Part shown: positions 1 through 41,284 of the stretch, piece by piece
Numbering within the stretch: position 1 is the first letter of the stretch
How the letters are laid out: the number at the start of each line of letters is the position of its first letter
NCBI RefSeq assembly: GCF_006546775.1
Contig: NZ_VICE01000142.1
Location: forward strand, 1-41,284
Direction: 5' to 3'
From: Marilutibacter aestuarii
GTDB taxonomy: Bacteria > Pseudomonadota > Gammaproteobacteria > Xanthomonadales > Xanthomonadaceae
Length of the DNA: 41,284 bases
Position numbers and translations under genes: made by a program
The notes under the pieces: generated by a model
What the model saw: only the letters and a program-made list of their open reading frames with translations
Told to the model about the DNA's origin: nothing
Databases searched by the model: none

Positions 1-9
1 GGCCGTTCA

Positions 10-37
10 GCCCCCCGCTCGGCGCGGAGGCGGGGGC
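10..37. terminator. GC-rich hairpin before purL
   Basis: GCCCCC at 10-15 can pair with GGGGGC at 32-37 around a 16-nt GC-rich loop. It lies just upstream of the purL -10 box, so it may be the terminator hairpin of a gene outside the window. No T-tract follows it, so the call is weak. Confidence 0.25.
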
Positions 38-42
38 TTGGG

Positions 43-48
43 TACAAT
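43..48 (+). promoter_or_regulatory. Candidate -10 box of purL
   Basis: TACAAT lies 32 nt before the chosen purL ATG. The same hexamer sits 7 nt before the rnpB 5' end later in this window, which supports it as a local sigma-70 style -10. No good -35 hexamer is visible at the usual spacing. Transcription would start near base 55. Confidence 0.45.
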
Positions 49-79
49 CTGCGCCCCGACGCAGCACGGTTCCCCGGAC

Positions 80-3000
80 ATGATCGTCCTCGAGGGCCCC
101 CAGGCCCTGTCCTCGTTCCGCCGCGAACGCCTCCAAGCCCGCCTCCAGGCCGTCCATCCCGAACTCCGCCTGCTGGGCGCGTGGCCGGTCTACTGGGTCC
201 AGCCCGAGGCCGGTGCCGATCCCGACCTCGACACGCTCTGCCGCATCCTCCAGGCCGGTCGCCAGGCCCAGCCGCTGGCCGAAGGCGCGACGGCGCGCTT
301 CGTGACGCCGCGCCTGGGCACGCTCTCGCCTTGGTCCAGCAAGGCCACCGAACTGCTTCACGGCGCCGAGCTGCCGGTCCAGCGCGTGGAACGCGGCCTG
401 CGTTACGACCTGGCCGGCTGGCCCGTGGACGCGGACACCCGCGCCGCGGTGGCGCGGGCGCTGTACGATCCGATGACCCAGTCGCTGCTGGAGACGCGCG
501 AGGCCGGCGAGGCGCTGTTCACCGCGCCCGGCCGGGGCGAGCTGGAGCGGATCCACCTGGCCACCATGGACGCGGCCAACGCGCGCCTGGGCCTGGCGCT
601 GGCCGACGACGAGATCGCCTACCTGCGCGAGCGCTACGGCGTCCTCGACCGCGAGCCCTCGGACGTCGAGCTGATGATGTTCGCGCAGGCCAATTCCGAG
701 CACTGCCGGCACAAGATCTTCAACGCCTCGTGGACCATCGACGGTCGCGAGATGTCGTCCAATGGCGGCCCCGCGTCGCTGTTCCGGATGATCAAGAACA
801 CCCACGCCCACACCCCCGAGCACACCCTGTCGGCCTACAGCGACAACGCGGCGGTGGTGGCCGGCTACATGAGCGCCCGTTTCCGTCCGGATCCGGCCAC
901 GGGCGGCTACGTCACCGAGCCCGAGGCAGAGTCGGCCTTCTGCATCAAGGTCGAGACCCATAACCACCCGACCGCGATCGCCCCGTTCCCCGGCGCGAGC
1001 ACCGGCAACGGCGGCGAGATCCGCGACGAGGGCGCGACCGGGCGCGGCGGCAAGCCCAAGGCGGGCCTGTGCGGCTTCAGCGTCTCGCACCTTCGCATCC
1101 CCACCCTGCCGCAGCCCTGGGAGCGCCCGCGCGCGCTGAACCCGCGCATGGCGCCGGCCCTGGACATCATGCTCGAGGGCCCGATCGGCGCGGCTGCGTT
1201 CAACAACGAGTTCGGACGCCCGAACCTCGCCGGCTACTTCCGCAGCTTCGAGCTCGACGAAGGCCAGGTCGACGGCACCGCGCTGACGCGCGCCTACGAC
1301 AAGCCGATCATGCTGGCCGGCGGGCTCGGCGCGATCGACCGCGTCCAGGTCGAGAAGCACGGCCTGGCCCCGGGCCACGCGGTGATCGTGCTGGGCGGTC
1401 CGGCGATGCTGATCGGCCTGGGCGGCGGCGCCGCCAGTTCGGTCGCCTCCGGCACCAGTTCCGAAGACCTGGATTTCGCCAGCGTGCAGCGCGACAACCC
1501 GGAAATGGAGCGCCGCTGCCAGGAAGTGATCGACCGCTGCGTCGCCCTGGGCGAGGCCAATCCGATCTCGAGCGCGCACGACGTCGGCGCCGGCGGCCTG
1601 TCCAACGCGATCCCCGAGCTGCTGCACGACTCCAGCGTCGGCGGCGTCATCGACCTCGACAAGGTGCCCAGCGACGACCCCTCGCTGAGCCCGATGCAGC
1701 TGTGGTGCAACGAATCGCAGGAGCGGTATGTGCTGGGCCTGCCGGCCGACCGCGTGGCCGAGTTCGCGGCGATCTGCGAGCGCGAGCGCTGTCCCTTCGC
1801 GGTCGTCGGCCATGCGACCGCGGAAGAGCGCCTGGTGGTGGGCCATGGCGCCACGGTCGATAACGCCGGCGAAGCCGGCCGCGACTGGGCGATCGACCTG
1901 CCGATGGACGTGCTGTTCGGCAAGGCGCCGAAGATGCACCGCGACACCACCCGGCCGGCCGACGCGCCTTGGCCGTCGCTGGACTGGAGCGGCCTGGACC
2001 TGCGCGAGGCGGCGCTGCGCATCCTGTCCCACCCCACGGTGGCCTCGAAGAACTTCCTGGTCACCATCGGCGACCGCACCGTCGGCGGCCTGACCGCGCG
2101 CGACCAGATGGTCGGCCCCTGGCAGCTGCCGCTGGCCGACTGCGCGATCACCCTGGCCGGCTTCGACAGCCACGTTGGCGAGGCGATGTCGATCGGCGAG
2201 CGCACGCCGCTGGCGCTGCTCGATGCCCCGGCGGCGGCGCGCATGGCGGTCGGCGAAGCGATCACCAACCTCTGCGCGGCACCGGTGGAAGCGCTCAACC
2301 GCATCAAGCTCTCGGCCAACTGGATGGCCGCGGCCTCCCACGACGGCGAGGATGCCCGCCTGTTCGACGCGGTGCGCGCGGTCGGCATGGAACTGTGCCC
2401 CGAACTCGAACTGAGCATCCCCGTCGGCAAGGACTCGTTGTCGATGCAGGCCCAATGGGACGTGATGGGTGATTCGCAAGCAGTGATTGGCGGGCAGGGC
2501 GCTGGCGCGGTGCCTGCGAATCCCGAATCACGAATCACCAACCATAAGAGCGTCTCCCCGGTCTCGCTGATCGTCAGCGCGTTCGCGCCGGTGCTCGACG
2601 TGCGCGCGCAGCTGACGCCCGTCATGGATCGCGAGGAGGAGTCGGAGCTGTGGCTGATCGGCCTGGGTGCCGGCAAGCAGCGCCTGGGCGGCTCGGTCCT
2701 GGCGCAATGCCATCCCGATGCCACCCTCGCGGGCCCGCATGGCGAGGACTTGCCGGCCTTCGCCGGGCAGCCGTCCGAGGACGGCCGCCGCAACGCGGGC
2801 GTGCCCGACCTGGACAATCCGCAGCGTTTGCGCGACTTCTTCGAACTGATCCGCGAAGCGCGCGAGGCCGGCCTGCTCAAGGCCTACCACGACCGCTCCG
2901 ATGGCGGCGCCTTCGCAACCCTGTGCGAGATGGCGTTCTGCTCGCGGCTGGGCCTGGACATCAACCTCGACGGCTGGGGCGACGATGCCTTCCGCACGCT

Positions 3001-4117
3001 CTTCAACGAAGAGCTGGGGGCGGTGGTCCAGATCGCCAGCGAGGACCGCGCGGCGTTCGCCGACCTGGTCGCGCGACACGGCCTGATCGATTGTGCGCAA
3101 CGCATCGCGCGCCCGACCACGGCGCCGGTGGTGCGCGTGTACGAGGACGGCGACACCCTGGCCGAATGGCGCTGGGACGAGCTGTTCGACGCCTGGTGGT
3201 CGACCACCCACGCCATGCAGCGACTGCGCGACAACCCCGAGTGCGCCGACCAGGAGCGTGACGAGGCGCGCCAGTTCGCCGCGCCGGGGCTGAAGCCCAA
3301 GCTTGCCTTCGATCCGGCCGAGGACGTCGCCGCGCCCTTCGTCAACACCGGCGCGCGGCCGCGGGTGGCCATCCTGCGCGAGCAGGGCGTCAACGGCCAG
3401 GTGGAAATGGCGCGCGCCTTCGACCGCGCGGGTTTCCAGGCCTTCGACGTCCACATGAGCGACCTGATCGGTGGCCGCTTCACGCTCGACGACTTCACCG
3501 GCCTGGCCGCCTGCGGTGGCTTCAGCTACGGCGACGTGCTCGGCGCCGGCCGCGGCTGGGCGACGTCGGTCCTGGAGCGGCCCGCCCTTCGCGATGCGTT
3601 CGCCGCCTTCTTCGCGCGCCAGGAGACATTCGCCCTGGGCGTGTGCAACGGCTGCCAGATGCTCAGCCAGCTCAAGCCGATCATTCCCGGGGCCGGTCAC
3701 TGGCCGGAGTTCCTGCGCAACGCCAGCGAGCAGTACGAAGCGCGCCTGGCCCAGGTCGAGGTCCTGGAGTCACCGTCGGTCCTGCTGCGCGGCATGGCCG
3801 GTTCCCGGCTGCCGGTCGTGGTCGCCCACGGCGAGGGGCGTGCCGCCTTCGGCGACGCGCTCGATCCCGCGGCGGTGCCGGTGGCGCTGCGCTTCGTCGA
3901 CGGCAATGGCGAGGTGGCCCATCGCTACCCGCTCAACCCCAACGGGTCGCCCGCCGGCATCACCGGCCTGAGCAGCGACGACGGCCGCGTCACGATCATG
4001 ATGCCGCACCCCGAGCGGACCCTGCTGAGCGCCAACCTCAGCTGGGCGCCGCGCGACTGGGGCGTCGATTCGCCCTGGCTGCGGATGTTCCGCAACGCGC
4101 GGGTGTTCGTCGGCTGA
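80..4117 (+). CDS. purL: Phosphoribosylformylglycinamidine synthase (FGAM synthetase)
   Basis: Catalyses the ATP- and glutamine-dependent conversion of FGAR to FGAM in purine synthesis, in the cytoplasm. The 1345-aa chain is the long single-polypeptide form found in gamma-proteobacteria. Visible landmarks are the AIR-synthetase-type region with [10 protein letters not shown], the ETHNHPTAI segment, and a C-terminal class I glutamine amidotransferase domain with [10 protein letters not shown], the nucleophile motif GVCNGCQM and the end MMPHPER. I chose the ATG at 80 because a TTG 42 nt earlier lies before or within the candidate -10 box. Codons 797-820 or so hold an in-frame repeat insertion, listed separately; the rest of the frame is intact. 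The stop abuts the stop of the convergent lipoprotein gene with no spacer. Confidence 0.97.
2468..2539. repeat. Heptad-repeat palindromic element inside purL
   Basis: GGTGATTCG at 2468-2476 is repeated inverted as CGAATCACC at 2531-2539, and a second copy CCCGAATCA precedes the right arm at 2522-2530. The arms match the glyA-nrdR intergenic element at 24079-24156. The length of 72 bp is a multiple of three and there are no stops, so the element is read through as extra residues between the conserved MQAQW and [13 protein letters not shown] blocks of PurL. In E. coli PurL, as I recall it, the matching gap is about 10 residues; here it is about 32. Confidence 0.75.
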
Positions 4118-4783
4118 CTATTGCGCCGGAGATGACACACTGTCTGCCGAGGGGTCGGTCGAGAATATGAACCGGAACTCGACCTCCTCGCCACCCAGGT
4201 TCCTTTGTGATTCAAGAAAGCTGTAGGTGGGTGCCTTAGAGCTTCCGGAGAACAATTCATACCAGCGGGCGTACGCATCGGGGTTCCGGGTGCGTAGTGC
4301 ACCCATGCAAAGGCTCAGTCCACACGCAAAATCGCTCACGGACAACTCCGAAGTGAGCGCGCGATCAACTGCGTTTCGATATAGCCAGGTCACGTCCTGT
4401 GCGTCTGTGTCCCTGCTCGTGTCGCGGACCATCGCTTCCATGACATCGTCGAACCGATCCGTTTGCAGCGTTGCCCCGGCCGATTCGACAGAAATGCTAT
4501 CTCCTACTAGCAGTCCTGATTCCGCGTTCAGGTAGGGGTGTTCGACGGGTCTGCTCCCCGATGCGTCGAAGTCAGCGCTGCTGGAGCCGGAGAAAGTGGG
4601 CGGCGGAGTCTGATCGGCGAGTCCGACACTGCGCGACATACCCGCTCCGGGTTCCCCCGCGTCGTTCTGATGTGCGTTTTCAGCCAACGTGCCGTTCCCA
4701 TGCTTCTCGACTTCAGAGCACGAAGGAACAATCGTTGCAACAATGAATGCTAGCGCCAGCGCGCCGAGTCCATGTCGAGGCAT
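4118..4783 (-). CDS. Putative lipoprotein of unknown function
   Basis: A 221-aa protein with an N-terminal hydrophobic stretch ending in IVPSC, so Cys22 fits a lipobox and the mature protein would be lipid-anchored. After a low-complexity Ser/Gly/Pro linker (about residues 30-85) comes a more ordered domain with DFACGLSLCMG (a C-x4-C pair) and aromatic residues. I do not recognise the family. GGAG lies 9 nt before the ATG. Base composition is clearly lower in GC than purL or gspE, which suggests recent acquisition. It is convergent with purL with no gap and follows the 73-aa gene on the same strand. Its function is unknown. Confidence 0.7.
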   Translation of the reverse strand: MPRHGLGALALAFIVATIVPSCSEVEKHGNGTLAENAHQNDAGEPGAGMSRSVGLADQTPPPTFSGSSSADFDASGSRPVEHPYLNAESGLLVGDSISVESAGATLQTDRFDDVMEAMVRDTSRDTDAQDVTWLYRNAVDRALTSELSVSDFACGLSLCMGALRTRNPDAYARWYELFSGSSKAPTYSFLESQRNLGGEEVEFRFIFSTDPSADSVSSPAQ

Positions 4784-4816
4784 TCTCGATAACTCCAGGC
4801 CGTCAGGGGTTCAAGA

Positions 4817-4844
4817 ACCCACCCGCCCGCGATGGGGGGTGGGT
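4817..4844 (-). terminator. Candidate terminator after the 73-aa gene
   Basis: ACCCACCC at 4817-4824 pairs with GGGTGGGT at 4837-4844 (8 bp, 12-nt loop). Reading on the minus strand, the stem is followed by TTCTTGAA, a weak T-rich tract. It sits between the two minus-strand genes and would end or attenuate transcription of the upstream one. Confidence 0.35.
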
Positions 4845-4853
4845 CCAACTGCT

Positions 4854-5075
4854 TCACTCGGGCTGGGTGGGAACCTCCGGAGGAGGCGGATAACTGATCT
4901 TTACCCGTCCCCCGCAGCAGTCCCTGACGCCATAGCGCCCGTTCGTTATCGTGACGCTACAACTGTTCGTGCACGTGTGTACCAAGCCGTTCACGGTTAC
5001 CGATTCTTCCGCGGAAGCGGAGAATGCCAACAGGGTGACACCTACAGCCACGAAATAGCTTCTTGCTTTAGACAC
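4854..5075 (-). CDS. Small exported cysteine-containing protein
   Basis: A 73-aa product starting at GTG, with a strong ribosome-binding site (AAGGAG, 9 nt upstream on the minus strand) that fixes the start. Residues 1-22 form a signal peptide with a basic start, a hydrophobic core and a SASA|EE cleavage site. The mature part of about 51 residues has four cysteines (HTC, SCS and a CC pair), Val/Thr-rich segments and a Pro-rich C-terminus (PPPPEVP). It is probably periplasmic or secreted, possibly with two disulfides. I do not recognise a family. It lies in the low-GC islet upstream of the lipoprotein gene and points away from the secretion operon. Confidence 0.65.
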   Translation of the reverse strand: MSKARSYFVAVGVTLLAFSASAEESVTVNGLVHTCTNSCSVTITNGRYGVRDCCGGRVKISYPPPPEVPTQPE

Positions 5076-5431
5076 TATCCTGATCTCCTTGTCATGTGGC
5101 GTCTTTCGAACGCATATCCATTCTTCAAGGATCGTTTCCTGAAGAAGAATCCACGCTCGTCCACTAGTCTCTGGCTCCCGAGGGGGTAGTCAACTGGACG
5201 ACGCATCGAGCTCGGTTCCCGCTAAAGGCGCGGAAGGAAAGTAAAGTCTCGCGGGAGGCGGTGTTTGAGTGGCCAATTTGTGATGCGTATCGCGGTCTGC
5301 TGCGACCGGCGGCGGCCGGATTATCCGTTCTCTCCTGATAGAGTCAGGTCCCGTCCGGCGGCGTGGCATGCGTGTCCGGATGGCCCTGCGGGCCGCGCGC
5401 GCCTTGTGCGGCGCGGTCCTTGGAGAGAAGC
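5076..5431. other. Divergent intergenic region before gspE
   Basis: About 356 bp between the start of the 73-aa gene (minus) and the start of gspE (plus). It should carry both promoters, but I see no convincing -35/-10 pair. GC is lower than in the flanking core genes up to about 5340 and then rises. The only firm signal is the GGAGAG ribosome-binding site at 5422-5427 before gspE. Confidence 0.5.
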
Positions 5432-7213
5432 GTGAACGCACCCAGCGAAGAGGCAGACCCCGAAGGTATGGATACCGCGACATCCGGCAACCCGGCAGGC
5501 GGCGACGGCGCCACCGCCACGGTGGCCGCCAGCGTCGACGAGCGCATCGTCGAGGCCCTGGTGCAGAAGGGGCGCCTGAAGGACGCCGACCTCGTGCGTG
5601 CGCGCCGCCTGCAGGAGGAGACCGGCGGCAGCCTGTTGTCCCTGCTGGGCCGCCTGGGCCTGGTCTCCGAGCGCGACCACGCCGAGACCGTGTCCGCGGT
5701 CACCGGCCTGTCGCTGGTGGCGGCCAAGGACGCCCCGGACCTGCCGCCGGAGGACGTCGCGCTCAGCGTGAAGTTCATGAAGCAGTTCCATGTCTGCCCG
5801 CGCAACGTCACCGCGCATGCGGTGGAGTTGCTGATGGCCGACCCGCACGATGCCTATTGCGTGGATGCGGTGCGCCTGGCGCTGCAGCGGCCGCTGATCC
5901 TCAAGGTGGGCCTGCGCTCGGAGATCGATGCCCTCATCGAACGCTGGTATGGCCAGGGCCGCAGCGCGATGGGTGCGATCGTCGAGACCGCCGAAGGCGA
6001 GGGCAGCGGCGACCTGGACGATGTCGAGCACCTGCGCGACCTCGCGTCCGAGGCGCCGGTGATCCGGCTGGTCAACCTGGTGATCCAGCGCGCCGTCGAA
6101 CTGCGCGCCTCCGACATCCATATCGAACCCTTCGAGAACCGCCTGAAGGTGCGCTATCGCGTCGACGGCGTGCTGCAGGAGGGCGAAAGCCCGCCGCCCA
6201 ACCTCACCGCCGCGGTGATCAGCCGCATCAAGATCATGGCCAAGCTGAACATCGCCGAGCGCCGCCTGCCGCAGGACGGCCGGATCATGCTGCGCGTGCA
6301 GGGCAAGGAACTCGACCTGCGCGTGAGCACCGTGCCCACCGCGCATGGCGAGAGCGTCGTCATGCGCCTGCTCGACCGCGAGACGGTGGTGTTCGACTTC
6401 AAGAAGCTGGGCTTCACCGACCACTTCCTGCCGCAGTTCCAGAAGGTGCTCGACCAGCCTCACGGAATCCTGCTGGTGACCGGCCCCACCGGTTCGGGCA
6501 AGACCACCACGCTCTATACCGCGCTGAGCAAGCTCAACACGCCCGACGTCAAGATCATCACCGTCGAGGACCCCGTCGAATACCAGATCGAAGGGATCAA
6601 CCAGATCCAGGCCAAGCCGCAGATCGGGCTGGACTTCGCCCAGGCCCTGCGCTCGATCGTCCGCCAGGACCCTGACATCATCATGATCGGCGAGATGCGC
6701 GACCTGGAGACCTGCCGCATCGCGATCCAGTCGGCGCTGACCGGCCACCTGGTGCTCTCGACCCTGCACACCAACAACGCCGCCGGCGGCATCACCCGCC
6801 TGCTCGACATGGGCGTGGAGGATTACCTGCTCACGTCCACGATCAACGGCATCCTCGCCCAGCGCCTGGTGCGGCGCCTGGAGCAGCGGCATGCCGAGAA
6901 GTACCTGGCCAGCGTCGAGGAGATCGAGAAGTTCGACCTGCGGCGCTACCAGCCCGAGGGCGACATCCACCTGTACCGGCCCCGACCTTCGGCGGTGTCG
7001 CCGACCGGCTACTCGGGCCGCACCACCATCATGGAATTCCTGGTCATGAACGACGCCCTGCGGCGCGCGGTGATGCGTCATGCGGGCATGGGCGAGCTGG
7101 AACAGATCGCCCGCGAGGCGGGCATGCGCACCATGTACGAGGACGGCATCGCCAAGGCCCTGGCGGGCGAGACGACGATCGAGGAAGTGTTGCGGGTGAC
7201 CGAAGATGCGTGA
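5432..7213 (+). CDS. gspE: Type II secretion ATPase GspE (XpsE)
   Basis: Cytoplasmic ATPase that drives pseudopilus assembly in the type II secretion system and docks to GspL and GspF. 593 aa from the GTG at 5432, which has GGAG 6-7 nt before it; an ATG at 5468 is an alternative start. The N-terminal domain (about 30-170) is of the GspE/PilB type. The ATPase core shows Walker A GPTGSGKT at 351-358, an Asp box around VEDPVEYQ, Walker B DIIMIGEMRD at about 415, and a His box near LSTLHTNNA. The tetracysteine zinc motif usual in GspE after AQRLVR is missing: the segment running to PTGYSGRT contains no cysteine. First gene of the secretion run. Confidence 0.95.
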   Translation: MNAPSEEADPEGMDTATSGNPAGGDGATATVAASVDERIVEALVQKGRLKDADLVRARRLQEETGGSLLSLLGRLGLVSERDHAETVSAVTGLSLVAAKDAPDLPPEDVALSVKFMKQFHVCPRNVTAHAVELLMADPHDAYCVDAVRLALQRPLILKVGLRSEIDALIERWYGQGRSAMGAIVETAEGEGSGDLDDVEHLRDLASEAPVIRLVNLVIQRAVELRASDIHIEPFENRLKVRYRVDGVLQEGESPPPNLTAAVISRIKIMAKLNIAERRLPQDGRIMLRVQGKELDLRVSTVPTAHGESVVMRLLDRETVVFDFKKLGFTDHFLPQFQKVLDQPHGILLVTGPTGSGKTTTLYTALSKLNTPDVKIITVEDPVEYQIEGINQIQAKPQIGLDFAQALRSIVRQDPDIIMIGEMRDLETCRIAIQSALTGHLVLSTLHTNNAAGGITRLLDMGVEDYLLTSTINGILAQRLVRRLEQRHAEKYLASVEEIEKFDLRRYQPEGDIHLYRPRPSAVSPTGYSGRTTIMEFLVMNDALRRAVMRHAGMGELEQIAREAGMRTMYEDGIAKALAGETTIEEVLRVTEDA

Positions 7214-7330
7214 GTACGGCCCGGCCATGGCGAAAGGGAAACGCGACATCGGCGGCCCCCGCCCTGACGTTCATGCCAGGCGTTCGTGTTCGTCCCGGTT
7301 CCCGATGCCCGGTTTCCGGCGCTGCCGCTG

Positions 7331-8548
7331 ATGGCCCTGTTCTCCTACAAGGCACTCAACGCGCGCGGCGAGATGCTGGAGGGCCAGATGGAAGCCGCCA
7401 GTCGCGACGAGGTCGCGCTGCGTTTGCAGGAGCAGGGCCACCTGCCGGTGGAGGCGCGACCGGCCAGCGAGGGCGGCGGCGGCTCCCTGCTCAAGGGCCT
7501 GCTCAAGCCCCGGAGCTTCTCCGGCGAGCGCCTTGTCCAGTTCACCCAGCAGTTGTCCACGCTGCTGGGTGCCGGCCAGCCCCTGGACCGCGCACTGAGC
7601 ATTCTGCTGGAGCTGCCCGAGGACGAGGCCGCCAAGCGTACGCTCACCGACGTGCGCGACGCGGTGCGCGGCGGCACCTCGCTGTCGACGGCGCTCGAGC
7701 GCCAGCACGGGACCTTCTCGCGCCTGTACATCAACATGGTGCGCGCCGGCGAGGCCGGCGGCAGCATGCAGGAGACCCTCGCGCGCCTGGCCGATTACCT
7801 CGAGCGCAGCCGCGCGCTGCAGGGCCGCGTCGTCAACGCGCTGATCTATCCCGCGATCCTGCTGGTGATGGTCGGACTGAGCCTGCTGTTCCTGCTCGGC
7901 TACGTCGTGCCGCAGTTCGCGCAGATGTACGAGAACCTCGACGCCGAGCTGCCCCTGTTCACCCAGGTCGTGCTGGGCGTCGGCCTCTTCGTGCGCGACT
8001 GGTGGATCGTGCTGCTGGTGGTGCCCGCGCTGGCGCTGTGGTGGTTCGACCGCAAGCGCCGCGACCCGGTGTTCCGCGAGGCCCTGGACGGTTGGCTGCT
8101 GCGCCGGCGCTTCGCCGGCTCGCTGGTGGCCAAGGTCGAGACCGCGCGACTGGCACGCACCCTCGGCACCCTGGTGCGCAACGGCGTGCCGCTGATGGCC
8201 GCGCTGGGCATCGGTCGCAACGTGATGAACAACCGCGTGCTGGCCGACGACGTCGAGAAGGCCGCCGCCGACGTCAAGAACGGCGTGTCGCTGTCGGTGG
8301 CGCTCTCCAAGGGCAAGCGCTTTCCCCGGCTGGCGCTGCAGATGATCCAGGTCGGCGAGGAGTCGGGCGCACTCGACACCATGCTGGTCAAGACCGCCGA
8401 AACCTTCGAGCACCAGACCTCGCTGGCGCTGGACCGCATGCTCGCCGCGCTGGTGCCGCTGGTGACCGTGGTCCTGGCGGGCGTCGTCGGGATGGTGGTG
8501 CTGGCGGTGCTGACACCGCTGTACGACCTCACCAATGCCATCGGGTGA
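7331..8548 (+). CDS. gspF: Type II secretion inner-membrane platform protein GspF (XpsF)
   Basis: Polytopic inner-membrane core of the secreton. 405 aa, the usual length. Two GspF repeats, each with the motif region seen at FTQQLSTLLGAGQPL and TLGTLVRNGVPL, and three membrane segments at about 168-193, 216-239 and 375-398. The ending LYDLTNAIG is typical of XpsF. I chose the ATG at 7331 because the protein then begins with the usual ALFSYKALNARGE; a GTG at 7286 would add 15 residues with no homology. It is separated from gspE by 117 bp in which I see no gene. Confidence 0.94.
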   Translation: MALFSYKALNARGEMLEGQMEAASRDEVALRLQEQGHLPVEARPASEGGGGSLLKGLLKPRSFSGERLVQFTQQLSTLLGAGQPLDRALSILLELPEDEAAKRTLTDVRDAVRGGTSLSTALERQHGTFSRLYINMVRAGEAGGSMQETLARLADYLERSRALQGRVVNALIYPAILLVMVGLSLLFLLGYVVPQFAQMYENLDAELPLFTQVVLGVGLFVRDWWIVLLVVPALALWWFDRKRRDPVFREALDGWLLRRRFAGSLVAKVETARLARTLGTLVRNGVPLMAALGIGRNVMNNRVLADDVEKAAADVKNGVSLSVALSKGKRFPRLALQMIQVGEESGALDTMLVKTAETFEHQTSLALDRMLAALVPLVTVVLAGVVGMVVLAVLTPLYDLTNAIG

Positions 8549-8739
8549 TCGCGCCCGGATGCGTTACGACAATCTGAACGCGCGTCACGCGACGGACGGA
8601 CGGGGGCGGCGGCAAGCGGCCAAGTGCGGTACACATCGAGGGACGTTCCATTCCGTCCTTGACGCCTGCCCACCGCCATCGACGCATTGATAGACCGCTT
8701 CACTTCGAACGACTTACGAACAACACGAGGATGCCTGCC

Positions 8740-9174
8740 ATGACCCATCGACGTTCACTGACCCGTTCCCCGTCCCCGGCCCGACAGGCCGGCATGAGCC
8801 TGATCGAGATCATCATCGTCATCGTGCTGATCGGTGCGGTGCTGACCTTCGTCGGCAGCCGCGTACTGGGCGGCGCGGACCGCGCCAAGGCCAACCTGGC
8901 CAAGTCGCAGGTCACCACGCTGGCGCAGAAGGTGGAGTCCTTCCAGATGGACACCGGGCGCCTCCCCGGCAGCCTGGACGAGCTGGTCACCGATCCGGGC
9001 AATGCCCCCGGCTGGCTCGGGCCCTACGCAAAGGCGCAGGAACTCAACGATCCGTGGGGCCACCCCGTCGAATACCGCACCCCCGGCGAGAGCGGCCCCT
9101 TCGACCTGGTGATCCTGGGCAAGGACGGCAAGGCCGGTGGCACCAGCGTCGACGGCGACGTGCGCTACGAATAA
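8740..9174 (+). CDS. gspG: Major pseudopilin GspG (XpsG)
   Basis: Main subunit of the type II secretion pseudopilus. 144 aa. Prepilin peptidase site RQAG|MSLIEI with Glu at +5, then the hydrophobic helix. The C-terminal globular domain carries the GspG pattern of GWLGPYAK, NDPWGHPVEY and DLVILGKDGK, which holds the calcium-binding loop in homologues. ACGAGG at 8725-8730 is 9 nt before this ATG, which favours it over the ATG at 8731. The 191-bp gap after gspF contains a possible TTGACG at 8659-8664 with a poor -10 about 17 nt later, so a second promoter is possible but unproven. Confidence 0.94.
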   Translation: MTHRRSLTRSPSPARQAGMSLIEIIIVIVLIGAVLTFVGSRVLGGADRAKANLAKSQVTTLAQKVESFQMDTGRLPGSLDELVTDPGNAPGWLGPYAKAQELNDPWGHPVEYRTPGESGPFDLVILGKDGKAGGTSVDGDVRYE

Positions 9175-9197
9175 GCGACGCGACCGATCGCACCCTG

Positions 9198-9689
9198 ATG
9201 CGCATGGCCTGCCACTCCCGGGCCCGCCCGGCGTCGGCGGCCCGCCAGCATGGCGTTTCGCTGATCGAGATGCTGCTGGTGGTCGCCCTGTTCGCGATCG
9301 CCAGCCTGCTGGCCGCGGCGGTGCTCACCGGCGGCATCAAGGGCATGCAACTGCGATCGGCGGCCAAGGAAGTGGCCGCCCAGTTGCGCTACACGCGCGC
9401 CCAGGCGCTGGCGACCGGCGAGGCGCAGCGCTTCGTGATCGATCCGCGCGCCCACACCTGGGAAGCGCCGAACGGCCGCCATGGCGAGATCCCCGAGGAC
9501 GTCGCGATCCATTTCACCGGCGCGCGCCAGGCCCAGCCCGCCGACGGGCTCGGCGCGGTGATGTTCTTCAAGGACGGCGCGGCGACCGGCGGCCGGGTGG
9601 CCCTCAGCGTCGACAACGCGGCCTGGCACATCGACATCGCCTGGCTGACCGGCGAGATCCGCATGCGGCGCGCCGAGGTCGGGCCATGA
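9198..9689 (+). CDS. gspH: Minor pseudopilin GspH (XpsH)
   Basis: Minor pseudopilin. 163 aa from the ATG at 9198; a second ATG at 9204 is possible. Prepilin cleavage site RQHG|VSLIEM with Glu +5 and a hydrophobic helix to about residue 45. The C-terminal part is a small beta domain with AAQLRYTRAQALATG, a common GspH pattern. The stop overlaps the gspI start (ATGA). Needs the GspO/PilD peptidase, which is not in this window. Confidence 0.9.
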   Translation: MRMACHSRARPASAARQHGVSLIEMLLVVALFAIASLLAAAVLTGGIKGMQLRSAAKEVAAQLRYTRAQALATGEAQRFVIDPRAHTWEAPNGRHGEIPEDVAIHFTGARQAQPADGLGAVMFFKDGAATGGRVALSVDNAAWHIDIAWLTGEIRMRRAEVGP

Positions 9690-10129
9690 GCCGCGCGCTG
9701 CGTCGTCCCCCGCACCGGCAGGGCGGCTACACGCTGATCGAGGTCATCGTCGCCTTCGCCCTGCTGGCGCTGGCGCTGGGGCTCCTGCTGGGCACCCTCT
9801 CGGGGGCGACGCGGCAGGTGCGCTGGTCGGGCGATGCGGGCCGGGCGGCCCTGCATGCGCAATCGCTGATCGACCAGATGGGCATCGCCGCGCCGATCCG
9901 CGCGGGCCGCGACGACGGTGACTTCGAAGACGGTCGCTACCGCTGGACCATGGAAATCACCCCCTGGGAGGACCCGGACGTGCCGCCCGATGCGCCGCCA
10001 TCGAACAACACCGGCAACCGCCTCTACGAGATCGCGCTGGCGGTGGAGTGGGGCGAGGGCGGTTCTGGCGAGCACCTGCGGCTGCGCACCCTGCGCCTGG
10101 TGCAGGGCGGGCTGGAGGACGTGCCGTGA
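9686..10129 (+). CDS. gspI: Minor pseudopilin GspI (XpsI)
   Basis: Minor pseudopilin that, in characterised systems, forms the tip complex with J and K. 147 aa. Prepilin site RQGG|YTLIEV with Glu +5, followed by a long hydrophobic helix rich in Leu and Ala. It starts inside the gspH stop (ATGA) and ends inside the gspJ start (GTGA), showing translational coupling. The acidic Pro-rich loop around DPDVPPDAPP is not typical of the family and may be lineage-specific. Confidence 0.9.
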   Translation: MSRALRRPPHRQGGYTLIEVIVAFALLALALGLLLGTLSGATRQVRWSGDAGRAALHAQSLIDQMGIAAPIRAGRDDGDFEDGRYRWTMEITPWEDPDVPPDAPPSNNTGNRLYEIALAVEWGEGGSGEHLRLRTLRLVQGGLEDVP

Positions 10130-10785
10130 GCCGCGTCGCGCATCGACGTGCCGGGGGCTTCACCCTGATCGAGGTCCTGCTGGCGACCGTGCTGCTCGCC
10201 GCCGGCCTGGCGCTGGCATTCGCGACACTGACCGCGGCCACCCGTACCGTGGACCGCGGCGAGGCGATGGCACAGCGCGGGGAGCGCGAGCGCGCGGTGC
10301 TGGGCTTCCTGCGCAAGCGCATCGCCGCCGCGCGTCCGGTGGCCTTCGGCGTGGACGAACAGACCACCCTGCCGATGCGCTTCGTCGGCCAGCCCGACCG
10401 CATGGCCTTCGTGGCCGACCTGCCGGATTACCTGGGGCAGGGTGGCCCGTACCTGCATGCCTTCAGCATCGAAGGCAATGGCGAGGACAAGCGCGTGGTG
10501 CTGGACCTGCAGGTGGTGCAGGCCGGGCAGGCCTACGAGGACCTGCAGCCGCGACCGCCGGAACTGCTGGTCGGCGAACTGGCCGACGCCCGGTTCCGCT
10601 ACCGCGCGCTGGACGGCAACGGCGAACTGACGCCCTGGCTGGATCGCTGGGAGACCAGCGAGCAGTTGCCGCTCCTGGTCGAGGTCAGCCTGGTCGACGC
10701 CAACGGCCGTCCCTGGCCGACCCTGGTGGTGGCGCTGCCGCAGGCCGGCAACCTGGCCGGCGGCGCATTCGTGGGTGGGCTGTGA
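10126..10785 (+). CDS. gspJ: Minor pseudopilin GspJ (XpsJ)
   Basis: Minor pseudopilin of the tip complex. 219 aa, starting at a GTG that overlaps the gspI stop. Prepilin site RAGG|FTLIEV with Glu +5, helix to about residue 40, then a beta-rich domain of about 170 residues with RFRYRALDGNGE, a stretch typical of GspJ. The stop shares one base with the gspK ATG (TGATG). Confidence 0.9.
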   Translation: MSRVAHRRAGGFTLIEVLLATVLLAAGLALAFATLTAATRTVDRGEAMAQRGERERAVLGFLRKRIAAARPVAFGVDEQTTLPMRFVGQPDRMAFVADLPDYLGQGGPYLHAFSIEGNGEDKRVVLDLQVVQAGQAYEDLQPRPPELLVGELADARFRYRALDGNGELTPWLDRWETSEQLPLLVEVSLVDANGRPWPTLVVALPQAGNLAGGAFVGGL

Positions 10786-11690
10786 TGCCGGGCCGGCATC
10801 CGCATCCGCTTGCAACCCGCGCGCGCGGTGCTGCGCTGCTGCTGGTGCTGTGGCTGATCACGCTGCTCACCGCCCTGGTGGGCGGCTTCGCCCTGGCGGC
10901 GAAGGTCGAGGCGATGCAGGGCCGCGTGCTGGTCAGCGGGCTGGTCGCCGAGAACGCGGCGCGCGCCGGCATCGAGTACGCGATGACCCGGGTCGATCTC
11001 AACGACCCCAGGCGCCAGTGGCGACCCGATGGCCAGGGCCATGCCTGGCAATACGGCGGCGCCGAGATCGAGGTGAAGATCGTCGACGAGAACGGCAAGG
11101 TCGACCTCAACCAGGCCGATGCCGGCCTGCTCACCCGCCTGCTGCAGGCGCTGGGCAGCGACCCGCAGGAGGCCGCGCGGCTTGCCTCGGCGATCATCGA
11201 CTGGCGGGACCTGGACATCCTGACCCAGGTCGCCGGCGGCGCGGAGGATCCGGACTATGCCTCCGCCGGGCGTCCCTACGGGGCCAAGGACGGCGAGTTC
11301 GAAAGCGTCGCGGAGCTTGAGCAGGTACTGGGCTTCACGCCGGAGATTTATGCGCGAATTGAGCCTCACGTCACGGTTTTCAGCGGCCTCGCCCGGCCGG
11401 AGGCTGCGTTTGCTTCATCACAGGTATTGACCGCGATGGGCATGGACGGCGAAGCGATCATCGAACAGCGCCGCCAGCTCGACCCGGTGACCGGCCTGCC
11501 GGTGGGCACCACCCCCGACGGCTTGTCGCTCGTGGGCAGCCGGAGCGGAACGTATAGTATCGACAGTCGCGCGCGGCTGACGGATGGCCGCGAAACGGTG
11601 GTGCGCGCGGTGATCCGGGCAGGGGGGAGCGCCGTGCCGGGCATGGCCTACACCGTGTTGCGCTGGGAGGAGGGAGTTTCACCGCGATGA
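10785..11690 (+). CDS. gspK: Minor pseudopilin GspK (XpsK)
   Basis: Large minor pseudopilin that caps the pseudopilus tip. 301 aa. Probable cleavage at RARG|AALLLVLWLI, with Leu instead of Glu at +5, as is normal for GspK. The alpha domain has DENGKVDLNQAD and IIDWRDLD, the usual GspK helix-hairpin segment, and the C-terminus has SGTYSIDSRARL. Start and stop overlap the neighbouring genes (TGATG and ATGA). Confidence 0.92.
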   Translation: MPGRHPHPLATRARGAALLLVLWLITLLTALVGGFALAAKVEAMQGRVLVSGLVAENAARAGIEYAMTRVDLNDPRRQWRPDGQGHAWQYGGAEIEVKIVDENGKVDLNQADAGLLTRLLQALGSDPQEAARLASAIIDWRDLDILTQVAGGAEDPDYASAGRPYGAKDGEFESVAELEQVLGFTPEIYARIEPHVTVFSGLARPEAAFASSQVLTAMGMDGEAIIEQRRQLDPVTGLPVGTTPDGLSLVGSRSGTYSIDSRARLTDGRETVVRAVIRAGGSAVPGMAYTVLRWEEGVSPR

Positions 11691-12916
11691 CAGGACTGCG
11701 AGACCGCCTTGGGCCGATCAGGGCCCGGCTATGGCCGGGTGCGGGCCGTTTTCTGGACTGGTGGGCCCGGGGCCTGGCGGCCTGGCTGCCGGCGACGATG
11801 CGGCGTGCACTGGGTGTTGGCCGCGGCCGCCTGATGCTCCAGGCTGCCGCCGGGGAGATCGTGCTGGCGCGTCACCAGGATGATGCCCTGCGCGAACTGG
11901 GCCGCATTCCCGCGCAGGCGCCCGCGCCGGCCGTTTCGGCACCGTCCATGCCGGGCGAGACCGACCCGCTGGGCCGCCTGTTGGCGCCGCGTCTGGCCGA
12001 ACTCCCCCGCTGGCTGCTGCTGCCCGCGTCGAGTTGCCTGCGCCGCCACCTCGTCCTGCCGGCCGCCGCCGCGGACCGCCTGCGCGACGTCGTCGGCTTC
12101 GAAGTGGACCGGCAGACACCGTTCGACCTCGCGGACGTCGCCTATGACGCGCGCCTGCTCGGCCGGCGCGAGCGAGATGGCCAGCTCGAGGTCGAGCTGG
12201 TGGTGGTGCCGCGCAAGGCGCTGGCACCGCAAATGGAGGCCTTGGGCGCGCTCGCGGACGGGTTGGCGGGCATCGACGTGGCCGGCGAAGACGGCCGGCC
12301 GATCGGGGTCAACCTGCTCTCGCCGGACCAGCGTCGCCAGCAACGCGATCCCTGGCGGGTGTGGAACTGGGGACTGGCGACCCTCGCGGTGCTCGCCACC
12401 GGCCTGATGCTCTGGCAGCTGCTGCAGAACCGCCGTGCCGCCGCAGAGGCCTTCGAGGCCCGGATCGCCGAACAGGCGGCCGCCGGGCGCCAGGCGGCCG
12501 AAAAGCGACAGAGGCTCGTGTCGCTGATCGAAGGCCAGGCCTTCCTCGACGCGACCCGTGCCGAGCGCCCGACCTCGGTCGAGGTGATCGACGAGCTTAC
12601 CCGCCGCCTGCCCGACAACACCTATCTGGAGAAGTTGTCGCTGGAAGACCAGCGCATGATGCTGATCGGACTGAGCAGCGAAGCGCCGGCATTGATCAGT
12701 CGCCTGCAGGGCGCGCCCTACTGGCGTTCGCCCGCGCTGGCGGGCGCGCTGCAGCCCGATCCCACCAGTGGCCGCGACCGCTTCACCCTGACCGCCGAGC
12801 TGGCCAATGCCACGCCGCCGGCGGGCTCCCCGCCGACGAACGCGCCGACCGCGCCGCCGGCCCCGGTCCCGGTCCCGGCTCCGCCGACGCAGGAGGCCAC
12901 CGATGACGCCGGATAA
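11687..12916 (+). CDS. gspL: Type II secretion protein GspL (XpsL-like)
   Basis: Bitopic inner-membrane protein linking cytoplasmic GspE to periplasmic GspM. 409 aa. The N-terminal cytoplasmic domain has WWARGLAAWLP, then a ferredoxin/actin-like part and the PilM-like pattern RLRDVVGFEVDRQTPF. One membrane helix lies at about 228-246. The periplasmic part is PilN-like (LVSLIEGQAFLDA, then VIDELTRRLPDNTYL) and ends in a Pro/Ala-rich tail. The start overlaps gspK and the end overlaps gspM by 14 bp. Confidence 0.88.
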   Translation: MTGLRDRLGPIRARLWPGAGRFLDWWARGLAAWLPATMRRALGVGRGRLMLQAAAGEIVLARHQDDALRELGRIPAQAPAPAVSAPSMPGETDPLGRLLAPRLAELPRWLLLPASSCLRRHLVLPAAAADRLRDVVGFEVDRQTPFDLADVAYDARLLGRRERDGQLEVELVVVPRKALAPQMEALGALADGLAGIDVAGEDGRPIGVNLLSPDQRRQQRDPWRVWNWGLATLAVLATGLMLWQLLQNRRAAAEAFEARIAEQAAAGRQAAEKRQRLVSLIEGQAFLDATRAERPTSVEVIDELTRRLPDNTYLEKLSLEDQRMMLIGLSSEAPALISRLQGAPYWRSPALAGALQPDPTSGRDRFTLTAELANATPPAGSPPTNAPTAPPAPVPVPAPPTQEATDDAG

Positions 12917-13520
12917 GCGCGATCGCTGGCTGGCCCTGGGCCTGCTGGTCGGCCTGTGCGTGCTGGCCTATTTCGTCCTCATCCACCCCTGGTGGACGGT
13001 GCCGATGATGGAGGTCGAGCAGCGCATCGAGACCCTGCAGCAGCGCGAGCTGCGCCTGCGGATGCAGCTCGAGCAGGAGCCGCAGGTCGACGCGCGCCTG
13101 GCCGAGCTCACCGAACTGCAGGCGAGCCACCCGGGCTTCATGACCGAGTCCAACCCCGAGCTGGCGACCGCCGCGCTCATCCAGCGCCTGGAACGCGTGG
13201 TCAGCGATGCCAGTCCGGGCAACCGCAGCTGCGGCATCGTCAACCGCTCGCCGCTGGAGCCCAGCAACCGCGAGCCCTACACCCGCGTCACCGTGCAGGT
13301 GCGCCTGAGCTGCGGTAGCCGCGAGACCGCGGCGGTACTGCACGCGCTGGAAAGCGGCTCGCCGCGCCTGTTCATCGGCAACCTCAACATCCTCGTCCAG
13401 CGCCGATATTTCGCCCCCGGTACCGGCGGCGATACCGGTGAAGGCGGGCAGGACGTCACCTTCGATCTCTATGGCTACCTGGTGCCGGCGGGCAAGGGAG
13501 GCATCGATGCGCCTCGATAA
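12903..13520 (+). CDS. gspM: Type II secretion protein GspM (XpsM-like)
   Basis: Inner-membrane partner of GspL. 205 aa: a short cytoplasmic N-terminus, a membrane helix at 9-27 (LALGLLVGLCVLAYFVLI), a coiled segment EVEQRIETLQQRELRLRMQL, and a periplasmic ferredoxin-like domain ending in LYGYL. It carries two cysteines (NRSCGIV and LSCGS) that could form a periplasmic disulfide. It overlaps gspL and gspN at its ends, which fits its place between L and N in Xps clusters. Confidence 0.85.
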   Translation: MTPDKRDRWLALGLLVGLCVLAYFVLIHPWWTVPMMEVEQRIETLQQRELRLRMQLEQEPQVDARLAELTELQASHPGFMTESNPELATAALIQRLERVVSDASPGNRSCGIVNRSPLEPSNREPYTRVTVQVRLSCGSRETAAVLHALESGSPRLFIGNLNILVQRRYFAPGTGGDTGEGGQDVTFDLYGYLVPAGKGGIDAPR

Positions 13521-14310
13521 CGCCGGCCCTCGGACCTGGCTGCTGGGCGCCGTCGCCGGCTGGGCGGTGATCGCCCTCCTGCTGGCGATCGTCGGCATGG
13601 GCGGTCGCGTCGTGCCGGTCGAGGCCGGCGACGACATGCGACAACCGCTGCCGCCTGTCCCCCGTACGACGGCGCGCGCGCTGGGCCCCATGGAGCAGTA
13701 CGCCGAGATCTCCACGCGCCCGCTCTTCAGCAGCGACCGCAAGCCGCGTCCGTTCACGCTGCGCAACGACGAGGAAGGCAAGGGCGAGGACACGAGCTTC
13801 GATTACGTCCTGACCAGCGTGCTCATCACCCCACGGCTGAAGATGGCGATCATCCAGCCGGCTGATGGCAGCGAGTCGGTGCGGGTCAAGCTGGACGAGG
13901 CGCCCGAGTCCCATCCGGCCTGGCGCCTGGTCGAGCTGGCCGCACGCTCGGCCGTGTTCGAAGGCCCCGAAGGCCGGAGGAGCATGGAATTGCGCGTGTT
14001 CGATGGCGAGGGTGGCACCGCCCCCACCGCGATGACCCCGCCGGGCGGCACGCCGCCGGACGGCCTGCCCGAGCCGCCGCGCGATCCGCCTGCCGGCGAA
14101 GTCGCCGACGCCGATGGCGGAAACCCCGAGGCCGACGCCAAGCCGGCGATGACGCCGGAATCGCAGATGGAAGCGATCCGCCAGCGCATCCAGGCGCGCC
14201 GCGCGGCGCTGCGCGAGCAGTCCGAGAACCGCCAGACCCCGCCCCGACAGCCGATGCCCCCGGATCCGCCGTCGTCCCCGCCACCCAACCCGCCCGCCGA
14301 GAGCCGGTAG
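13507..14310 (+). CDS. gspN: Type II secretion protein N (XpsN, GspC-type)
   Basis: 267 aa with one membrane helix at about 10-32 and a periplasmic homology region that holds STRPLFSSDRKPRP and YVLTSVLITPRLKMAII, the pattern of GspC HR domains. In Xanthomonas the gene at this position is named xpsN, and its product acts as the GspC-type link to the secretin. There is no PDZ domain; instead the C-terminus is long, Pro/Gly-rich and probably disordered (about residues 175-267), with a short charged helix QMEAIRQRIQARRAALREQ. Because no other GspC is present, I infer that it fills this role. Confidence 0.8.
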   Translation: MRLDNAGPRTWLLGAVAGWAVIALLLAIVGMGGRVVPVEAGDDMRQPLPPVPRTTARALGPMEQYAEISTRPLFSSDRKPRPFTLRNDEEGKGEDTSFDYVLTSVLITPRLKMAIIQPADGSESVRVKLDEAPESHPAWRLVELAARSAVFEGPEGRRSMELRVFDGEGGTAPTAMTPPGGTPPDGLPEPPRDPPAGEVADADGGNPEADAKPAMTPESQMEAIRQRIQARRAALREQSENRQTPPRQPMPPDPPSSPPPNPPAESR

Positions 14311-14320
14311 AGTGTCCGCA

Positions 14321-16594
14321 ATGAATCCATGCCCCGAGCTTCGCGACCCGTCTGTCGCCGTGTCCACCGCCCCCTCCCGTGCCGTGCCCGTGGGCGCGCG
14401 CGTCCGCGGCGCGACCCGGCAACTGCTGCTCGCCACGGCGATCGTCGCCGTGCTCAATGCCTGCGCGTCGTCGCCCGTGCCGCGGATGAGCCGCGAAGGC
14501 GACATGCGTGCGCAGACGGCAAGTCCGCAGTCCGCCGCGCCCGGCACCGTCGCCGGTGTCGAGGCCGAGCCGCTGGATGACGCCGAGGGCGGCCCGAAGC
14601 CGCAGATCCGGCGCGGCAGCGGCCAGGTCATCAACCAGGCCGCGGCGGCGGCACCGCCCCCCAACCTCGGCGGCACCACGGGCGAGGCGACGTTCAACTT
14701 CGAAGGCGAATCGCTGCATGCGGTCGTCAAGGCCATCCTCGGCGACATGCTCGGCCAGAACTACGTCATCGCGCCCGGCGTCCAGGGCACGGTGACCCTG
14801 GCCACGCCCAAGGCGGTCAGCCCGGCCAATGCGATGAGCCTGCTGGAGATGGTGCTAGGGTGGAACAATGCGCGCATGGTCTACGCCGACGGCCGCTACA
14901 ACATCGTGCCGGCCGACCAGGCGGTGCCGGGCAACGTCGCCCCGCGCACCGGCAGTGCGACCACCGCGCGCGGCTTCGAGGTGCGCGCGGTGCCGCTGCG
15001 CTACATCTCGGCGGAGGAAATGAAGAAGGTCCTGGAGCCCTACGCGCGCCCCAACGCGATCGTCTCCACCGACCCGGCGCGCAACGTCATCAGCATCGCC
15101 GGCACCCGGGCGGAGCTGGAGAACTACCTGCGCACCATCCAGATCTTCGACGTCGACTGGCTCTCGGGCATGTCGGTGGGCGTGTTCCCGATCCAGTCCG
15201 GCAAGGCCAGCGAGGTGGTCGCGGACCTTGAGAAAGTGTTCGGCGAGCAGAGCAACTCGCCGGTGGCGGGCATGTTCCGCTTCATGCCGCTGGACGGCGC
15301 CAACGCCGTGCTGGTGATCACCCCGCAGGCCGAGTACCTGGACGACATCCAGGCCTGGCTCGAGCGCATCGACAGCGCCGGCGGCGACATGCGCCTGTTC
15401 ACCTACGAGCTCAAGTACATCGATGCCGGCGAACTGGCCGAGCGCCTGTCGGAGGTGTTCGGCAACAGCAGCCGGGGCGGTGGCCGCAGCGGCGGCGCGC
15501 CGTCGCTGATGCCGGGCCTGGACCCGGTGGAGCTGCAGTCCACCGACAGCGGCAGCGTCGCCAACATCGGCGGCAAGGGCGGTGGCAGCGAGGGTGGCAG
15601 CGACATCGGCGGCATGTCGCTGGACCAGCGCCAGGGCGGCGGCAACGGCAGCGTCACCCTCGAGGTCGAGGGCGCGCAGGTCGGGGTGTCGGCGGTGGCC
15701 GAGACCAACTCGCTGCTGGTGCGCGGCTCGCCCGCGGCCTGGAAGTCGATCAAGGACGTGATCGAGCGGCTCGACGTGATGCCCATGCAGGTGCACATCG
15801 AGGCGCAGATCGCGACGGTGACGCTTTCGGGCGAACTCAGCTATGGCGTGAACTGGTATTTCGAGCAGGCGGTGAATGCATCGGTCGACAGTGGCGGTGC
15901 CGGCCTGCCGAGCGCACTCGGGCGCGGGATCTGGGGCGACCTCGCCGGCAAGGTCGCCAATACCGGCCTCGGCTGGACGTTCCTGGGCACCAACGCGGCG
16001 GCGGTGATCAGCGCCCTGGACGAAGTCACCGACGTGCAGATGCTGCAGTCGCCGTCCTTGTTCGTGCGCAACAACACCGAAGCGACCTTCAACGTTGGCG
16101 CGCGCATCCCGATCTCCTCGGTGACGGTCAATCCGAATGTCGGCGTCGGCGATACCATCAGCCAGGTCCAGTACCTGGAGACCGGTACCATCCTCAAGGT
16201 CCGCCCGCGCATCACCAAGGACGGCATGGTCTTCCTCGACATCGTGCAGGAGATCAGCGCGCCGGGTGACACCCCCGACGCCAATGGCAACGTGCGCATC
16301 GACACCCGCAAGCTGAAGACCCAGGCCGCCGTCCAGAGTGGCGAGACCGTCCTGCTCGCGGGCCTCATCAGCGAAGGTACCCAGCGCGGCTCCAGCGGCC
16401 TGCCGGGCCTGAGCCGGATCCCGGTCATCGGCGGCCTGTTCGGGCGGCAGACGTCCAGCTCGGGGCGCGAGGAGACGATCATCCTGATCACGCCGAAGAT
16501 CGTGCGCAATCCGCAGGAAGCCCGTAGCCTGACCGACGAATATGGACGCCGTTTCCGAGCGCTGGAGCCGCTCAACCGCACGCCCAAGCCCTGA
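14321..16594 (+). CDS. gspD: Type II secretion secretin GspD (XpsD), lipoprotein
   Basis: Outer-membrane channel of the secreton. 757 aa from the ATG at 14321. A lipobox LNAC ends at Cys48 of this start, so the secretin itself is probably lipid-anchored, as in Xanthomonas XpsD. The leader is long, and a GTG at 14360 would give a more usual 35-aa leader. Then follow the N0 domain (FNFEGESLHAVVKAILGDML), N1-N3 repeats, a Gly/Ser-rich loop (about 385-445) and the secretin core ending in VPVIGGLFGR and ETIILITPKIVR. GGTAGAG at 14305-14311 is the likely ribosome-binding site. Last structural gene of the secreton. Confidence 0.95.
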   Translation: MNPCPELRDPSVAVSTAPSRAVPVGARVRGATRQLLLATAIVAVLNACASSPVPRMSREGDMRAQTASPQSAAPGTVAGVEAEPLDDAEGGPKPQIRRGSGQVINQAAAAAPPPNLGGTTGEATFNFEGESLHAVVKAILGDMLGQNYVIAPGVQGTVTLATPKAVSPANAMSLLEMVLGWNNARMVYADGRYNIVPADQAVPGNVAPRTGSATTARGFEVRAVPLRYISAEEMKKVLEPYARPNAIVSTDPARNVISIAGTRAELENYLRTIQIFDVDWLSGMSVGVFPIQSGKASEVVADLEKVFGEQSNSPVAGMFRFMPLDGANAVLVITPQAEYLDDIQAWLERIDSAGGDMRLFTYELKYIDAGELAERLSEVFGNSSRGGGRSGGAPSLMPGLDPVELQSTDSGSVANIGGKGGGSEGGSDIGGMSLDQRQGGGNGSVTLEVEGAQVGVSAVAETNSLLVRGSPAAWKSIKDVIERLDVMPMQVHIEAQIATVTLSGELSYGVNWYFEQAVNASVDSGGAGLPSALGRGIWGDLAGKVANTGLGWTFLGTNAAAVISALDEVTDVQMLQSPSLFVRNNTEATFNVGARIPISSVTVNPNVGVGDTISQVQYLETGTILKVRPRITKDGMVFLDIVQEISAPGDTPDANGNVRIDTRKLKTQAAVQSGETVLLAGLISEGTQRGSSGLPGLSRIPVIGGLFGRQTSSSGREETIILITPKIVRNPQEARSLTDEYGRRFRALEPLNRTPKP

Positions 16595-16630
16595 TGCCCG
16601 AACGCCCCGTCCGTCGCCACGGACCCGAAC

Positions 16631-17515
16631 ATGGCTGACTCGCCCATCGTCGTCGTGCCCGTGGGGGCCGACGACGTCGCGCTCGATGCGTGCCTTGGCG
16701 CGCTGGAGGCGCATACGCCCGCCGATACGCGGGTGTGGCTCGCCGACGACGCCCAGGTCGGGCCGCGAGGCTATGCGGTGATCGAGCGCTGGATGGCCGA
16801 CACCGCCCTGCAGGCCGACTACACGCGGCGCCAGCGCAGCATCGGCGAGGTCGCCCACCTGGACGAAGTCCTGGCCGCCTGCGGCGATGCCGACGTGGTG
16901 GTGCTCGCCGCGGACGTGCGTCCCACCGCCGGCTGGCTGCCGCGCCTGCAGGCCTGCCTGCACGCCGACGGCGCGGTGGCCACCGCCACGCCCTGGTGCA
17001 ACGCCGGCGAAGCCGCGGCCTGGCCGCGCATCGGCGAAATCAATCCGCTCGCCCACGAGCCCGCCAGCCTGTCGCGCGCCGCCGGTGCGATGCCGGCGCT
17101 GTGCCCGGAATTGCCGGCGGCCATCGCCCACGCGGTCCTCCTGCGCGGCAGCGCGCGCAGTCGCGCCGGCGGGCTCGACACCAGCAGCTACGGCGCCTGG
17201 TACGCGGCCCTGATCGATCTTTCGCTCCGGCTGGCCGGGCTGGGCTGGCGCAACGTCCTGTGCGACCAGGCCTTCGTGCTGCGCGATCGCGAGGGCCTGG
17301 CCTTCGACGGCGACATGGAGCGCCTCGCGGTGCGGTGGCCCGGCTGGCACGCGCGGTTGGCCAACTTCCTCATGCACGATCCCCTGCGAGGGCCGCGCGC
17401 CCGGCTCGAGGCCCTGCTCGCCGAGCTCGGCCCACCGGACCCGCAACGCGATCTGTTCTGGGACGCCCACGAAGCTTCGCCCACCGGCGGGGCGACCGGG
17501 AGCGGCGCGCCATGA
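16631..17515 (+). CDS. Glycosyltransferase-like protein (GT2/GT-A fold)
   Basis: A 294-aa cytoplasmic protein with the start of a GT-A fold (SPIVVVPVGADDVALDACL), a middle region ADVVVLAADVRPTAGWLPRL resembling the DXD-containing strand of family 2 transferases, and a GGLDTSSYGAWYAALIDLSL segment where GT2 enzymes have their GGFDE region. The acceptor, donor and product are unknown. It begins 36 bp after gspD and overlaps the next gene by ATGA, so it is probably cotranscribed with the secretion genes. The nucleotide-binding signature is weak, so it may be a divergent or inactive member. Confidence 0.6.
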   Translation: MADSPIVVVPVGADDVALDACLGALEAHTPADTRVWLADDAQVGPRGYAVIERWMADTALQADYTRRQRSIGEVAHLDEVLAACGDADVVVLAADVRPTAGWLPRLQACLHADGAVATATPWCNAGEAAAWPRIGEINPLAHEPASLSRAAGAMPALCPELPAAIAHAVLLRGSARSRAGGLDTSSYGAWYAALIDLSLRLAGLGWRNVLCDQAFVLRDREGLAFDGDMERLAVRWPGWHARLANFLMHDPLRGPRARLEALLAELGPPDPQRDLFWDAHEASPTGGATGSGAP

Positions 17516-18381
17516 GCCGACCCTCGCCCGAAGCCGGGATCGCGGCGGTGGTGGTGACCTACCGCAGCCTCGAGACCATCGACGAATGCCTGCAGCGCCT
17601 GCGCCGGGCCGATGGCGTGGTGGAAATCCGCGTCGTCGACAACGGCTCCGACGATGGCACCGTCGACATCCTCCAGCGCCATGCATTGCAGGACCCGCGC
17701 GTGCGTTTCATCGCCAACCCCGACAACCCCGGCTTCGCGGTCGCCTGCAACCAGGGCGCGGCCGACAGCCACGAGCCCTGGCTGGCCTTCGTCAATCCCG
17801 ATTGCCTGCCCGAAGCCGACGCCCTTGCGCGCCTGCGCGCGCTGGCCTCGACCCTGCACGAGCCGCTGCTGGGCGCGGACCTGGTGGACGAGGCGGGCAT
17901 CCGCGATGCCGCCGCGCGCCGCCACGACCCGGATTTCGCGGCGATGCTGCGGGGCCTGCTCAGCGGCCAGGGCCTGCGCAGCACCGCGCACGCCATGGCG
18001 CTGGCGCCGGACGACGGCGTGGCGCTGCAACCGGTCGAGGTGGTGTCCGGCGCCCTGATGCTGATGCCGCGGTCGCTGTTCGAACGCATCGGCGGTTTCG
18101 ACGAACGCTACCGCCTGCACGCCGAGGACCTGGACCTGTGCCGCCGCGCGCGCGCGGCAGGCGCCACCCTGGCCGTGGCCAACCGCGTCAGCGTGGTGCA
18201 CGTACGCGGGGTGTCCAGTCGCAGCCGGCCGGTCTTCGTCGAGTGGCACAAGCACCGCGGCCTGTGGCGCTACTTCAGGACCTTCGAGGCCCCGCGCCGC
18301 GGCCTGGCGATGCGCGCGGCCGTCTTCGCGACCATCTGGCTGCGCTTCCCCGTCGCGGTGTTGCGCGCGCTGCTGCGCTGA
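17512..18381 (+). CDS. Family 2 glycosyltransferase (rhamnosyltransferase-like)
   Basis: A 289-aa family 2 transferase: VVVTYRSLETIDECL at the start, VVDNGSDDGT for nucleotide binding, NPDNPGFAVACNQGA, the DXD-like NPDC, and GGFDERYRLHAEDLDLCRRA with the catalytic ED pair. The layout resembles WbbL-type rhamnosyltransferases of O-antigen or exopolysaccharide pathways, but the sugar cannot be read from sequence. A hydrophobic stretch near the end (AAVFATIWLRFPVAVLRALL) suggests membrane contact. It overlaps the previous gene by 4 bp and is followed directly by the repeat array. Confidence 0.85.
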   Translation: MSRPSPEAGIAAVVVTYRSLETIDECLQRLRRADGVVEIRVVDNGSDDGTVDILQRHALQDPRVRFIANPDNPGFAVACNQGAADSHEPWLAFVNPDCLPEADALARLRALASTLHEPLLGADLVDEAGIRDAAARRHDPDFAAMLRGLLSGQGLRSTAHAMALAPDDGVALQPVEVVSGALMLMPRSLFERIGGFDERYRLHAEDLDLCRRARAAGATLAVANRVSVVHVRGVSSRSRPVFVEWHKHRGLWRYFRTFEAPRRGLAMRAAVFATIWLRFPVAVLRALLR

Positions 18382-18392
18382 AACGACGTCGC

Positions 18393-19270
18393 GGCGGGCT
18401 CGATGGGAGGCGCCCCGTATCGCACCACGCGCAGACGATGGGTTTCGCTTCGCTCTACCCATCCTACGGCTACCGTGCGGGAACGACGGGCAAGCACGTC
18501 CCGTCATCCCAGCGAACGCGGGGATCCAGCCTTTGCGGCGGGTCTTCAGCTTTGGCGGGGTCAATAGGCACGCCGCATCGCGGCACCACGCGCCGACGAT
18601 GGGTTTCGCTTTGCTCTACCCATCCTACGGTTACGGTGCGGGAACGACGGGCAAGCACGTCCTGTCATCCCAGCGAACGCTGGGATCCAGCCTTTGCGCC
18701 GGGTCTTCGCTTTGGCGGGGTCAAGAGGCACACCGCATCGCGGCACCACCCGCCGACGATGGGTTTCGCTTCGCTCTACCCATCCTACGGCTACGGTGCG
18801 GGAACGACGGGCAAGCACGTCCTGTCATCCCAGCGAACGCTGGGATCGAGCCTTTGCGCGGGGTCTTCACTTTGGCGGGGTCAAGAGGCGCGCCGCATCG
18901 CGGCGCCACCCGCGGACGATGGGTTTCGCTTCGCTCTACCCATCCTACGGTTACGGTGCGGGAGCGACGGGCAAGCACCTCTTGTCATCCCAGCGAACGC
19001 TGGGATCCAGCCTTTGCGCGGGGTCTTCGCTTTGGCGGGGTCGAGAGGCGCGCCGCATCGCGGCGCCACGCGCCGACGATGGGTTTCGCTTTGCTCTACC
19101 CATCCTACGGTTACGGTGCGGGAACGACGGGCAAGCACGTCCCGCCATCCCAGCGAACGCTGGGATCCAGCTTTTGCGGCGGGTCTTCGCTTTGGCGGGG
19201 TCGAGAGGCGCGCCGCATCGCGGCACCACGCGCGGACGATGGGTTTCGCTTCGCTCTACCCATCCTGCGG
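18393..19270. repeat. Tandem array of 160-bp units (two palindromic repeats)
   Basis: Element A begins GACGATGGGTTTCGC at 18434, 18595, 18755, 18915, 19075 and 19235; element B begins TCATCCCAGCG at 18504, 18665, 18825, 18985 and (as CCATCC) 19145. The period is 161, 160, 160, 160 and 160 bp. A folds through GATGGGT with ACCCATC; B folds through ATCCCAGCG with CGCTGGGAT, with one mismatch in the first copy. The array begins with a degraded partial unit and stops abruptly inside element A. It fills the whole interval between the glycosyltransferase and pyrF; I see no gene in it. Translations such as WIPAFAGMT and RMGRAKRNPS are well-known products of such intergenic repeats, not real proteins. 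Confidence 0.92.
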
Positions 19271-19328
19271 CGACATGGGCCTATTGTTCCGCTCGACCTG
19301 GCCTGCGATCGCGTGGGGGTGCGGGCGC

Positions 19329-20147
19329 CTATCGGCGATGCGCGTTCAGGGTCTCGCGCAGGTCCAGGGCGGCCTGGGCAGCCGCTTCGGCGTAGTCGTC
19401 GCCATTGGACGCATACAGCACCGCGCGCGAGCTGCTGACGATCAGGCCGGTGCCTTCGGCATTGCGTGCATGGGTGACCACCGCCGCGGCGTCGCCGCCC
19501 TGGGCGCCGACGCCGGGGACCAGGAACGGGATGTCGTCGCCGACGATCGCACGCACCTCGCGCAGTTGTCCGGGCCAGGTCGCGCCCACCACCAGGGCGC
19601 AGTTGCCATGGTCGTTCCAGTCGCGGGCGACCGTCTCGGCCACGTGCTGGTAAAGCGGTCGGCCTTCGACCATGAGGTCCTGCAGGTCGCCGGCGCCCGG
19701 GTTGGAGGTCCGGCACAGGATCACCACGCCCTTGTCGGCGTGGTCGAGGAACGGCTGCACCGAGTCGCGGCCCAGGTAGGGGTTCACGGTGACGGCGTCG
19801 GCGCCATGGCGGACGAAGGCTTCGTCGGCGTAGTGCCGGGCCGTGCTGCCGATGTCGCCGCGCTTGCTGTCCAGGATCACGGGAATCCCGGGGTGGTGGG
19901 CATGCACGTGCGCGATCAGGCGCGACAGCGCGTCTTCCGCACCGAGGGCGGCGAAATGCGCGATCTGGGGCTTGAAGCAGCAGACATGCTCGGCGGTGGC
20001 ATCGACGATGTCGCGGCAGAAGTGGAACACCGCGTCGTCGTCGCCCGCGAAGCGCGCCGGGAAGCGCGAAGGCTCCGGGTCCAGGCCGACGCAGACCAGC
20101 GAGTCGGCCTGCTGCCAACGGGTGCGGAGGGATTGCATGAAGCTCAT
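19329..20147 (-). CDS. pyrF: Orotidine 5'-phosphate decarboxylase
   Basis: Makes UMP from OMP, the last step of de novo pyrimidine synthesis. 272 aa, the longer type 2 form also seen in mycobacteria and myxobacteria. The catalytic motif LDSKRGDIGSTA supplies Asp93, Lys95 and Asp98. Other landmarks are CVGLDPEPSRFP near the start and FLVPGVGAQGGD for phosphate binding. It ends just after the repeat array and lies 16 bp downstream of the aminopeptidase gene on the same strand, so the two are probably cotranscribed. Confidence 0.95.
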   Translation of the reverse strand: MSFMQSLRTRWQQADSLVCVGLDPEPSRFPARFAGDDDAVFHFCRDIVDATAEHVCCFKPQIAHFAALGAEDALSRLIAHVHAHHPGIPVILDSKRGDIGSTARHYADEAFVRHGADAVTVNPYLGRDSVQPFLDHADKGVVILCRTSNPGAGDLQDLMVEGRPLYQHVAETVARDWNDHGNCALVVGATWPGQLREVRAIVGDDIPFLVPGVGAQGGDAAAVVTHARNAEGTGLIVSSSRAVLYASNGDDYAEAAAQAALDLRETLNAHRR

Positions 20148-20163
20148 CGCGGGGCTCCGGGTC

Positions 20164-20901
20164 TCAGGTCACCACGATCGGTGCGTCGCGCGTGACGATC
20201 ACGGTGTGTTCGAACTGCGCGGCATGGCCGCGCGGGCAGACCATCGACCAGCCGTCATCGGCCTCGACGGTCCGGGTGCAGTGGGTGGCGAGGAAGGGCT
20301 CGACGGTGATCACCATGCCGTCGTGCAGGCGGCGCGCGTCGCGCGGATCGTAGTATCCCGGGATGGTGCCGGGCGCCTCGTGCAGGGCGCGTCCCACGCC
20401 ATGGCTGCCGAGGTCGCGGATGACCCGGAAACCACGACGCGCGGCCACTGCCTCGACCGTGCGGCCGATGCTGCTGATCAGGTTCCCGGCACGCAACTGC
20501 GCGACGGCACTGTCGCGGGCCTCGCGGGCGGCATCGAGCAGTCGCTGTTGGCCGGCGCTCGCCGTGCCGACCACGAAGCTGGCGCCGGTATCGGCGAAAT
20601 AGCCATCGAGTTCCGCGGAGACGTCGATATTGACCAGGTCGCCCTCGCGCAGCACGGTCCCGTCGGGGATGCCGTTGGCCGCCACCCGGTTGATGCTGAT
20701 GCAGGTCGTGCCCGGGAAGCCATAGGTCAGCGCCGGGGCCGACCGGGCGCCGGCCGCCTGCATGCGCGTCGCGGCGAGCGCGTCGAGGTCGCGCGAGACC
20801 ATGCCCACCACGGCCGCGTCGCGCATCTGCGAGAGGATGCCCGAGACCAGGGCACCGGCACGCCGGAGTCCGTCGATGTCGCCCTGGTGTTCGATGGTCA
20901 T
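20164..20901 (-). CDS. map: Type I methionine aminopeptidase, variant catalytic site
   Basis: Pita-bread-fold metallopeptidase expected to remove N-terminal Met from nascent proteins. 245 aa. All metal ligands are present: Asp93 (NIDV), Asp104 (ADTG), His167 (SHGVG), Glu201 (TVEPF) and Glu231 (QFEHT), with His174 also conserved. The catalytic His79 of E. coli MetAP, in CHGIP, is replaced by Asn76 (AANGIPD); I checked this on the DNA. His63 of E. coli (YHGYP) is also absent (TYGFP). A GGAGG ribosome-binding site precedes the ATG. This may be a second, specialised MetAP copy or act on altered substrates; the housekeeping copy is not in this window. Confidence 0.85.
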   Translation of the reverse strand: MTIEHQGDIDGLRRAGALVSGILSQMRDAAVVGMVSRDLDALAATRMQAAGARSAPALTYGFPGTTCISINRVAANGIPDGTVLREGDLVNIDVSAELDGYFADTGASFVVGTASAGQQRLLDAAREARDSAVAQLRAGNLISSIGRTVEAVAARRGFRVIRDLGSHGVGRALHEAPGTIPGYYDPRDARRLHDGMVITVEPFLATHCTRTVEADDGWSMVCPRGHAAQFEHTVIVTRDAPIVVT

Positions 20902-20964
20902 GCCGTCGTCCTCCCCCGGCCCGCCGGCCCGCGGTGGGCCGGGGGCTCGTATCGATCCCCGCGC

Positions 20965-22626
<1,662 letters not shown>

Positions 22627-22819
22627 GGGGGTTCTCGGCTCCGCGTGCGGACGGCGGCCGGCTGCTGGGGCAGGGCCGCGGTGATTCGGTCAGATGACCG
22701 CCGATTATCCCGCAAGCCCCCCGGCGGCGCCAGCGGGGCGGGGCCCGGGGCCGCGCTGCCGTTCAAGTTTGGCGTAGACTCCGAAGTCCCCTCCCACCCC
22801 GTCCATGACCGGAGTAGCA

Positions 22820-24073
22820 ATGTTCCCGCGCGATGCCCGTATCGAAGGATTTGACCCCGAACTCGCCCAGGCGATCGCCGACGAGGCGCGGCGCCAGGAA
22901 GACCACGTCGAGCTGATCGCCAGCGAGAACTACGCCAGTCCGATGGTGATGGAAGCGCAGGGCAGCGTGCTGACCAACAAGTACGCCGAGGGCTACCCGG
23001 GCAAGCGCTACTACGGCGGTTGCGAGCACGTCGACGTCGCCGAGCAGCTGGCGATCGACCGCCTGAAGGCGCTGTTCGGTGCAGACTACGCCAACGTGCA
23101 GCCGCACTCGGGCAGCCAGGCCAACCAGGCCGTGTACCTGGCGCTGCTGCAGCCCGGCGACACCATCCTGGGCATGTCGCTCGCCCACGGCGGCCACCTG
23201 ACCCACGGCGCCAAGGTCAACATCAGCGGCAAGCTGTTCAACGCCGTCCAGTACGGGGTCGACGACAACGGCCTGATCGACTACGACGACGTCGAGCGCC
23301 TCGCGCTGGAGCACAAGCCGAAGATGCTCGTGGGCGGCTTCTCGGCCTACTCGCAGAAGATCGACTGGGCCCGTTTCCGCGCGATCGCCGACAAGGTCGG
23401 CGCGCTGCTGTTCGTGGACATGGCGCATGTCGCCGGCCTGGTCGCCGCCGGGGTCTACCCGAACCCGCTGCCGCACGCGCACGTGGTGACCTCGACCACC
23501 CACAAGACCCTGCGCGGCCCGCGCGGCGGCATCATCGTCGCCAAGGATCCGTCCGAAGACCTGGTCAAGAAGCTGCAGAGCATCGTCTTCCCGGGCATCC
23601 AGGGCGGCCCGCTGATGCACGTGATCGCCGCCAAGGCGGTCGCCTTCAAGGAGGCTCTGGACCCGGCGTTCAAGACCTACCAGGCACAGGTGGTGAAGAA
23701 CGCGCAGGCAATGGCCGGCGTCATCATCGAACGGGGTTACAAGATCGTCTCCGGCGGCACCGAGAACCACCTCATGCTGATCGACATGATCGGCAAGGGC
23801 GTGACCGGCAAGACCGCCGAGGCCGCGCTGGGCAAGGCCCACATCACCGTCAACAAGAACGCCGTGCCCAACGACCCGCAGAAGCCTTTCGTGACCTCCG
23901 GCCTGCGCATCGGCACCCCCGCGGTCACCACCCGCGGCTACCAGGAGGCCGACTGCGTGGAACTGGCCCACTGGATCTGCGACGTGCTCGACGCCCCCGA
24001 GGACGAGGGCGTGATCGCCGCGGTGCGCGAGAAGGTCACCGCGCAGTGCCGCCGCTTCCCGGTGTATGGCTGA
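22820..24073 (+). CDS. glyA: Serine hydroxymethyltransferase
   Basis: PLP enzyme interconverting serine and glycine while charging tetrahydrofolate with a one-carbon unit. 417 aa from the ATG at 22820, which has GGAG 5 nt upstream; the ATG at 22805 lacks a site. The PLP lysine is Lys229 in [13 protein letters not shown], the same number as in E. coli. Other landmarks are [22 protein letters not shown] and the Gly-rich [13 protein letters not shown] weak -10 candidate TAGACT lies at 22775-22780. It is followed by the heptad repeat and nrdR. Confidence 0.97.
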
Positions 24074-24078
24074 GGGCC

Positions 24079-24156
24079 GGTGATTCGTGATAAGTGAGGG
24101 GTGATGGGCGAGCGCCCGTCACCGTTCCCGTCCTGGCAATCACGAATCACGAATCG
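24079..24156. repeat. Heptad palindromic repeat between glyA and nrdR
   Basis: GTGATTCGTGAT at 24080-24091 is perfectly inverted at 24139-24150 as ATCACGAATCAC, followed by another GAATC. The arms are tandem heptads of the form GTGATTC. The middle (24092-24138) has its own small stem GGGCGAGCGCCC. The element fills nearly all of the 97-bp glyA-nrdR gap and belongs to the same family as the one inside purL. RNA through it would form a long hairpin that could act as a glyA terminator or mRNA stabiliser. Confidence 0.8.
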
Positions 24157-24170
24157 ACCCATCACCGCGC

Positions 24171-24692
24171 ATGCACTGCCCCTTCTGCCAGCACACCGAC
24201 ACCCGCGTGATCGATTCGCGGGTCTCCGACGACGGCGCGACGATCCGCCGTCGCCGCGTCTGCGAGGCCTGTGGCGAGCGTTTCTCCACGCTGGAGACGA
24301 TCGAACTGAAGCTGCCGGTCATCATCAAGAGCGATGGCCGGCGCGAAGCCTTCGACGCGCGCAAGCTGCGGGCCGGCTTCGACCGCGCGCTGCAGAAGCG
24401 CCCGGTGTCGGAGGAACAGATCGAGGCGGCGGTGCGGGCGGTCGTCCACCAGTTGCGCATGACCGCCGAGCGCGAGCTCGGCTCGATGCGGGTGGGCGAA
24501 TTCGTGATGGCCGAGCTGCGCAAGCTCGACCACGTCGCCTACGTGCGCTTCGCCTCGGTCTACCGGGCCTTCGAGGACGTGGCCGATTTCCGCGAGGAGC
24601 TCGACCGGCTGGAGAGCGACAACTCCGCCGAGGGCCAGCTGCCGCTGCTGGACGAGGCCCTGGCGGCGACGCGGCGGCGCAAGCCCCGGTGA
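24171..24692 (+). CDS. nrdR: Transcriptional repressor NrdR
   Basis: ATP/dATP-sensing repressor of ribonucleotide reductase genes that binds NrdR boxes. 173 aa. The N-terminal zinc ribbon has CPFC and CEAC ([17 protein letters not shown]) with [15 protein letters not shown] between; the ATP-cone domain follows at about 49-139 ([17 protein letters not shown]). The last 25 residues are variable. There is no obvious ribosome-binding site: the heptad repeat ends 14 nt before the ATG, so translation may be weak or coupled. In many gamma-proteobacteria nrdR leads into ribD, as here. Confidence 0.96.
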
Positions 24693-24753
24693 GCCGCTCC
24701 GCGGGGAGCCGGCCGGGTCTTTTCCACCGACAGCCACGAGGACGACGCCGAGC

Positions 24754-25857
24754 ATGAGCGCACCGGTTTTCACCGCCCTGGACCACCTGATGATGAGCCG
24801 CGCACTGCGGCTGGCCGAACGCGGCGCCTTCACCACCAAGCCCAACCCCATGGTCGGCTGCGTGCTGGTCGACGGCGACACCGTGGTGGGCGAGGGCTGG
24901 CACGAGCGTGCCGGCGGCCCGCATGCCGAGGTCAACGCGCTGGCCGCGGCCGGCGCGCGGGCGCGCGGCGCGACCGCCTACGTGACCCTGGAGCCCTGTG
25001 CCCATACCGGTCGCACCGGGCCGTGCAGCCGGGCCCTGGTCGAGGCCGGCGTCGCGCGCGTCGTCGCGGCGATGCGCGACCCCTTCCCGGAAGTCTCCGG
25101 GCGCGGCTTCGAGGCCCTGCGCGAGGCCGGTATCGAGGTCGCCCACGGCCTGATGGAGGCCGAGGCGCGCCACCTCAACCGCGGGTTCCTGTCGCGCATC
25201 GAGCGCGGCCGGCCCTGGGTCCGCGTCAAGCTGGCCACCAGCCTGGACGGACGCACCGCCCTGGCCAACGGTGAGTCGAAGTGGATCACCGGCGAAGCCT
25301 CCCGCCTCGACGTCCAGCGCTGGCGCGCGCGCGCCAGCGTGATCCTCACCGGGGCCGGGACGGTGCTGGCCGACGATCCCATGCTGACTGCCCGGCTGGG
25401 CGACGACACCCCCTTCGTGGCGCCCCTCCGCGTCGTGCTCGACCCCGGGCTGGCGACCGTGGCGCGGGGCCGGGTCCGCGAAGGCGACGCGCCGACCCTC
25501 TACGTCCATGCCCCGGACGTAAAGCCGCCGCGGCAACTGGATGCGCAGGTCGCCTCGGCGCCGGTGAAGGGCGGCCGTTTCGACCTGGAGGCGGTGCTCG
25601 TGCAACTGGCGCGCGACCACGACGCCAACGAGGTGCATGTCGAGGCCGGGGCCACGCTGGCCGGCGCCCTGCTCGGGGCCGGGCTCGTCGACGAACTGCT
25701 GCTCTATGTCGCGCCCGTCCTGCTGGGCGCGCGCGCGCGACCGCTGTTCGCCGACCTGGACATCGCCAGCATGGCCGAGCGGCTGGAACTGACCCAGGTC
25801 GACGCCCGCCGCGTCGGCGATGACACCCGCCTGCTGCTGCGGCCGCGGACCGGCTAG
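24754..25857 (+). CDS. ribD: Bifunctional riboflavin deaminase-reductase RibD
   Basis: Deaminates the pyrimidine product of GTP cyclohydrolase II and then reduces its ribose side chain with NADPH. 367 aa. The N-terminal deaminase has His57 and Glu59 in PHAEVNAL and Cys82/Cys91 in PCAHTGRTGPC for zinc. The C-terminal reductase (about 150-365) starts with RPWVRVKLATSLDGRTAL and carries LTGAGTVLADDP. ACGAGGA lies about 10 nt upstream of the ATG. It is separated from the rest of the rib genes by a methyltransferase and the FMN riboswitch. Confidence 0.95.
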   Translation: MSAPVFTALDHLMMSRALRLAERGAFTTKPNPMVGCVLVDGDTVVGEGWHERAGGPHAEVNALAAAGARARGATAYVTLEPCAHTGRTGPCSRALVEAGVARVVAAMRDPFPEVSGRGFEALREAGIEVAHGLMEAEARHLNRGFLSRIERGRPWVRVKLATSLDGRTALANGESKWITGEASRLDVQRWRARASVILTGAGTVLADDPMLTARLGDDTPFVAPLRVVLDPGLATVARGRVREGDAPTLYVHAPDVKPPRQLDAQVASAPVKGGRFDLEAVLVQLARDHDANEVHVEAGATLAGALLGAGLVDELLLYVAPVLLGARARPLFADLDIASMAERLELTQVDARRVGDDTRLLLRPRTG

Positions 25858-25868
25858 GGCAGGGCGCA

Positions 25869-26639
25869 ATGGGCAGCAGCGGCTTCAAGGATCACTTCTC
25901 CGGGGTCGCCGGCCACTACGCCGCATCCCGCCCGGACTATCCCGATGCCCTGTTCGACGCGATCGCCGCGGTGGTCCCGGCGACCGCCCGCGCCTGGGAA
26001 GCCGGCTGCGGCAGCGGCCAGGCCACGCATGGGCTGGCCGCGCGCTTCGCCCACGTCCACGCGACCGACCCCAGTGCCGAGCAGCTGGCGCGCCACTGGG
26101 CGGCCGCGTCGCCCGCCGGCGGGCGCGTGACGCTTGCGGTCGAACCGGCCGAGTCGACCGTGCTGGCCGACGGCAGCGTCGGGGTGGTGGCGGTCGCGCA
26201 GGCCCTGCACTGGTTCGACCGGTCCCGTTTCTTCGCCGAGTGCCGCCGCGTGCTGGTACCCGGCGGGGTACTGGCGGCCTGGGGCTATGGCGACTTCCTG
26301 CCGCCGGAGGGCATGGTCGACGCCGTGGCGGACTATCGCCGCCAGATCGCGCCGTACTGGCCGCCCGAACGCGTCGAGGTCGACGCCGGGTACGCGGGCT
26401 ACGACTGGCCGTTCCCGGCCCTGCCGGCGGACGCCGGCTGGCTGGAGGCCGAGTGGAGCCTGCAGCGCTTCCTGCGCTACCTGGGCAGCAGCTCGGCCAG
26501 TGCGCGCTGCCTGCAGGCGACCGGTGACGATCCCGTCGCCCGCCACGCGCCCGCGCTCGCCGCGGCCTGGGGCGACCCCGCCGACCTGCGGCAGGTCCAG
26601 TGGCCCCTGTTCCTGCACCTGCGCCGCAAGCCGGACTGA
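25869..26639 (+). CDS. Class I SAM-dependent methyltransferase
   Basis: A 256-aa soluble methyltransferase of the Methyltransf_11/UbiE-like type. Motif I is AWEAGCGSGQATHGLA (about 42-57), the acidic residue after strand 2 is HATDPSAEQL, and the post-II region is VVAVAQALHWFDRSRFF with the HWFD seen in the trans-aconitate methyltransferase-like group. The substrate is unknown. It starts 11 bp after ribD and is probably cotranscribed, though nothing in it points to a riboflavin role. Confidence 0.8.
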   Translation: MGSSGFKDHFSGVAGHYAASRPDYPDALFDAIAAVVPATARAWEAGCGSGQATHGLAARFAHVHATDPSAEQLARHWAAASPAGGRVTLAVEPAESTVLADGSVGVVAVAQALHWFDRSRFFAECRRVLVPGGVLAAWGYGDFLPPEGMVDAVADYRRQIAPYWPPERVEVDAGYAGYDWPFPALPADAGWLEAEWSLQRFLRYLGSSSASARCLQATGDDPVARHAPALAAAWGDPADLRQVQWPLFLHLRRKPD

Positions 26640-26716
26640 CCGGCCGCCAGGCCCGGCAGGGTCGAGCGCGCTGGAACACTGCATCGCGCCGCGGGCCACG
26701 GACCACGGGACGCGGA

Positions 26717-26725
26717 TGCTAGAAT
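26717..26725 (+). promoter_or_regulatory. Extended -10 promoter before the FMN riboswitch
   Basis: TGCTAGAAT is a TG-n extended -10 with TAGAAT at 26720-26725. It lies about 50 nt before the first conserved riboswitch block, the right distance for a transcript carrying the whole aptamer. No -35 is obvious, as is common for extended -10 sites. Confidence 0.5.
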
Positions 26726-26774
26726 TGCCGCGCCGGCCAGGCCCCACGGGCCCGGGCGGCACACTGACACGACG

Positions 26775-26976
26775 TCTTCAGGGCGGGGTGGAATTCCCCA
26801 CCGGCGGTAGGTTCGGGCAGGCGGTCACGCCGCGCCCGGGCGAGCCCGCGAGCGCCTCCGGCACGGCCTGCAAGGGTCGGGCGGGAGGGTCAGCAGATCC
26901 GGTCCAATGCCGGAGCCGACGGCCAGGCCTCCCCCGTGCAGCGGGAACGGCCCACAGTCCGGATGGAAGAAGACGG
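26775..26976 (+). promoter_or_regulatory. FMN riboswitch (RFN element)
   Basis: Conserved RFN blocks appear in order: GGGTGGAATTCCC-like block with CCACCGGCGGTAG (26781-26810), GAGCCCGCGAGC (26841-26852), GCAGATCCGGTCCAAT with GCCGGAGCCGACGG (26893-26922), and CAGTCCGGATGGAAGAAGA (26955-26973). It binds FMN and lowers expression of downstream riboflavin genes. The variable P-arm between blocks one and two is GC-rich. The next genes are ribE, ribBA, ribH and nusB. The expression platform probably lies between 26977 and 27162. Confidence 0.95.
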
Positions 26977-27009
26977 CAACGTACGTTCCCACGGCCCGGC
27001 CGCGGGACG

Positions 27010-27037
27010 GGCGTGCCTCATGCCTTGTGGCGTTTTT
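27010..27037 (+). terminator. Possible riboswitch expression platform (two exclusive hairpins)
   Basis: GGCGTG at 27010-27015 can pair with CATGCC at 27019-27024. Alternatively ATGCC at 27020-27024 can pair with GGCGT at 27029-27033, followed directly by a T-run to 27037. The two stems share ATGCC and cannot form together, as expected for an antiterminator/terminator pair. Both stems are short (6 and 5 bp, each with one wobble pair). Confidence 0.35.
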
Positions 27038-27063
27038 CGCTCACACACGCGGGAAACCTACAC

Positions 27064-27162
27064 ATGCAGAACCCTCTGCCTACGATCGCAAGCGCGGCCC
27101 CGGCCGTCCCCGGGCGCCCCGGCGCGCCTGCCGGCCCCTCGTTCCGACCGGAGGCGTGCTGA
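27064..27162 (+). CDS. Possible 32-aa leader ORF upstream of ribE
   Basis: ATG at 27064 with GGGAAA 7-9 nt upstream opens a 32-codon frame (MQNPLPTIASAAP at the start, rich in Pro and Ala) whose TGA overlaps the ribE ATG by one base (TGATG). The position between the riboswitch and ribE, plus this overlap, suggests translational coupling. The peptide resembles nothing I know. High-GC DNA often gives such frames by chance, so it may be noncoding. Confidence 0.35.
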   Translation: MQNPLPTIASAAPAVPGRPGAPAGPSFRPEAC

Positions 27163-27776
27163 TGTTCACCGGCATCATCGAAGGCCTCGGCCGGGTCGCC
27201 GCCATCGAACCCCTGGGCGGCGACGTCCGCCTGCACCTGGAGGTCGGCAGCCTGCCGTTCGAGGACGTGCGGATGGGCGAGAGCATCGCCGTCAACGGCG
27301 TCTGCCTGACCGTGGTCGCGTTCGACGCGGGCACGTTCGCCGCCGACGCCTCCAACGAGACCCTGGCCCTGACCACCCTGGGCCACCTCGAACCGGGCGC
27401 GGTGGTCAACCTGGAGCGCGCGATGCGCCCCACCGATCGCCTCGGCGGCCATCTGGTCAGTGGTCATGTCGATGGCCTGGGCCAGGTGCTGGCGATCAGC
27501 GAGGACGCGCGCGCCCAGCGCTGGCGCTTCGCCGCACCGGCCGAACTGTTGCGCTACGTGGCCCGGAAGGGTTCGATCTGCGTCGACGGGGTCAGCCTGA
27601 CCGTCAACGCGGTCGACGCGGAAGGCTTCGAGGTCGCCCTCGTGCCCCATACCGTCGCCCACACCGCCTTCGCCCATGCCCGCGTCGGCAATGCGGTCAA
27701 CCTCGAGATCGACCTGGTCGCGCGCTACGTCGAGCGCCTGCTGGCCTGGCGCGCGCAGCCGGAGTCCCAGCCATGA
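27162..27776 (+). CDS. ribE: Riboflavin synthase alpha chain
   Basis: Dismutates two 6,7-dimethyl-8-ribityllumazine molecules to riboflavin. 204 aa in two lumazine-binding barrels: MFTGIIEGLG to about residue 97, then a second repeat with LGGHLVSGHVDG and DGVSLTVNAV. A CGGAGG ribosome-binding site ends about 8 nt before the ATG. Named ribC in some enterobacteria. It overlaps ribBA by ATGA and follows the FMN riboswitch. Confidence 0.95.
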   Translation: MFTGIIEGLGRVAAIEPLGGDVRLHLEVGSLPFEDVRMGESIAVNGVCLTVVAFDAGTFAADASNETLALTTLGHLEPGAVVNLERAMRPTDRLGGHLVSGHVDGLGQVLAISEDARAQRWRFAAPAELLRYVARKGSICVDGVSLTVNAVDAEGFEVALVPHTVAHTAFAHARVGNAVNLEIDLVARYVERLLAWRAQPESQP

Positions 27777-28900
27777 ATTTCGCCCCCATCCCTGAACTGC
27801 TCGAGGAGATCCGCAACGGCCGCATGGTCGTGATCGTCGACGACGAGGACCGCGAGAACGAGGGCGACCTGATCATGGCCGCCGAGCTGGTCAAGCCGTC
27901 CGACATCAACTTCATGGTCACCCATGCGCGCGGCCTGGTCTGCCTGTCGCTGACGCGCGAGCGCTGCGCCCAGCTCGGCCTGCCGCCGATGGTGCGCGAC
28001 AACACCTCCCAGCACCACACCAACTTCACCGTCAGCATCGAGGCGGCCGAGGGCGTGACCACCGGCATCAGCGCCTACGACCGCGCGCACACGGTGCGTA
28101 CCGCGGTGCGCCCCGACGCGAAGCCCAGCGACCTGCACCAGCCCGGCCACATCTTCCCGCTGCAGGCGCAGCCGGGCGGGGTGCTCAACCGCGCCGGGCA
28201 TACCGAGGCCGCCGCCGACCTGGCGATGATGGCCGGGCTCGAGCCCGCCGGCGTGCTGGTGGAGATCCTCAATGCCGACGGCAGCATGGCCCGTCGGCCC
28301 CAGCTGGAGGTGTTCGCCGCCGAGCACGGCCTGAAGATGGGCTCGATCGAGGCGCTGATCCGTTACCGGCTCGACACCGAGCACACGGTCGAGCGGGTCG
28401 ACGCCCGCCCGATCGAGACCGAGCACGGCGAGTTCCAGCTGGTCACCTACCGCGACCGGCTCAACCACGGCCTGCACTTCGCGCTGTTGCGCGGCGAGGC
28501 GGTCGCCTCGATCCCGACCCTGGTCCGGGTCCACGTGCAGAACCCGCTGTCGGATGCGCTGCACTGGCGGCGCCCCGACTTCGGCCCGGCGGTCGGCGAC
28601 GTCCTCGCCGCCATTGCCGCCGAGGAGCGCGGGGCGCTGGTCCTGCTCGGCGACAGCGCCAGCCCCGACGCGCTGCTGCGACGGATCCAGTCCGGTCCGT
28701 CGCAGGGTGGGGCGGACGCGGGCGCGCCGGAGGCGTCCGGCGGGCGCGGACAGGCGCTGGGCGAGTGGCGGCGAAACGGCGCCGGCGGCCAGATCCTGGC
28801 CGACCTGGGCCTGGGCAAGCTGCGGGTGCTGGGCACGCCGCGCAAGCAGATCGGCCTGGCCGGCTTCGGCCTGGAAGTGGTGGAGTACGTGGAGCCCTGA
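27773..28900 (+). CDS. ribBA: 3,4-DHBP synthase with degenerate RibA-like domain (RibBX type)
   Basis: The N-terminal half (about 1-205) is an intact 3,4-dihydroxy-2-butanone 4-phosphate synthase: [16 protein letters not shown] at 23-38, [12 protein letters not shown], and [13 protein letters not shown]. The C-terminal half resembles GTP cyclohydrolase II only in outline. The zinc-binding Cys cluster and the SLRCDCG-type motif of active RibA are missing, so this half is probably not catalytic. This hybrid is known in Proteobacteria as RibBX. Total length is 375 aa. It overlaps ribE and is followed after 83 bp by ribH. A separate functional ribA is expected elsewhere in the genome. Confidence 0.92.
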
Positions 28901-28983
28901 ACCGGCGCCGCGACGCCGTCACCGCTTGTCATGAACTAGCCGCTAAACTGACATCCTTAGACGAACACGACACGAAACCGCCC

Positions 28984-29496
28984 ATGTCCCATATCGAAGG
29001 CGACCTGCGCAGCCCGCAGGGCGCGCGCTACGCGATCATCGCCAGCCGCTGGAACCCGCGCATCACCGACACCCTGGTGGCCGGTGCGCGCAAGACCTTC
29101 ACCGACAACGGCGTCTCCGAGGACGCGGTGGACGTCATCCGCGTGCCCGGCGCCTGGGAGATCGCGGTCACCGCCGAGCGCCTCGGCGCGGCCGGCGGCC
29201 ATGCCGCGATCGTGGCCCTGGGCTGCGTGGTCCGTGGCGACACGCGTCATTACGAACAGGTCGCCGACGGCTGCTCGGACGCGCTGATGCGGGTCTCGCT
29301 GGACTACGGCGTGCCGGTCGCCAACGGCGTGCTGGCGGTCGACCGCTTCGAGGATGCCGAGGCCCGCGCCGGCGGCAGCCACGGCAACAAGGGCGAGGAG
29401 GCGGCGCTGGTCGCGATCGAGATGGCGCACCTGCTGTCGCAGTTGCCCGCCGGCTTCGACGTGCCCGCCGACGCCCTGCCGGAGCTGGCCTCGTGA
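28984..29496 (+). CDS. ribH: 6,7-dimethyl-8-ribityllumazine synthase
   Basis: Condenses the RibD product (after dephosphorylation) with 3,4-DHBP. 170 aa. Landmarks are SRWNPRITD, the substrate loop VPGAWEIAV, and [12 protein letters not shown] with the catalytic His89. The upstream gap has a possible -10 TAAACT at 28944-28949 but poor -35 spacing, so readthrough from the riboswitch transcript is more likely. The stop overlaps the nusB GTG. Confidence 0.95.
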
Positions 29497-29954
29497 ACCG
29501 CCGTCGGACCGATGGCATCGATCCGGTGGCGCGCAGCCGCGCCCGCCGGCGCGCGCTGCAGGCGGTGTACGCATGGCAGCTGTCGGGCGCACCGGTGCGC
29601 GAGGTGCTGGCGCAGTTCGCCCACGAGCAGGCGCGCGAGCACGCGGACCTGGCCTACTTCGAGGACCTGGTGATCGGCGTCGACGAGCATCGCAAGGACA
29701 TCGACGCCGCGCTGCTGCCCTTCCTCGACCGCAGCGTCGAGGAAGTCGACCCGATCGAGCGCGCCGGGCTGCGCATCGCCGCGTACGAGTTGCGGCATCG
29801 CCCCGACGTGCCCTACCGGGTGGTCATCAACGAGGCGATCGAGAGCGTCAAGAAGTTCGGCACCGAACACGGCCACACCTACGTCAACGGCGTGCTCGAC
29901 CACGCGGCCGCCGAGTGGCGCGCGGTCGAGGTGAACGCCCCGCGCGGCGGCTGA
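29493..29954 (+). CDS. nusB: Transcription antitermination protein NusB
   Basis: All-helical RNA-binding factor that works with NusE/S10 on boxA RNA in rRNA antitermination. 153 aa. It starts at a GTG that overlaps the ribH stop. Typical pattern: [51 protein letters not shown] and YVNGVLD. The ribH-nusB-thiL order is widespread in Proteobacteria. Confidence 0.96.
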
Positions 29955-30005
29955 GGCCGCCGGTCCCGCGCCGCGCCCGCTGGCGCGGCAGTCCGGAAAC
30001 GCCGC

Positions 30006-31064
30006 ATGCATGACGCGCCGCCCGACCCGACCGAGTTCGACCTGATCCAGCGCATCCGCCAGCGCGCCGCCGGGCGCGCGGACGTGGTGCTGGGCATCGG
30101 CGACGATGCCGCGATCCTCGAGGCCGCGCCCGGCCGCCAGCTGGTGGTGGCGATGGACACGCTAAACGCCGGCGTCCACTTCCCGCTCCACACCGCCCCG
30201 GCCGACATCGGCTGGAAGGCGCTGGCGGTCAACCTGTCCGACCTGGCCGCGATGGGCGCCGAGCCGGCGTGGTGCACCCTGTCGCTGTCCCTGCCCGAGC
30301 GCGACGGCCCGTGGCTTGATGGCTTCCTCGACGGCTTCCTCGCGATGGCCGCGGCGCACGGCGTGGCCCTGGTCGGCGGCGACACCACGCGCGGTCCGCT
30401 GTCGGTCTGCGTGACCGCCCACGGCTGGGTCGAACCCGGCGCGGCGCTGCGAAGGTCCGCAGCGCGTGTCGGCGATGACGTCTGGATCTCGGGCAGCCTC
30501 GGCGATGCGGCCGCCGGCCTGCGTTTCGCGCTCGCCCCGGGCGAGCCGGCGGAGGACGACGAACACACACGGGCGGCGGTGCGCTGGCTGCGCGAGCGCC
30601 TGGACAGGCCGACGCCGCGGGTGGACCTGGGGCGCGCGCTGGCGGGCCGCGCCCATGCCGCGATCGATGTGTCCGACGGCCTGCTGGCCGACCTGGACCA
30701 TGTCTGCGAGGCCAGCGGCGTCGGCGTGCGCGTGTGGGCGGATGCCTTGCCCTGTTCGGCGTCGCTGTCCAGCGTCGTGGACGCCGACCTGCGTCGCGCG
30801 CTGCAACTGGGCGGCGGCGACGACTACGAACTGTGCTTCACCGCGCCCGCGGCCCTGCGCGACGCGCTCGGCGAACTGTCGCTCGCCCTGGCGGTCCCGC
30901 TCAGCCGGATCGGCACGGTCGGCGTCGGCGAACGGGTCCGGGTGATCGACGCCGGACTCGACCAGGACGGCCCCGAATGGGTCCCGCCGCGACGGGGCTA
31001 CGTCCACTTCGACCCCGACCCCGACACCGACCCGGCACCCGGTCCCGGCACCCGGAACGACTGA
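30006..31064 (+). CDS. thiL: Thiamine-monophosphate kinase
   Basis: Phosphorylates thiamine phosphate to thiamine pyrophosphate with ATP. 352 aa, PurM-like fold: GIGDDAA at 31-36, VAMDTLNAGVHFP, LSDLAAMGA, GGDTTRG, and DVSDGLLADLDH. The C-terminal tail after about residue 335 is an unusual run of Asp-Pro and Gly-Pro steps (FDPDPDTDPAPGPG), probably disordered. pgpA, the usual next gene in many Proteobacteria, is absent; a secreted hydrolase follows instead. Confidence 0.94.
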   Translation: MHDAPPDPTEFDLIQRIRQRAAGRADVVLGIGDDAAILEAAPGRQLVVAMDTLNAGVHFPLHTAPADIGWKALAVNLSDLAAMGAEPAWCTLSLSLPERDGPWLDGFLDGFLAMAAAHGVALVGGDTTRGPLSVCVTAHGWVEPGAALRRSAARVGDDVWISGSLGDAAAGLRFALAPGEPAEDDEHTRAAVRWLRERLDRPTPRVDLGRALAGRAHAAIDVSDGLLADLDHVCEASGVGVRVWADALPCSASLSSVVDADLRRALQLGGGDDYELCFTAPAALRDALGELSLALAVPLSRIGTVGVGERVRVIDAGLDQDGPEWVPPRRGYVHFDPDPDTDPAPGPGTRND

Positions 31065-31121
31065 ATCGCCCCCGCAGCGCGCGCCGCTCCGGCCGCATGC
31101 CGCGTTGCAGCGTGCTCGCGT

Positions 31122-31139
31122 CCGTACCCGCTGGTACGG
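31122..31139. promoter_or_regulatory. Inverted repeat before the secreted hydrolase
   Basis: CCGTACC and GGTACGG form a perfect 7-bp inverted repeat with a CGCT centre. It lies 58 bp after thiL and 86 bp before the hydrolase ATG. No T-tract follows on either strand, so an operator is as likely as a terminator. Confidence 0.4.
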
Positions 31140-31224
31140 TCCCCGTCGACGCGTCAATGCGTCAGCGTATGGTCGCCGAGGGGGCGGGACCGCCGGGATA
31201 TCGGATAGTCGGGAGGGTCGATCC

Positions 31225-32796
31225 ATGGGCAGGAACGCAATTCGTCTCGCATGCGCCGTCGTGCTGCTGTGCGCCTCGGCGCTGGCCGCGGCCGGCGACT
31301 TCAGCAAGCGCTATGCCAGCATCCAGAGCTTCGACGGCACCGCGCTGGGCGCACTGGTGCTGGTGCCCGAGGGCGAGGGGCCCTTCCCGTTGCTGGTGAT
31401 GCCGGCCAGCTGGGCGCTGCCGAACCTGGAATACCTGGGCCGCGCCCGCCAGCTGGCCGCCGATGGCTACGTCGTGGTCAGCTACACCTCGCGCGGGTTC
31501 TGGGATTCGGCCGGGCGCATCGACATCGCCGGCCCGGCGACGGTGGAGGACGTCAGCGCCGTGATCGACTGGGCGCTGGCGAACACGCCGGCGGACCCGG
31601 CGGCGATCGGCGCCTCGGGCATCTCCTACGGCGCCGGCACCAGTTTGCTCGCCGCCGGCCGCGACCCGCGGATCAAGGCGGTGGCGGCGCTGAGCGGCTG
31701 GTCCGACCTCGAGGCCTCGCTGTACGCCAATCGCACGGTCAGCCAGCAGGGCGTGGGCCTGCTGGTCGCCGCGGGCGCGCTCACCGGCCGGCCCGGACCC
31801 GAGCTGACGGCGATCACCGCGCGCGTGCTGCTGGGCGACTACGACGGCGCGGTCCAGGGCATGTTGCCGGTCGCGCCCGAGCGTGGCGCCCGCAGCGAGC
31901 TGGCGCAGATCAACCTCAACGGCACGGCCGTCCTGCTGGGCAATGCCTTCAACGACGGCCTGTTCCCGCCCAATCCGCTGGTGGACTTCTTCAACGGACT
32001 GACCGGCCCAAGCCAGTTGATCCTCAGCCAGGGCGACCACGCCACTGCCGAGCTGCCCGGTGCGCTGGGCCTGCCCAACGAACTCTACGACGCCGCCACG
32101 CGCTGGTTCGACCACCACCTGCGTGGACGCGACAACGGCGTGCCGGCCGAGCCCCGGGTGCGCATGGCGACCCTCTCCGGCGACTGGCAGGCCTTCGGCG
32201 ACTGGGCCGCGGTGCAGGCAGGCGCGACCGAGTATGGACTCTCGCGCCCCGGTGGTTTCGTGCCCACCGGTGGCCTGACCGGCACGGCGAACAGCGGCTG
32301 GACGCATCGCATCGGCACCGGGCTGCCCACCCTGGCCGATTCGGGCGTGGTACTGGTGTCGGGCCTGCTGCAGGGGCTCGGGCTGCCGGCGACCGCGTCG
32401 ATCCCGCTGGTGTCGCGCGTCGGCGCAGCGGTCTGGGTGGGGTCCGCAATGCCGGCGACGCGCACGCTCGTGGGCGCGCCAGAGCTGCGCATCACGGTCA
32501 CCCCCAGCCAGTCGTCGCTGAGCCTGTTCGCCTACCTGTACCGCATGGACCGCTGGGGCACCGGGCACCTGCTCAGCCACACGCCGTATTCGCTGCGCGG
32601 CGTGGCGCCGGGCGTGGCCACGCCGGTGGACATCGCGCTGGAAGCCACCGCAGCGGAGATCCGTGCCGGCGAGCGCCTGGTGCTGGTGATCGACACCACC
32701 GATCCGCGTTATGCCGACGCGACCTCGCTCGGTGGCACGGTCGCGTTCTCGTCGCCGGCCTCGCGACCGGCACGGCTGCGCGTCGCGCTCAAATAG
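31225..32796 (+). CDS. Secreted alpha/beta hydrolase (CocE/X-Pro peptidase S15 type)
   Basis: A 523-aa exported protein. Signal peptide at about 1-24 (hydrophobic core AVVLLCASALAA, cleavage near AAG|DF). The hydrolase domain has the nucleophile Ser134 in GISYG, Asp244 in NAFNDGLFPP and His272 in QGDHATAE. The C-terminal part (about 385-523) looks like the X-Pro dipeptidyl-peptidase beta-sandwich, ending FSSPASRPARLRVALK. The substrate could be a peptide, ester or acyl compound. GGGAGGG lies about 7 nt before the ATG and fixes the start. It could be a type II secretion client or stay in the periplasm. Confidence 0.82.
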   Translation: MGRNAIRLACAVVLLCASALAAAGDFSKRYASIQSFDGTALGALVLVPEGEGPFPLLVMPASWALPNLEYLGRARQLAADGYVVVSYTSRGFWDSAGRIDIAGPATVEDVSAVIDWALANTPADPAAIGASGISYGAGTSLLAAGRDPRIKAVAALSGWSDLEASLYANRTVSQQGVGLLVAAGALTGRPGPELTAITARVLLGDYDGAVQGMLPVAPERGARSELAQINLNGTAVLLGNAFNDGLFPPNPLVDFFNGLTGPSQLILSQGDHATAELPGALGLPNELYDAATRWFDHHLRGRDNGVPAEPRVRMATLSGDWQAFGDWAAVQAGATEYGLSRPGGFVPTGGLTGTANSGWTHRIGTGLPTLADSGVVLVSGLLQGLGLPATASIPLVSRVGAAVWVGSAMPATRTLVGAPELRITVTPSQSSLSLFAYLYRMDRWGTGHLLSHTPYSLRGVAPGVATPVDIALEATAAEIRAGERLVLVIDTTDPRYADATSLGGTVAFSSPASRPARLRVALK

Positions 32797-32850
32797 GCCA
32801 TGCGTCGCGGCACGCGCCATCGCGGCGCGCCCGCGACGCGCCCTGCAACT

Positions 32851-32865
32851 TGAACGTGGCGTTCA
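32851..32865. promoter_or_regulatory. Inverted repeat upstream of the amidohydrolase operon
   Basis: TGAACG, TGG, CGTTCA: a perfect 6-bp inverted repeat lying 44 bp before the first ATG of the three-gene operon and 55 bp after the hydrolase stop. It is a plausible operator. No confident -35/-10 pair can be placed around it. Confidence 0.35.
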
Positions 32866-32908
32866 GTTGCTCACGGACTCCTCATACCCCCGGTGGAAGC
32901 ATCGGGGC

Positions 32909-33757
32909 ATGGATGCCACTGCCAACCCCACACCGTTCTTCACCGTGGCCGAGCGGCTCGTCCTCGACGCGCCGGACGACGACTGGGACCTGGTCCTGGG
33001 CGACGGGCCCATCGTCGCCACCGCGATCCACGATGGCCACGCCATGCGTCCCTCCCTCGCTGCGCATCTCGCGGTCGACGATACCGGCCGCCGGCGCGAG
33101 GAGGACCCGCTGACCGGCGCGCTGGTCGAGGCCGGCGACGTGAGGCTGCGGGTGCGCGCCTCGCGCTTCCAGGTCGACCTCAACCGTCCGCGCGACCTGG
33201 CCCTGTCGACCGACCCCGCCGATACCTGGGGGCTGAAGGTCTGGAAGGGCCCGCTGCCGCCCGGCGAACTGGCGACCTCGCTCGCGGCGCACGATCGCTT
33301 CTACGCGATGATGGCCGAGCTGATGGATCGCTTGATCGCGCGCTGGGGCTGCGTGCTCCTGCTCGACATCCACAGCTACAACCACCGCCGCGACGGTGCC
33401 GGGGCGCCGCCGGCACCTTCGGGCGACAACCCCGACATCGACGTCGGCGCCACCACGCTGGACCGCAGCCGCTGGGGCCACGCCGTCGAACGCCTGGTGC
33501 AGGTCCTGCGCGAACGCCCGGCCGCGGGACGCACGCTCGACGTGCGCGAGAACGTGCGCTACGACGGCGGCGGGCACTTCCCCGAATGGCTTCATGCCGC
33601 CTATGGCGACAAGGTCTGCGCCGTGTCGCTCGAGTACAAGAAGTTCTACATGGACGAGTGGACCGCCCGGGCCGACATCGCGGTGCTCGAAGACCTGCGC
33701 CGTGGACTGGCGGCCGCGGTCGACGCCGTCCGCGGGGAGTTCCACGCATGCCGGTGA
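32909..33757 (+). CDS. N-formylglutamate amidohydrolase family protein
   Basis: A 282-aa zinc amidohydrolase of the FGase (HutG-type) family, relatives of which cleave N-formylglutamate or related N-acyl bonds. Features: HDGH at 41-44, QVDLNRPRD, LLDIHSYNHRR (Asp153, His155), a GGGHFPEW segment, and the late acidic motif SLEYKKFYMDEW. No histidine-degradation genes are nearby, so its substrate is probably not formylglutamate from the hut pathway. Its last 10 bp overlap the next gene, and the set of three overlapping genes suggests a shared pathway. Confidence 0.85.
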   Translation: MDATANPTPFFTVAERLVLDAPDDDWDLVLGDGPIVATAIHDGHAMRPSLAAHLAVDDTGRRREEDPLTGALVEAGDVRLRVRASRFQVDLNRPRDLALSTDPADTWGLKVWKGPLPPGELATSLAAHDRFYAMMAELMDRLIARWGCVLLLDIHSYNHRRDGAGAPPAPSGDNPDIDVGATTLDRSRWGHAVERLVQVLRERPAAGRTLDVRENVRYDGGGHFPEWLHAAYGDKVCAVSLEYKKFYMDEWTARADIAVLEDLRRGLAAAVDAVRGEFHACR

Positions 33758-34947
33758 GCGCGATGCATGCCCCGCCGCGCGCGCTGCCCCCGGTGGCCGC
33801 GCGGGTCGATGCCGCCCTGGTCGAGCTCGACCGCCAGATCGACTGGCTGCTGGCGCTCTCGCCGATCGACAACGACGGCGCGTGGGAGGCATTCGAGGCC
33901 AGCGGTTTCCGCCAGGCGCCACCGCTGCGTTACATCGACCTGGAGATCGACCTCGACGAGGCGCGCCAGCGCCTGGACGCGCTGCCCCTGGACGACATCG
34001 AGTCGCCCCTGCTGTCGGGCCTGCTCAGCGAGAAGCAGCGCGAACTGGAACGGCACCTGCAGCTCGTGCGACTGCGCGGCACGGAGGGCTTCGTCAACGC
34101 CAGCCTCGACCTGTTCGGCGGCGTCGATGCCGGTCTGCGCGCGCTGGCCGACGAGATCCTCGCGAGCGTGCCGCATGGCGCGCCCCTGGTCGCCGACGCC
34201 GGCATCGACGAGGTCGTCGAAGCGGTCGAGGCCGAGCTGGAGTGGTACCGCGGCCGGGCCGGGGATTTCAAGGCCGACGTGGTCGTGGACACTGACATCG
34301 GCTCGATGATGATGGTCTCGCACGGCACCTTCTACGTCGACGGCGGGATCCGCCTGCCGCGCGCGCGCGTGCAGCCGCTGGTGCAGCACGAGATCGGCAC
34401 GCACGTCGTCACCCGTTACAACGGCGGCCACCAGCCGCTGCGCCAGCTCGAGGTGGGCCTGGCCCACTACGACGCCCTCCAGGAAGGCCTGGGCGTGCTC
34501 GCCGAGTACCTCGCCGGCTACCTGCCCGGCGACCGCCTGCGCGTGCTCGCCGCGCGCGTGGTGGCGGTCGACATGGCCGTCGCCGGCGAGGGCATCCCGG
34601 AGATCCACGCCTGCCTGCGCGAAACCCATGGCCTGCCGACCAACGAGGCCTTCGACATCGCGGTGCGCGCGCTGCGCGGCGGCGGCCTGACCAAGGACGC
34701 CGTCTACCTCAGTGGCCTGCGCGACCTGCTCGACCACCTCCACGCCGGTGGCGAGCTTGGACCTTTGCTTCGCGGCAAGTTCGCCCTCTCGCACCTGCCC
34801 GTCGTCGATCGGCTGGAAGAGGAGGGCTGGGCGGTGCCGCCGGCGCTGATGCCTCGCTATGCCCACGACGACGGCTTCGCCGATCGCCTGCAATGCTGCC
34901 GTGACACCGGCATCGCCGACTTCTTCCACATGGAACCACGCGCATGA
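33748..34947 (+). CDS. QEGLA-motif metallopeptidase-like protein (DUF1704, MATCAP-related)
   Basis: A 399-aa soluble protein with an HExxxH motif, HEIGTH at 214-219 (His214, Glu215, His219), and a downstream acidic ligand Glu246 in QEGLG. This arrangement matches DUF1704. The eukaryotic members (MATCAP) are metallo-carboxypeptidases that remove the C-terminal tyrosine of tubulin. Bacterial copies are usually named after flavohaemoglobin expression and the QEGLA motif, with no defined chemistry. The N-terminal 130 residues are helical and charged. An ATG at 33763 is an alternative start. It overlaps both neighbours (10 bp and ATGA). Confidence 0.85.
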   Translation: MPVSAMHAPPRALPPVAARVDAALVELDRQIDWLLALSPIDNDGAWEAFEASGFRQAPPLRYIDLEIDLDEARQRLDALPLDDIESPLLSGLLSEKQRELERHLQLVRLRGTEGFVNASLDLFGGVDAGLRALADEILASVPHGAPLVADAGIDEVVEAVEAELEWYRGRAGDFKADVVVDTDIGSMMMVSHGTFYVDGGIRLPRARVQPLVQHEIGTHVVTRYNGGHQPLRQLEVGLAHYDALQEGLGVLAEYLAGYLPGDRLRVLAARVVAVDMAVAGEGIPEIHACLRETHGLPTNEAFDIAVRALRGGGLTKDAVYLSGLRDLLDHLHAGGELGPLLRGKFALSHLPVVDRLEEEGWAVPPALMPRYAHDDGFADRLQCCRDTGIADFFHMEPRA

Positions 34948-36014
34948 ACGAACGCACCGCCTCGCCGATCAAGCTGGGCTTCGTCATCAACGACATCGCG
35001 ACCGAAAAGGACAACTTCACCACGATCCGCCTGGCCCGTCGCGCGATCGCGCGCGGCCACGAGGTCGCGTTGATCGGGCTGGGCGGCTTCATCTACGACA
35101 GCAACGGCGTCATCCGCGCGCATGCCCACCGCCCGCGTGGCACCGGCTATGCCGACGATGCCGAGCTGCTGGCCGACCTGCAGGCCGACGACGCCCGGAT
35201 CGAGCGCATCTCGGTCGAGGCGCTGGACGTGCTCATGCTGCGCAGCGATCCGGCCGACGAAGTCAACGAGCGGCCGTGGGCGCCCAACAGCGGGCTGCTG
35301 TTCGCCCAGCTCGCGGCGCTCAAGCACGTGATCGTGCTCAACGATCCCACCCACCTGACCGATGCCTCCAACAAGACCTATTTCCAGCACTTCCCCGAGG
35401 AAGTGCGGCCGGTCACCTGCATCACCCTCGACGCGGAGGAGATCAAGGCCTTCATCGCCGCGCACGACGGCCATGGCGTGATCAAGCCGCTGCAGGGCTC
35501 GGGCGGGCAGAGCGTGTTCGTGGTGACGCCCGACAGCGGCGGCAACCTCAACCAGATGATCGACGCCGTCACCCGCGACGGCTACGCCATCGTCCAGGAA
35601 TACCTGCCGCGCGCGGTCGACGGCGACCTGCGCCTGCTGACGCTCAATGGCCGGCCCCTGGAAGTGGAGGGCACGTACGCCTGCATCCGTCGCTACAACG
35701 ACAGCGGGGACGCCCGCAGCAACATCAGCGCCGGCGGCAAGTACGAGATGGCGGTGCCTGACGAGGATGCCCTGCGCATCGCCAGCATCGTCGCCCCCAA
35801 GCTCATGCGCGACGGCATGTACTTCGCCGGCCTGGACATCGTCGGCGACAAGATGATGGAGATCAACGTCGATACGCCCGGCGGGATCAACATGGCCGAC
35901 GACCTCACCGGCCTTGACTTCAGCGGGCACATCATCGCCGACCTCGAGCGCAAGGTCGCCATGCGCGACCACTACAACCGCACGCTCAGCAACACCGAAC
36001 TGGCAATGATGTAG
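34944..36014 (+). CDS. ATP-grasp ligase, glutathione-synthetase-like
   Basis: A 356-aa cytoplasmic ligase. The N-terminal substrate domain has KLGFVINDIATEKDNFTT. The central lid has VIKPLQGSGGQSVFVV, and the ATP-grasp core has AIVQEYLPRAVDGDLRLL, then GLDIVG and MEINVDTPGGIN, with the Glu-Ile-Asn metal site typical of glutathione synthetase. Such enzymes join a carboxylate to an amine using ATP. No gamma-glutamylcysteine ligase is nearby and the operon partners differ from gsh loci, so glutathione synthesis is uncertain. It starts inside the stop of the peptidase gene and ends 9 bp before the convergent glycosylase gene. Confidence 0.85.
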   Translation: MNERTASPIKLGFVINDIATEKDNFTTIRLARRAIARGHEVALIGLGGFIYDSNGVIRAHAHRPRGTGYADDAELLADLQADDARIERISVEALDVLMLRSDPADEVNERPWAPNSGLLFAQLAALKHVIVLNDPTHLTDASNKTYFQHFPEEVRPVTCITLDAEEIKAFIAAHDGHGVIKPLQGSGGQSVFVVTPDSGGNLNQMIDAVTRDGYAIVQEYLPRAVDGDLRLLTLNGRPLEVEGTYACIRRYNDSGDARSNISAGGKYEMAVPDEDALRIASIVAPKLMRDGMYFAGLDIVGDKMMEINVDTPGGINMADDLTGLDFSGHIIADLERKVAMRDHYNRTLSNTELAMM

Positions 36015-36023
36015 GCCGCCGCG

Positions 36024-36614
36024 TCAGTCGCCCAGCGCCGCGCGCACCCGAAGGCGCAACCCGGGCAGGACGTCCTGCTCGAACCAGGGGTTGGCCTTGA
36101 ACCAGGCGACGTTGCGCGGGCTGGGGTGCGGCAACGGCAGTCGGTTCTGCTCCAGGTGCGCACGCCAGTCGCGCACCGTGGCGGTCAGGGTCGCGGCATC
36201 GCGTGTCCCCAGCACATGGGCCTGCGCATGGCGGCCCACCAGCAGGCTCAGGCGCACGTTCGCCAGCAGCGGCAGCAGCCGCGGGTGCCAGGTGGCCCGG
36301 CACTCCGGTCGCGGCGGGGCGTCGCCACCGCTGCGCTTGCCCGGATAGCAGAAGCCCATCGGCACGAGGGCGACCCGATCGGCATCGTAGAACGTGGCGC
36401 TGTCGAGCCCGAGCCACTCGCGCAGGCGCCGGCCGCTGGCATCGTCCCAGGGAATGCCACTGGCATGCACGCGCGCGCCCGGCGCCTGGCCGATGACCAG
36501 CACGCGCGCGCGGCGGCTCGCCTGCACCACCGGGCGCGGCCCGAGCGGCAACACCGCCGCGCACTGCGTGCAGGCGCGGATCTCGCACAGCAGGGCGGGC
36601 AGGGCGTCGGCCAC
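36024..36614 (-). CDS. Uracil-DNA glycosylase superfamily protein, probable Fe-S type
   Basis: A 196-aa protein of the UDG superfamily, starting at GTG. The active-site motif is GQAPG (42-46) followed by GIPWDDASGRRLREWL, and the C-terminal motif is PLPHPSPRN. Cys15 and Cys18 (ACTQC) together with Cys89 and Cys105 (15 residues between them) match the layout of the four ligands of the [4Fe-4S] cluster in family 4 UDGs. The catalytic specificity (uracil or other base) cannot be read. It lies 3 bp after the oxidase gene on the same strand. Confidence 0.82.
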   Translation of the reverse strand: MADALPALLCEIRACTQCAAVLPLGPRPVVQASRRARVLVIGQAPGARVHASGIPWDDASGRRLREWLGLDSATFYDADRVALVPMGFCYPGKRSGGDAPPRPECRATWHPRLLPLLANVRLSLLVGRHAQAHVLGTRDAATLTATVRDWRAHLEQNRLPLPHPSPRNVAWFKANPWFEQDVLPGLRLRVRAALGD

Positions 36615-36617
36615 GGC

Positions 36618-38012
36618 TCAGGGTGGCAGCAGCTTGCCGGGGTTGAGCAGACCGTCCGGGTCGAACTGCGCCTTGATCGCCCGCATGATCGCAAGGGTGG
36701 GCGCATCGATCGCGAGCGGCATGAAGTCGCGCTTGGCCAGTCCGATCCCGTGTTCGCCCGAGAGCGTGCCGCCGAGCGCGATCGCCAGCGCGAAGACCTC
36801 GGTCATCGCCGCCGTCGCGCGCGTGCGCTGGGCATCGTCGGCCGGGTCGTACATCAGGTTCACGTGCAGGTTGCCGTTGCCGGCGTGGCCGAAGCAGACG
36901 ATGGGCAGGCGAAAACGTGCGGCCAGGGCCTGCACGCCCTCGACGAGTTCCGGGATGCGCGACACCGGCACCACCACGTCTTCGTTGATCTTGCCCGGCG
37001 CCAGCGTCCGAAGGGCGGGCGACAAGGCCTTGCGGGCCGCCCACAGGCGGGCGCGGGCCGCCTCGTCGCCGGCCGCATCGAGCGAGACCAGGCCGTCGCC
37101 GCGCGCGGCCTCCATCAGCGCATCGACGTCGTGGGCGAGCGTGGCGCCGTCGCCGTCGGCCTCGATCATCAACAGGGCGCCGGCGTCTTCCGGCAGGTCT
37201 GCGCCACCGACGTCGCGCGCCAGGCGCACGGCATGGTGATCCATGAACTCCAGCATCGACGGCGTCACCGGCTGCGCCATCAGCCGTGCCACCGCCCGCG
37301 CCGCGCTGGCGACGTCGCGATAGAGCGCGCGGATGGCGCGACGTTCGGCGGGTGCCGGCGCCAGCCGCAGGGTCGCTTCCACGATCAGTGCGAGCGTGCC
37401 CTCGCTGCCGACCAGCAGGCGTTGCAGGTCGTAGCCGGTGGCGCCCTTGGTGGTCGCGCTGCCGCAGCGGATCAGCGCGCCGGTTCCGGTGACGGCCGTG
37501 AGCGCGAGCACGTTGTCGCGGCTGGCGCCGTACTTCACCGCGCGGGGGCCGCCGGCGTTGCAGGCGAGGTTGCCGCCCACCGTGCTGTAGCCCGCGCTCG
37601 TGGGATCGGGGGGCCAGAACAGGCCGTGAGGCGCAAGCGCCGATTGCAGGTCGCCGTTGAGCACACCGGGTTCGACGATCGCGCAGCGGTCGCCCGGGCG
37701 GATGTCGATGATGCGGTCCATGCGCTCGAACGAGACCACGACGCCGCCGGCCACCGGGACCGTGGCGCCGGTCGTGTTGGTGCCGCGCCCGCGGGCGACG
37801 AGCGGCACGCCATGCCGGCGGCAGGCCTGGACCAGCGCCTGCACGCAGCCGGCGTCACGGGGCAGCGCGACCGCGTCGGGCAGGGCCTCGCGCCGTGAAT
37901 TGTCGAAGCCGTAGGTGAGGCGTTCGCCGGGATCGGTGCGCCAGCCCTCGCCGAGCAGGTCGGCCATCTCGCGGTCGAGCGCGGTGGGCAGCGAGCGCAC
38001 GGGGTCAGGCAT
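36618..38012 (-). CDS. FAD-binding oxidase, GlcD/D-2-hydroxyacid dehydrogenase family
   Basis: A 464-aa flavoprotein of the VAO/PCMH type. The FAD-binding part has [34 protein letters not shown] and [10 protein letters not shown]; the C-terminal cap has [13 protein letters not shown] and the end motif [12 protein letters not shown], then [15 protein letters not shown]. Family members oxidise D-lactate, glycolate or D-2-hydroxyglutarate. Neither a GlcE nor a GlcF partner is nearby, so a stand-alone D-2-hydroxyacid dehydrogenase is likely. I chose the ATG at 38012, which overlaps the yraN stop by 8 bp; residues further upstream belong to the yraN region. Confidence 0.88.
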
Positions 38013-38388
38013 CGTCCGCGCGGAAGGCATCGCGCAACCACGCCAGGCGCGGGGCGGCGGGATCGCCGCTGGCGTCGACCACGTCGAAGCGGCAGGCGCG
38101 CGAAGCGTGCCGCGGATGTTGCTGGAGGAAGGCCTGCGCCGCGCGCACCAGCTTGCGACGCTTGTGCACGTCGACCGAGGCCGCGCCGCCGCCGTAGCCC
38201 GCACTGCGTCGGTAACGCACCTCGATGAACACCAGCGTCTCGCCGTCGAGCATTACCAGGTCGATCTCGCCGACGCGGCTGCCCGCGTTGCTGGCGACCT
38301 CGCGCAGTCCGGAGCGGACGAGCTCCGCGCGGGCCGCGGCTTCCACCGCCGCGCCCCGCCCGCGGGCATCAGCGGCGGTCGCTGCCAT
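38005..38388 (-). CDS. yraN: YraN family protein (UPF0102)
   Basis: A 127-aa protein of the UPF0102 family, nuclease-like fold. Signature: [18 protein letters not shown], then [29 protein letters not shown], with the E-I-D and E-V-R residues of the restriction-endonuclease-like core. The family's usual EVK is EVR here. Its exact role is not established. It overlaps lpoA by 20 bp upstream and the oxidase by 8 bp downstream, so all are probably one operon, as in many gamma-proteobacteria (lpoA-yraN). Confidence 0.93.
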
Positions 38389-39772
38389 CCGTGAGCGGCA
38401 TCACCACGCCGCTGATGAAGGTGGCCCAGGTCGGCGTGCGCTTGATGTTGCCGAAGCCGTCCATGCGCAGGGTGCCCGTCGCGCCGGGGATGGATGCGTC
38501 GGTGCCGGTGACCAGGCGCTCCATGTAGGCCGACAGCTGCCAGGCATCGAAGCCGAACGCGAACAGGCGCGCCGCGCCACCGCGTGCGGTCGGCAGGGTT
38601 TCCGCGGTGAAGGCGGCGGTCGGCAGGCCGCGCGCGCCGCGCGCGGTCCAGGTCTCGGTCGGGAAGGCGATGCCGTCGAGGACGCGGTCGTCCTCGGGCT
38701 TTCCGGTGCCCGACAGCAGTTGCGAAGTCGCCACCCGCGGCTTGCCGGCGAGCCCGGCGAGGGCCAGCTTGGGCATCAGTTCGCGCACGCTGTTGCCGCG
38801 CATCGCCAGGAACACCGCGTCGATGCCGCCTTCGCGGCTCGCGAACGGGGTCAGGTCGGCGACACCTTCGCCGACCACGTCGGTGACGGTCGCGCCGCGC
38901 GAGGCGAGATGCTCGCGCAGTGCATCGACCGCGCGACGCTGGCTTTCCTCGCTGCCCGACACCACCATCACGCGCTTGGCGCCGCGTTCCAGCAGGTATT
39001 CGGCGGCGGCGGCGCCCTCGTCCTCGGGCGAGAGGGCGAACGCGGCATTGCCGGCGGGCGGCGGCTGGCTGCCGCTGTTGAGCGCCAGGATCGATACCGG
39101 CAGCGCGCCGCGGGTGAAGAGGGCATCGACCGCGTTGCGCTCCAGCGGGCCGACGACGAAATCGTTGCCCTCCGCGACGGCCCGGTCGTAGGCCGAGAGC
39201 GTGCCGGCGATGCTGCCGGTGGTGTCGTAGAAACTCACTTCCGGGCGACGCCGGTGCTCGCCGTAGTAGCCCGCCAGGAAGCCATCGCGCACCGGCGAAG
39301 CGGCGACGGCCATCTCACCCGAGAGGGGCAGCAGCATGGCCAGCTTGACCGGCGGCCGGTAGCCGTCGGGATCGGCGGCGGGGCGGCCGTTGGCGTCGAA
39401 CGTCCAGGCGGTATGGTCGAACGGGCGGGGCAGGGGCAGGCCGCGTTCCAGCAGGGCCTGGCCCATGTAGTTGTAGAGCGGCTCGCCGGCCGGAAGGGCG
39501 GCGGCCTCGCGCGCCAGTGCGGCGTCGTCGAGCTGCGACAGCAGGTCGCGGATCTGGCGCTCGTTGTCCAGGCGCGCCTGCCCCGTCAGCACCGTGCCGC
39601 TGCGCGCCAGCGCGCTGGCCTGTGCGACCACCGGGCTCATCACCACCTTCGCGGTATCCGTCGAGCGCGTGGACAGTCCACCGCAGCCGCCAAGGATGAG
39701 CATGGCCAGCGCGGGGCCGGCCAGCCAGCGCGTGGCGGGGCGGATCGAACGGGAATTGGACAGTGGGGGCAT
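38369..39772 (-). CDS. lpoA: Penicillin-binding protein activator LpoA, short form
   Basis: Outer-membrane lipoprotein that in E. coli activates PBP1A. 467 aa with lipobox LGGC at 27-30. The periplasmic-binding-protein-like domain covers about 135-460 ([23 protein letters not shown] at its start, then [14 protein letters not shown] and [12 protein letters not shown]). The E. coli protein is about 680 aa, and most of its N-terminal TPR-like domain is missing here; only a short helical region (about 45-110) remains. Divergent from rsmI. Confidence 0.9.
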
Positions 39773-39813
39773 GGGCGATGTCCGCCGCGGGGCGGCGTTG
39801 TTCAGGAACCGGG

Positions 39814-39823
39814 TACGATTCTA
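39814..39823. promoter_or_regulatory. Overlapping divergent -10 boxes for rsmI and lpoA
   Basis: TACGAT (plus, 39814-39819) faces rsmI and TAGAAT (minus, 39818-39823) faces lpoA. They lie within a near-palindrome GGTACGATTCTAACC at 39812-39826. The lpoA leader would be about 38 nt and the rsmI leader about 10 nt. Neither box has a good -35. Confidence 0.4.
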
Positions 39824-39835
39824 ACCGTCCCTTCG

Positions 39836-40675
39836 ATGGAATCACCCGTCATCGCCACATCGCCCGCCACCCTGCACGTCGTCGCCACGCCGATCGGCCA
39901 TCTGGGCGACCTCAGTCCGCGCGCGCTGGAGGTCCTGGGCTCGGTCGCCGCGATCTGCGCCGAGGACACCCGGCACACCCGGCAGTTGCTGGCGCACTTC
40001 GGCATCGAGCGCCCGCTGGTGGCCCTGCACGAGCACAACGAGGACGCACAGGCCGGCCAGCTCGTCGAACGCCTGCGCGCCGGGGAGGCGCTGGCGCTGG
40101 TGTCCGACGCCGGCACCCCGCTGGTGAGCGACCCGGGCTACCGTCTGGTCCGCGCAGCGCGCGCGGCCGGCATCCGGGTGTCGCCGGTGCCGGGGGCCTG
40201 CGCCGCGATCGCCGCGCTGAGCGTCGCGGGGCTGGCATCCGACCGTTTCGCCTTCGAGGGTTTCCTGCCGGCGAAAGCGGGCGCGCGTCGGAAGCGACTG
40301 GCGCGCCTGGCATCCGAGACGCGCACCCTGGTCTTCTACGAATCGTCCCATCGCATCGAGGCTTCGCTCGCCGACTTGGCCGAGGCCTTCGGGCCCGCGC
40401 GGCCCGCGGTGTTGGCGCGCGAGCTGACCAAGCTGTTCGAGACCGTGCTTGACGGCAGTCTCGAGAGGCTGTTGGCGACCGTTTCGACCGACCCCAACCA
40501 GCGCAAGGGCGAGTTCGTCGTCATCGTGGAAGGCGCGGGCGACGACGCCGATGCGCGGGTCGCGGAAGGGCGTCGGCTGTATTCGCGGCTGGTCGCGCAC
40601 CTGCCGCCGTCGACCGCGGCCAAGCTCGCCGCCGAACTGAGCGGCGCGCCGCGCAAGGCGCTGTACGGCGGCTGA
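39836..40675 (+). CDS. rsmI: 16S rRNA (cytidine-1402-2'-O)-methyltransferase
   Basis: SAM-dependent methyltransferase that 2'-O-methylates C1402 of 16S rRNA in the decoding centre. 279 aa, tetrapyrrole-methylase fold: VVATPIGHLGDLSPRAL, AEDTRHTRQLL, SDAGTPLVSDPG at 90-101, FEGFLPAK, YESSHRI and ARELTKLFE. The family's GNLGD is GHLGD here. rsmI next to lpoA-yraN is a standard arrangement, and rnpB follows 76 bp downstream. Confidence 0.96.
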   Translation: MESPVIATSPATLHVVATPIGHLGDLSPRALEVLGSVAAICAEDTRHTRQLLAHFGIERPLVALHEHNEDAQAGQLVERLRAGEALALVSDAGTPLVSDPGYRLVRAARAAGIRVSPVPGACAAIAALSVAGLASDRFAFEGFLPAKAGARRKRLARLASETRTLVFYESSHRIEASLADLAEAFGPARPAVLARELTKLFETVLDGSLERLLATVSTDPNQRKGEFVVIVEGAGDDADARVAEGRRLYSRLVAHLPPSTAAKLAAELSGAPRKALYGG

Positions 40676-40739
40676 GCCCGCGCGGCCGATCGCGGGCGGC
40701 CTGACGCTTCGCCGACGGCCATGCGGCGCGGCGAAGCGC

Positions 40740-40745
40740 TACAAT
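40740..40745 (+). promoter_or_regulatory. -10 box of rnpB
   Basis: TACAAT ends 6 nt before the expected first base of RNase P RNA (40752), the right place for a start site. It is identical to the purL -10 candidate. The -35 region (around 40717-40722) is not a good match to consensus. Confidence 0.6.
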
Positions 40746-40751
40746 GCGCGC

Positions 40752-41102
40752 GGCGGAGTCGGCCAGGCAGTCGCGTCATGCAATGCATGCCGAGGAAAGT
40801 CCGGGCTCCACAGGGCACGGTGCCAGGTAACGCCTGGGCGGCGCGAGCCGACGGAAAGTGCAACAGAGAGTAGACCGCCGATGGCCCGCGAGGGCACAGG
40901 CAAGGGTGAAACGGTGCGGTAAGAGCGCACCGCGAGTCTGGCAACAGACCGGCACGGCAAACCCCACCGGGAGCAAGACCAAATAGGGAGACGATGCCGC
41001 GGCCCGCGGTGTCTCCGGGTAGGTTGCTCGAGCGTATCGGCGACGATGCGCCTAGAGGAATGACTGTCCACGACAGAACCCGGCTTATCGGCCGGCTCCG
41101 CC
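40752..41102 (+). ncRNA. rnpB: RNase P RNA, bacterial type A
   Basis: Catalytic RNA that matures the 5' ends of tRNAs. About 351 nt. The 5' end GGCGGAGtCGGCC pairs with the 3' end GGCCGGCTCCGCC to form P1, which sets both boundaries. Conserved core pieces are GAGGAAAGTCCGGGCTCC (40791-40808), ACAGAGAGTAGACCGCCGA, GGGTGAAACGGTGCGGTAAGAG, CAAACCCCACCGGGAGCAAG, AGAGGAATGACTGTCC and ACAGAACCCGGCTTATCGG. The long helices between them fit type A. Confidence 0.96.
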
Positions 41103-41131
41103 GCCTTTCTGGCTCAGTGAGCCAGAAAGGC
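41103..41131 (+). terminator. Long palindrome after rnpB
   Basis: GCCTTTCTGGCTCA (41103-41116) and TGAGCCAGAAAGGC (41118-41131) form a 14-bp perfect stem directly after the RNase P RNA. It could act as its terminator or 3' processing barrier, but no T-run follows. It may equally be a dispersed palindromic repeat. Confidence 0.45.
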
Positions 41132-41159
41132 CCCAAAGTTTGTCGCGACAAACTTTGGG
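41132..41159. repeat. Perfect 28-bp palindrome
   Basis: CCCAAAGTTTGTCG followed at once by its exact reverse complement, with no spacer. It abuts the previous palindrome, so two long hairpins stand side by side. It is AT-richer than its surroundings. It could be a second terminator hairpin, a protein-binding site or a mobile repeat. Confidence 0.7.
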
Positions 41160-41205
41160 CCCCAGGCTGTCCTCTCCATACCCCCGCTCGCCCGTCGGGC
41201 TCGCC

Positions 41206-41224
41206 GCCCCCTGACTCAGGGGGC
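41206..41224. repeat. 9-bp inverted repeat
   Basis: GCCCCCTGA and TCAGGGGGC around a single C. It is the third palindrome downstream of rnpB, about 47 bp after the second. No T-tract follows. Confidence 0.5.
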
Positions 41225-41234
41225 TGGAGGCTGT

Positions 41235-41284
41235 GATTTGGGATTGGGGATTGGGGATTGGGGATTGGGGATTGGGGATTGGGG
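41235..41284. repeat. Heptamer tandem repeat, about seven copies of GATTGGG
   Basis: GATTTGG then repeated GATTGGG units run to the end of the window and probably beyond it. The unit shares the GATT core and the 7-nt period with the arms of the elements in purL and between glyA and nrdR, so I place it in the same family. An inverted partner arm may lie outside the window. Confidence 0.85.

Follow-up and report, generated by a model that had tools for sequence, protein, structure and literature searches.

TTL, the ligase of the tubulin TTL/MATCAP (TMCP1/2) tyrosination cycle, is an ATP-grasp enzyme. The operon of the NAGGN osmolyte genes, which make a glutamine dipeptide, likewise encodes a peptidase next to an ATP-grasp ligase; their families differ from those of the locus described here. 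In bacteria, RimK/RimB are involved in C-terminal glutamylation of RpsF, and their distribution is incongruent with host evolution (PMC11957791). Here, we analyzed a window of 41,284 nucleotides from Marilutibacter aestuarii, in which an FGase-family amidohydrolase, a MATCAP/DUF1704 metallopeptidase and a GshB-like ATP-grasp ligase are encoded side by side (Table 1).

Table 1. Positions of the three genes and of the MATCAP motifs in the window
Feature	Position	Strand	Details
FGase-family amidohydrolase	32909..33757	+	282 aa; PF05013
MATCAP/DUF1704 metallopeptidase, short form	33748..34947	+	ATG at 33748; PF08014
HEIGTH codons, MATCAP metal/catalytic motif	34387..34404	+	P0002 residues 212-217 (alignment)
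QEGL codons, third metal ligand Glu by analogy	34480..34491	+	P0002 residues 243-246 (alignment)
GshB-like ATP-grasp ligase, PRK12458-like group	34944..36014	+	356 aa; PF02955

Organization and spread of the trio

The three-gene set proposed for positions 32909-36014 in the original prediction was found to be real and its coordinates correct: the three plus-strand open reading frames matched the Pfam families FGase (84.1 bits, cut-off 28.9), MATCAP (PF08014; 249.1 bits, cut-off 27) and GSH-S_ATP (147.4 bits, cut-off 23). The proposed head-to-tail overlap was also confirmed, with 10 bases common to the FGase end and the MATCAP start and 4 bases, ATGA, common to MATCAP and the ligase. A scan of 32600-36300 was uninformative: it gave no terminator and a single promoter-like site, which lies within the MATCAP gene. 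An RNA element was rejected, as RNase P RNA was the sole Rfam hit of the window at gathering thresholds.

Eighty loci were gathered by ligase homology and span seven phyla by record title. All three genes recurred together in 68 of them, indicating that the trio is more than chance, and the commonest order was the plain FGase-MATCAP-ligase arrangement (62/80). Class and phylum genome samples were further drawn irrespective of the module; the window genome was in both and was not counted. MATCAP adjoined 6/6 ligase copies in the class sample (143 genomes) and 7/8 in the phylum sample (249 genomes), or 13/14 when pooled, and the one exception begins at base 39 of its own contig. Of the genomes that carry MATCAP, 14 of 21 in the class set and 17 of 23 in the phylum set had no such ligase. 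The co-occurrence held from the ligase side; from the MATCAP side, the genes were often apart. One inspected Ensifer plasmid carried the ligase alone, with MATCAP on a different plasmid of the same strain.

Pairwise distance correlations among the trio genes were 0.91-0.96 over 59 of the 62 plain-order loci (L075, L082 and L083 were left out for split frames), and the best of 1000 permutations reached 0.26. The gene trees conflicted at 10-12 of 44 supported splits. Among the 80 loci, the CocE and uracil-glycosylase neighbors of the window recurred in L047 only; the CocE/NonD hydrolase, which precedes the trio in the window, was found in 1/80. No fourth conserved gene stood out across phyla when 60 of the 80 loci were clustered and eight neighbors scanned with Pfam. 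The recurring neighbors examined were mainly confined to lineages, e.g. in Poribacteria and the actinobacterial set. The genes are encoded together, their sequences co-diverge and their catalytic residues are kept; the trio appears to be a conserved unit moving between genomes.

Two other contexts were rejected. For anti-phage defence, P0001-P0003 and the long L101 MATCAP were compared with the PADLOC models at E 0.001 and gave 0 matches, and a viral-contig scan with the ligase (P0003) gave no relative that would support a viral origin. A phage collection held four partial ligase matches (63-69% of the query), three of them annotated as glutathione synthase/synthetase.

Catalytic sites and coupling of FGase to the ligase

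The predicted MATCAP zinc motif, HEIGTH plus a downstream Glu, was verified by alignment: P0002 carries H212, E213, H217 and E244 (HExxxH plus Glu), and HE...H and QE were kept in 71/71 relatives, those shorter than 300 aa being left out as fragments. The window protein is the short form, which lacks the N-terminal pseudo-FGase domain present in many relatives. It scored 271.4 in the QEGLA equivalog TIGR02421, below the cut-off of 338.65, which the long-form relative of L101 passed with 349.6. Human MATCAP, an enzyme that trims tubulin tails, was the best structural match of the long-form model; its structure 7z5g has an identical HEIGTH, EGLA where the trio peptidase has QEGL, and the KD.VYL.G block common to bacterial and human MATCAP.

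The FGase motifs IHDGH (H41), EEDP (E65, D66), DIHSYN (D153, H155) and EYKK (E242) probably form a zinc site, judged by family. All 15 key residues were kept in 70/71 relatives (fragments below 215 aa left out). These alignment-based counts replaced strict regex counts of 65/80 MATCAP and 48/76 FGase ORFs, in which fragments were included. The FGase model matched FGase structures, best 2q7s (E 2.2e-13, TM 0.71) and also 2odf; its matches to M14 carboxypeptidases, poly-gamma-glutamate hydrolase and CCP5 were weak. The predicted folds of this model and of the long MATCAP thus support the proposed families.

A lineage with fused FGase-MATCAP genes, in which the ligase precedes the fused gene, allowed the three parts to be compared. 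Loci were fetched for 66 of 82 match rows, and FGase residues were scored in fused ORFs longer than 600 aa. With the ligase adjacent, 15/15 FGase residues were kept in 45/45 genes (44 distinct, as L138 and L182, and L139 and L147, are each the same locus). In genomes without the ligase, the DxHSYN histidine (H155) was lost in 7/7 distinct genes, one of which (L183) is too diverged for a sure alignment. The MATCAP motif was intact in 70/70 ORFs of this set, and MATCAP occurred with neither FGase nor ligase in 15 of the 70 loci examined. L190, with a ligase and an FGase frame broken by TGA, was not counted, and L184, partly masked and with its ligase ~53 kb away, was placed in neither class, although the tree labels it as having the ligase. 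In this tree, built by a quick method from 62 chosen rows with two stand-alone rows as outgroup, the H155 change required at least 3 events, 5 by parsimony.

Among the fused genes, an intact FGase site thus goes with the ligase and is lost without it, while the MATCAP motif stays intact throughout and MATCAP can exist without the other two. This couples FGase to the ligase and makes MATCAP the separable part. Consistently, five actinobacterial genomes, whose completeness is not known, have FGase and ligase but yielded no MATCAP. The MATCAP-ligase pairing at the center of the original prediction is therefore not the tight one. The dependence of the FGase site on the ligase predicts that the FGase substrate is the product or a precursor of the ligase, and it is compatible with successive as well as opposing steps.

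The ligase and the glutathione question

Twelve conserved ligase residues were kept in 91/91 relatives (fragments below 300 aa left out). P0003 scored 379.4 in the PRK12458-type family NF009110, below the cut-off of 408, which the module ligases of L101 and L139 passed (479.1 and 487.8), and 164.8 in the GshB equivalog TIGR01380, far below its cut-off of 299.05. The nearest solved structure by sequence was 1gsa, relative to which the ligase has a few extra residues around RPWA, and the tree separated the trio ligase clade from canonical GshB. A canonical GshB is encoded elsewhere in the window genome (contig C23, 456.5 bits) and was over the cut-off in 21/21 relatives, window genome included. 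Neither gamma-glutamylcysteine-ligase (GshA) family was found in 11 of the 19 ligase-bearing genomes, the completeness of most of which is not known; five of the 11 are those with FGase and ligase and no MATCAP. The window genome carries the GshA family PF04107. Glutathione synthetase as the main ligase role was rejected on the separate clade, the canonical GshB elsewhere and the missing GshA, which bears out the earlier suggestion that the enzyme is not a plain glutathione synthetase.

Two of the trio genes bear the database names glutathione synthetase (or synthase) and flavohemoglobin expression-modulating protein. In a transcriptome study, a gene probably encoding a ligase of this kind was discussed as that of the glutathione synthetase GshB (PMC10308900). 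If our reading holds, a module in seven phyla, by record title, is misnamed. It would also provide a branch of bacterial MATCAP proteins with a partner pathway and allow the origin of the enzymes that edit tubulin tails to be tested in bacteria.

Proposed function and relation to known systems

We consider the chances evenly balanced that the trio is a small module acting on an acidic peptide or tail. One acyl-amino-acid bond would be formed by the ligase and cleaved by FGase, or handled by the two in succession, and MATCAP would do the trimming. The ligase would couple an amino acid to a carboxyl group on a peptide or on a peptide tail. This amino acid is most likely acidic, with family names and fold pointing to glutamate. 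FGase may act on the same bond, because the smallest acyl-Glu is N-formylglutamate and because M14 carboxypeptidases, poly-gamma-glutamate hydrolase and CCP5 have a distantly related fold. It would most likely take the residue off again or, less likely, free a group used by the ligase. MATCAP, which in many lineages is directly fused to FGase or carries a fused inactive FGase copy, would remove a residue from the C-terminus of this substrate or of a related one. Of the possible substrates, a non-ribosomal acidic oligopeptide has a slight edge over a protein tail, given that some planctomycete loci have two or three ligase copies. Operon-linked peptide ligases often catalyze successive ligations (PMC4431377). 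A more tentative and less probable reading is an undescribed, horizontally spread prokaryotic system of reversible C-terminal tailing, in which the GshB-like ligase writes, FGase erases and MATCAP edits. If true, it would be a widespread but misannotated bacterial analogue of the tubulin tail-modifying enzymes.

The data also bear on other readings. The C-terminal add/remove cycle of the original prediction is unlikely; here the ligase would extend the C-terminus of a host protein and MATCAP, FGase or both would take the added residue off, as a bacterial counterpart of tubulin tyrosination or glutamylation and of RimK/RimB. The closeness of the long-form model to human MATCAP, with HEIGTH and the KD.VYL.G block in common, the weak FGase matches to CCP5 and M14 carboxypeptidases, and the action of RimK/RimB on bacterial RpsF (PMC11957791) all argue for it. 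Against it, no target protein is known, MATCAP was not found in the five actinobacterial genomes that have FGase and ligase, and in the fused lineage MATCAP is retained where the ligase is missing. The tandem ligases present in 6/80 loci (56-78% identical) are explained at least equally well by peptide assembly. Likewise unlikely is a linear biosynthesis, in which FGase would unblock an amino acid or peptide by removing a formyl or other acyl group, the ligase would then couple the product and MATCAP would trim the final peptide. The FGase-ligase coupling fits it equally and FGase comes first in the commonest order, whereas the ligase comes first in the fused architecture and no acyltransferase or formyl source stood out among the eight recurring neighbors scanned with Pfam.

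A second glutathione synthetase, with helpers degrading glutathione or gamma-glutamyl peptides, is very improbable. The ligase belongs to the GshB superfamily, its NCBI family name is glutathione synthetase, the Photobacterium-type ligase passes one glutathione synthase cut-off (NF003573, 292.4 of 272), and a gamma-glutamyltranspeptidase lies close by in one planctomycete locus; the canonical GshB of all 21 relatives and the 11 genomes in which GshA was not found, most of the 19 being of unknown completeness, argue against this role. That three unrelated enzymes lie side by side by chance or through a shared promoter is hardly credible. Each family is also found apart in some genomes, but the set is conserved across phyla while its flanks change, FGase and MATCAP are fused, and FGase has decayed repeatedly after ligase loss.

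Several known systems have components in common with the trio. PF05013 is common to HutG and the trio FGase, but the latter falls far below the HutG equivalog TIGR02017 (20 vs 278.75 bits), and a role in histidine use was rejected. The ligase shares its superfamily with GshB, 1gsa being the closest solved structure, and differs by its separate clade, the coexisting canonical GshB and the extra residues around RPWA. The stand-alone QEGLA/DUF1704 peptidases (TIGR02421) are of the same peptidase family, and the window genome has one on contig C3; two such rows, set as outgroup, were separate from all module and fused rows in the MATCAP tree. The tubulin TTL/MATCAP cycle has in common with the trio a MATCAP-family peptidase with HEIGTH plus Glu and an ATP-grasp ligase partner, whereas the bacterial ligase is GshB-like, FGase is its tighter partner and there is no tubulin target. 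As for RimK/RimB, the trio ligase lies below the RimK family TIGR00768 cut-off (55.8 of 143.4 bits), no RpsF link is known, and the trio hydrolases are of the FGase and MATCAP families whereas RimB is a retropepsin, a protease type absent from the trio operon in a Pfam scan of its proteins. The two systems would share one principle, since RimK/RimB likewise pair an ATP-grasp ligase with a hydrolase whose substrate is the ligase product, as proposed here.

Gene organization and family assignment of the trio

The start of the MATCAP gene lies within the end of the FGase (N-formylglutamate amidohydrolase family) gene, and the ligase and MATCAP genes overlap by four bases; the three are therefore probably translated from one messenger. 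The coordinates of these genes and of the other features are listed below.

Features of the window and of two related loci
Feature	Position	Strand	Remarks
CocE/NonD-type S15 hydrolase	31225-32796		upstream of the trio
FGase-family amidohydrolase, 282 aa	first gene of the trio at 32909-36014	+	profile match PF05013
MATCAP/DUF1704 metallopeptidase, short form	ATG at 33748, overlapping the FGase 3' end	+	PF08014
GshB-like ATP-grasp ligase, 356 aa	ATG shares four bases with the MATCAP stop	+	third gene of the trio
RNase P RNA, class A	40755-41103		
Stand-alone second MATCAP/QEGLA gene	G000:C3:369-1460 (L001)		other contig of the window genome
Gamma-glutamyltranspeptidase and second FGase-family gene	L105:10166-12474		adjoin a planctomycete FGase-ligase-ligase locus

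Profile searches placed the window FGase above the PF05013 cut-off, and HutG was ruled out as its identity (20 bits against a cut-off of 278.75). The peptidase exceeded the PF08014 cut-off and stayed below that of the NCBI QEGLA model TIGR02421, which other module peptidases and stand-alone ones pass. The ligase scored 379.4 bits against 408 on the PRK12458 model and far below the glutathione synthase equivalogs. The NCBIfam names NF009110 (glutathione synthetase) and TIGR02421 (flavohemoglobin expression-modulating) are doubtful for the module proteins. Among the matches listed from a genome collection in which the window genome itself may be absent, the closest ligase was that of Lysobacter spongiae (98% identity). 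The ORF adjoining the stand-alone MATCAP gene resembles an rsgA-type GTPase.

For the window FGase, structure prediction (mean pLDDT 89.4) gave a model that matched the FGase structures 2q7s (E 2.2e-13, TM 0.71) and 2odf; far weaker matches were DapE, M14 carboxypeptidases, poly-gamma-glutamate hydrolase (E 1.7e-3) and the deglutamylase CCP5 (E 6.1e-3). Human MATCAP (7z5g) was the top structural match (E 5.7e-9) of a long-form MATCAP from a genome titled Poribacteria (mean pLDDT 88.1), and profile alignment showed the HEIGTH, EGLA and KD.VYL.G blocks to be common to human MATCAP and the bacterial family. This long form, of about 620-690 aa, is found in many relatives. Its N-terminal ~260 residues resemble a degenerate FGase copy by profile comparison (93.4% probability, E 2.4e-7, 131 columns), and FGase motifs were absent from this region on inspection. 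The long-form model matched 2q7s weakly (E 3.5e-3), at rank 8 amid MTA-nucleosidase-like folds. A further lineage, to which Photobacterium and some Vibrio belong, has FGase joined directly to MATCAP, with the ligase immediately upstream. The repeated physical linkage in these architectures suggests that FGase and MATCAP act side by side.

Distribution and co-inheritance

A contig scan of genomes with a ligase alignment confirmed at least 557 relatives, and the best 80 loci were kept. Within these best 80 of at least 557, 68 loci carried all three genes, five FGase and ligase only, five MATCAP and ligase without FGase (three truncated where the contig stops), one FGase with two ligases, and one the ligase alone at a contig end, with FGase and MATCAP of the same genome at the end of another contig. 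L106, L117, L119, L121 and L124 are actinobacterial FGase-ligase pairs from this set, and MATCAP was not found when their genomes were searched. Full-trio loci came from records titled Pseudomonadota, Planctomycetota, Poribacteria, Actinomycetota, Bacteroidota, Acidobacteriota and Myxococcales, many of which are metagenome-assembled and may carry title errors. Large plasmids, chiefly rhizobial, also carry these genes (ligase in 123 records at E 1e-40, MATCAP in 116 at E 1e-5); among four rhizobial plasmid loci inspected, three had the order FGase-MATCAP-ligase and one the ligase alone.

Since the contig scan was seeded with module ligases, two genome samples were also drawn irrespective of the module, with the window genome excluded from both counts. 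In the class sample of 143 genomes, six others had a module-type ligase, scoring 355-468 bits with the next match at 244, and in all six it was adjoined by MATCAP and FGase. The phylum sample of 249 genomes held eight copies in six others, seven adjoining MATCAP and the eighth lying at contig base 39. Co-occurrence of the three genes, a point raised in the original prediction, holds from the ligase side and often fails from the MATCAP side: 14/21 MATCAP-bearing genomes of the class sample and 17/23 of the phylum sample lacked the ligase. A sample from the phylum of a Pirellulaceae genome gave a match in 5/119, two far weaker. These counts describe a rare, patchily distributed and widespread module.

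Where present, FGase, MATCAP and ligase behave as one unit. Across 59 loci, pairwise distances among the three proteins correlated at 0.91-0.96, against 0.26 at best in 1000 permutations, and the gene trees, with 44 supported splits each, shared 22-26 splits and conflicted in 10-12. The window flanking genes were found again at only 1-2 of the best 80 loci (of at least 557), though Lysobacteraceae are numerous there; the S15 hydrolase recurred at one of these 80 (L047). No fourth conserved gene stood out across phyla in a recurring-neighbour analysis of 60 of the 80 loci, and none of the other 79 loci had a match to the L105 gamma-glutamyltranspeptidase at E 1e-10.

FGase site and ligase presence in the fused lineage

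In a family that, judging from the matching records, holds Photobacterium and Vibrio, 78 of 197 genomes had a fused-protein match. Seventy fused-lineage loci were examined, drawn from 66 of the 82 match rows and five earlier loci, two of these duplicates. All 15 key FGase residues were as in the window protein in 45/45 fused genes with an adjacent ligase (44 distinct), and at three-gene loci in 70/71, the remaining one having an S-to-T change. In ligase-free genomes, the six distinct readable fused genes had H155 replaced by R, Y or T, with D66 lost in five; the FGase portion of a seventh (L183) had diverged to the point of losing the site. On a quick tree, the ligase-free fused genes require at least three changes, five by parsimony. 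Searched genome-wide, each of the seven genomes had just a single GshB-like match, presumed to be canonical GshB and weaker (119-141 bits) than module-type ligases (525-695). The fused gene L184 lacks an adjacent ligase; it kept H155 in its readable part, and a ligase lies ~53 kb away in the same genome.

The MATCAP motif was intact in 70/70 ORFs of the fused-lineage set. Fifteen MATCAP-only genes had neither an FGase domain nor an adjacent ligase; 12 were in ligase-free genomes, and the genomes of the other three also carry a fused locus adjoining the ligase. Given 45/45 intact sites against seven altered ones without ligase, and the MATCAP motif in 70/70, the residue patterns indicate that the FGase site survives only alongside the ligase, of which MATCAP is independent. 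At L190, a fused-lineage locus with a ligase, a TGA breaks the FGase-MATCAP frame.

Role of the ligase and proposed reaction

For the original prediction, a ligase that proved to be a plain glutathione synthetase would have been a refutation. Glutathione synthesis was rejected as its main role: in a tree of 49 ligases, three-gene, fused-lineage and canonical GshB proteins each formed one fully supported clade, the window genome also encodes a canonical GshB (456.5 bits versus 164.7 for the window ligase), and neither gamma-glutamylcysteine ligase (GshA) family was found in 11/19 genomes with module-type ligases, most of unestablished completeness and five of them actinobacterial without MATCAP. 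Counting against this rejection, the Photobacterium-type ligase exceeded one NCBI glutathione synthase cut-off. According to PMC10308900, Photobacterium damselae RM-71 A0J47_RS17020, treated by its authors as glutathione synthetase (GshB), was up 38.4-fold and the neighbouring tag A0J47_RS17025 (QEGLA) 27.5-fold in 1% versus 3% NaCl, with RimK also among the 20 top genes. From tag order and Photobacterium relatives, the two are probably the fused version of the module.

Among the open-access papers listed as matches, none was recognised as describing the trio, and a graspetide survey was without the words formylglutamate, glutathione, carboxypeptidase, QEGLA and MATCAP (PMC8939145).

In the simplest reading, ligase and FGase would work on one shared bond, in opposition or in succession. 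GshB/RimK-type enzymes use ATP to activate a carboxylate, which they join to an amine, and FGase cleaves an acyl-glutamate bond by hydrolysis. Opposition is favoured by inference: N-formylglutamate, in chemical terms the smallest kind of acyl-Glu, has the form that a ligase product would take. The acceptor may be a small peptide or a protein, and MATCAP would edit the same end or a related one; MATCAP takes off C-terminal residues, an activity described for TMCP1 (PMC10499314). Tandem ligases, in two or three copies 56-78% identical, occurred in six planctomycete loci among the best 80 of at least 557. They fit the finding that linked peptide ligases often carry out successive ligations (PMC4431377).
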